DNA of 64,000 nucleotides, from the NCBI RefSeq assembly GCF_000384135.1, contig NZ_KB913028.1, forward strand, positions 895,351 to 959,350. The letters run 5' to 3'. Of this stretch, positions 1 through 64,000 are shown piece after piece. Below the pieces are notes generated by a model. That model was not told where the DNA came from and did no database searches. It saw nothing but the letters and a program-made list of their open reading frames with translations. Source of the DNA: Succinispira mobilis DSM 6222 (GTDB lineage Bacteria > Bacillota > Negativicutes > Acidaminococcales > Succinispiraceae). A program made the position numbers and the translations under genes. Every line of letters starts with the position of its first letter. Within the stretch, counting starts at the first letter, position 1.

Positions 1-813
1 ATTGCCAGCTATCAAGCGGCTCAAACGCCTAATCCTTGTATAGACTGTAATCGTTATATAAAATTTGAAAAAATGTTAATGCGGGCCAGGGAAATTGGCT
101 TTGACTATTTAGCAACGGGTCATTATGCTCAAATTGAACAACCACAGGCAACAGGCCGCTATTTGCTCAAAAAGGCTCGGGATATCAGCAAAGACCAAAC
201 CTATTTTCTCTATTGCTTGACGCAGGCACAATTAGCACAAACTATTTTTCCGCTAGGACAATTAAGCAAACAAGAAGTACGACAAATTGCCAGTGCGCAA
301 AATTTTGTAACTGCTCAAAAACAAGAAAGTCAAGATATTTGTTTTGTGAAAAATAGTAGTTATGTGGATTTTATTAAGCGGTATACTGGTGAAGAACCGC
401 CTAAAGGAGAAATTGTTGATAAACAAGGCAAAGTTTTAGGCGAGCATCAAGGCTTATATGCCTATACTATTGGCCAGCGCAAAAAAATTGGCTTAGCCCT
501 ACCGACGCCACACTATGTATGTGCCAAAGATATGGATAGTAACCGTCTAATTATTGGCTCTAAAGCGGAACTCATGCAAAAAACTTTAATTGCTAAAGAT
601 GTAAACTTAATAAGTTGTGCGACTATTCAAGGTAGAGTTAAAGTTTTAGCCAAAGCCCGCTACAATCAAACAGAACAACCAGCTTGGTTAGAGCAAATTG
701 ATCAAGATAGCTATCTAGTAGAATTCGAGCAAGCCCAAGCCGCAATAACACCTGGACAAGCCGTAGTATTTTATCAAGGGGAATACGTGTTAGGTGGGGG
801 AACAATTTGTTAG
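1..813 (+). CDS. mnmA: tRNA-specific 2-thiouridylase MnmA (3' part, start outside window)
   Basis: MnmA thiolates U34 of tRNA-Lys, tRNA-Glu and tRNA-Gln, using ATP to adenylate the base and a persulfide relay as sulfur donor. The frame is open from base 1, so the N-terminal PP-loop ATPase half lies outside the window. Visible are the first catalytic cysteine region (TPNPCIDCNRYIKF, bases 25-66), the ATGHYA motif, and the second catalytic cysteine in SQDICFV. The GLYAYTIGQRKKIGL region and the C-terminal beta-barrel follow. The protein ends normally and is followed by a strong terminator. An internal ATG at 73 is not the real start, because conserved residues precede it. Confidence 0.95.
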   Translation: MASYQAAQTPNPCIDCNRYIKFEKMLMRAREIGFDYLATGHYAQIEQPQATGRYLLKKARDISKDQTYFLYCLTQAQLAQTIFPLGQLSKQEVRQIASAQNFVTAQKQESQDICFVKNSSYVDFIKRYTGEEPPKGEIVDKQGKVLGEHQGLYAYTIGQRKKIGLALPTPHYVCAKDMDSNRLIIGSKAELMQKTLIAKDVNLISCATIQGRVKVLAKARYNQTEQPAWLEQIDQDSYLVEFEQAQAAITPGQAVVFYQGEYVLGGGTIC

Positions 814-914
814 TTAACTAATGCTACTGTGAAGCGACTATGGAATAACTAGGGAATTTAGTTAGCGGTTAAATTTGTAACTAAGAGTAGTTTAAATAAG
901 AAGAATTAGAAAAT

Positions 915-970
915 AAAACAACCTAAAAGCAGGGAAGAATAGAGTCCAGCTTTTAGGTTGTTTTGTTTTT
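915..970 (+). terminator. Rho-independent terminator after mnmA
   Basis: A 16-bp inverted repeat (left arm 915-930, right arm 949-964) with an 18-base loop runs directly into a T-rich tract. It lies about 100 bases after the mnmA stop. The A-rich left side means it could also stop minus-strand transcription arriving from the C39 peptidase gene. Confidence 0.85.
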
Positions 971-1037
971 TAATTTTGGGCAAAGCAATTATACACAAAA
1001 TAGCGGCAATGCTTAAAGCGTGTTATTGAAAAGAGGC

Positions 1038-1829
1038 TTATTTTTTGGGAGAGACGGCTAGCCATTGTTGGGTTCGTTGCTCAATCGGTAACATATTGAT
1101 ATCAAACCAAATATAAAAGAATTTTTCAAAAGGTTGAACTACATAACCATCTTGTTGGTGATCAGCCACATCATAACTATCAGCCATAATTAGAACATCA
1201 TCATGAGTATGGGCGGTGTTCATGGTATCATAACCAATAATTACACGCCAATGTCCGCCCCAATCAATATTTTCCACGAGAATTGGCGTGTTGTTTTGCA
1301 AATGTTGTAAAATAAAGTTTTTAAATTCAGTTGGTTCTAAGAAACTGGGTTTAGCAGCACCCGCAAAAGTTTGACTAGATTCTACCTGCCAACCGATACT
1401 TGAGAAAAAATTGGCCATGTTAGCAGTGCTAGTGCCTATTTCGCCACGTTCGTTACGCTCATTTAAACAATTCATTAGGCCAGCCAATTGCAATTCGTGA
1501 TAATTTGTATTGCCAAAATGCTGTAAAACTGTCAGAGCTGCCGCAGGGCCACAAGTAGTTTCTGTAGTTTGTTGGTAAGTTTTGTAGTTGCTAAGAATTG
1601 TTAGCCCCTGCTTATTGGAGCGAAGTTTAAAAAAATCTAAAGAATTAAAGTAGCGAGATTTTGGCACATTACCAATATCTTTATAGCTAGAGGCGCCAGC
1701 TTGATCCAGGATATAACCGGAAGGATAAGGTATTAAATGCTGATTAGTCTTGGCAAATGCAACTGTTTGTAGGCTAAATAAGAAAATGGCCGTTAGAATT
1801 GCAATTTGAAATTTGCGCCCAAAAAACAT
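1038..1829 (-). CDS. Secreted C39-like cysteine peptidase domain protein
   Basis: A 263-residue protein with an N-terminal signal peptide (charged MFFGRK, a hydrophobic stretch to about residue 24, then an AFA-K cleavage site). The mature part resembles the C39-like peptidase family (Peptidase_C39_2). The likely nucleophile is Cys93 in TTCGPA. The likely catalytic His193 sits in GGHWRVIIGYD, with an acidic residue following near ADSYD. The ribosome site AAGGAGTGA stands just before the ATG. It is probably exported and acts on a peptide substrate in the envelope or outside. No ABC transporter or bacteriocin gene is adjacent, so a role in bacteriocin leader processing is not supported. Confidence 0.75.
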   Translation of the reverse strand: MFFGRKFQIAILTAIFLFSLQTVAFAKTNQHLIPYPSGYILDQAGASSYKDIGNVPKSRYFNSLDFFKLRSNKQGLTILSNYKTYQQTTETTCGPAAALTVLQHFGNTNYHELQLAGLMNCLNERNERGEIGTSTANMANFFSSIGWQVESSQTFAGAAKPSFLEPTEFKNFILQHLQNNTPILVENIDWGGHWRVIIGYDTMNTAHTHDDVLIMADSYDVADHQQDGYVVQPFEKFFYIWFDINMLPIEQRTQQWLAVSPKK

Positions 1830-1920
1830 AATAGCATCACTCCTTGTTTTTACAGAAGTTTAATAAAATAAAAGGTATAATAAAAAATACATATTAAAAT
1901 GTATTAGTACTAAAATATTG

Positions 1921-3387
1921 CTAGTTTTCATCATAAACTAAAAGAGCTGTTTTGTCACTATCAGAGATTGACTCAACTTTTTTTAGTTTGTTAGATATAA
2001 CTTTTGAGCGAGTAGTTACAAAATCAAGAGAAGTTGAAGCATCATCAATTTTTTTTCTAACCTTATCTAATGCTTCACCATATTTACTCCATTCATTTTT
2101 TATAGAATCTAGTAGTATCCAAACCTCACTAGAACGTTTTTGTATAGCAAGAGTTCGAAATCCCATTTGCAGGCTATTTAAAATAGACCATAAAGTTGTT
2201 GGACCAGCAATTACAACTCGGAAGTCTCTCTGAACCATATCTGTAAGACCAGGGATGCGAATCACTTCCGCAAATAAACCTTCTATTGGTAAAAACATTA
2301 TAGCAAAATCAGTTGTTTTTGGAGGGGAAATGTATTTGGTAAAAATAGATTTTGCACAATCTTTAATACGACGTTCTAGTTGCTTTGAATATAAGTCTAT
2401 TAGAGAAATATCTCCATTTTCTTGAGCAGATAGTAGATTTTGATAATCTTCTAAAGGAAACTTTGCATCTATTGGCAATACAATATGATTATTATCCTCG
2501 TAAGTTTGATTAGGTAATTTTATTGCAAAGTCAACTCGTTCATTGTTTTGCTTTATTGAGAAGTTTTTAAAATATTGATTACTAGGTAATACTTGCTCTA
2601 ATAGTGATTCTAATTGCACTTCCCCCCAAGTACCTCTAGTTTTAATATTAGATAAAACTTTTTTTAAATCACCTACGCCTATTGCTAAAGACTGCATCTC
2701 GCCAATACCTTTATGAAGTAATGCTAATCTTTCACTTACTTGCTTAAAAGATTCCCCTAAACGTTTTTCTAAAGTTCCTTGTAATTTTTCATCTACTGTT
2801 TTCCGCATTTCTTCTAACTGTTTGTTATTATCATTTTGTATATTTTGCAATTTTAATTCAACAGCATTGCGAAGCGATTCAAGATTTTGAGTGGTGCTTT
2901 GTTGCATTCTATTCATACTATCTGATATAGATACTAGTTGTTCTTTTTGTTTTAAAGAAATTTCTTTTAATGAATTAATGGTCGTTGCGTGTATAGAGGT
3001 TAAGCTAGAAGTAACTTCTCCGCGGAGTTCTTTGGAATTTAAACTGGAATTTGTTAAAAGTTGATTTAATTTTTCGAAAACCATTTTGTTTAATTCGCTG
3101 TTGGATTTACTTTGAAGTTCGAGATTGCTATGTTGAACTTTTGAAAGTTCTTGCATTTGATGTTCAATGGCACATGTCAATTCTCTACTCATAGAACGAA
3201 TTTCATCTCGGTTTTTTAAGGCATCATCCTTATTGGTTCTCTCTAATCTTTCAATGTAGGATAACAAAGTTGTTATTTGATTCATCATGGAAATAATATC
3301 ATTATTTTTGTAAGTTTTTTTGAATTGCAAATACAGTATAATAAGTAAAAGTAATATAATTATTAGGATAGAATAAGTATATATCAT
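1921..3387 (-). CDS. rmuC: DNA recombination protein RmuC homologue
   Basis: The 488-residue protein begins with a single hydrophobic membrane anchor (residues 4-22). A long coiled-coil region rich in Lys, Glu, Gln and Asn follows to about residue 220. The C-terminal RmuC domain contains LKKVLSNIKTRGTWGEVQLESLL and, further on, DFAIMFLPIEGLFAEV. RmuC proteins are predicted endonuclease-fold proteins that limit recombination at inverted repeats; the biochemical activity is not well defined. A perfect AGGAGG lies 5 bases before the ATG. The gene is preceded by a terminator, so it is probably its own transcription unit. Length and domain order are normal for the family. Confidence 0.9.
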   Translation of the reverse strand: MIYTYSILIIILLLLIILYLQFKKTYKNNDIISMMNQITTLLSYIERLERTNKDDALKNRDEIRSMSRELTCAIEHQMQELSKVQHSNLELQSKSNSELNKMVFEKLNQLLTNSSLNSKELRGEVTSSLTSIHATTINSLKEISLKQKEQLVSISDSMNRMQQSTTQNLESLRNAVELKLQNIQNDNNKQLEEMRKTVDEKLQGTLEKRLGESFKQVSERLALLHKGIGEMQSLAIGVGDLKKVLSNIKTRGTWGEVQLESLLEQVLPSNQYFKNFSIKQNNERVDFAIKLPNQTYEDNNHIVLPIDAKFPLEDYQNLLSAQENGDISLIDLYSKQLERRIKDCAKSIFTKYISPPKTTDFAIMFLPIEGLFAEVIRIPGLTDMVQRDFRVVIAGPTTLWSILNSLQMGFRTLAIQKRSSEVWILLDSIKNEWSKYGEALDKVRKKIDDASTSLDFVTTRSKVISNKLKKVESISDSDKTALLVYDEN

Positions 3388-3402
3388 AAAAACCTCCTAA
3401 AT

Positions 3403-3439
3403 AAAACAACCTCTCAAAAGTAAATTTGCGAGGTTGTTT
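3403..3439 (-). terminator. Terminator closing the SAM by-product operon
   Basis: A 10-bp perfect inverted repeat (3404-3413 and 3430-3439) lies just after the stop of the cysteine-motif gene at 3445 and before rmuC. Read on the minus strand it is followed by TTTTATTT. It therefore separates the operon from rmuC. Confidence 0.75.
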
Positions 3440-3444
3440 GCTAT

Positions 3445-3891
3445 TTATAGTTCAATTAATTGGTTTTCAGCTAAAAACTCTGCTAAGAGGATGGCACTTT
3501 CTTTGGTAATTACTAAGCAATTTTTCAAATGTTCGCGCGTGCCAAACTCATAAGTCATAAGTTCTTTGCAGGATGTAGAATGGAAATGTTCGGAAAACCG
3601 CTGGTGTAGCTCATTGCTAAGTTTATAAATGCCTGGTAAAGTTTTTTCGCGACAATCAGCTCGGCCGACCAAATAACTCAAAACCATGACACTGCCAGAA
3701 AGTGCGCCACAAAAGTCACGAGCTTTACCAATGCCCGCGCCAAAACATGAGGCCAGGCGAATACTCTCCGGGGGAATATTGGTTAATTTACTAGTATTAA
3801 AAGCGTGGAGTATAGATTCAGCGCAGTTGTTACCTTCTTTAAAAGCGGCAACAGCATAAGCGCCAATATCTTCAAGGGCGATTTTGCTCAT
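3445..3891 (-). CDS. C_GCAxxG_C_C family (putative redox-active) protein
   Basis: A 148-residue protein with the cysteine pattern that names this family. NNCAES near residue 22 is followed by SCFGAGIGKARDFCGALSG (residues 48-66), then DCREK, SCKEL and NCLV. Members are predicted to be redox-active or to bind a metal or cofactor through the cysteines, but no reaction is established. It is the last gene of the operon, 26 bases after mtaD and before a terminator. It may therefore act in, or protect, the SAM by-product pathway, but that is inference from position only. Its ribosome site is AAGGAGGTAAT. Confidence 0.8.
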   Translation of the reverse strand: MSKIALEDIGAYAVAAFKEGNNCAESILHAFNTSKLTNIPPESIRLASCFGAGIGKARDFCGALSGSVMVLSYLVGRADCREKTLPGIYKLSNELHQRFSEHFHSTSCKELMTYEFGTREHLKNCLVITKESAILLAEFLAENQLIEL

Positions 3892-3917
3892 AAGATTACC
3901 TCCTTGTAAGGCAGTTT

Positions 3918-5192
3918 TTATTTCACTAAATCAAGACCACGTTTGGATACTTCAGCAATTACTTGTGCTTCGTCAATAGTGGTAAGTTTACCGTCGGCAA
4001 CTAGGACTTGGCCGTCTACTAGTACGGTATGAACATCGCTGGAGTTGGCCGAGTAGACTAACAGGGAATTACGGTCATGTTTCGGAGCCCAAGTAAGTTT
4101 GTTCATATCATATAAGACGATATCGGCTTTGTAGCCCACAGCTAATTTGCCTACTTTATCTAAGCCTAGAGCTTGTGCGCCGCAACTTGTACCCATTTCT
4201 AAGGCGGTTTGCGCAGGAATTACTTTGGGATTATCTTCGCGTACTTTATGTAAAAGTGCCGCGAGACGAACTTCTTCTAAAAGATCTAGATTGTTATTGC
4301 TAGACGCGCCATCCGTACCGAGGCCGACAATTAGGCCAGCTTCTAACATTTGTTGAACTGGGGCGATACCACTAGCTAGTTTTAAATTACTTTGGGGGTT
4401 GTGGGCAACACGGACATTTTTCGCTTTCATAAGCTGAATATCTTCTGGGGTAACATGTACGCAATGTGCCGCTAAAACACCTAAGTCTAGCAAGCCTAAA
4501 CTATCCATGTGGGCAATCGGGGTTTTACCGAATTTTTCAATGCAAGTATCGACTTCGAATTTTGTTTCTGATAAGTGGATATGAATTTCAGCTTTAATTT
4601 CTTTTGCTACTTCGATAACTTGTTTTAAATAATCAGGTGGGCAAGTGTAAGGGGCATGAGGCCCAAGCATCGTGGTGATGCGCCCATTAGCAGCGCCGTT
4701 CCATTTTAGGCAGAATTCTTTAGCTTCTAACAAAGACTTATCCGAGTTAGGTGCAACACCGGCTAACCCTCTAGAAAGGCAAGCGCGAATACCACTGGTT
4801 TCTACGGCTTTAGCAACTTCATCCATGAAAAAATACATATCGGCAAAGCAAGTAGTACCAGATTTGAGCATTTCGCCAATGCTCAACAGCGTTCCCCAGT
4901 AAACATCTTCGGCAGTTAAATTAGCTTCGGCTGGCCAAATTTTATTTTCCAGCCAATCCATTAAAAACATGTCATCAGCATAGCTTCTAAACAAAGTCAT
5001 AGCCGCATGGGTATGAGTGTTTACTAGACCAGGGGTGGCAAATTTATTACTACCATCAATTACAACATCAAAATCAAGTTCTGAGGGAAGATTAGGCGTA
5101 ATTGCTGTGATAATATTGTCGCTAATTGTAATGTGGCGGTTTACATATTGCTCATTTTCATAAAGTTCAACATTTTTAATGAGTGTATTCAA
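3918..5192 (-). CDS. mtaD: 5-methylthioadenosine/S-adenosylhomocysteine deaminase
   Basis: A 424-residue amidohydrolase of the MtaD/TrzN/SsnA group. MtaD enzymes remove the 6-amino group of MTA and SAH, giving methylthioinosine and S-inosylhomocysteine; many also accept 5'-deoxyadenosine or adenosine. Metal and catalytic motifs are all visible: HTHAAM near residue 60, HIHLSETKFE near 204, HCVHV near 243, and the GTDGASSNN aspartate near 294. The ATG lies 3 bases after the aldolase stop, which implies translational coupling. Related family members could be guanine or chlorohydrolases. The neighbours mtnP, mtnA and ahcY make the MTA/SAH assignment much more likely. Confidence 0.88.
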   Translation of the reverse strand: MNTLIKNVELYENEQYVNRHITISDNIITAITPNLPSELDFDVVIDGSNKFATPGLVNTHTHAAMTLFRSYADDMFLMDWLENKIWPAEANLTAEDVYWGTLLSIGEMLKSGTTCFADMYFFMDEVAKAVETSGIRACLSRGLAGVAPNSDKSLLEAKEFCLKWNGAANGRITTMLGPHAPYTCPPDYLKQVIEVAKEIKAEIHIHLSETKFEVDTCIEKFGKTPIAHMDSLGLLDLGVLAAHCVHVTPEDIQLMKAKNVRVAHNPQSNLKLASGIAPVQQMLEAGLIVGLGTDGASSNNNLDLLEEVRLAALLHKVREDNPKVIPAQTALEMGTSCGAQALGLDKVGKLAVGYKADIVLYDMNKLTWAPKHDRNSLLVYSANSSDVHTVLVDGQVLVADGKLTTIDEAQVIAEVSKRGLDLVK

Positions 5193-5195
5193 GGT

Positions 5196-5846
5196 TTAAC
5201 CCTCCTGTAATTTTCGATATTTGGCTAAGTAGAAATTGCGCATAATCGCGATATCTTCTGGCGGTAAAATAACTCCACCCCCAAGTTGTTGGGCTAAGAT
5301 AAAAATTTGCGCAGCTTTTTCGACAATTTCCGCAGCCAATAGGGCCTCATTTAAAGAAATACCACAGGTAACTACACCGTGGTTAGCCAGTAAGACGGCA
5401 CTTTTATCGGCTAGGGCTGTAACTAGATTATTTGCTAGTTCAGCTGTACCAGGCAAAGCATAAGTGGCAACAGCGACATCGCCACCCACAATTTGAATCA
5501 AGTCTTCAATAATAGCGGGGATCGGGCGACGCGCTGCGGCGCAGGCACTGGCATATAGACTATGGGTGTGGACAACAGCTTGTAGTTGGGGGTGTTGGTT
5601 GTATACCGCTAAATGGCAAGCGAGTTCAGAAGAAGGGGGACGATTCCCACTGAGTATTTGACCTTTTAAGTCCACCACCACTAAGTCCTCGATAGTTAAG
5701 AGGTTATAATTACTCCCCGAAGGAGTAATTATAACCTGATTATTTAAGCGTACACTAAGATTACCCCAAGTACCAGCTACGAGATTTTTCGCAACTAGGA
5801 ACTTGCCTGCGGCAAGTAGTTCTTGTTTTAATTTAGTTAACAGCAT
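5196..5846 (-). CDS. Class II aldolase/adducin family protein (MtnB- or Ald2-like)
   Basis: A 216-residue zinc aldolase-fold protein. Glu74 (SSELACH), His93 and His95 (VVHTHS) and His156 (LLANHGVVT) match the usual catalytic and zinc ligands of fuculose-1-phosphate aldolase and methylthioribulose-1-phosphate dehydratase. The neighbours mtnA and mtnP make 5-methylthioribulose-1-phosphate or 5-deoxyribulose-1-phosphate the likely substrate. No gene for the later methionine-salvage enzymes (mtnC, mtnD or mtnW/X) is present. Retro-aldol cleavage to DHAP plus an aldehyde (the DHAP shunt, as with Ald2) is therefore as plausible as MtnB dehydration, and I prefer it. It sits 9 bases after ahcY and 3 before mtaD. 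Confidence 0.8.
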   Translation of the reverse strand: MLLTKLKQELLAAGKFLVAKNLVAGTWGNLSVRLNNQVIITPSGSNYNLLTIEDLVVVDLKGQILSGNRPPSSELACHLAVYNQHPQLQAVVHTHSLYASACAAARRPIPAIIEDLIQIVGGDVAVATYALPGTAELANNLVTALADKSAVLLANHGVVTCGISLNEALLAAEIVEKAAQIFILAQQLGGGVILPPEDIAIMRNFYLAKYRKLQEG

Positions 5847-5855
5847 GGTTTTGGC

Positions 5856-7100
5856 CTACGCTTTGTTTAAGTATTCGATTTGAGCTGTAGTTAGAGAGTC
5901 AATGCTTAAACCGCGTGAAGCTAATTTTAAAGCAGCAACTTGAGTATTTAAATCTTCTGGTAAAGTGTAGAGATGATTTTCTAATTTACCTTTATTGTCT
6001 TGAACATAAAGCATTGCTAACACTTGCATAGCGAAAGATAAGTCCATGATTTCAGTTGGATGACCATCGCCAGCCGCTAAATTTACTAAACGTCCTTCAC
6101 CAATTAGGTTGAGTTTACGACCGTCAGCCATAGTATAAGCCATAATGTTTTTCCTTGCTTCATATGGTTCAACTACGGACATAGCTTTTAAATCTACGAC
6201 ATTTACTTCTAAATCGAAATGACCAGCATTAGATAAAATTGCGCCATCTTTCATTACGGCAAAATGTTCTTTGGTAATAACATCGCAACAACCAGTAACA
6301 GTTACAAAAATATCGCCAACTTTAGCGGCATCATTCATGCTCATAACTTGGTAGCCATCAAACATTGCTTCTACGGCTTTAATTGGGTTAATTTCAGTTA
6401 CGATAACATTGGCACCCAAGCCTTTAGCGCGCATTGCTACGCCTTTACCACACCAGCCATAGCCAGCAACTACCACATTTTTTCCAGCGATAACTAAGTT
6501 GGTAGAGTGCATAATTGCTTCTAAAGAAGATTGGCCAGTACCATAACGATTATCGAAAAGATATTTACAGTAAGCATCATTTACGGCAATCATTGGGAAA
6601 TTTAATTTGTTTTGGCTATCTAAAGCTTTAAGGCGATGTACACCTGTAGTTGTTTCTTCTGAGCCACCGATGATGTTTTTCGCTAAATTAGCTCGTTCAC
6701 CGTGTAATAAAGAAACTAGGTCGCCGCCGTCATCGATAATTAAATCTGGTTCAATATCAAGGGCGCGATGGAGAAATTCATCATATTCCGTAGCAGTACA
6801 GTTGTGAGTCGCAAATACATGAATGCCACTTTCTACGAGAGCTGCAGCAATATCGTCTTGAGTGGAAAGGGGATTACTACCGGTTATCGCTACTTCAGCA
6901 CCAGCATTTTTCAATACTTGCGCTAGGTAGGCAGTTTTAGCTTCTAAGTGAATGGTTACTACCATTTTTTTACCAGCAAAAGGTTTGCTTTGTGACAAAC
7001 GCGCATCTAGGTCTTTAAGTACGGGCATGTATTCTTTTACCCAAGCGATTTTTTGGTGTCCTGTTTTAGCTAGATTAATATCACGGATCATACTTTTCAT
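5856..7100 (-). CDS. ahcY: Adenosylhomocysteinase (short form, possible S-inosylhomocysteine hydrolase)
   Basis: A 414-residue AhcY-family protein. It splits S-adenosylhomocysteine (or S-inosylhomocysteine) into homocysteine and a nucleoside, using bound NAD. Visible are the substrate-binding N-terminal domain (HLEAKTAYLA near 52, THNCTATEYDE near 99), GGDLVS, and NDAYCKYLFDNRYGTGQS near 194. The NAD-binding loop GYGWCGKGVAMRAKGLGA is near 219, then SNAGHFD. It lacks the C-terminal Lys/Tyr extension that closes the NAD site in the long bacterial and human enzymes. This short form is shared with Thermotoga and methanogens, where an S-inosylhomocysteine hydrolase is known. The operon's mtaD supports that possibility. 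Confidence 0.92.
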   Translation of the reverse strand: MKSMIRDINLAKTGHQKIAWVKEYMPVLKDLDARLSQSKPFAGKKMVVTIHLEAKTAYLAQVLKNAGAEVAITGSNPLSTQDDIAAALVESGIHVFATHNCTATEYDEFLHRALDIEPDLIIDDGGDLVSLLHGERANLAKNIIGGSEETTTGVHRLKALDSQNKLNFPMIAVNDAYCKYLFDNRYGTGQSSLEAIMHSTNLVIAGKNVVVAGYGWCGKGVAMRAKGLGANVIVTEINPIKAVEAMFDGYQVMSMNDAAKVGDIFVTVTGCCDVITKEHFAVMKDGAILSNAGHFDLEVNVVDLKAMSVVEPYEARKNIMAYTMADGRKLNLIGEGRLVNLAAGDGHPTEIMDLSFAMQVLAMLYVQDNKGKLENHLYTLPEDLNTQVAALKLASRGLSIDSLTTAQIEYLNKA

Positions 7101-7161
7101 TGATTATTAGCTCCTTCGTTTATAAATAATTTATATCTTAACCTTAAAAAGTGGTTAGAAA

Positions 7162-8205
7162 TTAAAGTTGATGTTGCTTTCGAAAGGCGAGAATTTTAGC
7201 AGCCGTAGGTTGCTGAATAACTCCGTACTCGGTAATGATGCCTTGAATATAGGCCGCTGGAGTTACATCAAAAGCTGGGTTAAAAACTGGCATAGCCGGT
7301 GGCGTAGTTGCCACACCTTGAATACTTTGAACTTCTAGGGCACTACGTTCTTCAATTGGAATTGCTTCGCCATCTACTAAAGAAAAATCAAAAGTCGAGA
7401 TGGGAGCAGCAATATACAACGGAATTTGGTGTTCTTTAGCGAGTACAGCTAAAGAATAAGTACCGATTTTATTGGCCGTATCGCCATTTTGGGCAATGCG
7501 ATCAGCACCGACAACGATAGCTTGGATCATTTTGTTTTTCATAACCCAACCAGCCATATTATCAGTTATCACAGTTACGGGCACGCCAGCTTGTTGTAAT
7601 TCAAAACTAGTTAAACGTGCGCCTTGTAAAAGCGGACGTGTTTCATCAGCATAAACCATGCCAATTTTATGTTGTTGATGGGCGACTTTTATTACACCTA
7701 AAGCTGTACCAATGCCGCAAGTTGCCAGAGCGCCTGCATTGCAGTGGGTTAGGATGTTTATTTGTTCGGTAAATAACGCCGCACCATATTCACCAATTTT
7801 TTGATTGGCTTGAACATCATCTTGATAAATGCTAAGAGCCGTTTGCTCTAGGGCAGTTATCAGCTCAGCTACTGTTTGACAAGTAGCTGTTAGCGCAAAA
7901 GTTTTTTCTAAGGCCCAAAACAAATTAACTGCTGTAGGCCGAGCTGCCGCAATTTCTTGTTGGCAGTTTTTTAGTTGGTTGACAAATTCCGAATAAGAAA
8001 GTTGCTGTGCGCTTAGCTCTAAGGCTGCTAAAACTAAAGCAAAAGCCGCAGCCGCGCCGATAGCTGGCGCACCTCTTACTTCTAGGCGTTTGATAGCCAA
8101 GGCTACACGTTGATAATCAGTACAGGTAATATATTCTTCAATTAGCGGCAATTTAGTCTGATCTAATAAAATCAACTGCTTTGCCGTCCAAGACATGGTT
8201 TTCAT
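7162..8205 (-). CDS. mtnA: S-methyl-5-thioribose-1-phosphate isomerase
   Basis: MtnA converts the aldose methylthioribose-1-phosphate (or 5-deoxyribose-1-phosphate) to the ketose, using no cofactor. The 347-residue length is normal. The eIF2B-like fold is recognised from RGAPAIGAAAAFALVLA near residue 44 and the catalytic Cys loop NAGALATCGIGTALG. The catalytic Asp loop GADRIAQNGDTANKIGTY follows. The ATG shares its first base with the mtnP stop codon (TAATG), so the two are translationally coupled. A second in-frame ATG three codons later is also possible. The product feeds the class II aldolase two genes downstream. Confidence 0.95.
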   Translation of the reverse strand: MKTMSWTAKQLILLDQTKLPLIEEYITCTDYQRVALAIKRLEVRGAPAIGAAAAFALVLAALELSAQQLSYSEFVNQLKNCQQEIAAARPTAVNLFWALEKTFALTATCQTVAELITALEQTALSIYQDDVQANQKIGEYGAALFTEQINILTHCNAGALATCGIGTALGVIKVAHQQHKIGMVYADETRPLLQGARLTSFELQQAGVPVTVITDNMAGWVMKNKMIQAIVVGADRIAQNGDTANKIGTYSLAVLAKEHQIPLYIAAPISTFDFSLVDGEAIPIEERSALEVQSIQGVATTPPAMPVFNPAFDVTPAAYIQGIITEYGVIQQPTAAKILAFRKQHQL

Positions 8206-8996
8206 TAAACTTTAAAGCCTCCTATTTCTGTGGCAGCTTGGAAGCAATTGCAAGTACAATCAGAATTACGCGCGGCAACAATTGACAGGCGTAATAAATT
8301 TTGTAGTTCTAATTTTTTTACTTCCATTATATCGACAACTTCTTTAAAGGTAAGATTGTTTTTCGTAATGCCAGCGGCATAGTTGGTAATTAAACAAATT
8401 GTGGCGTAACACATTTCGGCTTCTTTAGCTAAAACACATTCGGGAACATTGGTCATGCCCACAACTGTGCCACCTAAATGCTGAAATACTTTTATTTCGG
8501 CTTTGCTTTCATAGCGTGGCCCTTCAGCACAAACGTAAATGCCAGTTTTAACCATCGGCAATTGTAAAGTTTGAGCTGCGGTCAAAATATCTTCGCGCAG
8601 ACAAGGGCAATAAGGGTGATTCATATCTACATGCAATACTTTACCCTCTTGACCGTCGAAAAAAGTTGTGGGTCGGCTTTTGGTAAAATCTAAAAAGTCA
8701 TCAACTAAAACAAAGTCGCCAGGGGCGATATGTGGATCTAAAGAGCCGACTGCGGCGGTGGCAATTATTTTAGTTACGCCTAATTTTTTTAAGGCCCAGA
8801 TATTGGCGCGATAATTTACTAAGTGTGGCGGTACGGTGTGTCCGCCACCATGTCTAGTTAAAAATACTACCGCTTGGCCTTCGAGATTACCTTGAACATA
8901 TTCTACCGAGCCATAAGGTGTTGAGATTTGAGCTGTTGTAAGATCTTCAAGCAGTTCTGGGTTATAAACACCGCTCCCACCAATTATTGCTAACAT
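8205..8996 (-). CDS. mtnP: MTA phosphorylase family; base-pocket residues suggest methylthioinosine phosphorylase
   Basis: A 263-residue trimeric nucleoside phosphorylase of the MTAP/PNP family, which splits 5'-methylthio-nucleosides with phosphate into a free base and methylthioribose-1-phosphate. Visible are IIGGSGVY at 4-11, the phosphate residues TRHGGGH at 47-53, RANIWALK near 63, and the GMTNVPECVLAKEAEMCYA helix. The usual MTAP motif T-D-Y-D, whose Asp residues bind adenine, is replaced by T204-N-Y-A207. An Asn at this place is typical of 6-oxopurine-specific phosphorylases. With mtaD in the same operon, methylthioinosine is the more likely substrate. It starts 2 bases after the HAD gene stop. 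Confidence 0.88.
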   Translation of the reverse strand: MLAIIGGSGVYNPELLEDLTTAQISTPYGSVEYVQGNLEGQAVVFLTRHGGGHTVPPHLVNYRANIWALKKLGVTKIIATAAVGSLDPHIAPGDFVLVDDFLDFTKSRPTTFFDGQEGKVLHVDMNHPYCPCLREDILTAAQTLQLPMVKTGIYVCAEGPRYESKAEIKVFQHLGGTVVGMTNVPECVLAKEAEMCYATICLITNYAAGITKNNLTFKEVVDIMEVKKLELQNLLRLSIVAARNSDCTCNCFQAATEIGGFKV

Positions 8997-8998
8997 GA

Positions 8999-9646
8999 TT
9001 ACTCCCCCTTAATAATTTTTAATAAATCGGGCATGTTGTGGATAATATAGTCAGGTTGTGCTTGGCTAGTTAGTGTGCCACTAGGGTAAAGTAAGCTCCA
9101 AGCAACTCCCACAGCAGGTACACCTGCATTATGAGCTGCTTGTAAATCTTGTACACTATCGCCAACCATAAGACATTCGTGCGCGGCTAAATTAAGCGCT
9201 GCTAGTCCATTTAGTACCGGTTCGGGATGGGGTTTGTGATGTTGACATTTATCCATGCCGATTATATCTTCCACATAAGTATGTAAATTAAAAATTTCTA
9301 GACCTCGTTTGGCTGTGTGAGTCATTTTAGATGTAACAATGGCGCATTTAATGCCTAGTTGGCTTAGTTCGTGTAGAGTTTCTTGGACTTTAGGAAAGGG
9401 CTTAATTAGTTTATCATGCATTGTTTCATTATAATGGCGATAAACTTGAATTAATTCTTCCCGTTTTTCGGGTGAATAGGCATACATACTATCGCGCAAA
9501 GTCATCCCCCAATAACTGAGAATTTCTTCCTGGCTAGTAGTTCGACCCAAAACCTTTTCGATAGTGTAATGGAAAGAATCAATAATTAAACCAGTAGTAT
9601 CAACTAACGTACCGTCTAAGTCAAAAAGAATTCCTTTTATTGCCAA
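8999..9646 (-). CDS. HAD-family phosphatase (PpaX/Gph-like)
   Basis: First gene of the operon. The HAD motifs are clear: FDLDGTLVDT (nucleophile Asp), VTSKM (motif II), a Lys in KPHPEPV, and GDSVQDLQAAHNAG (motif IV), with a helical cap between. The closest families are pyrophosphatase PpaX and phosphoglycolate phosphatase. Its substrate is not certain; the position before mtnP suggests a role with a phosphorylated sugar fragment, which is inference. I chose the TTG at 9644-9646 as start because GAGGTG lies 6 bases before it. A GTG at 9679 would add 11 residues but has no good ribosome site. Confidence 0.8.
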   Translation of the reverse strand: MAIKGILFDLDGTLVDTTGLIIDSFHYTIEKVLGRTTSQEEILSYWGMTLRDSMYAYSPEKREELIQVYRHYNETMHDKLIKPFPKVQETLHELSQLGIKCAIVTSKMTHTAKRGLEIFNLHTYVEDIIGMDKCQHHKPHPEPVLNGLAALNLAAHECLMVGDSVQDLQAAHNAGVPAVGVAWSLLYPSGTLTSQAQPDYIIHNMPDLLKIIKGE

Positions 9647-9768
9647 TATTGTCACCTCAACTTGATTATTTACAGACACTAACTCTTATTTTACCATAAA
9701 GTAGGCTAAACGTGCGTATTTTTTGTATTTTTTCTTAGGATAAATTTGTTAACTAACCAAAAAAGATA

Positions 9769-9797
9769 TTGAAATATGTCCTAAAAAAAGGTATAAT
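9769..9797 (+). promoter_or_regulatory. Promoter of the ACT regulator-hom-thrB operon
   Basis: TTGAAA (9769-9774), a 17-base spacer and a perfect TATAAT (9792-9797) stand 53 bases before the ATG at 9851. The match is close to the consensus for the housekeeping sigma factor. Confidence 0.8.
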
Positions 9798-9850
9798 GTC
9801 TATTGAGTAAAGAAAATTATCTGCATGAGTTGCACTAGGAGGAGTATTTT

Positions 9851-10294
9851 ATGACAGAAAAATCTACTTTTTATTTAGTTAAAGAGGAAATTTTACCAGA
9901 AGCGATAAAAAAGACTATTAAAGTTAAAGAAGTGCTAAAGCGTGGTGAGGTAAAAACTATTAACGAAGCAGTGGAAAAGATGGGTCTAAGTCGTAGTGCT
10001 TATTATAAGTATAAAGATTTTGTATTTCCATTTTATGAAGCAAGTCGCGAAAAAATAATAAGCTTATCTATTCTCTTAGAGCATAAAGCTGGTGTACTAT
10101 CTCGCGTTTTAAATACGATTGCTAATGATGGTGGCAGTATTTTAACTATAAACCAAGGAATACCATTGCAAGGAGTAGCTAATACGACTTTATCGATTGA
10201 AACTAAAGATTTGTTAGTGGATATGGAAGCCTTGCTTGATAAGTTGCGGATGATTGACGGCGTAAAAAGATTAGAGGTTTTGGGACAAGTTTAA
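9851..10294 (+). CDS. ACT domain protein, UPF0735/PheB family
   Basis: A 147-residue protein with two parts. The N-terminal helix-turn-helix-like region (EVLKRGEVKTINEAVEKMGLSRSAYYKYK, residues 28-56, read in pieces) is followed by a C-terminal ACT domain (SLSILLEHKAGVLSRVLNTIA onward, residues 72-147). ACT domains bind amino acids. This family is often next to hom or pheA in Firmicutes and is believed to be regulatory, but the target is not established. Here it leads an operon with hom (11 bases downstream) and thrB, so a threonine or methionine sensor for this operon is a reasonable guess. A good AGGAG lies before the ATG. Confidence 0.85.
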   Translation: MTEKSTFYLVKEEILPEAIKKTIKVKEVLKRGEVKTINEAVEKMGLSRSAYYKYKDFVFPFYEASREKIISLSILLEHKAGVLSRVLNTIANDGGSILTINQGIPLQGVANTTLSIETKDLLVDMEALLDKLRMIDGVKRLEVLGQV

Positions 10295-10305
10295 AGAGAA
10301 AAGGG

Positions 10306-11613
10306 ATGATAAATTTGAGTAAGGTAATTCACATTGCGTTAATTGGCGCTGGAACTGTAGGTTCTGGTGTTTTAGAAGTATTGGAAAAAAATGGTGAAGA
10401 CATTTCTAAAAAAATCGGCATAAGTTTAAATGTTAAAAAAGTTTTAGAAACTAACGCAACAATAATAGCCGGTTTGCAAGGTAAATATGCCATTGCTCAA
10501 GATTTAGAAGAAATCATCAATGATCCTGAAATTCAAATAGTAGTAGAGTTAATTGGGCGTGAAGAACCAGCACATACTTTTATTCGCAAGATTTTAGCGA
10601 GTAAAAAGCATGTTGTAACGGCAAATAAAGATGTAATTGCCAAATATGGCGAGGAGCTTTTTGCAATAGCGGAAGAAAACCAAGTAGCTTTGATGTTTGA
10701 AGCCAGCGTAGGTGGAGGTATTCCGATTATTCGTCCGCTGAAACAGTGTTTGGCAGCTAACAAAATCACTAAAGTTATGGGCATTGTCAATGGTACAACT
10801 AACTACATGTTGACTAAAATGACTGAAGAAAAATTAGACTTTCCCGTAGTGTTAAAAGAAGCACAAGATCAGGGTTATGCAGAATCAGATCCGACGGCTG
10901 ATGTAGGTGGTTTTGATGCGGGCAGAAAAATTGCGATTTTAGCTTCTATTGCTTTTAATACTCGTTTTGGGCTAGATCAAGTGAGTATTGAAGGGATTGA
11001 AACAATTGGGAGTCGTGATATTGAGTATGCAGCAGAGTTTGGCTATGTGGTGAAACTGTTAGCAATTGCTGAAGCTTGTGAAAAGGGAATAAATTTGCGG
11101 GTCCATCCGACATTTTTATCCAAAACACATCCTTTGTCTAATGTTGGCAATGTATTTAATGCCATTTTTGTAAGTGGCGACGCTGTAGGCGATGTAATGT
11201 TTTATGGTCGCGGGGCGGGAAAAACGCCAACGGCCAGTGCGGTATGTGCTGATATAATGGATATTGCTAAAAACATTGTTTTAGAAAACAAAAGTTTCAT
11301 GACTTGTGGTTGCTATGACCATAAACCAGTTTGTAGTGTTGATGAAATGCAATTTCCGTTTTATATTCGCTTGTTAGTGGCTGATCGCCCTGGGGCATTG
11401 TCGGCTATTTCTGCGGCTTTTGGTTCACAACAAGTGAGCCTGCGTTCTGTATTACAAAAACGCCAAGTAAATGGTAATGCTGAATTAGTTGTGGTTACTC
11501 ATAAAGTTCAAGAAAACAATTTGCGCATGGCAATTCAGACTTTAGAGGTAATGCCGATTGTAAGCGAAATATGTAATGTAATTCGCGTAGAAGATGATGA
11601 TTTTGAGGAATAG
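10306..11613 (+). CDS. hom: Homoserine dehydrogenase
   Basis: Reduces aspartate semialdehyde to homoserine with NAD(P)H, the branch point to threonine and methionine. The 435-residue protein has the dinucleotide fold (ALIGAGTVGSGV near residue 11), TANKDVIAKYG near 105 and the substrate region GIVNGTTNYMLTKM near 162. DPTADVGGFDAGRK near 196 follows. A C-terminal ACT domain (FYIRLLVADRPGALSAISAAFG, near 350 onward) probably gives threonine feedback. The ATG at 10306 touches the GGGA ribosome site, so the in-frame TTG at 10315 is an alternative with better spacing. It lies between the ACT regulator and thrB in one operon. Confidence 0.95.
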   Translation: MINLSKVIHIALIGAGTVGSGVLEVLEKNGEDISKKIGISLNVKKVLETNATIIAGLQGKYAIAQDLEEIINDPEIQIVVELIGREEPAHTFIRKILASKKHVVTANKDVIAKYGEELFAIAEENQVALMFEASVGGGIPIIRPLKQCLAANKITKVMGIVNGTTNYMLTKMTEEKLDFPVVLKEAQDQGYAESDPTADVGGFDAGRKIAILASIAFNTRFGLDQVSIEGIETIGSRDIEYAAEFGYVVKLLAIAEACEKGINLRVHPTFLSKTHPLSNVGNVFNAIFVSGDAVGDVMFYGRGAGKTPTASAVCADIMDIAKNIVLENKSFMTCGCYDHKPVCSVDEMQFPFYIRLLVADRPGALSAISAAFGSQQVSLRSVLQKRQVNGNAELVVVTHKVQENNLRMAIQTLEVMPIVSEICNVIRVEDDDFEE

Positions 11614-11618
11614 AAATT

Positions 11619-12533
11619 ATGGCAAATGAAATTAAAATACGTGTGCCAGCGACAACGGCTAATTGTGGCGCAGGCTTTGATTGCTTAGGTATTGCTTGTA
11701 CTTATTATAATTTGTTTACTTTTGAGGTTACGCAAGAGGCAGAAATTAAGGTACAGGCAACTGGTGAAGGGGCAGAGTTTTTCTCACCTACGGCAACTAA
11801 TTTAGCAATTGACAGCTTGCTCTATGTTTTTAAAAAGTATAATTTACCAGCACCACTGGGTATAAGCCTAAAAATGCATAATAATATTCCGCTTTCGCGC
11901 GGTTTAGGCAGTAGCTCTAGTGCGATTGTGGCGGGTGTTATAGCAGGTAATTATTTTGCTAAACTTAATTTGGATAAAGAAGAATTATTGGTATTAGCAA
12001 ATGATATTGAAGGTCACCCGGATAATGTGGCGCCAGCTTTGCTTGGCGGCATTACTCTAAGTTACATACAAAAAGAGCGGGCCTATGCTTTGCAGGTAGA
12101 ACCTAAGCAGGCTTTTAAATTAGTGGCAATTGTTCCTGAACTTAAACTAGCCACGGTAAAAGCGCGGGCAGTTTTGCCAGAACATGTTAGCATGCAAGAT
12201 GCAATTTTTAATTTGTCACGAGCAGCTTTGTTTGTATTAAGCATTCAAAGTGGAGAGTTGGATAAATTAGAACATGCCTTAAATGATTGTTTACATCAAC
12301 CTTATCGACAACAATTAATCCCCGGCATGCGGGAAGTTTTTACTGTTGCCAAAGAAAACGGTGCTTATGGGGCTGTTATTAGTGGGGCAGGATCAACTTT
12401 GATGGCGTTTTGCCCCTTAGATGCTGACTGTGAACGTATTGGAGAAAGTATGCAAGCGGTGTTTAAAGAGAAAAATATTAACTCGGTATATCACGTTTTT
12501 GATGTGGATATGCAAGGCGCTGTAATAATTTAA
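11619..12533 (+). CDS. thrB: Homoserine kinase
   Basis: Phosphorylates homoserine with ATP on the way to threonine. It is a GHMP kinase of normal length (304 residues). Visible are VPATTANCGAGFDCLGIAC at the N-terminus, the ATP-binding PLSRGLGSSSSAIVAG loop near residue 91, GHPDNVAPALLGG near 131, and the C-terminal GAYGAVISGAGSTLMAF motif near 251. It begins 5 bases after hom. No threonine synthase (thrC) lies in the window. A strong terminator follows. Confidence 0.95.
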   Translation: MANEIKIRVPATTANCGAGFDCLGIACTYYNLFTFEVTQEAEIKVQATGEGAEFFSPTATNLAIDSLLYVFKKYNLPAPLGISLKMHNNIPLSRGLGSSSSAIVAGVIAGNYFAKLNLDKEELLVLANDIEGHPDNVAPALLGGITLSYIQKERAYALQVEPKQAFKLVAIVPELKLATVKARAVLPEHVSMQDAIFNLSRAALFVLSIQSGELDKLEHALNDCLHQPYRQQLIPGMREVFTVAKENGAYGAVISGAGSTLMAFCPLDADCERIGESMQAVFKEKNINSVYHVFDVDMQGAVII

Positions 12534-12536
12534 TTT

Positions 12537-12592
12537 AAAATCAACGAGGATAGACTCAAGTTATGTAACTTGAGCCTGTCCTCGTTGATTTT
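12537..12592 (+). terminator. Terminator of the hom-thrB operon
   Basis: A very long hairpin with arms of about 27 bases (12537-12563 and 12566-12592, one mismatch) lies directly after the thrB stop. The right arm ends in TTTT. It stops the threonine operon before the convergent DUF190 gene. Confidence 0.8.
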
Positions 12593-12608
12593 AGTAAATA
12601 GGGAATTA

Positions 12609-12642
12609 AAAGAGTGAGTCCCTTAGTAAGGGGCTCACTCTT
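12609..12642 (-). terminator. Convergent terminator for the DUF190-side genes
   Basis: An inverted repeat (arms 12609-12624 and about 12627-12642) lies 22 bases beyond the stop of the minus-strand DUF190 gene. Read on the minus strand it is followed by TTTTAATT. Together with the hairpin at 12537-12592 it isolates two converging transcription units. Confidence 0.65.
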
Positions 12643-12663
12643 AAGAAAGCTATAATAAAAAGT

Positions 12664-13011
12664 TTAAGCTTTACCTTTTATATTATCAGCGCGGGCATAT
12701 TTTAAAACTTGAACATCTTCCATAATGACAATGCCTTTATTTACGTATTCTTCGATAAAAGGCAATAGCTTTTCAATATATTCGAGACTATCAATAATTT
12801 CGATGCATAACGGTGCTACGGGATTAATGCTGTCAAGTAGACTTCTTTTTTTTAAACGTGTGTTAGCACCGAATCCGTCCACACACCGAGAGACAGTAGC
12901 CCCAGCTAAATCTAGAGCATGAGCTTTTCTAAGTAAAACTTTATATAGCGGTTCGTCCTCAATATAAACAGAATCACTGATATAAATTGTTAATCGTTTT
13001 AAAGTTTGCAT
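12664..13011 (-). CDS. DUF190 family (PII-like) protein
   Basis: A 115-residue protein with the DUF190 signature: RLTIYISDS at the start, YKVLLRKAHALDLAGATVSRCVDGFGAN in the middle (residues 24-51), and CIEIIDSLEYIEKLLPFIEEYV after that. These proteins fold like the PII signalling proteins and often sit by fluoride channels (crcB) or transporters. No such partner is next to it here, so its ligand and target are unknown. A GGAGGG ribosome site precedes the ATG. A terminator lies downstream. Confidence 0.8.
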   Translation of the reverse strand: MQTLKRLTIYISDSVYIEDEPLYKVLLRKAHALDLAGATVSRCVDGFGANTRLKKRSLLDSINPVAPLCIEIIDSLEYIEKLLPFIEEYVNKGIVIMEDVQVLKYARADNIKGKA

Positions 13012-13094
13012 AACAATCCCTCCTTTATATCCTTATTATTAAGTATTCGATAAAAACTATTTTTATCCTGTTAAAATAAGAAAAAAAGAAAAAA

Positions 13095-14012
13095 TTATGC
13101 CTTTAAATCGTGAACTGGAAGCTGTCCGCAAGTATTTTCTTGATTAGAGATTATCAGCGAGGCAAGTTTCGCGCCAGCAGCAGTAGCTTCAGGCAAACTT
13201 TTGCCGCGGATTAGATAAGCCGTAACCGCTGAAAAAAAAGCATCGCCTGCGCCAGTACAATCAATCATTTGGGCCGGATATATGGGTTGAAACCCAGTGT
13301 TGCCCTCTATGTCTACATAGACAGAACCGTGCTCACCTAAGGTGATTACAGCTTGAGGCACACCGAACTCAGTTTTAAATTTTTTTACTAGTTGTTGCGC
13401 ACTAGCAAGATCATCAGGTTGGAAGCTGGTGTTTAAAAGTTTAGCAGCTTCAATATCGTTGCAAACAAAACACTGCATATATTTGAATAAATCGTAGTTT
13501 TGGCTAATTACAGATAAATTTCCTGGTAAGGCATAAAGGTTTAGTTTGCTGCTTCGAACACTTTCGGCGATTAAATTGGCAATATCTGCATTTAAGTCAA
13601 TATCCATAGCAATATTATTGATGCTGTGTGTGAGCTCGTAAAGCTTATTTTTGACCTGCTGCTCTAAGAGTTTCAAGTTGGGGAGGTGGGAAACAGAACC
13701 TAAGAGGTTACCGTTTTTGTCAAGCAAAGCTAGCCACATGCCAATAGCATCGCGTTCGAATTTTCCAACATAATCCAGGGAAACATGATTAGTTAACAAG
13801 CGTTTACTAATCATCTCAGAGATACTATCTTGGTTTAAGGTTGTTAAAAAATATGTAGGAATACCTAAACAAGCTAAATTTTCCGCCACGTTGTGGGCTA
13901 CACCACCTGGCACAATTTCAATATTGCCCTGGTTGCGACCAGCAGGATCATAGGCGCTTTGCACCCAGCCTTTATAATCAATAAAAATATTTCCTAAAAC
14001 TGCGGTTTTCAA
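13095..14012 (-). CDS. PfkB-family sugar/nucleoside kinase
   Basis: A 305-residue ribokinase-type kinase. The N-terminus carries the substrate side (GGVAHNVAENLACLG near residue 36). The C-terminal signature DCTGAGDAFFSAVTAYL near 250 holds the catalytic Asp and the anion hole. The N-terminal pattern resembles pseudouridine kinase (PsuK), but no pseudouridine glycosidase gene is adjacent, so I leave the substrate open. It lies 21 bases after yajQ on the same strand and probably shares its promoter. Confidence 0.8.
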   Translation of the reverse strand: MKTAVLGNIFIDYKGWVQSAYDPAGRNQGNIEIVPGGVAHNVAENLACLGIPTYFLTTLNQDSISEMISKRLLTNHVSLDYVGKFERDAIGMWLALLDKNGNLLGSVSHLPNLKLLEQQVKNKLYELTHSINNIAMDIDLNADIANLIAESVRSSKLNLYALPGNLSVISQNYDLFKYMQCFVCNDIEAAKLLNTSFQPDDLASAQQLVKKFKTEFGVPQAVITLGEHGSVYVDIEGNTGFQPIYPAQMIDCTGAGDAFFSAVTAYLIRGKSLPEATAAGAKLASLIISNQENTCGQLPVHDLKA

Positions 14013-14033
14013 ATAATTGCCCCCTTAAGTACT

Positions 14034-14528
14034 TTAACGCATATTAATAAATTGCAAATCGATATCAAAGTCTTTACTTTTAACAGCTTGAATAACGGCT
14101 TGAAGATCATCGCGTTTAGCACCAGTTACGCGGATTTTATCGTCCATTATTTGAGCTTGCACCTTTAACTTTAGAGTTTTAATAAAAGCAAGAACATCTT
14201 TAGCTTTTTCTTTACTTAGACCTTTTTCAATTTTAATGGTTTGTCGCACTGTGCCACGTGAGGCTGGTTCAATTTTGCCAGGATTTAGGCATTTTAATGG
14301 CACATTACGTTTAGCCATACGAACTCTTAGCATATCTAAAATTGTTTCGAGCTTATAGTCATCTTCACCTGTAAGTTTAATTTCATTTTCGTTTTCTAAA
14401 GTAATGGAAGCATTAGAGCCCTTAAAGTCGTAACGCTGCGAAATCTCTTTACTAGTTTGATTTACGGCATTATCCATTTCCTGCATGTCAACTTCTGAAA
14501 CTATATCAAAAGAATTATCTTTAGCCAT
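14034..14528 (-). CDS. yajQ: YajQ family nucleotide-binding protein (UPF0234)
   Basis: A 164-residue protein with the typical start (AKDNSFDIVSEVDMQEMDNAV) and SQRYDFKGS near residue 34. GTVRQTIKIEKGLSKEKAK is near 114. YajQ-like proteins fold as two ferredoxin-like domains. Some bind cyclic di-GMP and act as transcription co-regulators in Xanthomonas; others were shown to bind nucleotides or tRNA. Which applies here cannot be told from sequence. The ribosome site AAGGAGG lies 8 bases before the ATG. Confidence 0.93.
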   Translation of the reverse strand: MAKDNSFDIVSEVDMQEMDNAVNQTSKEISQRYDFKGSNASITLENENEIKLTGEDDYKLETILDMLRVRMAKRNVPLKCLNPGKIEPASRGTVRQTIKIEKGLSKEKAKDVLAFIKTLKLKVQAQIMDDKIRVTGAKRDDLQAVIQAVKSKDFDIDLQFINMR

Positions 14529-14563
14529 ATAGAGTTTATACCTCCTTAAATTTGTATATAGCT

Positions 14564-14592
14564 ATGATAACATAAGACTTATCTTAGCTCAA
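14564..14592 (-). promoter_or_regulatory. Promoter of yajQ
   Basis: On the minus strand TTGAGC (14587-14592) and TATCAT (14564-14569) are 17 bases apart, 36 bases before the yajQ ATG. It is arranged back to back with the promoter of the M50 protease gene. Confidence 0.6.
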
Positions 14593-14606
14593 TAGTAGCA
14601 AGTGTT

Positions 14607-14634
14607 TTGCAATTAAAGCAAAATAAGGTATAAT
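14607..14634 (+). promoter_or_regulatory. Promoter of the M50 protease-trpS-scpAB run
   Basis: TTGCAA (14607-14612), a 16-base spacer and a perfect TATAAT (14629-14634) precede the protease start by about 78 bases. It diverges from the yajQ promoter. Confidence 0.65.
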
Positions 14635-14711
14635 ATATTGTATGTGTATTCTTAAATTGACAATACTTTGTTAACTTGTTCAATTTAATAATTTGGGAGG
14701 AAAAAATTTTT

Positions 14712-15332
14712 ATGTTTGGTTTAGATACAGATATGATATATCGAATTCCAGCCTTGCTTGTAGCGCTGACAATTCATGAATATGCGCACGCACAAGCAGC
14801 CGACTCTTTAGGTGATAGTACGCCTAGAGTTTATGGTAGACTTACTTTAAATCCATTGGCACATCTAGATCCTATTGGATTGTTATTGTTGTTGTTTGCT
14901 GGTTTTGGTTGGGCACGACCAGTGGCAATAAATCCTAGTAATTTTAGAAATATTAAAAGTGGAATAAAAATAGTTGCCTTCGCAGGCCCGGGTTCTAATT
15001 TTTTCGTAGCTTTTATGGCCATTTTATTTACTGCTGTATTAGGTAAAGTTGGGGTTTTAAGCGTGGGGGTATTTACTTTTTTGATGTGGCTTAAGGTGTA
15101 TAATGTTTGGTTTGCCTTGTTTAACTTAATCCCAATACCACCTTTAGATGGTTCAAAACTTTTGGCGAGTTATTTATCACCAAAACAGTTATATCAATAT
15201 CAAAAAATTCAACCTTATAGCATGTATATTTTGTTGGCGTTAGTTTTTACAGGTGTTGTGGGGATGATTATTAGGCCTTTTGCACAAGTGATTTTAGGGT
15301 TAATGAGTGGGTTGGTTGGCTTAGTTTTTTAA
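14712..15332 (+). CDS. Site-2 protease family (M50) membrane metalloprotease
   Basis: A membrane-embedded zinc protease of the short bacterial type. The zinc motif HEYAHA lies in the first membrane segment (residues 22-27 from this start). The third ligand is in NLIPIPPLDGSKLLA near 145. Four to five hydrophobic segments are visible. The ATG at 14712 is chosen because GGGAGG lies 11 bases upstream; an in-frame TTG at 14676 would add 12 residues without a better site. This subgroup (no PDZ domain) commonly lies beside trpS and scpA in Firmicutes, as it does here. Its substrate is unknown. Confidence 0.9.
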   Translation: MFGLDTDMIYRIPALLVALTIHEYAHAQAADSLGDSTPRVYGRLTLNPLAHLDPIGLLLLLFAGFGWARPVAINPSNFRNIKSGIKIVAFAGPGSNFFVAFMAILFTAVLGKVGVLSVGVFTFLMWLKVYNVWFALFNLIPIPPLDGSKLLASYLSPKQLYQYQKIQPYSMYILLALVFTGVVGMIIRPFAQVILGLMSGLVGLVF

Positions 15333-15367
15333 TATGCGATTTTGAGCAAAGACAGGAGAGATATAAT

Positions 15368-16351
15368 ATGCAAAGAATATTTAGCGGTATGCAACCTTCA
15401 GGTAGATTTCATTTGGGAAATTACATGGGGGCGCTAGATAATTGGATAAAATTACAAAAGGATTATGAGTGTTTTTTTTCGATTGTAGATTTACATGCTT
15501 TAACTTCATCATTCGAAGACACTAGTAAAATTCAAAATAATGTAATGGAAATGGCAATAGATTGGTTGAGTGCAGGTTTGGACCCAGAGAAAAATGTAAT
15601 TTTCGTACAATCACATGTACCAGAACATGCGGAGTTACATTTATTGTTGTCGATGATGACACCTCTATCTTGGCTAGAAAGGGTGCCTACTTATAAAGAT
15701 AAATTACAGCAATTAGGTGAAATGGGTAAAGAGATTAATACTTATGGATTTTTAGGGTATCCGGTGTTAATGACTGCGGATATTATTTTATATAAGGCGC
15801 AATTAGTACCAGTAGGAGAGGATCAAGCCCCACATTTGGAATTGGCACGCGAGATAACACGTCGCTTTAATAATTTGTATGCACCGGTGTTCCCTGAAGC
15901 AAAGGCTTTACTATCCAAAGCACCAGTACTTCCAGGGATTGACGGGCGTAAAATGAGTAAATCCTATGGCAATGAAATTCCTTTTGGTTCTAGCCCTGAT
16001 GAGCTACGAGCAAAAGTTCGGCAAATGATCACCGATCCAGCAAGAATTAAAAAGACGGATTGTGGACATCCTGATGTTTGTGTGGTGTATAAATTTTACG
16101 ATGTGTTTTCTTATCCAGATACGCAGACTGTGCGTAATGAATGTGAAAACGCTTGTATTGGTTGTGTAGATTGCAAAAAACGTTTAGCGGAACATATGGT
16201 AAATGTTTTATCAGAAACGCATCATCGTCGTATGCATTTTATTAATAAGCAAGATTATATAAAAGAAGTACTAGAGCACGGCGCAAAACGCGCAAGAGTT
16301 GTAGCACAACAAACCATGCAAGAAGTTAAACAGGCGATGAAGATGTGGTAA
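15368..16351 (+). CDS. trpS: Tryptophan-tRNA ligase, probable [4Fe-4S] type
   Basis: Charges tRNA-Trp. The 327-residue class I synthetase carries the HIGH-type motif HLGN at 15-18 and KMSKS at 195-199. MTADIILY and VGEDQAPHLELAREI lie between. Cysteines at 238, 259, 266 and 269 (HPDVC, NEC, IGCVDC) match the pattern of the Thermotoga maritima enzyme, which binds a 4Fe-4S cluster near the anticodon site. The GAGAG ribosome site precedes the ATG. scpA starts one base after its stop. Confidence 0.97.
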   Translation: MQRIFSGMQPSGRFHLGNYMGALDNWIKLQKDYECFFSIVDLHALTSSFEDTSKIQNNVMEMAIDWLSAGLDPEKNVIFVQSHVPEHAELHLLLSMMTPLSWLERVPTYKDKLQQLGEMGKEINTYGFLGYPVLMTADIILYKAQLVPVGEDQAPHLELAREITRRFNNLYAPVFPEAKALLSKAPVLPGIDGRKMSKSYGNEIPFGSSPDELRAKVRQMITDPARIKKTDCGHPDVCVVYKFYDVFSYPDTQTVRNECENACIGCVDCKKRLAEHMVNVLSETHHRRMHFINKQDYIKEVLEHGAKRARVVAQQTMQEVKQAMKMW

Positions 16352-16352
16352 T

Positions 16353-17087
16353 ATGGCTGATTATCAAATAAAATTGCCTAGTTTTGAAGGACCACTAGAA
16401 TTGTTATTACACTTATTAGAAAAAAACAAGCTTGATATCTATGATATTCCTATCGCGGCTATTACTGGACAATATTTACAATACTTGCAAAACATGCGAG
16501 ATTTCGACATTGAAATAGCCAGTGAATTTATAGGCATGGCAACTTTTTTATTGCAAATAAAGACGAAAATGCTTTTGCCACAAAATAAGAGCCTGGAAAA
16601 TTCTGAAGATGAAAACCAGGAACTGGTGGATCCGCGTGATTTGTTAGTAGATAAATTAGTTGAATATAAGCGCTTTCAACAATGTGCTCAACAGCTTAAT
16701 GAGTTGCTACAAAAACGTAATAAATTAGCGAGTCGCAAAGAAAGTAATTTAATTTTAAAAACGACGCGCCTGCAAGATTGTCAAGTGGAAAAATTATTCA
16801 ATAGCTTGCAAAACTTGTTGGATTTTACAAAACAAACTGAAATAGTTCGCTATATAGATGTTGCCGAATTGAGCATTAAGGATGCGATCCGTACTTTAGT
16901 AAAAAAACTAAAAGAAAGTAAAACTGCATTGGCTTTTTCTGAGTTGTTAGTAACTGAAGGTCGCGAGCAAATAGTTGTTTATTTTTTGGCAGTTTTGGAG
17001 TTGTTAAAGCAAAATAAATTAGTGGTTATTCAAGAGGATATTTTTGCCCCTATATTAATCTGTTTAAAGGAAGATGCTAGATGTTAG
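16353..17087 (+). CDS. scpA: Segregation and condensation protein A
   Basis: ScpA is the kleisin that bridges the two SMC heads and binds ScpB in the chromosome condensin. The 244-residue protein shows the N-terminal signature FEGPLELLLHLLEKNKLDIYDIPI (residues 10-33, in pieces) and EFIGMATFLLQIKTKMLLP. A charged linker follows, then a C-terminal winged helix near FSELL. It follows trpS by one base and overlaps scpB by 7 bases, so it is translationally coupled to its partner. Confidence 0.97.
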   Translation: MADYQIKLPSFEGPLELLLHLLEKNKLDIYDIPIAAITGQYLQYLQNMRDFDIEIASEFIGMATFLLQIKTKMLLPQNKSLENSEDENQELVDPRDLLVDKLVEYKRFQQCAQQLNELLQKRNKLASRKESNLILKTTRLQDCQVEKLFNSLQNLLDFTKQTEIVRYIDVAELSIKDAIRTLVKKLKESKTALAFSELLVTEGREQIVVYFLAVLELLKQNKLVVIQEDIFAPILICLKEDARC

Positions 17088-17635
17088 AACAGAATAATAG
17101 TCAGATACTAATACAAAAGCTAGAGGCGTTATTATTTTCTTTTGCAAAACCTTTGGGAAGAGAAAGGTTAGTAGCAATTTTAAACTTGGAAAATGAAGCA
17201 GAATTGGAATATTTGGTACAATTACTCAATGAAAAATATCAACAAACGCAAAGCAGTTTACTCGTAATTGCTTGTGCTAATTGTTATCAACTTTGTGTAA
17301 AAGCCGATTTTCATGAATTGCTTAAAGGTTTGGTGCTGATACAGGAAGTTAAACTAAGCAACCCAGCCTTGGAAACGCTGGCGATTATTGCCTATAAACA
17401 GCCTGTTACAAAGGCTGAAATTGAGGATATTCGCGGTGTAAATGTAGATAAGGTATTGCAAACTTTGTTTGAATATGATTTGATAAAAGAAGCTGGCCGT
17501 AAACCTGTTATTGGTAGACCAATAATATATGAGACTGGTGAGCAATTTTTGGTTAAGTTTGGCTTAAATTCACTAGATGATTTACCCGAAATGCCAACGG
17601 AATTATTTAATAAATTAGCAATAAACAATGAGTAA
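17081..17635 (+). CDS. scpB: Segregation and condensation protein B
   Basis: The partner of ScpA in the SMC complex, made of two winged helices. The 184-residue protein has LIQKLEALLFSFAKPL at the start. The strongly conserved NPALETLAIIAYKQPVTKAEIEDIRGV lies near residue 94, and GRPIIYETGEQFL near 144. The ATG overlaps the end of scpA. A 52-base gap separates it from rluB. Confidence 0.97.
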   Translation: MLEQNNSQILIQKLEALLFSFAKPLGRERLVAILNLENEAELEYLVQLLNEKYQQTQSSLLVIACANCYQLCVKADFHELLKGLVLIQEVKLSNPALETLAIIAYKQPVTKAEIEDIRGVNVDKVLQTLFEYDLIKEAGRKPVIGRPIIYETGEQFLVKFGLNSLDDLPEMPTELFNKLAINNE

Positions 17636-17687
17636 GTATTTTGAAAAGTATTTGCGCAATTAAGAGAAAAAGAAGGTAAAGATAGTT

Positions 17688-18419
17688 ATGCAAGAAAGAT
17701 TACAAAAATTTCTGGCGCGTTCGGGAGTAGCCTCACGGCGTGAAGCAGAAAAAATGATGTTGGCGGGTAAAGTTAAGGTTAATGGACAAATTATAACAGA
17801 ACTTGGTTTTAAAATAGACCCCAAACAAGATAAAGTTTATATAGATAACCAGGCAATTAGACCTGAAAAACTAGTATATTTGTTATTTAACAAACCTAAG
17901 GGTGTCGTTACTACTTTGGTAGATCCTGAAGGCCGCAAAACTATAGCAGATTACTTAACTGGAATTAAAGAACGAGTTTATCCAGTAGGTCGCTTGGATT
18001 ACAATACAGAAGGCTTGTTATTGTTGACAAATGACGGAACTTTAGCACAAGGTTTGATGCATCCCAAACACCATGTTAATAAGACTTATTTAGTGACGGT
18101 TGTAGGTATCGCATTAGAAGAACAATTAGATAAATTGAGAATTGGCGTAGAACTGGAAGATGGCTTAACTGCACCAGCGATAGTCCAGTTGGTCGAATAT
18201 CAACATGAAAAAAACCTTACTGTGTTTACAATTACAATACATGAGGGTAAAAATCGTCAAGTTAGAAGAATGTGTGATTGTATTGGACATCCAGTGCGTC
18301 AGCTAACAAGAACTAAAATTGCGAATCTCAACTTAAGTGGTTTAGGACGGGGCAAATTCAGAATTTTAAATGAGCAAGAAGTGAAGGCTCTTTATAAGGC
18401 GGCAAAACTAGATGGTTGA
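17688..18419 (+). CDS. rluB: 23S rRNA pseudouridine synthase, RluB/RsuA family
   Basis: Isomerises a uridine in rRNA. The 243-residue protein has an N-terminal S4 RNA-binding domain (ERLQKFLARSGVASRREAEKMM). The catalytic domain carries its Asp in VGRLDYNTEGLLLLTNDG near residue 103, and the HEGKNRQVRRM motif is near 189. RluB (23S U2605) is the likely target from the scpB-rluB neighbourhood common in Firmicutes, but RsuA or RluF specificity cannot be excluded. It overlaps the next gene by 8 bases. Confidence 0.93.
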   Translation: MQERLQKFLARSGVASRREAEKMMLAGKVKVNGQIITELGFKIDPKQDKVYIDNQAIRPEKLVYLLFNKPKGVVTTLVDPEGRKTIADYLTGIKERVYPVGRLDYNTEGLLLLTNDGTLAQGLMHPKHHVNKTYLVTVVGIALEEQLDKLRIGVELEDGLTAPAIVQLVEYQHEKNLTVFTITIHEGKNRQVRRMCDCIGHPVRQLTRTKIANLNLSGLGRGKFRILNEQEVKALYKAAKLDG

Positions 18420-19644
18420 TGTAGTTATTATTGGAGCAGGTGCTGCGGGATTATTTGCGGCAGTAAGTGCAATAAATAAAGGTTATAAGGTGTTAGTTTT
18501 AGAAAAAATGGCATATGCTGGTAAAAAATTATTGATTACAGGCAAGGGTCGTTGTAATTTAACAAATATGTGTGAGTTTGATGAATTTTTGAAAAATATT
18601 GCGCACAATCCTAAATTTTTCATGAGTAGTTTTCGACGCTTTTCTAATTACGATCTATTAGAATGGTTTAATGCTCAGGGTTTAGAAACAAAGATTGAGC
18701 GTGGGTTAAGAGCGTTTCCAATTTCAGATAATGCTAGAGATGTGCGTGATACTTTAGTTAGTTATATAACTAAAAACAAGGGTGAAATTTTATATAATGC
18801 GGCAGTTAAACAATTGCTAATTGAAGATGGACAAGTTGTTGGAGTTAAACTATTTTCAGGAAAAGAATACTTTACAAATAATGTGATTGTTGCAACTGGT
18901 GGCAATAGTTATCAAACTACAGGTTCGGATGGCTATGGTTATAAGTTAGCTGCCCAAGTTGGACATAACATTGTACCAGCCTTGCCAGCTCTAGTGCCTT
19001 TAGAATGTGACTTGACATATATTAAGGAACTACAAGGTTTATCTTTGAAAAATGTTGCAGCAAAGTTGAAAGTTAATGGTAAAGTTGTAGCAGGTGAATT
19101 TGGCGAAATGTTATTTGCACATTTTGGCTTAACTGGACCGATGATTTTAACTTTAAGCGGTCTTGCTAGTAATTATTTACAAGATAAAAATAATGTTGTG
19201 GAAATTGTAATTGATTTAAAACCTGCATTAGATTTGCAAACACTTGAAAATAGAATTCAGCGGGAATTAAAGGAAAATAGTAAGAAACAAATGGCTAGTA
19301 TTCTGCGCAGTTTAATGCCGGCAAGTTTGATACCAGTGGTGTTAGATGTGGCCTTTGTTACTGGCGATACGGTTGCAAGTCAACTGCCTAAAGCAGCTCG
19401 ACAAAGACTGATTGAGACAATCAAGGGTTTGAGTTTTAATGTTACGGGCACAAGACCATTTGCAGAGGCTATTGTCACTGCTGGAGGAGTATCAACTAAA
19501 GAAATTAACCCTAAAAGTATGCAGTCAAAATTAATTAAAGGTTTATATTTTGCGGGTGAAGTAATTGATTTAGATGCTTATACAGGGGGATTTAATCTGC
19601 AAATTGCCTTTTCTACCGGTTATGTGGCGGGATTATTAGAATAG
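18412..19644 (+). CDS. BaiN/HI0933-family flavoprotein (NAD(P)/FAD-dependent oxidoreductase)
   Basis: A 410-residue flavoprotein. FAD is bound by VIIGAGAAGLFAAVSA near residue 4, followed by the family marker GKKLLITGKGRCNLTN near 36. VIVATGGNSYQTTGSDGYGY is near 157, then the C-terminal GLYFAGEVIDLDAYTGGFNLQIAFSTG (in pieces). The family reaction is unknown in most bacteria; BaiN of gut clostridia takes part in bile acid dehydroxylation. It overlaps rluB and precedes cmk, an order common in Firmicutes, so a general housekeeping role is more likely than a bile acid role. Confidence 0.88.
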   Translation: MVDVVIIGAGAAGLFAAVSAINKGYKVLVLEKMAYAGKKLLITGKGRCNLTNMCEFDEFLKNIAHNPKFFMSSFRRFSNYDLLEWFNAQGLETKIERGLRAFPISDNARDVRDTLVSYITKNKGEILYNAAVKQLLIEDGQVVGVKLFSGKEYFTNNVIVATGGNSYQTTGSDGYGYKLAAQVGHNIVPALPALVPLECDLTYIKELQGLSLKNVAAKLKVNGKVVAGEFGEMLFAHFGLTGPMILTLSGLASNYLQDKNNVVEIVIDLKPALDLQTLENRIQRELKENSKKQMASILRSLMPASLIPVVLDVAFVTGDTVASQLPKAARQRLIETIKGLSFNVTGTRPFAEAIVTAGGVSTKEINPKSMQSKLIKGLYFAGEVIDLDAYTGGFNLQIAFSTGYVAGLLE

Positions 19645-19684
19645 GTTTGTAGTTAATTTTAAATGTTAGTGAGGTCTCGGATTA

Positions 19685-20362
19685 ATGCAAGAAAAATTTA
19701 TTGTTGCCATTGATGGACCTGCAGGTGCAGGAAAAAGTACAGTAGCAAAGATATTGGCAGAGAAATTGTCTTATATTTATATTGATACTGGTGCTATGTA
19801 CAGGGCAATTGCTTGGAAATGTTTGCAAGTTAGTGAAAAACCTACCCAAGAAACAATCGAAGAGCTTGTCCAAAATACATGTGTGAAATTTGTACCTAAT
19901 AAAAACGGAACTAGTGTTTACGTAGATGATATTGATGTTACTGAAGCAATTCGGACACCAGAAGTAAGCGCTAATGTTAGTGCTATTGCCCAAAATGAAA
20001 TGGTTAGAAAAGTTTTGACGGCAATGCAACAAGAGATGGGTAAATCTGGTGGAGTAGTTATGGATGGACGTGATATCGGCACGTGTGTTTTCCCGGAAGC
20101 TAAATATAAAATTTATTTAACCGCAACTGTTCAGGAACGGGCAGAAAGACGGTACAAAGAGTTGATTGCCAAAGGTTATAATTGTGAACTTGCAAAATTG
20201 CAGGAAGAAATTGCCGCGAGAGATCATTCGGATATGACGCGAGCAATTTCTCCTTTAACTAAAGCCCTAGATGCCATTGAAATTGATTCGTCTACTTTGA
20301 CTATTCAAGAAACTGTTGATTTGCTCTACGGGATTTGCGTAGGGGGGAATGATGTTGTATAG
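19685..20362 (+). CDS. cmk: Cytidylate kinase
   Basis: Phosphorylates CMP and dCMP with ATP. The 225-residue protein has the P-loop IDGPAGAGKSTVAK near residue 9 and DTGAMYRAIAW near 33. MDGRDIGTCVFPEA near 121 and RDHSDMTRAISPL near 178 follow. It overlaps plsC by 14 bases. The cmk-plsC-ispH series here is a known Firmicutes arrangement in which ribosomal protein S1 is often fused to or beside ispH; S1 is missing here. Confidence 0.97.
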   Translation: MQEKFIVAIDGPAGAGKSTVAKILAEKLSYIYIDTGAMYRAIAWKCLQVSEKPTQETIEELVQNTCVKFVPNKNGTSVYVDDIDVTEAIRTPEVSANVSAIAQNEMVRKVLTAMQQEMGKSGGVVMDGRDIGTCVFPEAKYKIYLTATVQERAERRYKELIAKGYNCELAKLQEEIAARDHSDMTRAISPLTKALDAIEIDSSTLTIQETVDLLYGICVGGNDVV

Positions 20363-20942
20363 ATTAGTTAAATCAATTTTGGCCCCTTTAATGCAAATTT
20401 GGCTAAGGATAGATGTAATTGGTTTAGAAAATATCCCCAATACTGGAAGCGTAGTTTTAGCTAGCAATCATGTTAGTTTGCTTGATCCACCCTTGATAGG
20501 TTCTTTAGTAGATAGAAAAGTCCATTTTATGGCTAAAGATGAATTGTTTAAAAACTGTATAACTAATTATGTTTTTACCAAATTGGGAGCTTTTCCTGTA
20601 AAACGAGGTTGCGCAGATCGCAATGCTATTAAGAAAGCTTTGGATATTTTGGCAGAAAATAAGATTTTAGCAATATTTCCAGAGGGTACAAGGAGTAAAA
20701 ATGGTAGTTTATCTCCCTTAGAGGCAGGTGCAATGATGATTGCTGTAAAATCTAAAAGCACGGTTGTGCCAGTGGCGATAAAAGGGCCAGAAAAACTTTC
20801 TTTTACAAATCTTTTTCCCAAGGTTAAGATTATCTTTGGGAAACCACTTATGATAAATACGGAAGATAACTGTAAAGAGCGAATGACGGAATTGACTAAA
20901 TGTTTGAGTGAAAGCATTAGTGAGCAATTGAAAAAAATGTAG
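20349..20942 (+). CDS. plsC: 1-acyl-sn-glycerol-3-phosphate acyltransferase
   Basis: Adds the second acyl chain to lysophosphatidic acid in the inner membrane. The 197-residue protein has the acyltransferase motif NHVSLLD (H-X4-D) near residue 39 and GAFPVKRG near 79. FPEGTRSKNGSL near 115 and VVPVAIKGPEK near 138 follow. Two ATG codons in a row (20349 and 20352) could each start it. It acts with plsY at 26.1 kb in phospholipid synthesis. Confidence 0.93.
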   Translation: MMLYRLVKSILAPLMQIWLRIDVIGLENIPNTGSVVLASNHVSLLDPPLIGSLVDRKVHFMAKDELFKNCITNYVFTKLGAFPVKRGCADRNAIKKALDILAENKILAIFPEGTRSKNGSLSPLEAGAMMIAVKSKSTVVPVAIKGPEKLSFTNLFPKVKIIFGKPLMINTEDNCKERMTELTKCLSESISEQLKKM

Positions 20943-20963
20943 GTTTTGAATGAGGTGAGTTTT

Positions 20964-21800
20964 ATGCAGATAATTTTGGCAGAAGAATATGGTTTTTGTT
21001 ATGGAGTGAGACGTGCTGTGGCAATAGCTGAAAAAGCTAGTGAGCTAGAAGGTGTTGTTAATACCTTGGGTAGTTTAATTCATAATCCTCAAGTTGTGGC
21101 TGCTTTGCAAGAACAAGGTATTGGCAAAATTGAATCAATAACGGATGTACCAGAAAATTCTACCTTAATTATTCGCTCTCATGGTACTACACCGCTCGTA
21201 CATGCTTTTGCTACAGAAAAAAAATGTACCTTACTTGATGCTACCTGTCCTAATGTAAAAAAAGCACAATTGGTAGCACAAGATTTTCAAAAACAAGGCT
21301 ATCAAGTTTTGATTATCGGTGAAAAAAAGCACCCAGAAGTGCAAAGTATCGCCAGTTGGTCGGAAAAATCAATTATAATAGAAGAGTTTTCAGAAATAGC
21401 TAGTTTAGATAGAGAATTGACTTATGGTGTTTTATGTCAAACAACATTTGAACAGGAAAAATTTAAAGAATTTTTAAATTTAATGGAGAAAGAAAAAATT
21501 TCTTATTTGGTTAAACCAACTATTTGCTTAGCCACTAAAAGGCGCCAAGACGCAGCAATTAAATTGGCAAAAACAGTTGATGCTATGTTGGTAATTGGTG
21601 GCTTGAATAGTGCGAATACAAGACATTTATATGAGATTGTTAAAGGATTGGTACCAGCTTGGCATATTGAGGATATTGCGGAAATTGTACCAGAGATGTT
21701 TGAAGAGATAGAGGTGTTAGGCATAACGGCAGGGGCTTCTACGCCTAATTGGTATATAGATAAAATTATTGCAAAAATAAAGGAATTTAAAGGATTATAA
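20964..21800 (+). CDS. ispH: 4-hydroxy-3-methylbut-2-enyl diphosphate reductase
   Basis: The last enzyme of the MEP isoprenoid route; it makes IPP and DMAPP with an iron-sulfur cluster. The three cluster cysteines are visible: GFCYGVRRA (Cys12), DATCPNVKKAQ near residue 97, and TICLATKRRQ near 187. The SANTRHL motif follows. The ATG at 20964 is chosen because GAGGTG lies 6 bases before it; a TTG at 20946 would add six residues. A plain 278-residue IspH, with no fused S1 domains. Confidence 0.95.
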   Translation: MQIILAEEYGFCYGVRRAVAIAEKASELEGVVNTLGSLIHNPQVVAALQEQGIGKIESITDVPENSTLIIRSHGTTPLVHAFATEKKCTLLDATCPNVKKAQLVAQDFQKQGYQVLIIGEKKHPEVQSIASWSEKSIIIEEFSEIASLDRELTYGVLCQTTFEQEKFKEFLNLMEKEKISYLVKPTICLATKRRQDAAIKLAKTVDAMLVIGGLNSANTRHLYEIVKGLVPAWHIEDIAEIVPEMFEEIEVLGITAGASTPNWYIDKIIAKIKEFKGL

Positions 21801-21804
21801 AATA

Positions 21805-22881
21805 ATGTTGCGTGAATCAAGAAAACTACAACATATTCAACAAGCTTTGAAATTACAGTCGGAAGAGATTGCTTGTAGCCTATTATCTGAAATTAAATTA
21901 ATTCATAACTGTTTGCCAGAACTAGATTTAGCAGATGTAGTTTTGGCAACTAGATTTTTAAACAAGAAAATAGCTTATCCTGTAGTAATAAATGCTTTAA
22001 CGGGTGGTTCACAGGATGTAGTTGAATATAATAGAAAGTTGGCCATAATTGCGGAACAACTTCAAATTCCAATTGCTGTGGGTTCGCAATTTTCGGCAAT
22101 TGAAAATATAGCAATGCGTAAAAGTTTTGCCATAGTGCGGGAGTTGAATCCAAACGGAATTGTCATTGCTAATATCGGAGCACATGCAAATTTAAAACAA
22201 GCTGAAGAAGTAGTAGCAATGATAAATGCAGATGCCTTGCAAATTCACTTAAATCCTGCACAGGAATTGATTATGCAAGAAGGTGATCGAAGTTTTCGTG
22301 GCTATTTGAGAAATATTGAAACTATTGTAGGCAGTTTAAAAGTTCCTGTTATTGTAAAAGAAACAGGGTGCGGAATTTATGCAGAACAATTGTCACAACT
22401 TTTAACAATTGGTGTTGAATATTTTGATGTTGGTGGTTGTGGAGGTACTAATTTTCTGGCAATAGAGGCTGGACGTCGTAACGTACAACTGGAAAAAGAA
22501 TTATTGACTTGGGGAATTCCCACTGCGGTAAGTCTTGCGCAGGCCAGTACAATGCTTGCTTCTAGGCAAGTTTTGATTGCTACTGGTGGAATAAAAACAA
22601 GTATGGACATTGTGCGCTGCTTAGCAATGGGAGCGGATTTGACAGGTATGGCAATGTATTTTTTAAATAGTATTGTCCAAAATAAAGATATCGAAGATGT
22701 GCTTACTGAATTTAGGCAGTTAATGGAAGAAGTAAGAACAATAATGCTGTTAACTGGAGCAAAAACATCGCTAGAGTTGCGTTGCAAGCAACTTCATATC
22801 AGTGGTGATTTGCGTGCATGGTTGCAGACGACTAATATTGATTTAGCTAAATTTACACAACAAAGAAGGTGTGGACAATAG
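21805..22881 (+). CDS. fni: Type 2 isopentenyl-diphosphate delta-isomerase
   Basis: Interconverts IPP and DMAPP with FMN and NADPH. The 358-residue protein has NALTGGSQ near residue 64, VGSQFSAIEN near 93 and ANIGAH near 126. LQIHLNPAQELIMQEGDRSF is near 150, then VIVKETGCGIY, FDVGGCGGTNF and IATGGIKTSMDI for the flavin phosphate. It lies 4 bases after ispH, so the two act on the same products. It overlaps the next gene by 13 bases. Confidence 0.93.
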   Translation: MLRESRKLQHIQQALKLQSEEIACSLLSEIKLIHNCLPELDLADVVLATRFLNKKIAYPVVINALTGGSQDVVEYNRKLAIIAEQLQIPIAVGSQFSAIENIAMRKSFAIVRELNPNGIVIANIGAHANLKQAEEVVAMINADALQIHLNPAQELIMQEGDRSFRGYLRNIETIVGSLKVPVIVKETGCGIYAEQLSQLLTIGVEYFDVGGCGGTNFLAIEAGRRNVQLEKELLTWGIPTAVSLAQASTMLASRQVLIATGGIKTSMDIVRCLAMGADLTGMAMYFLNSIVQNKDIEDVLTEFRQLMEEVRTIMLLTGAKTSLELRCKQLHISGDLRAWLQTTNIDLAKFTQQRRCGQ

Positions 22882-24182
22882 AAATAAAAATAACTAACAT
22901 AAAAAAAAATACACCGGCTGCTTATTCAGATATTAGTGCAGGTGATATATTAGTTAGTGTAAATGGAGTAGCTAATTATTCAGATATAATTCAGCTAAGA
23001 AATGCTTTTACAGAAGAAAAATTAGAACTGGAGTTTATCCCAGCTAAAAATAATAAAGTAAAAAGAATAATTATTGAAAAAGAAATTGATGAAGATTTGG
23101 GCTTAGAATTTGAGAGCGCAGTTTTTGATGGAGTACGAGAATGTCACAATAATTGCGAATTTTGCTTTGTAAGACAAATGCCAGCAGGAATGCGTGAAAG
23201 TTTATATGTTAAAGATGATGATTACCGGTTATCTTTTTTATACGGTAATTTTGTCACCTTATCTAATTTAACTGAGTTAGATAAACAACGCATCGTTGGG
23301 GAGCATTTAAGTCCTTTGTATATTTCCGTTCATGCTACAGCGGGCGAAGTTCGCAAACAAATGATGCATAATAAATATGCTGACCAGATCTTGGCACAGT
23401 TAGCATATCTAAAGGAACATGCGATTCAATTTCACACTCAAATTGTGCTTTGTCCAGGGAAAAATGATGGTGCTGTATTGGAAAAAACATTAGCTGAATT
23501 AATTTCTTTAGCGCCTGCAACTTTGTCAGTTGCAATAGTTCCTGTAGGTTTGACTAAATATCGCGATAATTTGCCAGACCTTAGACAATTTACAGCTATA
23601 GAATGTAAAGCGGTAATAAAAGCGGTTGAGAATTTCCAAAAAAAATGCATTGAAAAATTTGGACGTAGTTTTGTTTATTTAGCAGATGAATTTTACATTA
23701 ATGCCGCTTGGTCAATTCCAAAAGCAGAAAATTATGATGGGTTTCCCCAATTAGAAAATGGTATTGGTTTGACAAGATGCTTTTTGGATAGTTGGCAGCA
23801 AGAACAAGCTGCAAGTGATAAATTACAAAACTATCTCTTAATTACAGGAAAATCAGCTTATAAAGTTATAAATCCCTTAATTAAATTTTTTAACCAAGAA
23901 CATAATACTGAAAACATTGTCTATGCTCAAAATAATAATTTTTTTGGCGATGACATAACTGTAACAGGTTTGCTTACGGCACAAGATTTATCGTTAGCTG
24001 TGCAAAGTCATAGTGATTATGACAATATAATTATTCCCGCGGTTACATTAAGAAAAGGGGAAGATGTGTTCTTGGATAATGTTACTTTGAAAGACTTTAG
24101 AAAAAAATTCCCAGAAAAGAATATATATATACTAGAAACTGGTGCGCAGTTAAAAGAATTGTTGTGTAAGGGAGTGAATTAA
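22869..24182 (+). CDS. DUF512 family PDZ/radical SAM protein
   Basis: A 437-residue protein. It has an N-terminal PDZ-like part (AAYSDISAGDILVSVNGV), a radical SAM-like core with Cys92, Cys96 and Cys99 (ECHNNCEFCFV), and a C-terminal DUF512 region. The C-x3-C-x2-C spacing matches radical SAM enzymes. Its substrate and reaction are unknown to me. It is commonly next to der (EngA) in Firmicutes, as here, which hints at a link with ribosome or RNA modification. The start is a GTG (22869) inside the end of fni with a weak AAGAAG site. Confidence 0.88.
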   Translation: MWTIEIKITNIKKNTPAAYSDISAGDILVSVNGVANYSDIIQLRNAFTEEKLELEFIPAKNNKVKRIIIEKEIDEDLGLEFESAVFDGVRECHNNCEFCFVRQMPAGMRESLYVKDDDYRLSFLYGNFVTLSNLTELDKQRIVGEHLSPLYISVHATAGEVRKQMMHNKYADQILAQLAYLKEHAIQFHTQIVLCPGKNDGAVLEKTLAELISLAPATLSVAIVPVGLTKYRDNLPDLRQFTAIECKAVIKAVENFQKKCIEKFGRSFVYLADEFYINAAWSIPKAENYDGFPQLENGIGLTRCFLDSWQQEQAASDKLQNYLLITGKSAYKVINPLIKFFNQEHNTENIVYAQNNNFFGDDITVTGLLTAQDLSLAVQSHSDYDNIIIPAVTLRKGEDVFLDNVTLKDFRKKFPEKNIYILETGAQLKELLCKGVN

Positions 24183-24183
24183 G

Positions 24184-24693
24184 ATGTTACAAGTATATAC
24201 TGGTGATGGTAAGGGGAAGACTACTGCCGCATTGGGCTTGTGCTTACGCGCTGTTGGACATAATTTTAAAGTTGCAGTAGTACAATTTCTAAAAGATGAT
24301 CCTGAATATGGAGAGTTTAAAGCTAAAGAATTGTTGCCGAATTTTGAATTGTATCAAGTAGGCAGAAATGATTTTGTGAATTTTAAAAATCCCGATCAAA
24401 TTGATTTAGATTTGGCAGATAAGGGATGGGAAAAAGCAAAAAAGATGCTTTTATCAGGGGAATATGATATTATTGTCCTAGATGAATTTACCTTGGTTTT
24501 GAAATACAACTTAATTGAAACGACAGCATTTTATCAATTACTAGATAAATTTTCTGGTAAAACCGAGATTGTTGTAACAGGTAGATATGCACCAGTAGAA
24601 TTAATTGAACGTGCTGATTTAGTAACAGAAATGACAAATATTAAGCATTATTTTGATAGCGGTGTAGAATCGCGGATAGGTATTGACCACTAA
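24184..24693 (+). CDS. CobO/CobA-type ATP:corrinoid adenosyltransferase family protein
   Basis: A 169-residue P-loop protein with VYTGDGKGKTTAALGLCLRA at residues 4-23 and VVQFLKDD near 38. DIIVLDEFTLVLKYNL near 96 and VVTGRYAP near 131 follow. This is the CobO/BtuR fold, which transfers the adenosyl group of ATP to cob(I)alamin-type corrinoids. No other cobalamin gene is near. It lies between the DUF512 gene and der, where such a gene is also seen in other Firmicutes, so it may have a local role instead. The enzyme assignment comes from the family alone. Confidence 0.8.
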   Translation: MLQVYTGDGKGKTTAALGLCLRAVGHNFKVAVVQFLKDDPEYGEFKAKELLPNFELYQVGRNDFVNFKNPDQIDLDLADKGWEKAKKMLLSGEYDIIVLDEFTLVLKYNLIETTAFYQLLDKFSGKTEIVVTGRYAPVELIERADLVTEMTNIKHYFDSGVESRIGIDH

Positions 24694-24725
24694 AATGTTG
24701 TCAATATGAGGAGGAGTTTTAAAAT

Positions 24726-26054
24726 ATGAGTAAACCCATTGTAGCTTTTGTAGGTAGACCGAATGTTGGCAAGTCCACTTTGTTTAATGCGATAGCTAAT
24801 AAACAAATATCAATTGTTGAAGATACTCCAGGTGTAACTCGTGATAGATTATATGCTACTGCTGAGTGGCTAAATCAGGAATTCATGATGATTGATACAG
24901 GAGGCATTGAAACTAGTAGCCAAGATCAATTTATTATTTCAATTCGGGAGCAAGCGCAAATTGCTATGCAAGAAGCAGATGTAATTGTATTTGTGGTAGA
25001 TGCACGTACGGGCATGACTAGTGATGATGAAGATATTGCTAAGATTTTACGGCAAACTAAAAAGCCTGTAGTATTGGCTGTTAATAAAGTTGATTCGCCT
25101 AAACAAGAGATGGAAATGTATGAATTCTACAATTTAGGCTTAGGTGATGTAATGCCGATTTCGGCAAGTAATCGTTATAATTTAGGGGATTTATTAGATG
25201 CAGTAGTAGATGGATTTCCTAAGCTAGATACAGATGCTAGCGGTGATGAAGAAGATGAAATCAAGGTGGCTTTAATTGGTCGTCCGAATGTAGGCAAATC
25301 TTCTGTTTTTAATGCTGTAATTGGCAAACAACGCTCGATTGTTAGTGACGTAGCGGGTACAACTCGCGATGCGATTGATACTAAAATTGAACGCGAAGGT
25401 GTGAACTATGTATTTATTGATACGGCTGGTATGAGACGTAAAGCTCGTGTCGATGAGCCAGTGGAAAAATATAGTGTAATTCGCTCTTTGCGAGCCATAG
25501 ATCGTAGTGATGTAGTGTTGATGGTTTTAGATGCTAGTGAAGGTATTTTAGAGCAAGATAAGAAAATTGCGGGCTATGCACATGAAGCTGGTAAAGCTAC
25601 GGTATTTGTTGTTAATAAATGGGATTTATATGAAAAAGATAATACCTCTACGCTGCGTTTTACTGAGGAAATTAGAAATGAGTTTGCTTTCTTGCAATAT
25701 GCGCCTGTGGTTTTTGTTTCAGCTTTAACTAAACAAAGAATTCATCGATTACCAGAAGTAATTCACTATGTAGCTGAACAGCATGCAATGCGTGTGGCAA
25801 CTGGGGTACTAAATCAAGTAATACAAGAAGCTATATCAATTAATCCGCCACCAAGCGATAAGGGCGTTAAACTTAAAATTTTATATGTAACTCAAGTTAA
25901 AACTAAACCACCTACATTTGTCTTTTTTGTTAATCAACCAAATCTCATGCATTTTTCTTATCAACGATATATGGAGAATAAGCTGCGGGATGCCTTTGGT
26001 TTTGAAGGCACGCCTTTACATATTATTGTTAGAGGCAAAGAATCTGAGGAGTAG
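24726..26054 (+). CDS. der: Ribosome biogenesis GTPase Der (EngA)
   Basis: An essential GTPase needed for 50S subunit assembly. The 442-residue protein has two GTPase domains in tandem. The first has GRPNVGKSTLFN near residue 10, DTGG and NKVD. The second has GRPNVGKSSVFN near 185, DTAGMRRKARV and NKWD. A C-terminal KH-like domain follows. AGGAGGAG precedes the ATG. All G motifs are intact. Confidence 0.98.
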   Translation: MSKPIVAFVGRPNVGKSTLFNAIANKQISIVEDTPGVTRDRLYATAEWLNQEFMMIDTGGIETSSQDQFIISIREQAQIAMQEADVIVFVVDARTGMTSDDEDIAKILRQTKKPVVLAVNKVDSPKQEMEMYEFYNLGLGDVMPISASNRYNLGDLLDAVVDGFPKLDTDASGDEEDEIKVALIGRPNVGKSSVFNAVIGKQRSIVSDVAGTTRDAIDTKIEREGVNYVFIDTAGMRRKARVDEPVEKYSVIRSLRAIDRSDVVLMVLDASEGILEQDKKIAGYAHEAGKATVFVVNKWDLYEKDNTSTLRFTEEIRNEFAFLQYAPVVFVSALTKQRIHRLPEVIHYVAEQHAMRVATGVLNQVIQEAISINPPPSDKGVKLKILYVTQVKTKPPTFVFFVNQPNLMHFSYQRYMENKLRDAFGFEGTPLHIIVRGKESEE

Positions 26055-26060
26055 GTGTTT

Positions 26061-26669
26061 ATGGATTATATAATAGCAGCAGTGCTGGCCTATTTTTTAG
26101 GTTCTTTTCCTACGGGTTTTTTGACAGGTAAATGGTTGTGTGGTATTGATATTCGTCAATATGGAAGTAAAAATATTGGGACAACTAATATGTTTCGTAC
26201 GCTAGGCGTATATCCAGCTAGTATTGTTTTGATAGTTGATATTTTGAAAGGTGTACTTTCGGTAGCATTTGCTATGTACTTGACACCGAATATTGGAGTA
26301 CATTTATTAGCCGCGGCCTTAGCAATAATTGGGCATAATTATTCTTGTTGGCTAGGTTTCAAAGGTGGGCGAGGAGTGGCAACCTCTTTGGGGATTTTAT
26401 TAACCTTAATGCCGCTTACTTCTTTGTTGGTATTTGCTGTTTGGGCACTAATTGTGTTTATTACTCGCTATGTTTCTTTGGGATCTATTATCGGAGCAGC
26501 ATTAACACCAATATTAGCTTACTACTTTGAATATGATTTAAAAATTCAGTTGTTTTCGGGATTTATGGCTTTGTTAGTAATTGTAGGACATAAGGATAAT
26601 ATAAAACGCCTGCTTACAGGGACTGAAAATAAGATTAAATCTGGAAATATGAATAATATTAAGAAATAG
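26061..26669 (+). CDS. plsY: Glycerol-3-phosphate acyltransferase PlsY
   Basis: Transfers the acyl group of acyl-phosphate to glycerol-3-phosphate in the inner membrane. It has five hydrophobic segments and the three PlsY motifs: GSFPTGFLTGKW near residue 14, GSKNIGTTNMFRTLG near 36, and the LGFKGGRGVATSLGI loop near 101. The ATG at 26061 has the GAGGAG of the der end 9 bases upstream and is preferred to the GTG at 26055. It is followed by gpsA, whose product supplies glycerol-3-phosphate. Confidence 0.95.
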   Translation: MDYIIAAVLAYFLGSFPTGFLTGKWLCGIDIRQYGSKNIGTTNMFRTLGVYPASIVLIVDILKGVLSVAFAMYLTPNIGVHLLAAALAIIGHNYSCWLGFKGGRGVATSLGILLTLMPLTSLLVFAVWALIVFITRYVSLGSIIGAALTPILAYYFEYDLKIQLFSGFMALLVIVGHKDNIKRLLTGTENKIKSGNMNNIKK

Positions 26670-26680
26670 AAGGTGAACTA

Positions 26681-27691
26681 ATGCCGAAAAAAATATTGGT
26701 AATCGGGGCAGGTAGTTGGGGTACGACCTTAAGTAAACTTTTAGCGGAAAAAAAGCTAGATGTAACACTTTGGGTGCGTGAATTAGAACTTTTAGAAAAG
26801 TTGCAAAAAACTAATCGCAATGAATATTATTTGCCGCAAATTTTATTGCCAACTAATATAAAGTACACCAATGATTTGTCGTTAGCCAAGCAAGCAGATA
26901 TAATTGTTTTAGTAACACCTTCGCATGTAGTTCGAGAAATATGTAAACAATTAGCAAAAATTGGTGTTAATAATAAAATAATAGTTTCTTGTGCTAAGGG
27001 GTTAGAAGAGGGAACTTTCTGTCGTATGACAGAAATTATAGCCCAAGAACTACCTGAAAATAAAATTGCAGCTCTTTCTGGACCAAATCATGCAGAAAAC
27101 GTCAGCGAAAAGCAACCTACAGCAACTGTTATCGCTTGCGCTGATGAGCAGGTTGCTAGAAAGTTGCAACGGATTTTTTCGACAACATATTTTAGACCAT
27201 ATACAAACACTGATGTAATTGGTGTGGAATTAGCAGGGGCTTTTAAAAATATTATCGCTTTGGCAAGTGGTGTATTAGCAGGCTTGGGTTTTGGTGACAA
27301 TACTTTAGCGGGGTTAATGACGCGAGGTTTAGCGGAAATATCGCGGCTCGGGATTGCCTTAGGTGCACAAGCGCATACTTTTGCAGGTTTGGCAGGAGTA
27401 GGTGATTTGATTGCTACTTGCGTAAGCAAGCATAGTCGTAATCGTTGGGCTGGAGAGCAATTGGGCAAAGGTCGCTCTTTAGAAGATATTTTACAGGAAA
27501 CTAAAATGGTAGTAGAGGGTGTTAGAGCAACGCAAATAGCCTATAAATTGGCGCAAGTGCATAAAATTGATATGCCGATTACTAGTAAACTTTATGAAGT
27601 ACTTTATGAAAAGAAAAAAGCTCGAACGGCAATTAAAGAATTAATGAAACGCGATCATACTAAAGAAGAACAGTTTGTCGAGATTATATAA
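26681..27691 (+). CDS. gpsA: Glycerol-3-phosphate dehydrogenase [NAD(P)+]
   Basis: Makes sn-glycerol-3-phosphate from DHAP for phospholipids. The 336-residue protein has the cofactor loop VIGAGSWGTTLSKLLA near residue 6, ALSGPNHAENV near 132 and the catalytic Lys in ELAGAFKNIIALASGV near 190. DLIATCVSKHSRNRWAGEQLG is near 247. AAGGTGA precedes the ATG. It is the last gene of the plus-strand run and is followed at once by a terminator. Confidence 0.97.
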   Translation: MPKKILVIGAGSWGTTLSKLLAEKKLDVTLWVRELELLEKLQKTNRNEYYLPQILLPTNIKYTNDLSLAKQADIIVLVTPSHVVREICKQLAKIGVNNKIIVSCAKGLEEGTFCRMTEIIAQELPENKIAALSGPNHAENVSEKQPTATVIACADEQVARKLQRIFSTTYFRPYTNTDVIGVELAGAFKNIIALASGVLAGLGFGDNTLAGLMTRGLAEISRLGIALGAQAHTFAGLAGVGDLIATCVSKHSRNRWAGEQLGKGRSLEDILQETKMVVEGVRATQIAYKLAQVHKIDMPITSKLYEVLYEKKKARTAIKELMKRDHTKEEQFVEII

Positions 27692-27735
27692 AAAAGAAGC
27701 ATTGACACTTTTTACGGTGCAATGCTTCTTTTTTA
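27690..27735 (+). terminator. Bidirectional terminator between gpsA and dapA
   Basis: A 15-bp perfect inverted repeat (27690-27704 and 27720-27734) starts in the gpsA stop codon and ends in six T residues. The left arm begins with six A residues, so it can also terminate the dapA operon arriving on the minus strand. Confidence 0.88.
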
Positions 27736-27761
27736 TAATTACTTGCATTTGTTTTTAAATA

Positions 27762-28646
27762 TTAAATTTTGTTGTAAGTTTTTAAAATATCAATTAAAGT
27801 AGTTAATTCGGCTGCACTCATTGGTGTTAAAGGTAAGCGTAATTTTCCACCTTGATTATTTAAAGTTGTCAAACAGGCAGCAGCTTTAACAGGGATTGGA
27901 TTAGTTACCATAAACATAGCTTTTATTAGACGATGCATATGTACTTGCAGTTTGGCAGCTTTAGTAATATCTTTTGCTAAAAAAGCTTGAATCATTTCTT
28001 GCATTTCATTACCAGCGATATTGCCAACTACACTAATAACGCCATGAGCACCAATAGCCATCATGGGAATAGTAAGTTCATCGTCGCCACTGTATATAAT
28101 GAAATCTTCTGGAACCACTGACATAAGTTCGATAACTTGTTCAAGATTACCACAGGCTTCTTTTAAAGCCACTACATTAGGAAGTTCATTAGCTAGCTTA
28201 GCTACAGTAGCTGGGGCAATATTACTACTTGTGCGTCCTGGGACATTATATAGGACAACTGGTAGTTCGGTAGCTGTGGCTACTGCTTTAAAGTGTTCGT
28301 AGAAACCTTGTTGAGTTGGTTTGTTGTAGTACGGGCCAACGAGCATTACACCATCAATGCCAGTACTTGCCGCTTGTTTAGTTAAATTAATGGAACTTTG
28401 AGTATCATTTGAACCAGTACCACCAATTATTTTAGCGCGGCCATTTACTCTTTGGGCTACAACTCTGAATAACTCCAGTTTTTCGTCAGCACTTAAAGTA
28501 GCGGCTTCTCCAGTGGAGCCTGCGACTACTAGGGCATCAGAACCATTGTTGATAAGATTTTCTGCAAAATCTGCTGCTAATTGATAATTGATACTTCCAT
28601 CATCATTCATAGGGGTAATCATTGCCGTTATTAATCGACCGAACAT
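27762..28646 (-). CDS. dapA: 4-hydroxy-tetrahydrodipicolinate synthase
   Basis: Condenses pyruvate with aspartate semialdehyde in the lysine/diaminopimelate pathway. The 294-residue protein has the GSTGEAATL substrate loop near residue 43 and VGPYYNKPTQ near 103. Tyr133 is in LYNVPGRT and the Schiff-base Lys162 in VALKEACG. It is the last gene of the dapB-asd-lysC-dapA operon, 34 bases after lysC. Confidence 0.97.
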   Translation of the reverse strand: MFGRLITAMITPMNDDGSINYQLAADFAENLINNGSDALVVAGSTGEAATLSADEKLELFRVVAQRVNGRAKIIGGTGSNDTQSSINLTKQAASTGIDGVMLVGPYYNKPTQQGFYEHFKAVATATELPVVLYNVPGRTSSNIAPATVAKLANELPNVVALKEACGNLEQVIELMSVVPEDFIIYSGDDELTIPMMAIGAHGVISVVGNIAGNEMQEMIQAFLAKDITKAAKLQVHMHRLIKAMFMVTNPIPVKAAACLTTLNNQGGKLRLPLTPMSAAELTTLIDILKTYNKI

Positions 28647-28680
28647 AAAAATACACTCCTTGTTTTTTGGCTTTGGGAAA

Positions 28681-29901
28681 CTATTTTGCTAAATTAAAAG
28701 CATCGTGTAAGGCCTTAACAGTATCATGTAAATATTCTTGCTCTACGACAGCGGAAATTGTATTAGTAGAATCAACAGTTTGGAGAATTGTTATCCCTTG
28801 ATTAGCAATAGCACTAACAAAAGTAGCCATCACCCCAGGTACATCTTTCATACCGCCACCTACTACAGAAATTTTTGCGCAGTTGTCGCGGAAACTAGGA
28901 TCAAAACCAGCTTCCTTGAGAACAGACATGGAACGGTCTAAATCGCTGGAGTTTACCGTAAAGAGAATTTCTCCAGGATGAACATTTAGACAGTCAACAT
29001 TTATATGATTGCGCGCAAGTTCAGAAAAAATACGGATACTTACAGTGTTGTCTTCGCGATTCGTATCAATTCTTATTTGCGCTATGTCCTTTAAAAAACT
29101 TATTCCACTAGCCACCCGATCATCTAAAATAATATCGCTGGTTTCTACACGAGTATTATTAGTAATTAAAGTACCAGGAGCGTCAGAAAAAGTAGAACGG
29201 ACCACTAATTGGATATTTTTTTGCATAGCAATTTCTACTGCGCGTGGATGAATAACCTTAGCACCTTGATGGGCTAATTGGCATATTTCTCCATAGCTAA
29301 TGCAATCAAGCACTTTAGCTTCTTTTACAATGCGTGGATCAGTGGTCATTATTCCGTCAACATCAGTATAAATTTCCACTACCTCAGCATTTAAAGCTGC
29401 TCCTAGAGCCGCAGCTGTAGTATCACTGCCACCACGTCCAATAGTTGTAATATTAAGCATATCCGCAGTAACGCCTTGGAAACCGCAAACTACGGGTATG
29501 TAGCCTTCATTTAGAAGTTTGATTAGATTTCTGGTTTCAACTCGAATAATACGTGCTGCTGAAAAATTATCATCAGTGATTATTCCAGCTTGGCCGCCAG
29601 TTAGCAAAACTGCTTTTAAGCCCTCTTTTTGCATGGCCGCAGACATTACAGAGGCAGATATGATTTCGCCACAACACATTATTGCATCAAGCTCGCGCTT
29701 GCCAATAGTTGGATTTTCTGCTTTAGCTACATTAATCAAGGTATCTGTTGCATAAGTGTCACCACTTCTGCCCATAGCAGATACAACTACTATGCTACTA
29801 TAACCTTTATCTAAGGCATTTTTAATTTTGCCAATAACAGCAGTGCGGGCTTCTTTTGTGGCTACAGAAGTTCCACCAAATTTTTGAACAATAATGCGCA
29901 T
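28681..29901 (-). CDS. lysC: Aspartate kinase, monofunctional
   Basis: Makes aspartyl phosphate, the first step to lysine, threonine and methionine. Recognised by VQKFGGTSVA at the N-terminus, VVSAMGRSGDTYATDTLI near 42 and GRGGSDTTAAALGAAL near 165. Two C-terminal ACT domains begin near residue 265, the last ending in the AVVEQEYLHDTVKALH region. The lysine riboswitch of the operon suggests lysine control at the RNA level. The second ATG (29901) is preferred; a first ATG at 29910 is only 2 bases after the ribosome site. Confidence 0.95.
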   Translation of the reverse strand: MRIIVQKFGGTSVATKEARTAVIGKIKNALDKGYSSIVVVSAMGRSGDTYATDTLINVAKAENPTIGKRELDAIMCCGEIISASVMSAAMQKEGLKAVLLTGGQAGIITDDNFSAARIIRVETRNLIKLLNEGYIPVVCGFQGVTADMLNITTIGRGGSDTTAAALGAALNAEVVEIYTDVDGIMTTDPRIVKEAKVLDCISYGEICQLAHQGAKVIHPRAVEIAMQKNIQLVVRSTFSDAPGTLITNNTRVETSDIILDDRVASGISFLKDIAQIRIDTNREDNTVSIRIFSELARNHINVDCLNVHPGEILFTVNSSDLDRSMSVLKEAGFDPSFRDNCAKISVVGGGMKDVPGVMATFVSAIANQGITILQTVDSTNTISAVVEQEYLHDTVKALHDAFNLAK

Positions 29902-29996
29902 CTTAAACATTACCTACCTTCATTAAATATTGTTTTAGTTATAGACTGAAAATAATAATCTCAATACATTATACTATAAAACTAAAAAATTATCTG

Positions 29997-31028
29997 TTAA
30001 ATTAAACCACGTTCAATCATTACTTCAGCGATTTGCAAGGTGTTCAAAGCCGCGCCTTTGCGAATTTGATCACCTACCACCCACATGTTGTAGGTATTAG
30101 CTAAAGACTCATCTTTACGAATTCGGCCGACATAAACATCATCTAAATTTGAAGTGTATAGTGGCATGGGGTAAAGCATTTCTTGGGGATTATCTTGCAC
30201 AGTAACTCCAGGAAATGAGCTTAAAGCTGCTTTGATTTGAGGTATTTCCAGAGATTTTTCTAATTCAACATTAATCGACTCAGAATGACTCCGATAAACC
30301 GGCACACGAATTGTCGTAGCGGTAATTGCCATTTGTTGATCATCAAAAATTTTCTTGGTTTCTAGAACCATTTTCATTTCTTCTTTAGTATAATCATTAT
30401 CTAAAAATACGTCAATTTGTGGAATTAAATTAAAGGCAATCGGGTAATGTTTATCTAAGCTAGCGCTAGGTAAAATATTGGCAACCATTTCTTCGCCTTT
30501 AACGTGAGCAGCCACTTGGTTGTCTAATTCATCAATACCTTCTTTACCAGCACCAGAAACTGCTTGATAAGTTGACACAACAATTCTCTTGATTTTAGCT
30601 AAATCATAAATTGGTTTTAGCGCCATACACATAATGATTGTTGAACAGTTAGGGTTAGCAATTATCCCTTTGTGTTTACAAATAGCATCAGGATTAACTT
30701 CAGCTACAACTAGAGGAACTTCGGGATCCATGCGGAAGGAACTAGAATTATCAATGACAACTGCACCAGCATTTACAGCATAAGGCGCAAATTCTTTACT
30801 GATCGAGCCACCTGCAAATAGGGCAATATCAATATTTGTAAAGGAATCTTTAGTGGCTTCTTCTACGGTGTAGTCTTTGCCCATAAAATTAATCACTTTA
30901 CCCGCAGAACGTTTTGAGGCTAAAAGTCGTAATTCGTTGAAAGGGAAATTTCGTTCTTCGATTAAAGTTAAAAATTCTTGGCCGACAGCTCCAGTAGCAC
31001 CTAAGATTGCAACATTATATTTTTTCAT
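29997..31028 (-). CDS. asd: Aspartate-semialdehyde dehydrogenase
   Basis: Reduces aspartyl phosphate to the semialdehyde with NADPH. The 343-residue protein has the cofactor loop ILGATGAVGQEFL at 8-20 and SAGK near 41. The catalytic Cys128 is in NPNCSTI. The YQAVSGAGKEGIDEL region near 163 and the active-site His in RVPVYRSHSESINVE near 248 follow. It lies 27 bases after dapB and 95 bases before lysC. Confidence 0.97.
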   Translation of the reverse strand: MKKYNVAILGATGAVGQEFLTLIEERNFPFNELRLLASKRSAGKVINFMGKDYTVEEATKDSFTNIDIALFAGGSISKEFAPYAVNAGAVVIDNSSSFRMDPEVPLVVAEVNPDAICKHKGIIANPNCSTIIMCMALKPIYDLAKIKRIVVSTYQAVSGAGKEGIDELDNQVAAHVKGEEMVANILPSASLDKHYPIAFNLIPQIDVFLDNDYTKEEMKMVLETKKIFDDQQMAITATTIRVPVYRSHSESINVELEKSLEIPQIKAALSSFPGVTVQDNPQEMLYPMPLYTSNLDDVYVGRIRKDESLANTYNMWVVGDQIRKGAALNTLQIAEVMIERGLI

Positions 31029-31055
31029 AAGTAATTCGCTCCTTCTATCTTAAAG

Positions 31056-31847
31056 TTATAATAATTTATCTAAACCATAAACCAAACCGCGCTGACTTAC
31101 AATTTTTTCACAAGCAAGCACGACGCCAGGCATAAAACTTTCACGGGAAATAGAATCATGACGAATAGTTAAAGTTTCGCCCAAGCCACCAAAGATAACT
31201 TCTTGATGAGCAACGTAACCTTGTAAACGTACGCTATGAATATGGATACCTTCATATTCGGCACCCCGTGCTCCGATTAAAAGTTCCTTTTCACCTTCAG
31301 CACCTTGCTTTAGATAACCACCGCGAGCTTCAGCCATTTTCTTTGCGGTAAGGATAGCTGTTCCCGATGGGGCATCTAATTTTTGATCATGATGTAATTC
31401 GATAATTTCGGCTTTAGGTAAGTATTTTATGGCTTCAGCCGCATAACGCATCATTAAAATTGCACCAATAGAAAAATTCGGCGCAATTAAAACTGCCGTG
31501 TCATTAGCTTTAGCTAATTGGTCTAATTCTTGCAAATCAGCTTCACTAAAACCTGTCGTTCCAACTACTGCAAAAATCCCTTTGCTTAGAACAAGGCGTA
31601 AATTTGTCATTACTACATCGGGTCGAGTAAAATCAACTACTACTCGAGGCTTAGCTGCTTCTAAAGCTTTGCTTAGCTCGGTGTGCATAGGTAAAGCTAA
31701 TTCGGCACCGATTATTTGACCTAGAGTTTGTGTTGTAGGATTAATATCTACGGCAGCACAAAGTTCTAGAGTTTTAGAATTGTGTACTGCTTTTAAAGTT
31801 TCGCGCCCCATTCTTCCAAGCGCACCAGTTACTAGTGTTTTAATCAT
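31056..31847 (-). CDS. dapB: 4-hydroxy-tetrahydrodipicolinate reductase
   Basis: Reduces the DapA product with NAD(P)H. The 263-residue protein has the cofactor loop VTGALGRMGRETLKA near residue 5 and VVDFTRPDV near 71. VVGTTGF near 93, APNFSIGAILM near 122, and the catalytic ELHHDQKLDAPSGTAI near 150 follow. It is first in the operon, 29 bases downstream of the riboswitch terminator. GAGGTGA precedes the ATG. Confidence 0.96.
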   Translation of the reverse strand: MIKTLVTGALGRMGRETLKAVHNSKTLELCAAVDINPTTQTLGQIIGAELALPMHTELSKALEAAKPRVVVDFTRPDVVMTNLRLVLSKGIFAVVGTTGFSEADLQELDQLAKANDTAVLIAPNFSIGAILMMRYAAEAIKYLPKAEIIELHHDQKLDAPSGTAILTAKKMAEARGGYLKQGAEGEKELLIGARGAEYEGIHIHSVRLQGYVAHQEVIFGGLGETLTIRHDSISRESFMPGVVLACEKIVSQRGLVYGLDKLL

Positions 31848-31875
31848 AATCTCACCTCATGAAAATTTTGCAAAT

Positions 31876-31911
31876 AAAAAAACAGCCCTAAGCTTACTCA
31901 AAGGACTGTTT
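31876..31911 (-). terminator. Riboswitch-controlled terminator before dapB
   Basis: On the minus strand, 9-base arms (31903-31911 and 31880-31888, one G-U pair) enclose a 14-base loop and run into seven T residues. It stands between the lysine aptamer and dapB, as expected for a transcription-terminating lysine riboswitch. Confidence 0.85.
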
Positions 31912-31929
31912 TGTAAATTGCTTTACAAT

Positions 31930-32105
31930 AACGTTCTCAGAGATAGCCCTCCACCTTATTCAAGGTGACAGTCGGTCAGCTATTCGCCAACAAACCAGAT
32001 TATAAGTTTTAGCAAAATATAACCTTCGGCAGTCGCCCTTTGGCTTAGATCATCGACGCTACTCTCCCTAAGTTACTAATGCTACCCGCACCTCTACTCT
32101 CGTAG
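31930..32105 (-). promoter_or_regulatory. Lysine riboswitch (L box)
   Basis: The minus strand carries the conserved blocks of the lysine aptamer in order. They are AGAGGTGCG (about 32092), AGTA and GGGAGAGTAGCGTCG in the first helices, TGCCGAAGG, a TTTGCT / CTGG region, CTGTCACC and finally TGGAGGGCTATCTC (about 31937-31950). These match the Bacillus subtilis lysC leader block for block. High lysine should favour the downstream terminator and shut off dapB-asd-lysC-dapA. Confidence 0.92.
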
Positions 32106-32120
32106 TATTAAATTAAAGAA

Positions 32121-32150
32121 ATTATACTATAAAATAGTCTCAAGTGTCAA
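32121..32150 (-). promoter_or_regulatory. Promoter of the dapB-asd-lysC-dapA operon
   Basis: On the minus strand a perfect TTGACA (32145-32150) and a perfect TATAAT (32121-32126) are 18 bases apart. The predicted transcription start falls just before the lysine riboswitch. Confidence 0.88.
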
Positions 32151-32236
32151 ATAAAATAGAAAAAAATAATTGCAAAATAATTGGGATTGTAATATTTTTG
32201 GAAGCAATTTGTAAAATTTATAGACAAATTAAAGGT

Positions 32237-32303
32237 GTTTGTACTTATTGTAAGAGACAGAACTTACTTCGTACTATACAAACAGACAGAAAAAGTTTAT
32301 AAT
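32237..32303 (+). promoter_or_regulatory. Candidate promoter and dyad operator before the MFS gene
   Basis: TATACA (32275-32280), a 17-base spacer and TATAAT (32298-32303) form a plausible promoter 41 bases before the MFS start. An imperfect nested dyad overlaps its -35 region: GTTTGTA (32237-32243) with TACAAAC (32277-32283), and inside it GTAAG with CTTAC. This could be an operator for a repressor, but no regulator gene is adjacent. No other feature is visible between the lysine promoter and this site. Confidence 0.4.
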
Positions 32304-32343
32304 TGTTTGCATAAATAGAGTAATATAGGGAGATGAATACTTT

Positions 32344-33558
32344 TTGGCTAGGTTTTTGAAAAAAATAAGTTTTTTGGCGCAGTGGCAAAAAAATTTATTT
32401 GTCCTGTGGTTTGGAGTTTTACTGGCTTGTGCTAGCTATACAATGATTATACCTTTTCTACCAATGTATTTAATTAACGAGCTAGGAGTAGAAACAGAAA
32501 GGGTTAATTTTTGGTCAGGCTTAATTTTTTCGATAGCCTTTTTGGGTGGAGCAGTTATGGCTCCGTATTGGGGAGCACAAGCAGATAAAAAAGGAAAAAT
32601 GAGTATGATTATTCGGGCTGGATTTTCTTTGGCTTTTGTTTATGCGTTAGCCGCTGTAGTGCGGAATGAATATGAATTATTAATCGTGAGGGCGGCTCAA
32701 GGAATTGTTAGTGGTTTTGTTCCAGCTTCTATGTCTTTAGTTGCGAACTCTTTGCCAAGAGATAAAACTGGTTGGGGTTTAGGTTTAATGCAAACCGCAA
32801 TTTCGACTGGTTCAATATTAGGTCCTCTTTTTGGAGGCTTACTAGCAAACTATTTTACTATGCGTTGGTCATTTGTTATTGCAGGAATGAATATTTTTTT
32901 AGCGACTTTGGCAGTTAAATTTTTTGTGCGCGAAGAGCGGCAAATTTTAAATCAGGGACATGAATCATTTAAAAAAGATTTTGCTATTGCTTATGAAAAT
33001 AAACCACTGCTGCATACTTTGCTGTTATTTAGTGTCGTGCAAGGTTGTATTATGATGTTACAACCGTTATTGACACTTTATATTGGCAAACTACAAGGAA
33101 GTATGCAAGGGGCGATGGTTGCTTCGGGTATAATATTTTCGCTAATAGGTGTGGCAGGGATAGTTGCAGCACCATATTGGGGTGGGCTTGGGCAGAAAAA
33201 AGGGTTCGGAAAAACTTTGTTTTTAGTATTATTTGGAGCAGGCATTGCCGTAGGCTTGCAAACAATTATTAATAATCTTTGGCTGTTTGGCTTAGGTCAA
33301 TTTATTTTCGGCTTGTTTTTAGCTGGAACATCGCCAACGATGAATGCTAATCTAGTTAATTTTTCTGAAGTTGATTTTCGAGGTCGTGCTTTTGGGTTGG
33401 CAACAAGTTTTCATCAACTGGGTTCGATGTTAGGTCCGATAATTGGAGGAGCTTTAGGTTCATGGATACCAACTAATTATATTTTTTTAGTTACCAGTGC
33501 AATCTTATTAGTTGCAAGTTTTACTGTGAGAAAGCGTGTGGAGTTTAGAGAAAAATAA
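32344..33558 (+). CDS. MFS transporter, DHA1 drug exporter type
   Basis: A 404-residue membrane protein with about 12 hydrophobic segments, typical of the major facilitator superfamily. Motif A is present after the second segment (APYWGAQADKKGK near residue 77) and repeated in the second half (APYWGGLGQKKGFGK). GIVSGFVPASMSLVANSLPR near 122 and TGSILGPLFGGLLA near 157 resemble MdtG/TetA-type proton-drug antiporters. The start is a TTG (32344) with GGGAGATG upstream; no in-frame ATG is better placed. Its substrate is unknown. Confidence 0.85.
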   Translation: MARFLKKISFLAQWQKNLFVLWFGVLLACASYTMIIPFLPMYLINELGVETERVNFWSGLIFSIAFLGGAVMAPYWGAQADKKGKMSMIIRAGFSLAFVYALAAVVRNEYELLIVRAAQGIVSGFVPASMSLVANSLPRDKTGWGLGLMQTAISTGSILGPLFGGLLANYFTMRWSFVIAGMNIFLATLAVKFFVREERQILNQGHESFKKDFAIAYENKPLLHTLLLFSVVQGCIMMLQPLLTLYIGKLQGSMQGAMVASGIIFSLIGVAGIVAAPYWGGLGQKKGFGKTLFLVLFGAGIAVGLQTIINNLWLFGLGQFIFGLFLAGTSPTMNANLVNFSEVDFRGRAFGLATSFHQLGSMLGPIIGGALGSWIPTNYIFLVTSAILLVASFTVRKRVEFREK

Positions 33559-33627
33559 GAGTAGTTTGAGATGAAAAATATTTTTATAAATTAATAAAGC
33601 GTGTGGTTTGAAAAAATTTGATTTCTC

Positions 33628-33679
33628 AAAAATATGTTGTGGGTGCAGAAAGTTTCTGCATGGCACAGCATATTTTTTT
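33628..33679 (+). terminator. Terminator after the MFS gene
   Basis: Arms of about 20 bases (roughly 33629-33651 and 33652-33675, with G-U pairs and one small bulge) are followed by seven T residues. A run of A residues on the left allows use from the other strand too. Confidence 0.75.
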
Positions 33680-33715
33680 ACAGATGAATTATCATTTTAA
33701 GTGCAACACAAAAAA

Positions 33716-33789
33716 GAGCGTGATATGGAAAATCCTTGATGATAAAGCGAAAGCCTTAAGTCCACGGGAGGATTTTCATTATCACGCTC
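33716..33789 (-). terminator. Long hairpin, probable terminator after ybaK
   Basis: Arms of 21 bases (33716-33736 and 33769-33789) pair with about one irregularity and enclose a 32-base loop. On the minus strand the hairpin ends in six T residues, so it would terminate the thiD-ybaK transcript about 180 bases after ybaK. The loop is unusually long and could form a further small stem (AAAGCG with CGCTTT-like bases), so a small RNA is also possible. Confidence 0.6.
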
Positions 33790-33967
33790 ACAACAGATAA
33801 CCATAGATGAAATTATTTGCCAAGATGCCTAGATTCAGCTAGGAGTAATGCCAATTTAATTAGACGCTCTAGTTAATTCAATTTATAAAAAGAATTGCTA
33901 AATTAGTTAGATATTCACCGCGAGCCAAGCTTAAATTTAATTAAGTCTAGGTCTAAAGTTTAAATGG

Positions 33968-34444
33968 CTATTGAATAATATCAGCCACTTGTATGTGCAA
34001 ATAATTGATTAAATCTTGGGGATTAAGTTTAATTTGCAAGCCGCGTTGCCCCGCACTTACTACAATTTCAGGAAAATTTAAAGCAGTTTGCTGCATAAAA
34101 GTTGAATGCCTTTTTTTTATGGCCAGCGGTGAGCAACCACCTCGGACATAGCCAGTTTGATTTAACAACTCTTTTAGCTCAAGCATTTCTACTTTTTTGT
34201 TTTTGGCAACTTTAGCTAATTTTTTTAAGTCTAGTTCTTGGTCGCCAGGAATGCAGGCGATAATAAGTTCTTTTTTTTCATTTAAAATTGCTAAAGTCTT
34301 GAAAACAATTTCAAGCGGTTGCTGAATTTTTTGGGCGACATAATCGGCAGCTAGGTTATGTTCATCGACTGGATAGCAAAGTACGGTATAATTTATTGTG
34401 GCTTTGTCTAGTTCGCGCATGGCATTAGTTTTTTTATATTTCAT
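33968..34444 (-). CDS. ybaK: Cys-tRNA(Pro)/Cys-tRNA(Cys) deacylase, YbaK/EbsC family
   Basis: A 158-residue single-domain protein that hydrolyses mischarged Cys-tRNA-Pro in trans. Recognised by the YCYPVDEHNL-like start and VFKTLAI with the conserved Lys near residue 49. IACIPGDQELDLKKLAK near 69, GYVRGGCSPLAIKK near 99, and VVSAGQRGLQI near 132 follow. It lies 11 bases after thiD and shares its promoter. This domain is also found in prolyl-tRNA synthetase, but here it stands alone. Confidence 0.9.
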   Translation of the reverse strand: MKYKKTNAMRELDKATINYTVLCYPVDEHNLAADYVAQKIQQPLEIVFKTLAILNEKKELIIACIPGDQELDLKKLAKVAKNKKVEMLELKELLNQTGYVRGGCSPLAIKKRHSTFMQQTALNFPEIVVSAGQRGLQIKLNPQDLINYLHIQVADIIQ

Positions 34445-34455
34445 AGAGTCACCTT

Positions 34456-35256
34456 CTATAGCCAGCCAGCTAATTTATATAAATCAACAAAGTGATGGGT
34501 TGGGCCACAACCTTTGCCTAGGGCTAGCGAATATTCAATTGCTTTACTAATATAAGCTTTACTATTAGTTACGGCTTGTATTAGCGGAACATTATTAGCT
34601 AAATTACTAGCTAAGGCACTAGAGAGTGTACAACCAGTGCCGTGGGTATTTTTAGTAGCTTGACGTTCCGCGGTAAACCAAGTGCTGGTGGTACCATCAA
34701 AAAGCAAATCATCAGCGCTACTTTCTAAGTGTCCGCCTTTTACTAGCACATTTTTAGCACCTAAATTAATTATATGCTTAGCGGCTAATAGCATATCTGC
34801 TTTGGTTTTTACGGGAAAACCAACAATTACCTCTGCTTCTGGTAAATTCGGCGTAACTAGGGTAGCTAAAGGAATAAGTTTTTGGCAAAGCGCTTTACAA
34901 GCAGATGGTTCTAATAATAAGTAGCCGCTTTTAGAGACCATTACAGGGTCAACTACGATATATTCTGGTTGATAATAACGTAATCTGTCAGCAATACATT
35001 CAATGATCGGAGTTTCTGAAACCATGCCTATTTTTACGGCATGAACAGGAATATCTTCGAAAATGGCATCGATTTGTTCTTTAACCATAGTAGCAGTGAT
35101 GTTTTCTACTGCACGGACTCCTTGAGTATTTTGCGCAGTAATGGCGGTAATAACGCTCATGCCAAAAGTGCCGTGAGCAGCAAAAGTCTTTAGATCGGCT
35201 TGTATACCAGCGCCACCGCTACTGTCTGAACCAGCAATAGTAAGCAGATTTTTCAT
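34456..35256 (-). CDS. thiD: Hydroxymethylpyrimidine/phosphomethylpyrimidine kinase
   Basis: Phosphorylates HMP and HMP-phosphate for thiamine synthesis. The 266-residue ribokinase-fold protein has IAGSDSSGGAGIQADLKTF at residues 6-24 and TAITAQNTQGV near 40. VDPVMVSKSGYLLL near 106, VTPNLPEAE near 132, and the NTHGTGCTLSSALAS signature near 202 follow. Pyridoxal kinases share the fold, but the N-terminal motif fits ThiD. No thiamine riboswitch is visible upstream. An AGGAGG precedes the ATG. Confidence 0.95.
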   Translation of the reverse strand: MKNLLTIAGSDSSGGAGIQADLKTFAAHGTFGMSVITAITAQNTQGVRAVENITATMVKEQIDAIFEDIPVHAVKIGMVSETPIIECIADRLRYYQPEYIVVDPVMVSKSGYLLLEPSACKALCQKLIPLATLVTPNLPEAEVIVGFPVKTKADMLLAAKHIINLGAKNVLVKGGHLESSADDLLFDGTTSTWFTAERQATKNTHGTGCTLSSALASNLANNVPLIQAVTNSKAYISKAIEYSLALGKGCGPTHHFVDLYKLAGWL

Positions 35257-35531
35257 AAATAACCTCCTGCAATAAATAGAGTTTTGTTAAGTTAAATTAA
35301 AACCGCAAAAGTGAACTTTTTAATGATATAATGTTTCCGCTAAAAAATAAAAAAACGAAATGTCACTGTCCTGTGTAGAAGTTCACAGTAATGATGCTAA
35401 AAATAATGCAAGAATTAAGGTTGTCTCAGATAACACAAAAGCAATTTATTGTGACTTGTGTAGGAATTTGTTTAAGATATTAAGATAGTCGAGCAGAAAT
35501 AATTTCCACTCGACTATCAATACTGATAATA
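35257..35531. other. Intergenic region, no gene seen
   Basis: AT-rich sequence between thiD and the tkt stop. The hairpin at 35484-35518 is the only clear structure. I looked for a thiamine riboswitch (CTGAGA and the ACCTGA blocks) on the minus strand and do not see one. Confidence 0.5.
35484..35518 (-). terminator. Hairpin after tkt, likely terminator
   Basis: A perfect 10-bp inverted repeat (35484-35493 and 35509-35518) lies 14 bases after the tkt stop. The T tract on the minus strand is weak (TTAATATCTT), so efficiency is uncertain. Confidence 0.55.
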
Positions 35532-37520
35532 TTATTTTTTCAAGATTTTTTTGGCTAGCTCAGCTACTGCTTGTGCTGTAAAACCAAATTTAGCATAAAC
35601 CTTATCGCCAGGGCCAGACGCCCCGAAGGTATCGATGCCGAGAATATGTTCGTGATTTTTGGTATATTTGCTCCAACCTAGGGTAACCCCAGCTTCAATA
35701 GCCATAGTTGGTATGTGGTTTGGAATTACTGTTGATTTGTAAGCAGCAGTTTGTTGTTCAAAATATTCCCAACAAGGCATTGAAACTACTTGGGCTTTTA
35801 TACCAGTTGTTTTTAAGAGTTCTGCACCAGCTAAAGCTAGATGAACCTCTGAGCCGCTTGCTAAAATTGTAATATCGGGATTAAGTTCTTCACCTAATTT
35901 ATAAGCACCTTTAGCAACCCCACTAGCAATTTGCGTTTGATAAGCAGCTAATACTGGCAATTTTTGACGAGTTAAAAGTAAAGATACAGGTCGTTTATTG
36001 CTTACGGCTAAGTGCCAAGCTGCTGCTGTTTCTAAAGCATCCGCAGGTCGTAGGACATCTAAATTAGGAATAATGCGCAAGCTCATAGCATGTTCAATTG
36101 GTTGATGGGTTGGACCATCTTCACCAACAGCAATGCTATCGTGAGTTAAAACAAAAATAGAGTGAATACCCATAAGTGCTGCTAAACGCAAAGCTGGACG
36201 CATAAAGTCGACAAATACTAGGAAAGTTGCGCCATAAGGGATAAAACCGCCATGTAAAGCAATTCCATTTAAAATTGTGCCAGTAGCATGTTCCCGAACC
36301 CCAAAATGTAGATTGCGACCAGTACGGTCTTGGGCAGAAAAATCACCTAGACCTTTAAGTAAGGTTTTATTAGAAGGGCCAAGATCGGCAGATCCACCAA
36401 TCAGAGCTGGAATATTTTTAGCTAAAAGTTGGAGAATTTCCCCAGAAGCATCACGAGTGGCGCTACTAGTTTTATCAATAAATAATTGGCTTAAGCTAGT
36501 TGCCAAATTAGCTGGTAATTTACCTTGTAGTTGTTCTTGAAGCTCTTGAGCTTGCGTAGGATATTGTTTGGCATATTTATCAAACAGTTCTTGCCAAGTT
36601 TGTTCTTGCTCAGCATGAACTTTAAGGCGTTCAGCAAAATATTCTTGTACTTCACTTGGAATATAAAATGGGGTAAGATCCGCAACGCCTAGAGCTTGCT
36701 TAGTGGTAATGATCGCGTCTTTACCTAGGGGTTCACCATGCGCTGCCGGACTATCTTGTTTAGGACTGGCAAAACCGATATGCGTTTTGACAATGATTAA
36801 GCTAGGTTTAGCAGTTTCTTGTTTAGCCAGTTCAATGCAATTTATTAAAGCTACAAGATCTTCGCTGTCATTAACACGAAGTACTTGCCAACCGTAGGCT
36901 TCAAAACGAGCTTGAACATTTTCGGTAAAAGCAATATCAGTAGTACCTTCAATAGTGATGTTATTATCATCGTAAAGATAAATTAATTTACCAAGTTGCA
37001 TAGTTCCGGCTAAAGAAGCGGCTTCAGCACTAACGCCTTCCATTAAGTCACCATCAGAAACTAAAGCATAAGTGTAGTGGTCAATAATTGGGAAATCAGG
37101 TTGATTGAATTTAGCGGCTAAAGCTGTTTCAGCAATGGCCATACCTACCCCCATGGCAAAACCATGCCCAAGAGGACCAGTTGTTGCTTCCACTCCAGGC
37201 GTGTGACCATATTCAGGGTGACCAGGAGTTTTAGAATCTAATTGACGGAAAGCTTTAACTTCCTCTAGGGGTAAATCATAGCCAGTTAGATGTAAAAGAG
37301 AGTATAAAAGAGCTGAACCATGACCTGCAGAAAGAATAAAGCGGTCGCGATTTACCCAATTAGGATTTTTAGGGTTGTGTTGCATAACTTTATCCCATAA
37401 AGTATAGGCTAAGGGCGCTGTACCTAAAGGTAGGCCGGGATGCCCTGAGTTTGCTTGTTCCACTGCATCGATAGAAAGAGTACGTATCGTAGTTATCGCT
37501 TTTTTGTCGATAGTATTCAT
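35532..37520 (-). CDS. tkt: Transketolase
   Basis: Moves two-carbon units between sugar phosphates with thiamine diphosphate, linking glycolysis and the pentose pathway. The 662-residue length is normal. Visible are [16 protein letters not shown] near residue 15, [15 protein letters not shown] near 63 and [13 protein letters not shown] near 108. The cofactor motif [14 protein letters not shown] is near 149. The transketolase Pyr-domain follows ([13 protein letters not shown] near 398, [16 protein letters not shown] near 454). The ATG at 37520 is chosen because GGAGGA lies 11 bases upstream; an earlier ATG at 37538 overlaps that site. Confidence 0.97.
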
Positions 37521-37585
37521 TAAAAAAAATTCCTCCATCAGTATATAAATTTATAATACGCTAAAAACTTGATTATATCTAATTA

Positions 37586-37614
37586 ATTATAAGATTTTAG
37601 GGGCAGTGTGTCAA
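37586..37614 (-). promoter_or_regulatory. Consensus promoter of tkt
   Basis: On the minus strand a perfect TTGACA (37609-37614) and a perfect TATAAT (37586-37591) are exactly 17 bases apart, 66 bases before the tkt start. It is the strongest promoter match in the window. Confidence 0.88.
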
Positions 37615-37673
37615 ACTTTAAAGCAAGAAAATGTAGGTAAAAGTGATAAATACTTAACAAATAACAGGGTGAT

Positions 37674-37702
37674 TTGCATTATTTTGGGGTTGATGATAAA
37701 AT
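37674..37702 (+). promoter_or_regulatory. Promoter of the copper amine oxidase-like domain gene
   Basis: TTGCAT (37674-37679), a 17-base spacer and TAAAAT (37697-37702) lie 38 bases before the ATG at 37740, diverging from tkt. Confidence 0.6.
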
Positions 37703-37739
37703 TCGAGCAGGAAACATTTTACAAACAGGAGGTAAAGGT

Positions 37740-38669
37740 ATGTTGAAAAAAATAATGTTTTTATGTTTGAGCTTGTTTTTCCTAATGGGTGTAGCTAGTG
37801 CACAGCAATTTTCTGAAGGAAAGTCGACTAGAAATGTGCTCCAAACAACTGGTAAAATTAAACAGCTAAATGAAATTGGCGTAAATTTATTGGGCGAAGG
37901 AGATTTTAAAGAAGTAGTTTTAAAGTTGGATGATAAAACTTATATTGTAGATGGAATTTCGGGGAAACTGGTTACTGAAAAAAATTTAAAAAAAGGGTTG
38001 GCAATTACGGGCTATTACTCGCCGATGACAACAAGAAGTATCCCTCCACAATCAAAAGCTTTTGCTGTGGTTATTGGGGATACGAATGATCGGGCAATAT
38101 ATTTACAGGTAGAGCAAGTATTAAAAGTGCCAAATGGTGTAAGAGTACTATGTACTAATGGCGATCGTTTAGTAACAATAACGAGTGATGTTTTAGTGAA
38201 CGCTAAGAACATTAAAGTTGGCGATGAGCTTTTAGTTTGGTATCGCATGATGACAATGAGTTTACCGGGACAAGCTACGGCAACTAAGGCTGTAAAACTG
38301 AATACACAGGCAAATTGTATTATAAAATTACATGAACTTGCTGGCGTTATTGCTGTAAATGGTCAAGAAATTCAGTTAGCGTCAGATGATCTTTTGAAAC
38401 AAGAACGGACAGTATTGGTTCCATTAAGAGCAGTAGCTGAAAAACTAGGTTATAAAGTAGAATGGTTAGCAGAAAAGCAGCAAGTAGAATTGCACAAAGG
38501 CTGGCAAACTGTAACTTTAAAGGCACAAGTAACTGACTATCAACTTAACAATCAAATGCTTAAGCTAGATGCTGCTCCTCAATTTAACAATGGCAAAATT
38601 TTGGTGCCCATGGAATTTTTTAGTGAAGTTTTGGCTTATACAACTGAGATTTTAAGTACACATATTTAG
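37740..38669 (+). CDS. Secreted protein with copper amine oxidase N-terminal-like domain
   Basis: A 309-residue exported protein with a clear signal peptide (MLKKIMFLCLSLFFLMGVASA, cleaved after ASA). The middle holds two beta-rich repeats of unknown function around residues 25-190. The C-terminal part (RTVLVPLRAVAEKLGYKVEW near 225, ILVPMEFFSEVL near 287) is the domain called copper amine oxidase N-terminal-like. It is common in Firmicutes surface proteins and is not an oxidase. The role is unknown, probably binding in the envelope. AGGAGG lies 7 bases before the ATG at 37740, so the longer upstream frame is not used. Confidence 0.82.
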   Translation: MLKKIMFLCLSLFFLMGVASAQQFSEGKSTRNVLQTTGKIKQLNEIGVNLLGEGDFKEVVLKLDDKTYIVDGISGKLVTEKNLKKGLAITGYYSPMTTRSIPPQSKAFAVVIGDTNDRAIYLQVEQVLKVPNGVRVLCTNGDRLVTITSDVLVNAKNIKVGDELLVWYRMMTMSLPGQATATKAVKLNTQANCIIKLHELAGVIAVNGQEIQLASDDLLKQERTVLVPLRAVAEKLGYKVEWLAEKQQVELHKGWQTVTLKAQVTDYQLNNQMLKLDAAPQFNNGKILVPMEFFSEVLAYTTEILSTHI

Positions 38670-38695
38670 AACTTTTAAAGAAAAACTGCATAATA

Positions 38696-38737
38696 AAAAG
38701 GACAATTCCCGCTCATAATGAGCTAGAATTGTCCTTT
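38696..38737 (+). terminator. Bidirectional terminator between two converging genes
   Basis: Arms of 12 bases (about 38697-38708 and 38726-38737) pair perfectly. They are flanked by an A run on the left and TTT on the right, between the secreted protein gene and the convergent CoA-binding gene. Confidence 0.75.
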
Positions 38738-38749
38738 GAGTTTTATTGA

Positions 38750-39121
38750 TTAAAGGGCGACGAGAACGCAGTTTTGGATTATTTCAATTTCCAATTCTTT
38801 GGCTAAAGCTAATACAGCTTTGCTATCAGCACCAGGTTGAAACCAGGCTATTTTGATACCTAAGGTTTTCATATCTTGTAGAACTTGTAAAGCTGCAGCT
38901 TCTGGAACTACAAAATTAACAATTTCGACGGTAGTCGGCAAAGCTGCTAAGTTAGGATAACATTTGTCACCTAGAACTTCTTCTAGGCCAGGATTTACCG
39001 CGTAAACCTCATAACCACAGTTTTTTAATTTTCGATAAACCTTACAGCCAAATTTGTTAGTATTGGAAGTAGCACCGACTACTGCCCATTTTTTTAAGCT
39101 TAAAGCCGTATCTGTATTCAT
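38750..39121 (-). CDS. CoA-binding domain protein, YccU type
   Basis: A 123-residue single Rossmann-fold domain with WAVVGATSNTNKFGCKVYR at residues 12-30 and VYAVNPG near 39. VEIVNFVVP near 65 and AWFQPGADSKAV near 91 follow. The fold is that of the CoA-binding half of succinyl-CoA synthetase; stand-alone members bind CoA, but their function is not established. It has no clear operon partner. The AAGGGG ribosome site lies before the ATG. Confidence 0.88.
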   Translation of the reverse strand: MNTDTALSLKKWAVVGATSNTNKFGCKVYRKLKNCGYEVYAVNPGLEEVLGDKCYPNLAALPTTVEIVNFVVPEAAALQVLQDMKTLGIKIAWFQPGADSKAVLALAKELEIEIIQNCVLVAL

Positions 39122-39253
39122 AAGAAAAACCCCTTTAATTTATTATTTATTGTGATAATCATAAGCGAAGATATCGGAAACTGTCAAGTAAATGTGAGAA
39201 TATTAAGCTAAGTTAGGCTGATTAATGACTAAAGGTTGAAAAGTTTATAATTA

Positions 39254-39282
39254 TTGACTTAAGCTTGGGAAGCAAATAAAAT
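39254..39282 (+). promoter_or_regulatory. Promoter of the DUF3089 gene
   Basis: TTGACT (39254-39259), a 17-base spacer and TAAAAT (39277-39282) lie about 210 bases before the ATG at 39491. This gives a long untranslated leader. Confidence 0.65.
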
Positions 39283-39330
39283 AATAGCTGAAAATAAATA
39301 TATACAAAGTCTAGAGTGTAAAAATTAAAC

Positions 39331-39382
39331 AATAAGCAAAAGGCTGTACAAATAGAAAAAACTGTGCTTTTGACTTATTTTT
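39331..39382 (+). terminator. Terminator-like hairpin inside the DUF3089 leader
   Basis: Arms AATAAGCAAAAG (39331-39342) and CTTTTGACTTATT (39367-39379, one bulged base) are followed by a short T run. It lies between the promoter and the gene, so it could act as an attenuator. It may also just end transcripts from upstream. Confidence 0.45.
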
Positions 39383-39490
39383 AGAGAGGTGTTTTTAGTA
39401 ATAATAGTTTTGCTGCATGCAAAAAATAAAATAAATCATGTAAATAATTGCAGAATGTTGTTTATAAATTATTATATGAGGAGTAGAGTA

Positions 39491-40477
39491 ATGTTTAAGA
39501 AAAATTTATTTCGGCTAATGGCAACAACTTTTATAATGCTCTTATTGTTGGTTACAGTTTCGGGGCAGAGTTTTGCGGCTGTAGATTATCAAAACGCTGC
39601 TAATTGGGCAGTGATGTGTGAAGCTAACATGCGTAATAAAGACGTTGATGTGTTTTTTGTCGCCCCGACAGTGCATTCAGAAATGAAAAACATGTCCATG
39701 GATAATTTAACGGCTAAAGCTAATTTTTTAAGTGCCGTAAAGCAAGAACAAGGTATATTTGCAGCAACGGCGAATTTTTATGCGCCGTATTATCGGCAAA
39801 TAGGAATGCCCGTTTATATTGCTACACCTGAAGAAAGAGCTATTTATACACAAGTTGCTTTTTCAGACATTAAGGCAGCCTTTCGTTACTATATGGATAA
39901 TTTTAATGAGGGTAGGCCATTTATTTTAGCAGGTTTTAGTCAAGGGGCACAGTTAGTGCTAGAGTTACTAAAAAATGATGTTATTACGTCCAGAGAACAA
40001 CAACGTTTGATTGCAACCTACGCTATTGGTTGGCGAATTACTCCAGAAGATTTGCTAAAGTATTCGCAACTTAAAATGGCTAGAGGGGAGACAGATACTG
40101 GGGTAATTGTTTCATGGAATACCGAAGCGCCAGAGGTAACTTATTCACTATTAGTTCCACAAAAAACTTTGGGAATTAATCCGCTAAATTGGCAAACTAC
40201 TTCGGCAAAAGCAGGACGAGCTGAAAATAAAGGTGCAGTTTTTATAGATGGCACTGGTAAAGTAATAGAGGAAATTCCTAAATTTACAGGTGCATATCTA
40301 GATTCTAAACGTGGTACTTTAAAAGTGACCAATGTGGATAGGGCCAAATATGACTTTGCCTATCCTGTATTAAGTAATGGTGTATATCATATTTATGATT
40401 TTCAATTTTTTTATCGTAATTATCAGGAAAATGTTGCTAAACGGACGGCAACTTTTATGAGCAAAAAAGCAATATAA
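39491..40477 (+). CDS. Secreted DUF3089 family alpha/beta hydrolase
   Basis: A 328-residue exported protein with a signal peptide (MFKKNLFRLM, then a hydrophobic stretch, ending SFAA near residue 30). The mature part belongs to the DUF3089 lipase-like hydrolases. VDVFFVAPTVHSE is near 52, the nucleophile elbow GFSQGAQ at 148-154 (Ser150), and AYAIGWRIT near 177. The end has YHIYDFQFFYRN. The substrate is unknown. GAGGAG lies 7 bases before the ATG at 39491; a longer frame starting at 39389 would put the signal peptide inside the protein and is rejected. Confidence 0.85.
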   Translation: MFKKNLFRLMATTFIMLLLLVTVSGQSFAAVDYQNAANWAVMCEANMRNKDVDVFFVAPTVHSEMKNMSMDNLTAKANFLSAVKQEQGIFAATANFYAPYYRQIGMPVYIATPEERAIYTQVAFSDIKAAFRYYMDNFNEGRPFILAGFSQGAQLVLELLKNDVITSREQQRLIATYAIGWRITPEDLLKYSQLKMARGETDTGVIVSWNTEAPEVTYSLLVPQKTLGINPLNWQTTSAKAGRAENKGAVFIDGTGKVIEEIPKFTGAYLDSKRGTLKVTNVDRAKYDFAYPVLSNGVYHIYDFQFFYRNYQENVAKRTATFMSKKAI

Positions 40478-40503
40478 TTTAAATTTGCTTAAAATATAAA
40501 AAT

Positions 40504-40598
40504 GACCAGCACACTTTTGCTATGAATTGCCCCCTGAAAGTTAGAGCTAAAAATCTAACGATTGGGGGGCAGTTCATTTCCACTAATAGTTGCTGGTC
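40504..40598. terminator. Bidirectional terminator stem with a large palindromic insert
   Basis: GACCAGCA (40504-40511) and TGCTGGTC (40591-40598) form the outer stem of a hairpin between the converging DUF3089 and nth genes. A and T runs stand on its outer sides. Inside it lies a separate 56-base palindrome (40522-40577), listed as its own feature. Confidence 0.6.
40522..40577. repeat. Palindromic IS3-like end pair, possible miniature element
   Basis: Left arm 40522-40545 and right arm 40554-40577 are imperfect inverted repeats with an 8-base centre. The ends read TGAATTGCCCCC inward on one side and TGAACTGCCCCCC on the other. This is the style of terminal repeats in IS3/IS150-group elements. 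The small GC-rich blocks stand out from the AT-rich surroundings. No transposase is present and no target-site duplication is visible, so it may be only a remnant or a plain terminator. Confidence 0.45.
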
Positions 40599-40610
40599 AC
40601 TTAATTTTAA

Positions 40611-41249
40611 TTATGCGGTTGTTTTATCATCACTGGTACATAAGCTTTGCAAAGGACAAAGCTGACAAAGGGGTTTACGGGCTTTGCAAAGTTTACGACC
40701 ATGCCAAATTAACCAGTGGTGGGCTGCTGACCAATTTTTTTTCGGAATTGTTTTTTGTAATTCTTGCTCGACCGCCATCACATCATCACTTTTGGCAAGA
40801 CCAAGGCGCCGCGAAGTTCTGAAAACATGCGTATCTACAGCAATTGCTGGCACACCAAAAGCTTGACTTAACATAACATTAGCTGTTTTACGGCCGACAC
40901 CTGGTAAAAGCACGAGCTCTTCAAATTTATTAGGAACTTGACCTTGGTGTTTTTCAACTAAGATAGCGCAAGTGGCTAAAAGATTTTTAGCTTTACTGCG
41001 AAATAGACCACAATCATGAATAAGCTCCATAAGTTTCGCTTCTGTTAGCTGCTCTAACCAGATAGCAGGGGTAGAATATTTAGGAAATAGTCGCTTAGTA
41101 ATGATATTGACACGCTCATCAGTACATTGGGCTGATAAAATCACTGCAACTAGTAGTTCAAAATTATTACTATGTGTTAGGGCGGTACCTAGACCTTGAT
41201 AAGTTGTAGCTAGAATTTGGAGAATCTTTTTTTGCTTTACTGTAGCCAT
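40611..41249 (-). CDS. nth: Endonuclease III
   Basis: A base-excision glycosylase and AP lyase that removes oxidised pyrimidines. The 212-residue protein has AVILSAQCTDERVN near residue 35 and the helix-hairpin-helix LPGVGRKTANVM with catalytic Lys121. Asp139 is in AVDTHVFR. The 4Fe-4S ligands are Cys188, Cys195, Cys198 and Cys204 with the standard 6-2-5 spacing. It lies 2 bases after the PFL gene and is probably co-transcribed with it. Confidence 0.96.
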   Translation of the reverse strand: MATVKQKKILQILATTYQGLGTALTHSNNFELLVAVILSAQCTDERVNIITKRLFPKYSTPAIWLEQLTEAKLMELIHDCGLFRSKAKNLLATCAILVEKHQGQVPNKFEELVLLPGVGRKTANVMLSQAFGVPAIAVDTHVFRTSRRLGLAKSDDVMAVEQELQKTIPKKNWSAAHHWLIWHGRKLCKARKPLCQLCPLQSLCTSDDKTTA

Positions 41250-41251
41250 TT

Positions 41252-42616
41252 TTAGTTAGTTAAGCTACGAACTGGAGCAGGAATTCTTCCACCGCGCGCA
41301 ATAAATTTATCAGCGCTAAATTTATTAACTGGTAAAATAGGACAATAACCTAAGAGACCTCCAAATTCAACTATTTCGCCAGCTCCTTTTCCTGGAACAG
41401 GAATTAAGCGTACAGCAGTAGTTTTGTTGTTAATCATACCAATTGCCGCTTCATCAGCAATTATTGCCGAGATAGTTTGAGCGCTGGTATCACCAGGGAT
41501 GGCAATCATATCTAAGCCTACAGAACAAACGCATGTCATAGCCTCTAATTTTTCTAAAGTTAAGCTACCACAGCTAACAGCTTTTATCATACCAGCATCT
41601 TCACTGACGGGGATGAAAGCTCCACTTAAACCGCCGACATAGCTAGAAGCCATTAGACCGCCTTTTTTCACAGCATCATTGAGCATTGCTAGAGCGGCAG
41701 TAGTACCTGGTGCTCCGCAACTTTCCAAACCAATTTCTTCTAAAATATAAGCTACGCTATCACCAACAGCTGGAGTTGGCGCAAGTGATAGATCGATAAT
41801 TCCAAATTGGGTATTTAATCGTTTGGCTGCTTCTTGAGCGACTAATTGACCTACACGAGTTATTTTAAAGGCCGTTTTTTTAATTGTTTCAGCGACTACA
41901 CCCATATCTTGACCACGTACTGCTTCTAGAGCGTGTTTTACAACACCAGGGCCAGAAACGCCAACGTTGATAACTGTTTCAGGTTCGGTTACACCATGAA
42001 AAGCTCCGGCCATAAAGGGGTTATCAGGCACAGAATTGCAAAAAACAACTAATTTAGCGCAAGCAATAGCATCACGGGTTTTTGTAAGTTCGGCTGCTTG
42101 TTTAATAATTTGCCCCATTTTAGCTACGGCATCCATATTAATACCTGATTTAGTAGAGCCGATACTTACGGAAGAACAGACAATATCTGTAGTTGCTAGA
42201 GCTTCAGGAATTGAGTTGATTAGAGCAATATCAGCATCGGTATAGCCTTTTTCTACTAGTGCGGAAAAACCACCAATAAAATTAACCCCTACGGCCTTAG
42301 CTGCTCGATCAAGAGCATGGGCTAGAGGTGTAAAGTCTTTAGCATTACAGCTAGCACCGATAATAGATATCGGCGTAACGGAAATACGTTTATTAATAAT
42401 CGGTACACCAAACTCACGCTCTAAGTCTTCGCCAGTGCGGACTAAGTGTTGGGCGCGGCTAGTGATTTTATCATAAATTTTATTAGCCGTGGTTTTAATA
42501 TCTAAACTGCTACAATCGCAAAGGTTAATTCCCATGGTAATTGTACGGACATCGAGATTATGCTCAGTAATCATGCGATTAGTATCAAGAATATCTTGCA
42601 TTGAAAAATTCCACAT
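41252..42616 (-). CDS. PFL family protein (UPF0210/DUF711)
   Basis: A 454-residue conserved protein. It begins with [25 protein letters not shown] (in pieces), has [17 protein letters not shown] near residue 91 and [15 protein letters not shown] near 217. [14 protein letters not shown] is near 362. The family resembles glycyl-radical-type folds by name only; no reaction is established. It is usually downstream of an UPF0237 ACT protein, as here (130-base gap, same strand), which suggests joint regulation. Confidence 0.92.
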
Positions 42617-42747
42617 TTCTAGAAAACTCCTTTAGTTTTTATTATGACAGTTACTAGCAAGTTATAGAATTTGCTTAGTAGTTTTGTTTGGACAAGGTTA
42701 TTAAAGCTTTGGATAAAATAAATGCAATTGTTGAGGGATAAATTTAA

Positions 42748-43017
42748 TTAAATTCTATGCATAATTTGGAAGATGTCTTCGTGTTGTACTTTTATTTCAA
42801 CACCATACTCACTGCCTTTTTCTTTTAAAATAGCTTGGAAAGCTTGCAAGTCAGTAGTAGCGTTACTCATGTCAGCAATCATAACCATATTAAAATAGCC
42901 ATCTAAAATATTTTGGTTGATATTTAAGATATTTACTTGATTTTCAGCGAGCACCCCACTCACCATTGCTATGATTCCTACGCGGTCTTTACCAACAATA
43001 CTTAAAACTATACGCAT
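42748..43017 (-). CDS. ACT domain protein, UPF0237
   Basis: An 89-residue protein that is a single ACT domain (IVLSIVGKDRVGIIAMVSGVLAENQVNILNINQ at the start, in pieces). The UPF0237 group nearly always precedes the UPF0210 (PFL) gene, and the pair is found together here. It probably binds an amino acid and regulates the partner, but neither is known. AGGAGG precedes the ATG. A large palindrome lies in its promoter region. Confidence 0.92.
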   Translation of the reverse strand: MRIVLSIVGKDRVGIIAMVSGVLAENQVNILNINQNILDGYFNMVMIADMSNATTDLQAFQAILKEKGSEYGVEIKVQHEDIFQIMHRI

Positions 43018-43063
43018 TTAAAATTGACCTCCTTAATAAAATGTAATAAAAAGCGATATACCA

Positions 43064-43096
43064 ATTATGATATAATTTATAAAATTATATCATAAT
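43064..43096. repeat. Perfect 15-bp palindrome upstream of the ACT/PFL genes
   Basis: Arms 43064-43078 and 43082-43096 are exact inverted repeats separated by 3 bases, 46 bases before the ACT gene start. It includes TATAAT on both strands. On the minus strand TTGTTA stands 16 bases before that TATAAT. It could therefore be an operator overlapping the promoter. It is AT-rich, so a chance palindrome in low-GC sequence cannot be excluded. Confidence 0.5.
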
Positions 43097-43247
43097 AAAG
43101 GATAATAACAATAGTTTTCAGGATAAATAATGATAAAAAAAGAAAAAAACCTAATTAAAATAAAAAACTATGCTAAGCAATGTGCATTTGAGAAAAACAG
43201 AGTTGTTTATTTTCTTTGGGAGTGGAGTTTATGTTAAACTTAAGGTA

Positions 43248-43298
43248 AGCTTTTTAGCAAGTTTAAAAGCTGAATTTCAGGGAGCAAACAGCTTTTTT
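43248..43298 (+). promoter_or_regulatory. Possible attenuator before rnhB
   Basis: AGCTTTT (43248-43254), AAAAGCTG (43265-43272) and CAGCTTTT (43289-43296, continuing as a T run to 43298) can pair in two mutually exclusive ways. The second hairpin (43265-43296) looks like a terminator. A 35-codon open frame (43130-43237) ends just before it. Apart from this and the palindrome at 43064-43096, nothing else is seen in the gap 43018-43369. Confidence 0.35.
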
Positions 43299-43369
43299 AT
43301 GTTATTTAGGCTAAGAAATTTGAGGCTTAATAATTAATTTGCTACAATTGGAAAATGCGAGGATGAAAA

Positions 43370-44149
43370 ATGAAAATATTAGAAATTAAAGAATTGTTAG
43401 CGCAAGATAACGTCAATATAGAAATTTTAACAACGTTAGCCACTGATGAGCGAAAAAATGTGCAGAATTTATTAAAGAGTTATTATAAGCGCCAAGAGAA
43501 AATTAAAAAGACGACATTGCGCCAGCAAGAATTGCTAAAATTTGAACGTTGCTATTATCAGCAAGGTGTAAAATATATTGCGGGGGTTGATGAGGCTGGG
43601 CGGGGACCAATTGCTGGACCCTTGGTTGTAGCTAGTGTTATTTTGCCAGAAAAATGTGATTTACCTGGGGTTGATGATTCTAAGAAGTTAACTGCCAATA
43701 AGCGTGAGTTATTATGTAAAGCGATTTATCAGCAAGCATTGGCAGTTAATGTTCAGGTAATTAGCCCAAAAGTTATTGATGAATTAAATATTTACCAAGC
43801 CACGTTAAAAGGTATGCAAGATAGCTTGCAAGCACTAGTTATCAAACCCGAGGTTGCTCTAATTGATGCCATGCCGCTAAAAATTCCGGAAATTATAATA
43901 GAGAGTATTATTAAAGGGGACAGTTTAAGTTTAAGTATTGCGGCGGCCTCTATTGTGGCTAAGACAACTAGAGATAAGTTAATGCTAGATTTGCACAAAT
44001 TGTACCCAGTATATGGTTTAGATAAACACAAAGGTTATCCCACTAGAGAACATGTTCAAGCGGTAGAAAAATATGGAGTTGCAGAGTTTTATCGCCAAAG
44101 TTATGAGCCAATAAAAAGCATTGTAGCAAAAAAAGGGAGTGATAAATAG
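43370..44149 (+). CDS. rnhB: Ribonuclease HII
   Basis: Cleaves the RNA strand of RNA-DNA hybrids and single embedded ribonucleotides. The 259-residue protein has an N-terminal extension of about 65 residues, typical of Bacillus-type RNase HII. The active-site GVDEAGRGPIAGP (Asp74, Glu75), GVDDSKKLTANKR near 104, and SLSIAAASIVAKTTRDKLM near 184 follow. GAGG stands 7 bases before the ATG. Its last base is the first base of the next gene's GTG. Confidence 0.96.
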   Translation: MKILEIKELLAQDNVNIEILTTLATDERKNVQNLLKSYYKRQEKIKKTTLRQQELLKFERCYYQQGVKYIAGVDEAGRGPIAGPLVVASVILPEKCDLPGVDDSKKLTANKRELLCKAIYQQALAVNVQVISPKVIDELNIYQATLKGMQDSLQALVIKPEVALIDAMPLKIPEIIIESIIKGDSLSLSIAAASIVAKTTRDKLMLDLHKLYPVYGLDKHKGYPTREHVQAVEKYGVAEFYRQSYEPIKSIVAKKGSDK

Positions 44150-46107
44150 TGCAGATAAATGCTAATACAACTATTTTACCTACCAATATAACCTCTCAAG
44201 ATTTAAAAAAAGGTTTAGAGTCTGGAAAAATTCAAGAAGTCGAAGGAAAAACGGCAGAAACTGTAGCTAATACAACTACAAATAATCTGAGTAAAGCAGG
44301 CATAGAAATGTTGACGAAAAGTTCTACTGAAACAGTGCATACGGCGGAAAATGCTGTGCGCGTCACTACTTCTGAGGGTACACAGGGACTTTTAAAGTCC
44401 TTAGAGCAATTAGTTAATTTAGAAAAATATAAGTTGCCAGAAGCTAGTAAAGAACTAATAACGGCTTTTATTAAGTCGCACACCGCAAGTAGTGAAATAA
44501 AAGATGGTTTGAGTTTAGCCATTCAATCACAAAAAGATTTGGCTAAAACATTATTAAATTTGTCGAGTGGGATTTTGACTGATTTGTTTTCTACAGAAGA
44601 TTTAGCAGATACTAATGCAAATACGCAAAAACAAGTTCTGAAAAAATTTGCCCAACGCATTGAAAGCTTTTTAAAACAAGCGGAATTACCAGCTAAAGCG
44701 GAGTTGCCAGACATAGATTTAACAAAAAATCCAGAACAAAGTAGTGCTAAAGATGCTACGGTAACTACTCTGCCCAAAGAGCAACTGCCAACTTTATCAG
44801 AAAATGCTTTGTCGACAACTAAAGAAAAATTGCCAACAGAGTCTGGGAAAACTAGTTTACCGGCAGAGCAAGCCAGTAAGTTAGGGGAAGAACAACAAAA
44901 AAATCTAAAAACTGCTTTAGAGAATTTGGGGCAGAAGACAGATAGCAATAAAACTTTAGGAACGGAAAAACCTGCTCAAATATTAAATGAGTCTACTTTA
45001 AAGTTAGCTAACGAACAAAATCCCAAAAATCCGCCTAAAGCTATGGAGGCAGGCTCTGACGAGAAGGCTAGTTCCTTAACTTCTAAAAATCCAGAAGCGA
45101 TATTAAAAGGCGAAGTTGTACTACCAAGTAAGTCGGCTGAGACGACAATTGCCAAAGATAAACTCTTCGAAGCAACAATTGGTAAAAATACTACGGAAAC
45201 GAAAGAAAACTTTGTGGCTAAAGAAAGCTCAGCAAAAGAGTTGTTAATGGCTAAAGATGCGCAGACCACAGGCAATTTAACAAATACTAGGCAGGCGGCG
45301 GCCGATAAATATGAATTATTGCAACCTAAACTTAATAATAATTCTAATTTGGGGCAAAATAATAATGGTCAGACGCAAACTGTTACTAATTTAGTAAAAA
45401 AACTGGTTTTATTGGAAGAAACATTAAAACAAAGTAATGTTTTAAAAAATGACACTTTAGAAAAATTTTTAACCGGCAAGGCTGTTTTATCAGCAAGTGA
45501 ACAAAATGAAATTGGCAGTAAGCTGAAAGAATTTTTACCGCGATTGTTAAGTCCTAAGGAAGGGCAAAGTGTGGAAAATCTAATTAAGGATATTATGAGT
45601 AAAAATAAGTTGCCAAATACTGAAGCTGGTGAAAATGCAGCGTTAACTAAACTTCTAGAAAATGCCAGTAAGCTTAATAATATTCAAAAACAAGTAGGGA
45701 ATTTAACGGAGAATATTAAAGAAATGGCTAGTAGTTTAGTGAAAAATCTTAATGTTGGTTCGGAACAAACTAATAAAAGCTTACAAGGATCATTTGTGTT
45801 ATTAATGAATTTAGCCGAAGACCAGCCGGCTAAACCAGTGTATGTCCACTTGTATCATGAGCGTGAGGGAAAGGCGGACAATAAACAAGAATTGCAAACA
45901 CAAACTTGGTTAAAAGTTAGCTTAGACTATGAGTATTCTGGTTTGGTGACCGCGATATTTCATTTGTGGCAGGGAAATGTTTTAGATATTAAAGTTAATT
46001 TCCCCGAAGTAGAAGCGGCAGATTGCTTTAATTCTTTTGTTCCAGAAATTATTGAAAATATTAGTTCGAGTAAATTGCAATTAAATAATATAACTTTGGC
46101 AAGGTAG
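44149..46107 (+). CDS. FliK-like flagellar hook-length control domain protein (YlqG-like)
   Basis: A 652-residue protein. Residues 1 to about 450 are low-complexity, rich in Lys, Glu, Thr, Ser and Asn, and probably unstructured. The C-terminal 110 residues (KPVYVHLYHEREGK onward, with WLKVSLDYEYSGLVTAIFHL) resemble the FliK C-terminal hook-length control domain. It lies between rnhB and an FlhB-like gene, the place of ylqG in Bacillus. The GTG start overlaps the rnhB stop. It may be a substrate-specificity partner of the next protein, but no flagellar genes are near, so the role is uncertain. Confidence 0.7.
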   Translation: MQINANTTILPTNITSQDLKKGLESGKIQEVEGKTAETVANTTTNNLSKAGIEMLTKSSTETVHTAENAVRVTTSEGTQGLLKSLEQLVNLEKYKLPEASKELITAFIKSHTASSEIKDGLSLAIQSQKDLAKTLLNLSSGILTDLFSTEDLADTNANTQKQVLKKFAQRIESFLKQAELPAKAELPDIDLTKNPEQSSAKDATVTTLPKEQLPTLSENALSTTKEKLPTESGKTSLPAEQASKLGEEQQKNLKTALENLGQKTDSNKTLGTEKPAQILNESTLKLANEQNPKNPPKAMEAGSDEKASSLTSKNPEAILKGEVVLPSKSAETTIAKDKLFEATIGKNTTETKENFVAKESSAKELLMAKDAQTTGNLTNTRQAAADKYELLQPKLNNNSNLGQNNNGQTQTVTNLVKKLVLLEETLKQSNVLKNDTLEKFLTGKAVLSASEQNEIGSKLKEFLPRLLSPKEGQSVENLIKDIMSKNKLPNTEAGENAALTKLLENASKLNNIQKQVGNLTENIKEMASSLVKNLNVGSEQTNKSLQGSFVLLMNLAEDQPAKPVYVHLYHEREGKADNKQELQTQTWLKVSLDYEYSGLVTAIFHLWQGNVLDIKVNFPEVEAADCFNSFVPEIIENISSSKLQLNNITLAR

Positions 46108-46112
46108 AGAGA

Positions 46113-46418
46113 ATGGAAGAAAAAAGCAAAAAAAATGAACGAGTCCAAGCAGTAGCTTTACGTTATGAAGCTGAAACAGAAGGTGCGCCTAAAGTAGTTG
46201 CTAAAGGTATTGGGATTACAGCAGAAAACATTATAACTTTGGCACAACAACAAGCGATTCCAATTTACAAAAATAAACCATTGACTCAAATGTTGATGGT
46301 CTTAGAATTAGAGCAAGAAATCCCACCGGAATTGTATCAGGCGGTTGCGGAAGTTTTATCGTATGTTTACAAAACCGAACAAATTTTGGCTATGAAAAAA
46401 AGAATGCAAGGCAAGTGA
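46113..46418 (+). CDS. FlhB C-terminal-like protein (YlqH, EscU/YscU/HrcU family)
   Basis: A 101-residue cytoplasmic protein like the C-terminal domain of FlhB (AVALRYEAETEGAPKVVAKGIG, then QQAIPIYKNKPLTQMLMVLELEQEIPPELYQAVAEVL). The NPTH autocleavage motif of full FlhB is absent, because the protein starts after that point. It starts 5 bases after the FliK-like gene. Such stand-alone FlhB domains can partly replace that part of FlhB in export switching. It overlaps yraN by 4 bases. Confidence 0.88.
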   Translation: MEEKSKKNERVQAVALRYEAETEGAPKVVAKGIGITAENIITLAQQQAIPIYKNKPLTQMLMVLELEQEIPPELYQAVAEVLSYVYKTEQILAMKKRMQGK

Positions 46419-46786
46419 TCGAGTTGAATAATAAACAATTAGGAGCTCAAGGTGAAACTTGGGCTCTAGAATATTTTTTAGCGTCAGGTTACAGTTTAAT
46501 AGAAAAAAATTATCGGATAAAAGCAGGAGAAATTGATTTGATTGTGGAAAATCAAGAGTGGGTAGTTTTTGTAGAAGTAAAAACGCGGCGTAATTTGCGA
46601 TATGGTCGGGGCTTAGAAAGTGTAATTAACGCGAAGCAAACAATCATTAGAAAAGTGGCCGAGTACTTTTTAGCTTATAACTTTCCCAAAACTAATTTAA
46701 AGCGAATTCGTTTTGATGTTGTGGATATTTTAGTAGATGCTAATTATAAAATGGTTAAATGCGAGCATCTTCAAAATGCATTTTGA
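46415..46786 (+). CDS. YraN/UPF0102 endonuclease-fold protein
   Basis: A 123-residue restriction endonuclease-like fold. GEIDLIVENQEWVVFVEVKTRRN near residues 37-60 (in pieces) holds the E, D and E-V-K catalytic pattern of PD-(D/E)XK nucleases. No activity is established for the family. It starts with GTG in a GTGA overlap with the preceding gene. It stands before comM, an order usual in Firmicutes. Confidence 0.93.
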   Translation: MIELNNKQLGAQGETWALEYFLASGYSLIEKNYRIKAGEIDLIVENQEWVVFVEVKTRRNLRYGRGLESVINAKQTIIRKVAEYFLAYNFPKTNLKRIRFDVVDILVDANYKMVKCEHLQNAF

Positions 46787-46811
46787 TTAAAGAAAAGAGG
46801 CGAATTGTCTG

Positions 46812-48332
46812 ATGTATACGTTTGTATATGGTGAGACTACTTTAGGATTAGAGGGCGTTTTAGTAACTGTCGAAATTGATATTTCCAATGGTTTACCGGC
46901 ATTTGAGATAGTTGGACTAGCAAATATCGCCGTCAAAGAAGCGCGAGAACGTGTGCGCGCGGCGATTAAAAATAGTGGTTTTGATTTTCCAATTGCGCGG
47001 ATTACGGTAAATTTAGCTCCAGCAGATTTGAAAAAAGAAGGTTCGGGTTTAGATTTAGCGATAGCTATTGGAATTCTCAAGGCGAGTGGGCAAATTACGC
47101 AAGAGCACTTGGCCAACAAAATTTTTCTGGGAGAGTTAGCTTTAAACGGGATGATTCGGGCAACTAATGGTGTGTTGTGTATGGCGATGCATGCTCAAAC
47201 TCAAAAAATAGAAGAAATATACTTGGCGGGAGCTTGTGCGGCAGAGGCTTGTTTAGTTTCCGAGTTGCAAGTTTATGCGCCGGAGAATTTGAAGCAACTA
47301 GTAGAACACTTAAACCAAGTAGCAATTTTGCCAAAGGTGGAGAAATTAACTAGCAGTAGCAAAGTAAAGTCAGCTAGGTTAGATTTTGCAGATGTGCGGG
47401 GACAAATTATGGCTAAACGGGCTTTAGAAATTGCGGCCGCAGGCGGTCATAATTTGTTATTAGTTGGGCCACCAGGATCAGGTAAAACAATGCTGGCGAA
47501 ACGTTTGCCGAGTATTTTGCCAGAATTATCGGAGCAAGAAGCGTTAGAAGTAACTAAAATTTATAGCGTAGCGGGCTTAATTCGTGATAATCAAGGCTTA
47601 ATAAAAGAGCGGCCTTTTCGTAGTCCACACCATACTATTTCTATTGGCGGGTTGATAGGGGGCGGTAAAATTCCTAAACCTGGGGAAGTAACCTTGAGTC
47701 ATAATGGAGTTTTATTTTTAGATGAAATTTTAGAATTTCCCAAGGCGGCGTTAGAAGTTTTGCGGCAACCGCTAGAAGACCGTCAGGTCAATATAGCTAG
47801 GGTGCAAGCGAGTATTGTCTACCCAGCAAACTTTTTGCTTTTAGGCTCGGCTAATCCTTGTCCCTGTGGGTTTTGTGGTTATGAAACTAGTACGCAAGTT
47901 TGTCGATGTCGGCCGCATGAAATTGAAGCTTATCAGAAGAAAATTTCTGGCCCTTTGTTAGAGCGCTTGGATCTACAGGTTAATGTGCCGCGCGTTGACT
48001 ATCAAGATTTACAAGGTGTAGCGGGTGAAAGTTCAGATAGTATTCAAACACGAGTCCAATTGGCTAGAAGTAAACAATTACAACGGTTTTCTGGGCAAAA
48101 AATATATACAAATGCGCAAATGAGTGCCTCGCAAGTTCGAACTTATTGTCAACTTGATACAACTGGTAAAAAATTATTGCAACAAGTTTTTACCAGTCTT
48201 AACCTAAGTGCGCGCAGTTATGATAAAATATTAAAGGTAGCGCGAACAATTGCCGATTTGGCAGAGCAAGAAAACATTCAAGCGTTACATATTGCTGAGG
48301 CTATTCAACTGAGGACAAATGTAATAAAATAA
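46812..48332 (+). CDS. comM: YifB/ComM family Mg chelatase-like AAA ATPase
   Basis: A 506-residue protein with an N-terminal Lon-protease-like fold (NGLPAFEIVGLANIAVKEARERVRAA in pieces). The AAA core has Walker A GPPGSGKT at 219-226 and Walker B LFLDEILEF. GSANPCPCG is near 350, and a C-terminal helical bundle (LSARSYDKILKVARTIADL) follows. ComM in Vibrio and Haemophilus is a hexameric helicase that speeds branch migration in natural transformation. The role in Firmicutes is less clear. Confidence 0.94.
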   Translation: MYTFVYGETTLGLEGVLVTVEIDISNGLPAFEIVGLANIAVKEARERVRAAIKNSGFDFPIARITVNLAPADLKKEGSGLDLAIAIGILKASGQITQEHLANKIFLGELALNGMIRATNGVLCMAMHAQTQKIEEIYLAGACAAEACLVSELQVYAPENLKQLVEHLNQVAILPKVEKLTSSSKVKSARLDFADVRGQIMAKRALEIAAAGGHNLLLVGPPGSGKTMLAKRLPSILPELSEQEALEVTKIYSVAGLIRDNQGLIKERPFRSPHHTISIGGLIGGGKIPKPGEVTLSHNGVLFLDEILEFPKAALEVLRQPLEDRQVNIARVQASIVYPANFLLLGSANPCPCGFCGYETSTQVCRCRPHEIEAYQKKISGPLLERLDLQVNVPRVDYQDLQGVAGESSDSIQTRVQLARSKQLQRFSGQKIYTNAQMSASQVRTYCQLDTTGKKLLQQVFTSLNLSARSYDKILKVARTIADLAEQENIQALHIAEAIQLRTNVIK

Positions 48333-48360
48333 AGATATTTACAGTAGAAGGAGAGAAAAA

Positions 48361-51291
48361 ATGGATTTAAAAATTGGAGAAGTATATCAAGGTTTTATCT
48401 TGATTCATAGTGAACAACTACAAGAGGTTAATTCGCAAGCCTATATGTTTAAGCATTTAAAAAGTGGGGCGCGTTTGTTATATTTAGCAAATGATGATGA
48501 CAATAAAGTTTTTTCTATCAGTTTTAGAACTCCGGCCAGTGATGATACTGGTGTAGCACATATTTTAGAGCATTCGGTGTTATGTGGTTCAAAAAAATTC
48601 CCACTAAAAGAGCCTTTTGTAGAATTAGTTAAAGGATCTTTAAATACTTTTTTAAATGCAATGACATTCCCGGATAAAACAATGTATCCAGTAGCCAGTA
48701 TGAATGATAAAGATTTTCATAACTTAATGGATGTTTATTTAGATGCAGTATTTAATCCACGTATTTATGAAAACAAATATTTGTTAAAACAAGAGGGCTG
48801 GCACTATTCACTGCCCAAGTTAGAAGATGAGCTAATCTATAAAGGGGTAGTTTACAATGAAATGAAAGGCGTATATTCATCGCCTGAATCAGTATTGGAA
48901 CAAGCAAGTCAAGCTTCTTTATTTCCTGACACAACCTACCGCTATGAGTCTGGGGGGCATCCTGAGGCAATTCCTCAGTTAACACAGGCTGATTTTGAAA
49001 AATTCCATTCCTTGTATTATCACCCAGCTAATAGTTATATTTATTTATATGGGAAACTAGATATTATAGAGCGTTTGAAATTTATTGATCAAGAATATTT
49101 ACAAAGTTATGAAGAAATAACAGTGGATTCGGCAATACAACTGCAAGAGCCGTTTAATAAAACTAAAATTACTAAAGTTGAATATCCTTTATCTGAAGGT
49201 GAAGATACAAAAGGGCGGAGTTTCTTTAGCCTGGCTTTTGTAGTAGGCGAATCTCATGAAATGGAAAAATATTTAGCCCTAAATATTTTAGACATAATTT
49301 TGGTAAATATGCCAGGCTCACCTTTAAAACAAGCTATTTTAGATCGGGAAATTGCTCAAGATGTGGAAAGTAGTACAACAAGTAGTATTAAGCAAAATGT
49401 GTTTTCTATTGTAGCTAGTGGCACGGATGCTGATAAGCAAGAAGAATTTGTTAAAACTATTTATGCTAGCTTGCAAGAACTAGCAACTAAAGGAATTGAT
49501 AAAAAGCTGTTAGAATCAGCGTTAAATATTATTGAGTTTAAATTAAGAGAGGCAGATTTTGGCAATTACCCAAAAGGTCTAATTTATAATATTCGGGTAA
49601 TGGATACCTGGCTATATGATCAATGTCCGTTAGAAGCATTAAAATATGAAGGTTTGATTGAAAAAATGCGGGAGAACATAAAAGGTCGCTATTTTGAAAA
49701 CTTCATTGAAACTTATTTGATGGATAATACCCATCGCTCCTTGACGGTATTGACGCCTTGCATAGGTTTGGAAATTGAGCGTGGCAAAGCACTAAAAACT
49801 AAGTTAGAAGCAATTAAAGCCCAAGCAACTGCAGCAGAATTAGAACAATTAGTTGTAGAAACAGCTCAATTACAGGCCATGCAAGAATATATTGATCCGC
49901 CAGAGGCGTTAGAGAAAATTCCTTTGTTAAAATTAAGTGATATTAAAGCCGAAGCCGAAAAAAGTAACTACAGTGTTACTACTACAAATAAGGTGAATTA
50001 TTTGTATCAACCAGCTTTTACAAACAAAATTGCTTACATTGAAGGACATTTATCAGCCAATGAATTGCCAGAAGAATTAATTAGCTATTTATATTTGTTA
50101 AGTGATTTATTAGGACAATTATCCACTAAAAAATATAATTATTTTGATTTAGCTCAAGAAATTGCTTTACACACTGGCGGGATTAGTTTTAGTGCGAATG
50201 TGTTGGCAAGTGAAGAAAATGCGGATGAGTTTGTGGTAAAACTAAGTTGTAATGCTAAAGTTTTACTAAATAAGATGAATAAATTACAAGAATTGATTAG
50301 TGAAATTTTATTAGATACTGATTTTACGGATAAAAAAAGGTTGCGTGAGGTTATTAATGAAAGCAAAACCTCCATAGAAGTTGGACTATCAAGTCAAGGG
50401 CACACAATTGCAATGAGCAGGCTAGCGGCTTATTTTTCTAAGGCAGCGGCGTTTAGTGAACAAGGTTCTTTAAACTACTATTATTTCATTCGCAATTTAA
50501 GTGAAAACTTTGAGACTAAGGCGGAGCAGATAATTAATGACTTACAGACAGTTCTTAAATATGTTGTCAAAGCGCCTAAAGCATTATGGGGTTATTCTTG
50601 CGAAACTAGTCACCAAGCACAAGTACTTGCTGAATTACAAGTGCTTAATTCTAAATTGCCACAAACAGAATATCCAGAGGTGGATTACAAGTTGCCAGTT
50701 CCAGCTAAAAATGAAGGTATATATACTCCAGGTATGGTGCAATATGTAGCTATGGGCGGTGATTTCAAGAAAAAAGGCTTTAAATATCATGGTAGTATGC
50801 GGGTAGTTGAAACTGTTTTGCGGTATGAATATCTTTGGACTAATATTCGGGTTAAAGGTGGCGCTTATGGGGCCATGATTACCTTAAAACGAAACGGGGT
50901 ATGGCAATTTGTTTCTTATCGCGATCCTAATTTGTTAAATACGATAGAAGTTTATAAGCAAATGGCCGATTATTTGGCAAACTTAGAATTATCCGAGCGA
51001 GAAGTTTTAAAATACATAATTGGAACAATGAGTAAAGTAGACATGCCAATGTCTAATGCTGGCAAGTTAACACGAAGTATCACCCGCTATTTATTGGGTT
51101 TGTCGGATGAGATAGTTCAACAATCTCGAACACAGATTTTGGCAACAAAATTGCAGGATTTACGTGATACAGCGCAAATTATTGCTAGTATTATGCAGGA
51201 TAATAATCTTTGCGTAGTAGGTAGTGAAAGTAAAATAAAAGAGGCCAGTAGCCTATTTAATAAAATTTTTGCAGCTACATCTCAAGAATAA
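48361..51291 (+). CDS. M16C (PreP-like) zinc metallopeptidase
   Basis: A 976-residue insulinase-family peptidase. The inverted zinc motif HILEH (67-71) and the FVELVKGSLNTFLNAMTFPDKTMYPVAS region are in the N-terminal catalytic domain. The third ligand is likely Glu in VYNEMKGVYSSPE near 165. Three more M16 domains follow, linked by a charged hinge near residues 460-520. Eukaryotic relatives (PreP) degrade peptides inside organelles; bacterial members are thought to degrade peptides in the cytoplasm. It has no signal peptide. AAGGAGAG precedes the ATG. Confidence 0.93.
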   Translation: MDLKIGEVYQGFILIHSEQLQEVNSQAYMFKHLKSGARLLYLANDDDNKVFSISFRTPASDDTGVAHILEHSVLCGSKKFPLKEPFVELVKGSLNTFLNAMTFPDKTMYPVASMNDKDFHNLMDVYLDAVFNPRIYENKYLLKQEGWHYSLPKLEDELIYKGVVYNEMKGVYSSPESVLEQASQASLFPDTTYRYESGGHPEAIPQLTQADFEKFHSLYYHPANSYIYLYGKLDIIERLKFIDQEYLQSYEEITVDSAIQLQEPFNKTKITKVEYPLSEGEDTKGRSFFSLAFVVGESHEMEKYLALNILDIILVNMPGSPLKQAILDREIAQDVESSTTSSIKQNVFSIVASGTDADKQEEFVKTIYASLQELATKGIDKKLLESALNIIEFKLREADFGNYPKGLIYNIRVMDTWLYDQCPLEALKYEGLIEKMRENIKGRYFENFIETYLMDNTHRSLTVLTPCIGLEIERGKALKTKLEAIKAQATAAELEQLVVETAQLQAMQEYIDPPEALEKIPLLKLSDIKAEAEKSNYSVTTTNKVNYLYQPAFTNKIAYIEGHLSANELPEELISYLYLLSDLLGQLSTKKYNYFDLAQEIALHTGGISFSANVLASEENADEFVVKLSCNAKVLLNKMNKLQELISEILLDTDFTDKKRLREVINESKTSIEVGLSSQGHTIAMSRLAAYFSKAAAFSEQGSLNYYYFIRNLSENFETKAEQIINDLQTVLKYVVKAPKALWGYSCETSHQAQVLAELQVLNSKLPQTEYPEVDYKLPVPAKNEGIYTPGMVQYVAMGGDFKKKGFKYHGSMRVVETVLRYEYLWTNIRVKGGAYGAMITLKRNGVWQFVSYRDPNLLNTIEVYKQMADYLANLELSEREVLKYIIGTMSKVDMPMSNAGKLTRSITRYLLGLSDEIVQQSRTQILATKLQDLRDTAQIIASIMQDNNLCVVGSESKIKEASSLFNKIFAATSQE

Positions 51292-51330
51292 TTCGGAGCT
51301 TAAGTAGCGATTAACAATAGGAGACAAACA

Positions 51331-54300
51331 ATGGGAAATTTTGTACACCTACACAACCATACGGAGTTTAGCTTGTTAGATGGGGCTAGTAGGATTAAAA
51401 AATTAATTGCTCAGGCTAAGCAGCAAAATATGCCAGCGATAGCAATAACTGATCATGGGGTAATGTATGGTGTAATTGATTTTTATAAGGAAGCAAAAAA
51501 ACAAGGAATAAAACCGATAATAGGGTGTGAGGTATACATAAGTTCAACCTCGCGTTTGGATAAGGGTGTTGGTGAGAAGGAGAATTCTTATCATTTAATT
51601 TTATTAGCAGAAAACAATATTGGTTATCGAAATCTATTAAAACTAGTTTCCATCGGTCATTTAGAAGGATTTTATTATCGCCCGCGGATTGATAAAGAGG
51701 TTTTAAAAAAATATAGTGCAGGTTTAATTTGTTTGAGTGCTTGTATTGCAGGGGAAATCCCGCGTTATATTTTGGAGGGCAATCTTGAAAAAGCTGCGCA
51801 AACAGTACAAGAATATGTAGATATTTTTGGTAAAAACAACTTTTTTTTAGAAGTGCAAAACCATGGGTTACCCGAGGAACTAGAGGTAAATAGGCATTTA
51901 ATAAATTTGGCAACGCGGTTTGAACTTAAGCGGGTAGCTACGAACGATATTCACTATGTGAAGCGTGAAGATAGTGAAGCACAAGATATTTTATTGTGCG
52001 TACAAACAGGTAAACGAGTTGCAGATGTGGAACGGATGAAGTTTCCCAATAATGAATTCTATTTAAAAACTTATCAAGAAATGCAAAATTTATTTCCAGA
52101 TGATCTAGAAGTTTTGGAAACGTCAGTAGAAATAGCCAAACGTTGCCAAGTTGATATTCAATTTGGCAAGTTGCTATTACCTGAGTTTGAATTGCCTGAT
52201 GGACAGACAGCAGAAGCTTATTTGAAAAACTTATGTCAAAAAGGCCTGCAAGAACGCTACCCTCAAGCTGGGAAAGTAGAATTTGAGCGCTTGGAATATG
52301 AGTTGCGCGTAATTAAGGATATGGGCTATGAATCATACTTTTTAATTGTTTGGGATTTTATAAATTTTGCTAGGCAAAACAAAATTCTGGTAGGCCCAGG
52401 TAGGGGTTCGGCAGCGGGAAGTATTGTGGCTTATTTGCTAGGGATTACTAATATTGATCCGTTAGCTTATGATTTACTTTTTGAACGTTTTTTAAATCCA
52501 GAACGGGTAAGTATGCCTGATATTGATATTGACTTTTGCTATGAGCGGCGTCAAGAAGTGTTTGAGTATATTGTCAATAAATATCATTCGGATCATGTAG
52601 CACAGATTATTACTTTCGGGACTATGGCGGCAAAAGGTGCAATCCGTGATGTAGGTAGAGTATTAGATATTGCCTATAACGATGTAGATAAAATTGCTAA
52701 ATTAATTCCTAACGAGTTGGGAATTACAATTGATAAGGCTTTGCAAATGAGCAAAGAGCTAAAAGAAATTTATCACGATGACATGCAAATGCGTAAATTG
52801 CTTGATTTAGCGCGGGCGGTAGAAGGAACCCCTAGACATGCTTCAACGCATGCTGCAGGGTTGGTTATTGCTCCACGGAACATTGATGAGTTTGTACCGT
52901 TACAATATTCATCGGAGGGTTTTGTAACTACGCAGTATGATAAAGATCGTTCGGAAGATATCGGCTTGCTAAAAATGGATTTGCTGGGTTTAAGGACTTT
53001 AACCGTGATTCAAGATGCCTTGCAAATGATCAAAAAAAACAAGGGCATTGATTTAGATATAGATAAAATTCCTTTAGTTGATAAAAAAACTGCCCAATTA
53101 TTACAAAGCGGTGATACTGCAGGCGTATTTCAAATGGAGTCAGCAGGAATGACACAATTGGTAAAAGATTTAGCTCCCGAGGGGTTTACTGATTTGATTC
53201 CGTTAGTTGCTTTATATCGACCTGGTCCATTAGGTACAGGGATGGCTACAGATTTTATTAATGCCCGACATGGCAAACAGCCAATAAAATCTATTCATGA
53301 GAGTGTGGATTTTATTGTAAAAGATACTTTTGGAGTTATTCTTTATCAAGAACAAGTTATGCAAATTGCTTCGGCGATGGCTGGATTTACTCTTGGGCAA
53401 GCAGATATTTTACGACGAGCTATGGGTAAGAAAAAACCAGAAGAACTCAATAGCTTAAAATCAACATTTATTCAAGGGGCTGTAGTTAAAGGCATTGAGG
53501 CCGCAAAAGCAACAGAAGTCTTTGAATTGTTGGAACATTTTGCTGGCTATGGTTTTAATAAGTCGCATTCAGCGGCCTATGCTCTGATTGCTTACCAAAC
53601 AGCTTATCTTAAGGCCCACTATCCAGCTGAATTTATGGCGGCAATGTTGACTAGTGTTATGGGGCAAAATGACAAAGTTGGTTATTATATTGAGGTGTGC
53701 CGTAATTTAGGGATTAGTGTTCAACCTCCTAGCATCAATAATAGTGAAAGTGGCTTTAGTGTAAAGGATAATAACATATTGTTTGGTTTAGCAGGAATCA
53801 AAAATATTGGTGAAAATGCTGTACATAATATTTTAGCGGCTCGTGAAGCAGGTGCTTTTAAAAACCTGCTAGATTTGTGTGAACGCTTAGATCCTAGAAT
53901 AGTAAATAAAAGAGCTTTGGAAAGTTTAATAAAATGTGGTGCTTTTGATGAGTTTGCTTTAAAAAGAGCCCAATTACTAGCGGTTTTAGAACAAGCAGTA
54001 GATGTGGCTAACAAAAAAAATAAAGATCGTTTGTCGGGGCAAATTGGTTTATTTGAGGAGTTTGCGGAAGCACAGCATGATTTAAATTATCCTAATCTAG
54101 AGGAATTACCACAAGAACAAATTTTAGCGTTAGAAAAAGAAATTATTGGTTATTATGTAACTGGACATCCATTAGATAAATATCGTGAAAAATTAGCAAG
54201 TTTTGTGGAAATTAGGAAAATACAAGAAGAAATTTTTCGTGAAAATCAATTTATTGAAGTTGCGGGGATGATAAACACTTGTAAAAGAACGCTTACCAAG

Positions 54301-54726
54301 CGTGGGGATCATATGGCAATTGCTTCTTTAGAGGATTTTACGGGTGCAATAGAGGTTGTTGTTTTCCCGAAAATTTTTGATATGGTTAATCGGTTAATAT
54401 ATAGTGGCAGCTTAGTAGCTATAAAAGGTAGAATTGCGATACAAGATGATACTGCTAAAATTATGGTTACGGATGTATCGGAATTGGGCAGGCATAATAA
54501 TGGGATAGTGCTTTTAATTGATCAAGAGCATGAACAAGCTACTATCTTGGAAAAATTAAAAAATGTGTTACTAGATAGTGTGGGTAAAGATACAGTATAT
54601 CTGCATTTTACAGCTTCTAATCGCAAGATAAAATGTACGGAACAATATTCTGTGAATAGTTCTTTAGAGTTTACGATTAAGGAGATTGAAGATATTTTAG
54701 GTGCTAATACAATAAAAAGACTGTGA
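51331..54726 (+). CDS. dnaE: DNA polymerase III subunit alpha (DnaE)
   Basis: The replicative polymerase subunit, 1131 residues. It starts with the PHP domain (FVHLHNHTEFSLLDGASRI, AITDHGVMYGVIDF). The polymerase core has GPGRGSAAGSIVAYLLGIT near 355 and MPDIDIDFCYERR near 393. GTPRHASTHAAGLVIA near 503 and the KSHSAAYALIAYQTAYLKAHYP region near 744 follow. Then come helix-hairpin-helix and OB domains (EVAGMINTCKRTLTKRG). It lacks the proofreading domain of PolC. GGAGACAA precedes the ATG. Confidence 0.97.
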   Translation: MGNFVHLHNHTEFSLLDGASRIKKLIAQAKQQNMPAIAITDHGVMYGVIDFYKEAKKQGIKPIIGCEVYISSTSRLDKGVGEKENSYHLILLAENNIGYRNLLKLVSIGHLEGFYYRPRIDKEVLKKYSAGLICLSACIAGEIPRYILEGNLEKAAQTVQEYVDIFGKNNFFLEVQNHGLPEELEVNRHLINLATRFELKRVATNDIHYVKREDSEAQDILLCVQTGKRVADVERMKFPNNEFYLKTYQEMQNLFPDDLEVLETSVEIAKRCQVDIQFGKLLLPEFELPDGQTAEAYLKNLCQKGLQERYPQAGKVEFERLEYELRVIKDMGYESYFLIVWDFINFARQNKILVGPGRGSAAGSIVAYLLGITNIDPLAYDLLFERFLNPERVSMPDIDIDFCYERRQEVFEYIVNKYHSDHVAQIITFGTMAAKGAIRDVGRVLDIAYNDVDKIAKLIPNELGITIDKALQMSKELKEIYHDDMQMRKLLDLARAVEGTPRHASTHAAGLVIAPRNIDEFVPLQYSSEGFVTTQYDKDRSEDIGLLKMDLLGLRTLTVIQDALQMIKKNKGIDLDIDKIPLVDKKTAQLLQSGDTAGVFQMESAGMTQLVKDLAPEGFTDLIPLVALYRPGPLGTGMATDFINARHGKQPIKSIHESVDFIVKDTFGVILYQEQVMQIASAMAGFTLGQADILRRAMGKKKPEELNSLKSTFIQGAVVKGIEAAKATEVFELLEHFAGYGFNKSHSAAYALIAYQTAYLKAHYPAEFMAAMLTSVMGQNDKVGYYIEVCRNLGISVQPPSINNSESGFSVKDNNILFGLAGIKNIGENAVHNILAAREAGAFKNLLDLCERLDPRIVNKRALESLIKCGAFDEFALKRAQLLAVLEQAVDVANKKNKDRLSGQIGLFEEFAEAQHDLNYPNLEELPQEQILALEKEIIGYYVTGHPLDKYREKLASFVEIRKIQEEIFRENQFIEVAGMINTCKRTLTKRGDHMAIASLEDFTGAIEVVVFPKIFDMVNRLIYSGSLVAIKGRIAIQDDTAKIMVTDVSELGRHNNGIVLLIDQEHEQATILEKLKNVLLDSVGKDTVYLHFTASNRKIKCTEQYSVNSSLEFTIKEIEDILGANTIKRL

Positions 54727-54730
54727 AATA

Positions 54731-54759
54731 TTGCAGGGAACTGGTATCAATGATAAAAT
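54731..54759 (+). promoter_or_regulatory. Promoter of etfBA
   Basis: TTGCAG (54731-54736), a 17-base spacer and TAAAAT (54754-54759) lie in the 86-base gap after dnaE, 53 bases before the etfB start. Confidence 0.6.
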
Positions 54760-54812
54760 ATAATGTAAGTTTTCTGAAAGAATATCAAGCTGGTGGGGGG
54801 TAATTATTTACA

Positions 54813-55610
54813 ATGAATATAGTTGTTTGTATTAAGCAGGTTCCAGATACTACTGAAGTAAAAATAGATCCAATAACTAATACTTTAGTTCGGGCAGGGG
54901 TACCTAGTATTGCCAATCCTTATGATTTATATGCTTTAGAATTGGCGCTTAAGTTAAAAGACGAGAATTCTGAGATACAGGTTATTGCAATGTCCATGGG
55001 ACCAGCTCAAGCAACCGAAGTATTGAAAGAGGCAATTTGCATGGGGGCCGATAGGGGCGTTTTGTTAAGTGACAGAGCTTTTGCTGGTGCGGATACTTTG
55101 GCGACTAGTTATGCTTTAGCGGCAGCAATAAAAAAGATCGGTAATGTAGGGATAGTTTTATGTGGTAAGCAAGCTATTGATGGCGATACTGCGCAAGTAG
55201 GACCAGAAATTGCCGAAAATTTATCCATTCCACAAGTTACTTATGTGCAAGATATAAAATTGAATGAAGGCGAAGCAATTTTAACTAGAAACTGTGAGGA
55301 CTACTTGCAAAAAATAAAAGTCCAAGGTAGTTTTCTGGCGACGGTGGAAAAACATGGTTGCGAGCCACGCTTGGGCAGTATTCGTGGAAAACTTAATGCT
55401 TTGCACGCGGAAATAGAAGTGCTTACGGTTAAAGATGTAGAGGTTGAAGAGCATTGCCTTGGCTTAAATGGCTCGCCAACGCAAGTAAGTAAAATTTTCA
55501 CACCGAAAATAAGCAGGATGAAAAATGAAATTATTCAGGACCAAGCACCAGAGATTGCTGTAGATATGCTACTAGAAAAACTCATAAGTGCGAAAATTAT
55601 TTCAAATTAA
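54813..55610 (+). CDS. etfB: Electron transfer flavoprotein subunit beta
   Basis: One half of an electron-carrying flavoprotein that links flavin dehydrogenases to other carriers. The 265-residue protein has the family start VVCIKQVPDTTEVKIDPITN and NPYDLYALELALKL near 35. AMSMGPAQATEVLKEAICMGAD is near 61, and GKQAIDGDTAQVGPEIAE near 116. The etfA gene follows after 21 bases. No acyl-CoA dehydrogenase or other partner enzyme is adjacent. Confidence 0.95.
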   Translation: MNIVVCIKQVPDTTEVKIDPITNTLVRAGVPSIANPYDLYALELALKLKDENSEIQVIAMSMGPAQATEVLKEAICMGADRGVLLSDRAFAGADTLATSYALAAAIKKIGNVGIVLCGKQAIDGDTAQVGPEIAENLSIPQVTYVQDIKLNEGEAILTRNCEDYLQKIKVQGSFLATVEKHGCEPRLGSIRGKLNALHAEIEVLTVKDVEVEEHCLGLNGSPTQVSKIFTPKISRMKNEIIQDQAPEIAVDMLLEKLISAKIISN

Positions 55611-55631
55611 AATGAGGATGGGGTGTAAAAT

Positions 55632-56840
55632 ATGGCAATAGTAGTGCAAAAAGAGAATTGTATTGGTTGTGGGGCTTGTATTAGCATCTGTCCAGTTGGA
55701 GCTATAGAATTTGAGGCAAATGGTAAAGCAGAAATTGGTGAAAATTGTATTGCTTGTGGAGCTTGTATTAGCGAATGTCCAGTAAAGTGTATTATTAGAG
55801 AACAAGTTAATAATAGATTAATAATAGATTTAGATAGCTATAAAAATATTTGGGTATATATAGAATGTGAAAAAAATCGACCTAAAAATGTCGCCTATGA
55901 ACTACTTGGTGTAGCTAGAAGATTAGCGGATGCTTCAGGGGAAGAATGCGTAGCAATAGTTATAGGGGGATTATCCCAAAAATATTTGCAAGACTTAATT
56001 GCCAATGGTGCAGATAAGGTTTATTACTTAGAAAACAATAATTACTTAGAATATAATACTGAAATTTATACACAAGTTGTTACGGATTTAGTGAAAGAGC
56101 ATAAACCTAATGCTTTACTTATTGGGGCTACTGTAAATGGGCGGGATTTAGCGCCGAGAATAGCAGGAAGGCTAAAAACTGGGCTGTGTGCCGATTGTAC
56201 AGCTATCGATAATTCGGCAGAAGAAGCGAAGCTAATTGAGTGGACTCGACCTGCTTTTGGCGGTAATATCATGGCGACAATTGTCTGCCCAGAACATCGT
56301 CCACAAATGGGGAGTGTACGTCCTAAAGTGTTTCCTGTTTCACGTGCGGATTATAGTCGTAAGGGCGAGATAATTCTAATCAAGGAGCCTAATTTGCAGG
56401 ATAACTTAGTGAAAATTTTGGAAACAATAGTAGATATTAGCGCCGAGCGTGTCAATATTCAGGATGCTGAAATTATTTGTGCAGGCGGCAGAGGGATGGG
56501 CAATAAGGAAACATTTGAACAACTCTATACCTTGGCGGATTTATTAGGGGGTGTTGTGGCTGGTTCAAGGGCGGTAGTGGAGTCAGGGTGGTTGGAACAT
56601 CATGCGCAAGTTGGACAGTCAGGGGTTACTGTAGGCCCGAAAGTTTATTTTGCTTTTGGTATATCTGGGGCAATTCAGCATTTAGCTGGTATAAATGCTT
56701 GTGATATGATTATCGCGATAAATAAAGATGCCAATGCACCAATTTTTAAAGCGGCGGATTATGGAATAGTTGGCGATGTTCAGAAAATATTACCAATTCT
56801 TATTGAAAAAATTAGGGCAATCAAAGTTGAGCAAGAATAA
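55632..56840 (+). CDS. etfA: Electron transfer flavoprotein subunit alpha with N-terminal 2[4Fe-4S] ferredoxin
   Basis: A 402-residue protein. The first 55 residues are a bacterial ferredoxin domain with two full cluster motifs (CIGCGACISICPVG and CIACGACISECPVK). Then come the usual EtfA N-terminal domain and the FAD-binding C-terminal domain (AGGRGMGNKETFEQL, GSRAVVESGWLEHHAQVGQSGVTVGPKVYFAFGISGAIQHLAGI in pieces). The clusters suggest a route between the flavin and ferredoxin, as in anaerobic caffeyl-CoA or lactate systems. Whether it does flavin-based bifurcation cannot be judged from sequence. Confidence 0.95.
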   Translation: MAIVVQKENCIGCGACISICPVGAIEFEANGKAEIGENCIACGACISECPVKCIIREQVNNRLIIDLDSYKNIWVYIECEKNRPKNVAYELLGVARRLADASGEECVAIVIGGLSQKYLQDLIANGADKVYYLENNNYLEYNTEIYTQVVTDLVKEHKPNALLIGATVNGRDLAPRIAGRLKTGLCADCTAIDNSAEEAKLIEWTRPAFGGNIMATIVCPEHRPQMGSVRPKVFPVSRADYSRKGEIILIKEPNLQDNLVKILETIVDISAERVNIQDAEIICAGGRGMGNKETFEQLYTLADLLGGVVAGSRAVVESGWLEHHAQVGQSGVTVGPKVYFAFGISGAIQHLAGINACDMIIAINKDANAPIFKAADYGIVGDVQKILPILIEKIRAIKVEQE

Positions 56841-56860
56841 ATTTATTTGGAGAGGGTTCT

Positions 56861-57061
56861 ATGTGGCAAGTTGTATATATTGCACCCAACAGTATGGAAG
56901 CTAAAAAAATTAAGCAATTACTCGAACAAGAAGGCTTTTTAGTTGAAATTCAGGCTACTACACAAAAAGCTAAAAATACAGGAATAGGAAGTTTCGAGAT
57001 AAAGATTCTACATTCAGAGATCTTAGAGGCAATAGAAGTGCTACATGCAAATGGCTATTAG
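56861..57061 (+). CDS. Small conserved protein, DUF2007-like fold
   Basis: A 66-residue protein (WQVVYIAPNSMEAKKIKQLLEQEGFLVEI at the start, in pieces, ending with EAIEVLHANGY). Its pattern is like the short DUF2007 or putative signal-transducing domain, a ferredoxin-like fold with an alpha-beta-beta order. AGAGGGTT precedes the ATG. It lies between etfA and pyk with small gaps, so it is probably co-transcribed. No function can be assigned. Confidence 0.7.
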   Translation: MWQVVYIAPNSMEAKKIKQLLEQEGFLVEIQATTQKAKNTGIGSFEIKILHSEILEAIEVLHANGY

Positions 57062-57093
57062 GAAAAAATAAAAATATAAAAGGGGCATGAAAT

Positions 57094-58848
57094 ATGAAAA
57101 AAACAAAAATTATTTGCACCTTAGGTCCAGCTACAGATAAAATCGAAATTGTGGAAGCTCTAATTGCAAACGGAATGAATGTGGCGCGATTTAACTTTTC
57201 GCATGGTAAACATAGTGAACATGCAGAAAGAATTAGCTTAGCTAGGGCGGCTGGAAATAAACTTGGTCAACAAATTGCTTTATTAGCAGATACCAAAGGA
57301 CCAGAAATGCGTTTAGGTATGTTTAAAGAAAGTAGTGTGGAGCTAAGAGAAGGTGAAAAATTCACTTTGACCACTAAACAGGATGTTTTAGGCGACCAAT
57401 ACCGAGCTAGTGTTAATTACGTTAATTTAGCGCAAGAAATTAACGTGGGTACAGAAATTTTGTTGGCTGATGGCTTAATCAATTTGAAAGTACTAACTAT
57501 TGAAGATACGGAGATCCATACTGTTGTGCAAAATACTGGTAGCATTAGTTCGAGAAAGAGGGTTGCTGTGCCAGGAGCAATCTTGAACTTGCCATTTTTA
57601 TCAGAGCAAGATGTACAAGATATTCTATTTGCCATAGAACATGAGATGGACTATATAGCAGCATCTTTTGTGCAAAAAGCAGCAGATGTTTTAGCGATAC
57701 GAAAAGTTTTAGAGGAAAACAACTCTAATATTGGCATTATTTCTAAAATAGAAAATTCATTAGGTGTAGAGAATATTGAAGAAATTATAAGTGTCTCTGA
57801 TGGAATAATGGTAGCTAGAGGCGATTTAGGCGTAGAAATTCCAGCCGAAGAAGTTCCTTTAGTTCAAAAAAGTATTATTGCTAAATGTAATAAACTGGCA
57901 AAACCAGTAATTACAGCAACTCAAATGTTAGAAAGCATGGTAAAAAACCCTCGGCCAACGCGAGCTGAGGCTAGCGATGTTGCTAATGCGATTTTAGATG
58001 GTTCTGATGCAATTATGTTAAGTGGGGAAACGGCTTCGGGCGATTATCCTGTCGAAGCGGTTAAGACTATGGCCACGATTGCTAAACGCACAGAAACAGC
58101 ACTAGAGTATGAGCAAATAATGAGAAGAACGATTTTAACAGTTGAAAAAACAACCACTGAAGCTGTAAGCCAAGCAACGGCACAAATTGCTCATAATTTA
58201 GGTGCTACAGCTATTTTGACGGCTACGGAATCGGGGTATACTCCGCGAATGATTTCTAAATATCGCCCAAGAGCAAAAATTGTAGCTGTTACTCCTTTAG
58301 TAGCGGTTGCTAGAAAAATGCAACTTTATTGGGGGGTATACCCAGTAGTTGGCAAGAGCAATGCTAATACTGATCAAATGGTCGAACAAACAATTAGTTT
58401 GGCTTTGAAAAATGATTTTGTTAAGGAAGGCGATTTGACAGTTATAACGGCAGGTGTTCCAGTTGGAATTGTAGGTAGTACGAATATGATTAGAGTTCAT
58501 ATTGTCGGGAATGTTATTTTACAAGGTACAGGGATTGGTCGAAAAGTTGCACATGGCAAAGTATGCATAATAAATGAGCCAGAAGATTTTGCTAGCAAGT
58601 TTGTAGCAGGGGATATTTTGGTTGTTAAGAGTCTAATGGATGATTATGCAAAATTTGCAGTTAAAGCAAGCGCAATAATTGCGGAAGAAGATGGGTTAAC
58701 TTCGGCGGCAGCTATTGTTGGCGTTAGTTTTGGAATAACTACGATAGTGGGTGTAAACGGAGCTGTGGAACAATTAGAAGACGGTGCAATTATTACTGTG
58801 GACCCAGAGCGAGGACGTTTATATCAAGGACATATAAATGCTAAGTAA
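57094..58848 (+). CDS. pyk: Pyruvate kinase with C-terminal PEP-utiliser-like domain
   Basis: Makes pyruvate and ATP from PEP and ADP. The 584-residue protein has TKIICTLGPATDK at the N-terminus and NVARFNFSHG near 28. ADTKGPEMRLG near 65, the signature ISKIENSLGVENI near 213, MVARGDLGVEIPAEEVP near 236, and TATQMLESM near 266 follow. The last 110 residues form the extra domain known from Geobacillus pyruvate kinase. In it the phosphotransfer-type motif reads TSAAAIVG, with Ala where His is usual, so it is not catalytic. A GGGG ribosome site precedes the ATG. Confidence 0.97.
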   Translation: MKKTKIICTLGPATDKIEIVEALIANGMNVARFNFSHGKHSEHAERISLARAAGNKLGQQIALLADTKGPEMRLGMFKESSVELREGEKFTLTTKQDVLGDQYRASVNYVNLAQEINVGTEILLADGLINLKVLTIEDTEIHTVVQNTGSISSRKRVAVPGAILNLPFLSEQDVQDILFAIEHEMDYIAASFVQKAADVLAIRKVLEENNSNIGIISKIENSLGVENIEEIISVSDGIMVARGDLGVEIPAEEVPLVQKSIIAKCNKLAKPVITATQMLESMVKNPRPTRAEASDVANAILDGSDAIMLSGETASGDYPVEAVKTMATIAKRTETALEYEQIMRRTILTVEKTTTEAVSQATAQIAHNLGATAILTATESGYTPRMISKYRPRAKIVAVTPLVAVARKMQLYWGVYPVVGKSNANTDQMVEQTISLALKNDFVKEGDLTVITAGVPVGIVGSTNMIRVHIVGNVILQGTGIGRKVAHGKVCIINEPEDFASKFVAGDILVVKSLMDDYAKFAVKASAIIAEEDGLTSAAAIVGVSFGITTIVGVNGAVEQLEDGAIITVDPERGRLYQGHINAK

Positions 58849-58878
58849 TTAGTATTAAGAGAGGATGCGGGTAAAATT

Positions 58879-59925
58879 ATGACAAAAAGACAAATGCTGT
58901 TAGTTGGCTTAATCATAATGTTTTCAGCGCTTTTAATAGGTTGTGGCGGAAAAAAAGAAAAACAGGTGTTGAATTTATATAGTTGGGCAGATAATTTTAA
59001 TCCAACGGTAATAGCTGATTTTGAGCAAAAATATAATTGCAAGGTTAACTACGATGTTTTTGCAAACAATGAAGAAATGCTAGCTAAAATTCAAGCTGGT
59101 GGTTCGCAATATGATTTAATTCAACCATCTGACTATATGGTTCAAACAATGATTAAGCTGAATTTGTTGGAAGAATTGCGGAAAGATAATTTGCCGAATC
59201 TTAAAAATATGACAACATATTTTAAAACTCCACCTTATGATCCACAGGGGAAATATTCTGTGGTTTATGCTTGGGGTGTTACAGGAATTGCATATAATAA
59301 AAAATATGTAAAACAGACGCCAGAGAGCTGGAGTACTTTGTGGAATACAGAATATAAAGGTAAAGTTATAATGCTGAATGATTCGCGCGAAGTAATAGGT
59401 ATGGGTTTAAAGAAAAATGGCTACTCTAATAGTTCTAAAAACGACGCTGAAATAGAAATGGCAGTAAATGATTTAAAAAGAGCAACTCCTAATGTTTTGG
59501 CTTTTGATACGGATACAATTAAACAAAAGTTTATTGCTGAGGAAGGTTGGATTGGAACAATGTGGTCAGGTGATGCTGTATTTGTAAATAAAGATAATAA
59601 AGATATAGCTTTTATTGTTCCGAAAGAAGGGACGACTATTTGGGCAGATACTTTTGCAATACCTAAAGGCGCAAAGAACCGTGATTTAGCCGAAAAATTT
59701 ATCAACTATATGTATGACACCAAGGTCAGTGTAAAGAACTATGAGGAAATTGGTTATATTAACCCAAGTGAAGTAGCTTTCAAAATGCATTCAGAAGCTT
59801 ATAGAAATAACCCAATTATTAAAGAAGCTTTAAAAGCAGTAGCTTCTAGTGAATGGTTAGCAGATATTGGTGATAAGGTAACTACTTATGATCGTTATTG
59901 GACGGAAATCAGAACTGGTAAATAA
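58879..59925 (+). CDS. potD: Spermidine/putrescine ABC transporter substrate-binding lipoprotein (PotD-like)
   Basis: A 348-residue binding protein. It is exported as a lipoprotein (hydrophobic stretch to residue 20, lipobox LIGC with Cys22). The mature part has LNLYSWADNFNPTVIADFEQKY near 32 and DLIQPSDYMVQTMI near 78. YAWGVTGIAYN near 129 and MWSGDAVFVN near 231 follow. No potA, potB or potC gene is near, so the permease must be elsewhere or the binding protein works alone. A weak GAGAGGA precedes the ATG. Confidence 0.88.
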   Translation: MTKRQMLLVGLIIMFSALLIGCGGKKEKQVLNLYSWADNFNPTVIADFEQKYNCKVNYDVFANNEEMLAKIQAGGSQYDLIQPSDYMVQTMIKLNLLEELRKDNLPNLKNMTTYFKTPPYDPQGKYSVVYAWGVTGIAYNKKYVKQTPESWSTLWNTEYKGKVIMLNDSREVIGMGLKKNGYSNSSKNDAEIEMAVNDLKRATPNVLAFDTDTIKQKFIAEEGWIGTMWSGDAVFVNKDNKDIAFIVPKEGTTIWADTFAIPKGAKNRDLAEKFINYMYDTKVSVKNYEEIGYINPSEVAFKMHSEAYRNNPIIKEALKAVASSEWLADIGDKVTTYDRYWTEIRTGK

Positions 59926-59931
59926 ATAGGG

Positions 59932-59978
59932 AACGCTCTTTCTCTAGCAAAAATATTGGCAAAGAGAAAGAGCGTTTT
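59932..59978 (+). terminator. Terminator after potD
   Basis: Perfect 14-bp arms (59932-59945 and 59963-59976) with a 17-base loop are followed by TTTT. It lies 7 bases after the potD stop and ends the etfBA-pyk-potD side. The next gene on the minus strand ends at 60079. Confidence 0.88.
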
Positions 59979-60078
59979 ATGTTGATTTAAATAATTTTAC
60001 AAATAATATTTATAGTAAAATTATTTGGGGTATTTAGATAAAGCAAAAGAGATATGTTGAATTTTTAAAATATCAGAT

Positions 60079-61251
60079 TTATTTACTGACAAATTCATCA
60101 ATTCTTGTAAGAGCTAGTTTGAGATTTTCCGTAGTGTTGCAATAAGCACAGCGAATATATCCTTCACCACAAGCACCAAAAGAATTTCCAGGAATAACAG
60201 CAACTTCTTTTTGCAACAACAATTGTTCAGAAAAATCCATGCTACTTAGATTGGTTTTCTTTATGGAGGGGAAGATATAGAATGCGCCTTGAGGCTCTAA
60301 ACAACTGAGACCGATTTTTTGAAAGCCGTGGTACATAAGTAAACGACGTTCATTGTAAACTTCGATCATTTGCTGACGCTCTTTTTTTGCGTTTTTGATT
60401 GCTTCTATTGCGGCAATCTGAGCTGTTATGGGAGCACATAAAATGGTATATTGATGTATCCCTACCATAGCTTCAATAACCTCATAAGGCGCAACTACAA
60501 AGCCGATGCGTAAACCAGTCATTGCGTAGGCTTTGGAAAAACCATTGAGTAAGATGGTACGTTCTTTCATACCTGGCAAGCTGGCGAAAGAAACATGCTG
60601 TCCGTTGTAAGTTAGATGCGCATACAGTTCATCGGAAATAACTATTAAGTTGTGTTTTTGAGCAAAATTTGCGATTGCGGTTAATTCTTGCATGTTCATC
60701 GTAGAGCCAGTGGGATTAGTGGGATAACCGATCAATAGAACTTTGGTTTTGGACGTGACTGCGCGCTCTAAATCTTCGATTTTTACAACGAAATTATTAT
60801 CAGCGTAAGTTGGAACTGCTACGGGGGTTGCTCCGGCTAAGAGAACACAAGCTTTGTTTGCAACGTAACAAGGTTCTGGGAGCAGAACTTCATCGCCAGC
60901 AGAAACTAAAGTACGCATTGCTAAATCTAATCCTTCGCTTACCCCAACTGTAACTAAGATTTCTTTTTCGGGATTATAGCTTATGCCGAAAGAGTCTTCA
61001 AGATCGCTAGCAATAGCACGTCTAAGATTAATATCACCATAGCTAGAGGTATAGTTTGTTTGTCCTTTGACAAAAGTTTCAATACACTTATCTCTAATGT
61101 TTTCCGGTGTTGCAAAATCCGGCTCCCCCACACCCAAAGAGATTACATTTTTATTAACATTAATAATTTCTAAAAATTTTTTCAAGCCTGAAGTAGGTAA
61201 AGATTTTACTGCTGGAGAAAATAACATAGACCAATTTGGTGTTGTAGACAT
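60079..61251 (-). CDS. Class I/II aminotransferase, probably alanine aminotransferase
   Basis: A 390-residue PLP enzyme of the aspartate aminotransferase fold. It has LGVGEPDFATPENI near residue 39, TNYTSSYGDINLR near 65 and the cofactor residues Asn179 (YPTNPTG) and Asp207 (SDELY). The PLP Lys240 is in NGFSKAYAMTG. The C-terminal IRCAYCNTTENL holds the substrate Arg. Sequence alone does not fix the substrate; aspartate, alanine or a branched or aromatic amino acid is possible. The T-box upstream has a GCC (alanine) specifier, so transfer between glutamate and pyruvate is the most likely role. Confidence 0.85.
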   Translation of the reverse strand: MSTTPNWSMLFSPAVKSLPTSGLKKFLEIINVNKNVISLGVGEPDFATPENIRDKCIETFVKGQTNYTSSYGDINLRRAIASDLEDSFGISYNPEKEILVTVGVSEGLDLAMRTLVSAGDEVLLPEPCYVANKACVLLAGATPVAVPTYADNNFVVKIEDLERAVTSKTKVLLIGYPTNPTGSTMNMQELTAIANFAQKHNLIVISDELYAHLTYNGQHVSFASLPGMKERTILLNGFSKAYAMTGLRIGFVVAPYEVIEAMVGIHQYTILCAPITAQIAAIEAIKNAKKERQQMIEVYNERRLLMYHGFQKIGLSCLEPQGAFYIFPSIKKTNLSSMDFSEQLLLQKEVAVIPGNSFGACGEGYIRCAYCNTTENLKLALTRIDEFVSK

Positions 61252-61295
61252 AAAGATACCGCCTTTCCGATATTGATATAAATTTTGAGCTGAAA

Positions 61296-61326
61296 ATAAA
61301 AAAGCGTCCTACAAAATGTAGGACGC
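61296..61326 (-). terminator. T-box controlled terminator
   Basis: On the minus strand, GCGTCCTACA and its exact complement (61317-61326 and 61304-61313) enclose three bases and run into six T residues. It is the terminator that the T-box antiterminator competes with. Confidence 0.92.
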
Positions 61327-61515
61327 GAAAATGCGTGGTACCACCATACTTCGTTAAATAAAAAATTTAACCTCAAATGCTGATAACGGCAGCAACCGAT
61401 GTGTTCTTCGCACATTGCTCAGGGGTGGCTTTCTTTGTTGCTTTTTACCATTTCTCACTTACATGGCTCACTTTGAAAAAAATCACAAATACTTCTTCCC
61501 ATCATTGCGTAACTG
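61327..61515 (-). promoter_or_regulatory. T-box riboswitch, alanine-specific (tRNA-Ala)
   Basis: The minus strand holds a full T-box leader for the aminotransferase. It has GAAGTA (the AGTA loop), a stem arm TTTGT paired with ACAAA, and the specifier loop GAAAGCCACCCCTGAGC. The specifier triplet is GCC (plus-strand 61427-61429), which codes for alanine. The T-box bulge block TGGTGGTACCACGC is at 61333-61346 and would pair with an ACCA tRNA end, as in tRNA-Ala. Uncharged tRNA-Ala should release the terminator and switch the aminotransferase on. The same loop in the glyQS leader reads GAAAGGCA with a glycine triplet. Confidence 0.92.
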
Positions 61516-61532
61516 TATTAAAATGTAATAAT

Positions 61533-61561
61533 AAAGTATCATGTAATAATAGTTTTGTCAA
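61533..61561 (-). promoter_or_regulatory. Promoter of the T-box leader
   Basis: On the minus strand a perfect TTGACA (61556-61561) and TACTTT (61533-61538) are 17 bases apart. The leader that follows contains the T-box. Confidence 0.65.
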
Positions 61562-61579
61562 CAACTTTTTGGAGGGATT

Positions 61580-62698
61580 ATGGGTATATTAATTTTTTTG
61601 TTACTATATTTACTAGTGCATATATTTTTAAGCGGACAATTATTAAAATTGTTCTTAATCAAAAATAAGATGAAGAAAATTATATTTTACGTTTGTTATT
61701 TTTTTGTTGCTTTTTCCTATTTATGGTCAAGAAATTTACCACAATTTATATCAGGTCAGATTGTAGATAAGGTTGCGTTAGTTGGTGGATTAGTTATAGC
61801 GAATACATACTATACTGTCTTACTGATTTTATTTTACAAAATTATCTTACGGTTTTATAAATGTGAGTGCGTGCTAACGGTTTCAAAAACAAAAAAAGCA
61901 ATGGTACTTATTTGTTGTTTGCTGGCAATTAATATTTACGGAATATATAATGCTCAGCGGCAAGTTGTTACGGAATATGTATTGTTTAGTGATAAACTTG
62001 GGCAATTAAAAGAAATAAAAATTGTAATGGTAAGTGATATTCATTTGGGCAAGGTTACAGAGCAAGAATTCAGTAGGCAATTAGTGGCGAAGATAAATTC
62101 GCTCCAGCCAGATTTAGTTCTTTTAGTCGGTGATATTATTGATTCAGATTTAGAGAGTGTGCAAAGAAAAGAACAACTATTACCGTTTAAAAATATTAAA
62201 GCACAGCTAGGTATTTATGGGGTAATGGGAAATCACGAATATATAAGTGGTAATTCGAAAGCTGTTTTACAGCTTTTACAAGCAAATAATATTCAAATTT
62301 TGATTGATGAAAAAATTCGATTGAATGAAACTGGGATAGTGTTATTTGGTTTGGATGATGAAAGTCGAGAAAAATTTAAAAATAAAAATTCTATAATTGT
62401 CTTAGATAAATTAAATGTTTCAGATTACAATATTGTAATGGATCATCAGCCGAAAAGAATTAAACGCATTAGCGAAATAGTAGGTGTTGATTTATTGCTT
62501 AGCGGCCATACACACCGCGGTCAATATTTTCCTAATAATTATATAACACAAAGTATTTATTTAAATGATTGGGGACTAAAAGAAATAAATAAACTTACGA
62601 GCATTGTTTCTTGTGGTTATGGAAATTGGTCAGCGCCGTTAAGATTAGGTAGTAAGCCAGAAATAGTAGTAATGAAAATAATAAATAGCACTAAATAA
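61580..62698 (+). CDS. Membrane-anchored metallophosphoesterase
   Basis: A 372-residue protein. The first 120 residues hold three to four membrane segments. The C-terminal part is a calcineurin-type phosphoesterase with all metal motifs: MVSDIHLG near residue 151, VGDIIDSD near 182, MGNHEY near 218, and the final SGHTHRGQYFP near 310. Relatives of the YpbG/YaeI type act on UDP-diacylglucosamine or other lipid-linked phosphates, but the substrate here is not known. GGAGGG lies just before the ATG at 61580. It is transcribed away from the T-box gene. Confidence 0.87.
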   Translation: MGILIFLLLYLLVHIFLSGQLLKLFLIKNKMKKIIFYVCYFFVAFSYLWSRNLPQFISGQIVDKVALVGGLVIANTYYTVLLILFYKIILRFYKCECVLTVSKTKKAMVLICCLLAINIYGIYNAQRQVVTEYVLFSDKLGQLKEIKIVMVSDIHLGKVTEQEFSRQLVAKINSLQPDLVLLVGDIIDSDLESVQRKEQLLPFKNIKAQLGIYGVMGNHEYISGNSKAVLQLLQANNIQILIDEKIRLNETGIVLFGLDDESREKFKNKNSIIVLDKLNVSDYNIVMDHQPKRIKRISEIVGVDLLLSGHTHRGQYFPNNYITQSIYLNDWGLKEINKLTSIVSCGYGNWSAPLRLGSKPEIVVMKIINSTK

Positions 62699-62715
62699 AA
62701 TCACTAAACAAGGAC

Positions 62716-62761
62716 TAAAAACCAGCACTGCCTATTTTTATAGGTAAGTGCTGGTTTTTTA
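62716..62761 (+). terminator. Bidirectional terminator between the phosphoesterase and cheV
   Basis: Perfect 12-bp arms (about 62718-62729 and 62747-62758) are flanked by an A run on the left and T residues on the right. It serves both converging genes. Confidence 0.82.
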
Positions 62762-62775
62762 TTAAGCTTGCATAT

Positions 62776-63690
62776 TTAAAGGATGTTTTTATCAATTGTA
62801 GCAATAAGACGATCAATTTCAGGTTTGGATACTTGGTCAGTAGCACCAATTCCTTCACCTTTGCGACGATTTTCCTCATTTATTAAAGATGAGAAAATAA
62901 TGATTGGCAATTTTTTTAAGCCCGCGTGTTCTCTAATTCGTTTTATGAGATGATGACCATCCATTTGTGGCATTTCGATATCAGTTATAATCAACTGAAT
63001 TTGAGTGGCGATATCTTCACTCTCGGCTTTTAATTCTAATAGCTTGTTCCAAGCTGCCAAACCGTTATTTTCATAAATTATATTTTTATAGCCGGCTGAA
63101 TGCAAAGTTTCAATAATAAGTTCTTTTAAAAGCGGTGAATCCTCAGCCAAGAGAATCGTTTTATTAGCACGATGTGATTCTTCGCTTACCGTTGGAGTTT
63201 TAACTTCATGGAAATTTCTATTAATTTCAGGATTTGTTTCAGCAATGATTCTTTCAAAATCAAGTAGAATAACCATTTTATCATCTAATTTAATTATCCC
63301 AACAACTAAGTGGGAATTTGCTATTTCAGGAGCTGGCTCCATTTTAGTCCAAGAAATTCTATGAATTCTAAATACATCATCGACTAGAAACCCTGCACGG
63401 TAATTGTTTAGTTCACTAATAATTATTCGTTTTGGATCAGTATTGGTCATTCCTAAACAAGTTGCGAGATTAATTAGAGGAATAACTTTACCACGTAAAG
63501 TGAATACTCCGTCTACAAAAGGATGCGCGCTAGGAATTTGAGTTATATCTACTAAATTAATTACTTCGCGTACTTTAGCGACATTAATGCCATATGTAGT
63601 GTTGCCAATGGAAAATTCAACTATTTCAAATTCATTGGTGCCGGTTTCCAGTAAAATTTGGCTTTTTGATTGGTTGTCGTAATTACTCAT
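62776..63690 (-). CDS. cheV: Chemotaxis protein CheV
   Basis: A 304-residue fusion of a CheW-like coupling domain (residues 20-150, EFSIGNTTYGINVAKVREVI, VFTLRGKVIPLINLA) with a response-regulator receiver domain (residues 177-300). The receiver has acidic residues LLAEDSPL and the phosphorylated Asp237 in ITDIEMPQMDG. CheV couples receptors to CheA and helps adaptation. No other chemotaxis gene lies nearby. AAAGGATGA precedes the ATG. Together with the FliK- and FlhB-like genes it suggests the cell is motile. Confidence 0.93.
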   Translation of the reverse strand: MSNYDNQSKSQILLETGTNEFEIVEFSIGNTTYGINVAKVREVINLVDITQIPSAHPFVDGVFTLRGKVIPLINLATCLGMTNTDPKRIIISELNNYRAGFLVDDVFRIHRISWTKMEPAPEIANSHLVVGIIKLDDKMVILLDFERIIAETNPEINRNFHEVKTPTVSEESHRANKTILLAEDSPLLKELIIETLHSAGYKNIIYENNGLAAWNKLLELKAESEDIATQIQLIITDIEMPQMDGHHLIKRIREHAGLKKLPIIIFSSLINEENRRKGEGIGATDQVSKPEIDRLIATIDKNIL

Positions 63691-63877
63691 TCAAATCATC
63701 CTTTCGATTAAATTACATCTAATCAATATATATAAGTTAATTATATATTATAATATTGGGAAATACTAGGGCTAGCTAATTAAATAGTCAGGAAAAAAAT
63801 ATAAATTTTTGTTACATTTGTTATTATTTTTTAAAAAAGTACTGGATTTACCTTTAAAGTTATGGTATCATAGATAA

Positions 63878-64000
<123 letters not shown>

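Follow-up and report, generated by a model that had tools for sequence, protein, structure and literature searches.

Recycling of S-adenosylmethionine by-products through inosine forms has so far been described mainly in some Euryarchaeota and related thermophilic bacteria. Methanocaldococcus jannaschii has MtiP, DadD, SIHH, MtnA and a fuculose-type aldolase (PMC6302742, PMC10978960), and its SahH is the founding S-inosylhomocysteine (SIH) hydrolase. In Pseudomonas aeruginosa the methylthioinosine (MTI) phosphorylase MTIP, whose structure was solved with hypoxanthine (PDB 3ozb), has an MTA deaminase as its partner in the cell. Koeppl et al. (2024) found in assays that the motif HxExK marks SahH enzymes preferring SIH, and HxTxE(Q) marks those preferring SAH; the lysine of HxExK touches O6 of inosine (PMC10978960). 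Clusters of a phosphorylase, an isomerase and an aldolase were proposed by Beaudoin et al. (2018) for 5'-deoxyadenosine disposal, with direct phosphorolysis of this nucleoside drawn (PMC6079011).

The window analysed here is a stretch of 64,000 nucleotides from the genome of Succinispira mobilis DSM 6222 (2.09 Mb, one contig). It contains a tight operon on the minus strand, in the order HAD phosphatase, phosphorylase, mtnA, sahH, class II aldolase, amidohydrolase (Table 1). The phosphorylase gene and mtnA overlap by one base. The initial annotation had placed an MtaD in this operon, and the amidohydrolase is indeed similar to MTA/SAH/5'-deoxyadenosine deaminases: its solved relatives include 4f0r, named as an MTA/SAH deaminase, and TM0936 (1p1m/2plm). 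It scores under all NCBIfam equivalog cut-offs; the group is MtaD/DadD, and the substrate is a prediction. From (methylthio/deoxy)ribulose-1-phosphate the aldolase is predicted to yield DHAP and an aldehyde. The HAD gene has this first place in many other operons of the order and is hardly ever found beside the same kind of phosphorylase (N-type, see below) elsewhere; its product might dephosphorylate excess 5-deoxy- or methylthio-pentose phosphates.

Table 1. Genes of the operon and diagnostic residues of their products (positions in the window)
Feature	Positions	Strand	Basis
HAD-family phosphatase, operon head	8999..9679	-	ORF, profile search
Phosphorylase (annotated MtnP/MTAP), predicted 5'-methylthioinosine / 5'-deoxyinosine phosphorylase, 263 aa	8205..8996	-	ORF, profile and structure comparison
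Glu163 = human PNP E201 = human MTAP S178, third base-contact position	8508..8510	-	alignment
T204-N205-Y206-A207 = human MTAP T219-D220-Y221-D222	8376..8387	-	alignment with 1cb0
Phe217 = human PNP H257 (5'-OH contact)	8346..8348	-	alignment
MtnA, (methylthio/deoxy)ribose-1-phosphate isomerase	7162..8205	-	profile search
SahH, short archaeal-type, predicted SIH preference	5856..7100	-	sequence
SahH H51-L-E-A-K55 = HxExK, published SIH-preferring fingerprint	6936..6950	-	sequence and PMC10978960
Class II (fuculose-1-phosphate-type) aldolase	5196..5846	-	solved relatives include 6btd/6btg
Amidohydrolase, MTA/SAH/5'-deoxyadenosine deaminase group (MtaD/DadD)	3918..5192	-	solved relatives

A small cysteine-containing ORF of 148 aa (3445-3891, minus strand) lies 26 bases downstream of the deaminase gene, in the same orientation, and may belong to the operon transcript. 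No regulatory RNA was found upstream of the operon in an Rfam search of the window; the matches elsewhere, at 31936-32104 and 61316-61514 (minus strand), are a lysine riboswitch and a T-box leader. Scanning for promoters and terminators gave nothing above shuffled sequence. Near codon 40 of the aldolase ORF (5701-5737 in the window), two perfectly complementary 16-base arms flank a loop of five bases; this inverted repeat reads AGGTTATAATTACTCC-TTCGG-GGAGTAATTATAACCT on the coding strand and occurs once in the genome. An mRNA hairpin this strong inside a coding sequence is unusual.

In PNP, E201 and N243 bind the 6-oxopurine; in MTAP, D220 and D222 bind adenine. The initial annotation had read T-N-Y-A at residues 204-207 of the phosphorylase in place of T-D-Y-D of adenine-specific MTA phosphorylases, and this reading is exact. 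Alignment with human MTAP (PDB 1cb0) sets N205 against D220, A207 against D222 and E163 against S178, and the MTAP set Ser178/Asp220/Asp222 is absent. Alignment with human PNP pairs E163 with E201, N205 with N243 and F217 with H257; the Glu201 and Asn243 equivalents are present, and the His257 equivalent is Phe217. P. aeruginosa MTIP has E/N/A at the three base-contact positions and Met at the fourth, the H257 place. Human and Sulfolobus MTAP have S/D/D, unlike the E/N/A observed here. All three residues E163/N205/A207 are those of P. aeruginosa MTIP, E163 and N205 are also those of human PNP, and none is that of MTAP. The asparagine had been proposed to be of the kind found in 6-oxopurine phosphorylases, and N205 does coincide with both N243 of PNP and the Asn of P. 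aeruginosa MTIP. E163, F217 and the HLEAK motif of the operon SahH are additions to the initial annotation.

The AlphaFold2 model of the phosphorylase, made from an eight-sequence alignment (mean pLDDT 81.4), adopts the MTAP/MTIP fold, with 3ozb among the top structural matches (TM-score 0.86 by 3ozb length). Identity to P. aeruginosa MTIP is about 37% in the model alignment. Of 112 N-type homologues, 98 have His at the H257 position, where this protein has Phe. Phe217, a single residue considered in the pocket of one subunit, hints that the enzyme may favour 5'-deoxy and 5'-methylthio nucleosides over inosine.

We searched 199 genomes across the phylum with TIGR01694 and took 120 regions, seven of them from order relatives. 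The 123 phosphorylase genes counted (119 sample genomes plus order relatives, the window's own gene included) fall into 101 N-type and 22 D-type (TDYD) genes. In the residue alignment, all 113 N-type rows (P. aeruginosa MTIP among them) share E163 and N205, and position 207 is A in 95, G in 13 and C in 5; S/D/D is present in all 25 D-type rows, which include two reference MTAPs. Order relatives have T-N-x-[A/G/S] in 29 of 29 aligned loci; the nearest order-level relatives have mostly T-N-M-[AG], as do the named Phascolarctobacterium and Acidaminococcus loci. The N-type motif also occurs in named loci of other phyla and of archaea, and a Methanothermococcus homologue has both TNYA and the Glu equivalent to E163. 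On a tree constructed with the motif masked, N/D changes once, with branch support 98. The N-type and D-type proteins are two old, separate subfamilies under one NCBIfam name, and the N-type subfamily is the commoner of the two in this phylum. A local loss of the Asp pair in this protein was rejected, the N-type state being common to all N-type relatives.

A deaminase gene is located within 8 kb of the phosphorylase gene in 76 of 101 N-type cases and in one of 22 D-type cases, the latter being a locus that carries both types. Counted by genome, 84 of 88 N-only genomes encode a deaminase homologue (E <= 1e-60), which leaves four exceptions, compared with 4 of 16 D-only genomes. Six genomes have both types. 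Four of these have a deaminase homologue; in every one it is close to the N-type copy, and in three of them it is not close to the D-type copy. Fisher's test gives p of about 1e-9 for the neighbour association, but such values overstate the case, since the N/D split happened once. A reading of the association as many independent events was rejected, as there is one N/D change on the tree and the independent-pairs test is reduced to one pair. The weight of the neighbour evidence is in a gene order kept across many families, not in p values. The conservation of a deaminase near N-type and not near D-type genes, together with the identity of E163/N205/A207 to P. aeruginosa MTIP, supports the methylthioinosine phosphorylase reading put forward initially. 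In three Acidaminococcus-like loci (L138, L139, L261) the N-type phosphorylase, deaminase and HAD genes stand together and neither mtnA nor the aldolase gene is found within the flanks examined; there the sugar phosphate may go elsewhere.

The motif of the operon SahH is that of the SIH-preferring enzymes, and a preference for SIH is predicted. The SahH of T. maritima, of the same motif class, still takes SAH (PMC10978960), and so the operon enzyme may use both SIH and SAH. In the phylum sample, with the added order relatives excluded, Lys occupies the O6-facing position in 93 SahH sequences (83 HxExK, six HxSxK, four HxTxK). All but one of the 93 are from genomes with a deaminase homologue, compared with none of the four HxTxE sequences. 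The motif classes are clustered on the SahH tree and change four times, and thus the association with the deaminase is partly inherited. There are exceptions. In two D-only genomes an HxExK SahH accompanies a deaminase homologue, so that there, judged by the phosphorylase genes classified, the SahH type tracks the deaminase and not the phosphorylase; two N-type loci have HxTxQ (L235) and HxTxE (L291) SahH. The HxSxK (L156, L164, L166, L179, L182, L185) and HxTxK (L201, L204, L205, L208) proteins stand midway between the published classes of motif; they make up separate clades, and every one comes from a genome with a deaminase homologue.

The rest of the genome has a single further PF01048 protein, whose gene immediately follows a pyrR-like gene and whose sequence, judged by eye, is of the uridine-phosphorylase type. 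Family searches of the genome found no LuxS and no inosine-uridine nucleosidase. There is one PF02578 protein; some members of that family phosphorolyse purine nucleosides. Within the scope of the family searches, SAH recycling must therefore go through SahH, and removal of MTA and 5'-deoxyadenosine through the operon.

Gene order, the residues described above, their conservation, and the co-occurrence of the deaminase, the N-type phosphorylase and the Lys-type SahH were observed directly. From these sequence features it is very probable that the six-gene operon deaminates SAH, MTA and 5'-deoxyadenosine and recycles the inosine forms, with the phosphorylase acting on MTI and 5'-deoxyinosine. 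The amidohydrolase would convert MTA, 5'-deoxyadenosine and SAH into MTI, 5'-deoxyinosine and SIH, and the HxExK hydrolase would split SIH into inosine and homocysteine. Judging by its residues, the phosphorylase would release hypoxanthine and 5-methylthio- or 5-deoxy-ribose-1-phosphate from MTI or 5'-deoxyinosine. E163 is expected on N1-H and N205 on O6/N7, like E201 and N243 of PNP, and A207 would take away the Asp that holds the N6 amino group of adenine in MTAP. MtnA would then isomerise the sugar phosphate and the aldolase would yield DHAP and an aldehyde. MTI is probably not the only substrate: 5'-deoxyinosine is equally likely and inosine is possible.

One alternative is that the name given to the protein is right and that it is an ordinary MTA phosphorylase in which the Asp pair is dispensable. 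The protein scores 300 against the MTAP model TIGR01694 (cut-off 274.85), and the nearest solved sequences are MTAPs. However, TIGR01694 is blind to type, with about 308 bits for an N-type and 309 for a D-type protein, and since these scores are alike, a pass is uninformative on the base. Moreover, the three base-contact positions switch together, to the state of the solved MTIP, and we regard an ordinary MTAP as highly improbable. The protein also scores 258.8 against the MTIP model NF006599 (cut-off 223) and is under the cut-offs of the PNP models. The NF006599 cut-off is cleared by a TDYD archaeal protein too, and the use of HMM names as arbiters of type was rejected. The initial suggestion of a protein mis-named by homology is thus half true: it clears both models, and neither separates the types. 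UniProt presumably has a caution on this phosphorylase family, under the name '6-oxopurine nucleoside phosphorylase', and no use of this term was found in the literature searched.

The other two explanations concern the physiological substrate. A general 6-oxopurine PNP would act mainly on inosine, including that released by the hydrolase, and guanosine, with MTI and 5'-deoxyinosine as side substrates. It would agree with the E/N base contacts shared with human PNP, with the prevalence of His at the H257 position among N-type homologues, and with a genome in which family searches found no other PNP-superfamily purine enzyme and no inosine-uridine nucleosidase; the M. jannaschii counterpart takes six purine nucleosides (PMC6302742). 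However, Phe217 is hydrophobic like the Met of P. aeruginosa MTIP, the context of mtnA and the aldolase points to 5-deoxy sugars, and inosine could fall to the PF02578 protein, so that we consider a general PNP rather unlikely. Another possibility, still a doubtful one, is that the enzyme works in the cell chiefly on 5'-deoxyinosine derived from radical-SAM chemistry, the operon being a 5-deoxyribose disposal system and its use of MTI incidental. The disposal clusters of Beaudoin et al. are a precedent, and the operon has the aldolase branch and not the full methionine salvage set. However, MTI and 5'-deoxyinosine are inseparable by sequence, and in several organisms both sugars are substrates of MtnA and of such aldolases (PMC10986504, PMC6302742).

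On the preferred reading of an MTI/5'-deoxyinosine phosphorylase within a deamination pathway, S. mobilis probably recycles S-adenosylmethionine by-products after deamination, like some methane-producing archaea. A wider proposal, with about even chances of being right, is that a large part of Bacillota, gut Negativicutes among them, routinely deaminates SAH, MTA and 5'-deoxyadenosine before salvaging them. Two unrelated enzymes would then have switched in concert from adenine to hypoxanthine (SahH HxTxE vs HxExK; phosphorylase S/D/D vs E/N/A), and the SahH there would be in effect an SIH hydrolase. If the whole-pathway reading is true, inosine-type recycling is also widespread among mesophilic bacteria. 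Under automatic annotation the two phosphorylase types share the name 'S-methyl-5'-thioadenosine phosphorylase', and therefore models of gut and anaerobic Bacillota would release the wrong base, adenine instead of hypoxanthine, and perhaps have the wrong substrate in SAH recycling. The three residues and HxExK provide a simple rule for correcting the annotation. In the literature searched, most subscription journals being outside its scope, no paper was found that describes N-type phosphorylase, Lys-type SahH and a deaminase as going together across Bacillota.

Human MTAP has the same fold and family (PF01048) and 38% identity, and differs in having S178/D220/D222 for adenine where E163/N205/A207 are found here. 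The phosphorylase-type DHAP-shunt and 5-deoxyribose salvage clusters (PMC6079011, PMC10986504) likewise combine a phosphorylase, MtnA and a class II aldolase. In those schemes, however, MTA or 5'-deoxyadenosine is phosphorolysed directly, whereas here deamination probably comes first, and for N-type clusters the phosphorolysis step of Beaudoin et al. probably needs redrawing in this way. P. aeruginosa MTIP is similar in fold, base contacts, a hydrophobic residue at the H257 place (Met there, Phe here) and the partner deaminase, but the SahH of P. aeruginosa prefers SAH (PMC10978960), whereas the operon SahH has the SIH-type motif. The M. jannaschii enzymes form the same set of steps as predicted here, and Methanothermococcus (L285), whose phosphorylase resembles the N-type proteins in TNYA and the Glu, belongs to the same archaeal order; in S. 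mobilis the genes for the predicted set are in one bacterial operon with that of a HAD phosphatase. P. aeruginosa and M. jannaschii already provide known enzymes of this kind (PMC6302742); what is less familiar is the Bacillota-wide pairing of the hydrolase motif with the deaminase.

Follow-up and report, generated by a model that had tools for sequence, protein, structure and literature searches.

The window, i.e., the whole stretch of 64,000 nucleotides analysed here, carries on its minus strand a gene for a class I/II aminotransferase of 390 residues (60079–61251), directly downstream of a T-box leader (61316–61514, same strand, from Stem I to the antiterminator; all positions are those of the window). 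The T-box (RF00230) was the sole RNA family that cmscan against Rfam returned at the site, with 108.7 bits for a gathering score of 93, and the match covers the full model (1–219). Its E value was 8.2e-25 in the search of the site and 4.4e-23 in that of the whole window. The covariance model thus confirms the T-box that a sequence-only reading of this DNA had proposed. The range given to it by that reading, 61333–61515, takes in the sensing part but ends before the terminator.

The specifier triplet, GCC (alanine), lies at 61429–61427 on the minus strand, within GAAAGCCACC (61433–61424), where the Rfam register reads GAA-A-GCC-A-CC. The antiterminator contains GGTGGTACCACG (61345–61334), whose bulge TGGT (61343–61340) is complementary to a tRNA end ACCA. 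The terminator scan and the sequence place an intrinsic terminator at 61326–61298: a 10-bp stem, GCGTCCTACA/TGTAGGACGC, with a loop of 3 spans 61326–61304 and is followed by TTTTTT, the T run reaching 61298. Because the terminator shares GCGTCC with the antiterminator, the overlap expected of the transcriptional type, the anatomy indicates that this T-box is probably of the transcription-terminating type. A likely ribosome-binding site, AAAGGCGG, is found at 61266–61259. At the other end, TTGACA and TACTTT, separated by 17 bases (61561–61533), were read from the sequence as a possible promoter; the second hexamer is weak, the pair does not figure in the output of the promoter scan for the leader region, and the assignment is tentative. 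Folded as a single sequence, the leader is not unusually stable (z-score of -1.14, with 27 of 200 shuffled sequences folding equally well).

The frame of the specifier was compared across relatives of the locus. Upstream regions were collected from this genome and its class (101 in all) and from the phylum (40, one per family). These loci are not a random sample: the first class loci are the best matches and the later ones are mostly one per genus. T-boxes were counted by the pattern GGTGGNACCRCG with at most one mismatch. When the pattern was checked with the covariance model RF00230, matches came from all 20 positive sources (12 scored above the cut-off), from 2 of 16 mixed sources and from none of 20 negative ones. 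In total 78 loci have a T-box core, 51 of the 101 in the class and 27 of the 40 from the phylum. In these 78, this T-box included, the aligned specifier is GCC in 61 cases and GCT in 16, i.e., GCY in 77. The one remaining row, L149, did not align correctly; on visual inspection it contains GGCCGCCCCTGAGT at a more upstream position, and GGCCGCC stands immediately before its CTGAG. Shifted one base earlier, the same alignment gives serine (41), glycine (17), cysteine (12) and arginine (8); shifted one base later, it gives proline (61), leucine (16) and phenylalanine (1). The alanine frame is settled by this comparison because it is constant and varies only synonymously at the third base, the other frames giving mixed amino acids. 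The bulge is TGGT in all 78 T-boxes upstream of orthologues. The two nearest relatives, with 62% and 59% protein identity, have an identical GAAAGCC loop directly before the gene.

The genome itself (one contig of 2,085,243 bases was searched) agrees with this assignment. It has a gene for a tRNA-Ala with anticodon GGC that matches the GCC specifier, and the gene ends in ACCA, as anticipated when the TGGT bulge was first said to fit the end of tRNA-Ala. The genome contains twelve T-boxes with E ≤ 0.001, of which 11 exceed the cut-off. Their specifier triplets were read by eye and the products of nine neighbours were checked by family search. Seven of these T-boxes serve as controls and decode to their own gene: leuS (CUC), ileS (AUC), tyrS (UAC), valS (GUA), serA (UCC), thrS (ACC) and trpE (UGG). 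The product of the control ileS scored 611.1 bits, just below the cut-off of 621.4, and its locus carries only part of the gene. Two further T-boxes have a symporter and an ECF ATPase as neighbours and are therefore unusable as decoding controls. The fourth letter of the bulge varies as expected from the discriminator bases of the tRNAs; it is TGGC before serA, TGGA before thrS and TGGT before the aminotransferase. Taken together, sequence comparisons strongly support a T-box specific for alanine.

What the enzyme acts on is less directly read from its sequence, and the view that protein families leave its substrate open proved correct. The protein matches PF00155 (PLP aminotransferase class I/II) with 235.5 bits. 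Its best-scoring NCBIfam family, NF005816 (PRK07682), is matched over almost the full length, but with 489.8 bits for a curated cut-off of 620, which counts against an alanine-forming enzyme, and the family's name, 'aminotransferase', specifies no substrate. The next family, NF005817 ('aminotransferase A'), scored 397.3 bits. The cut-off of NF005816 was exceeded in one of 14 control genomes. The nearest solved structures, 1gd9 and 1dju (about 330 bits), are named aspartate or aromatic aminotransferases, which also counts against an alanine enzyme. Used as a query against named genomes, the protein retrieved only five distant relatives (25–31% identical); in the phylum, 201 of the 398 genomes sampled have a relative at E 1e-110 or better. 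The protein is presumably linked by family to AlaT (YugH) of B. subtilis.

Because a gene behind a T-box is switched on when a particular amino acid runs short, the T-box points to a likely product for an enzyme that its family leaves unnamed. Since an alanine T-box precedes the gene here and in many relatives, the enzyme is probably an alanine-forming transaminase. We consider it very probable that the T-box is alanine-specific, acts by terminating transcription and governs one gene on its own, that of an alanine-forming aminotransferase. Two contacts of uncharged tRNA-Ala, anticodon with GCC and ACCA end with TGGT, would allow the antiterminator to form, and the polymerase would read through into the aminotransferase gene. 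The enzyme would then transaminate pyruvate to alanine, with glutamate or another compound as the amino donor. With charged tRNA-Ala, the terminator would form instead. The absence of a T-box from 50 of the 101 class loci counts against this explanation, as does the modest stability of the folded leader.

Two alternatives concern the T-box. The specifier could lie one base to either side and read AGC (serine) or CCA (proline). By eye, GAA-AGC-C and GAAAG-CCA are both possible divisions of the loop, and several T-boxes of this genome lack a spacer base after GAA. Yet only GCY is constant in relatives, and the Rfam register puts an A and then the helix CC after the triplet, the same arrangement that the +0 frame demands in the portion of the TBDB description available. 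The TGGC bulge of the genome's serine T-box (serA) differs from the TGGT found here, which argues against serine. With the alignment of relatives and the bulge letter both opposed to them, we ruled out AGC and CCA; the GCC triplet proposed from the sequence is upheld, and a shift of one base is very improbable. More improbable still is a T-box-like sequence that arose by chance or has decayed and lost its function. The modest z-score of the fold and the lack of a T-box in half of the surveyed class loci would suit it, but not an E value of 4.4e-23, an intact terminator and a corresponding element at the equivalent position in two relatives (59–62% protein identity). Chance and decay are ruled out by score and conservation. 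As judged from these alignments, the pairing of T-box and aminotransferase is real and conserved, and it is old and wide.

The alternative of more weight concerns the enzyme: the T-box would be specific for alanine while the enzyme is broad (e.g., aspartate, branched-chain or aromatic substrates), alanine being one product among several. The names of its nearest solved relatives fit this reading, and so does the small complement of aminotransferases. The genome encodes ten class I/II proteins, and this one alone represents its subfamily. The other nine are 19–27% identical to it, the next nearest at 27%, and their best scores are those to MocR/PdxR-like, PatB, LL-diaminopimelate (DapL), histidinol-phosphate (HisC) or CobD types; the sole class IV aminotransferase found resembles D-amino-acid transaminases. 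With so few aminotransferases encoded, the T-box enzyme may also serve other amino acids. Against a broad enzyme, one alanine T-box, kept across many families, would miss a shortage of the other products. We regard a broad enzyme as a serious possibility, though the less probable one, and retain an alanine-forming aminotransferase as the preferred reading. Within that reading, the enzyme is a good candidate, on sequence grounds, for the chief alanine-former of the cell. No alanine dehydrogenase exceeded its cut-off in the genome (best score 20.6 bits for a cut-off of 391.85). The single class IV protein is a D-amino-acid transaminase over its cut-off, so a second route to alanine exists, which counts against 'main'. 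AlaT (YugH) is the major alanine aminotransferase of B. subtilis and Dat the lesser, according to the part available of a 2026 paper (PMC12893347, citing Sidiq et al. 2021). The T-box enzyme is like AlaT in being, as we infer, alanine-forming, and unlike it in the T-box control present in the bacteria studied here. The earlier proposal of a probable main alanine-forming enzyme therefore agrees with the role of AlaT as regards alanine formation, and is weakened as regards 'main' by the D-amino-acid transaminase and by the possibility that the enzyme serves several amino acids.

The organisation of the locus differs among relatives, many of which have an Lrp/AsnC-like gene before the aminotransferase. 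We compared this arrangement with the setting of AlaT (YugH) in B. subtilis, whose gene we take to have an Lrp/AsnC-like neighbour, alaR. By a search for a protein motif, an Lrp/AsnC-like gene lies between the T-box and the aminotransferase in 71 of the 78 T-box loci, and one example of these proteins matches PF01037 with 58.7 bits. An Lrp gene without T-box was found in 38 of the 141 loci, and neither element in 25. As the motif is short, some Lrp genes were possibly missed. Three phylum loci (L150, L167 and L181) have the T-box 635–678 bases upstream and no match to the Lrp motif. In this genome (G000) and three others (G001, G002 and G318), the T-box lies 82–107 bases before the aminotransferase with no Lrp gene between them, and when one Lrp protein was used as query, G318 yielded only weak matches and the other three genomes none. 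A quick tree was built with 54 orthologues from the 61 class loci whose regions are long; it omits the other seven proteins of these loci and all 40 class loci with short upstream regions. In it, G000, G001 and G002 share an open fork with three genomes in which both T-box and Lrp gene are missing. This position fits the loss of the Lrp gene in their lineage. G318 lies outside the tree and belongs, by kinship assignment, to a different order, which makes a second loss likely. These patterns suggest that the ancestral unit consisted of T-box, Lrp/AsnC regulator and aminotransferase, and that the regulator gene later disappeared from the present lineage while the T-box persisted. The loci thereby form a natural series before one enzyme: the RNA switch together with the protein regulator, either of the two by itself, and neither.

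Alanine T-boxes are already known. The available part of PMC4695836 describes alaS T-boxes with the specifier GCU and the bulge UGGU in Clostridium acetobutylicum and Bacillus subtilis. The T-box described here is like them in its alanine specifier and in a UGGU bulge complementary to the ACCA terminus of tRNA-Ala. It is unlike them in that theirs combine GCU with the alaS synthetase, whereas here GCC stands before an aminotransferase and alaS has no T-box (none among the 12 of the genome and none visible in its upstream sequence). In the section of TBDB available (PMC7778990), GCU makes up 0.72 of alanine specifiers, GCA 0.18, GCC 0.09 and GCG 0.01. The share of GCC among our 78 (61) sets these T-boxes apart from the TBDB set, where it is 0.09, although the sampling of TBDB may explain part of the difference. 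Since GCC predominates here and is rare among alanine T-boxes at large, the origin of these T-boxes may be separate from that of the alaS T-boxes. A literature search, at the level of titles and the beginnings of abstracts, returned no alanine T-box on an aminotransferase; two older surveys (PMC2271356 and PMC2650889) and the supplements lie beyond that scope. A term search of the main texts of PMC2494555 and PMC3766115 likewise returned none. An alanine T-box on an Lrp-aminotransferase operon across a phylum was not found in these portions of the literature, and an earlier mention is possible. We regard as about evenly balanced the fuller account, in which the GCC alanine T-box of the Lrp/AsnC-aminotransferase operon is old, phylum-wide and probably of separate origin from the alaS T-boxes, and in which the present lineage discarded the protein regulator, leaving the RNA switch as the sole control of alanine synthesis. 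If true, it would provide a substrate for a family that is named only 'aminotransferase' and is present in half of the genomes sampled from the phylum.

Some other regulatory RNAs were observed. A T-box with a phenylalanine-like specifier, UUC, precedes the sodium:solute symporter (PF00474; L001:1677–1860), and some 75 bases beyond its core lies a second core with a terminator, suggestive of a duplicated antiterminator part. The weaker T-box before the ECF-transporter ATPase (L012:1501–1843) scored 83.4 bits, below the cut-off, and has a UGG-like specifier, which suggests an ECF tryptophan transporter. Elsewhere in the genome, genes that read as ilv-like follow T-boxes, yet the only class IV aminotransferase found is of the D-amino-acid-transaminase type. 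Within the window, a lysine riboswitch (RF00168, 91.8 bits; 31936–32104, minus strand) precedes two minus-strand genes, 31056–31847 and 29997–31028, whose products look by eye like dihydrodipicolinate reductase and aspartate-semialdehyde dehydrogenase, an ordinary arrangement.
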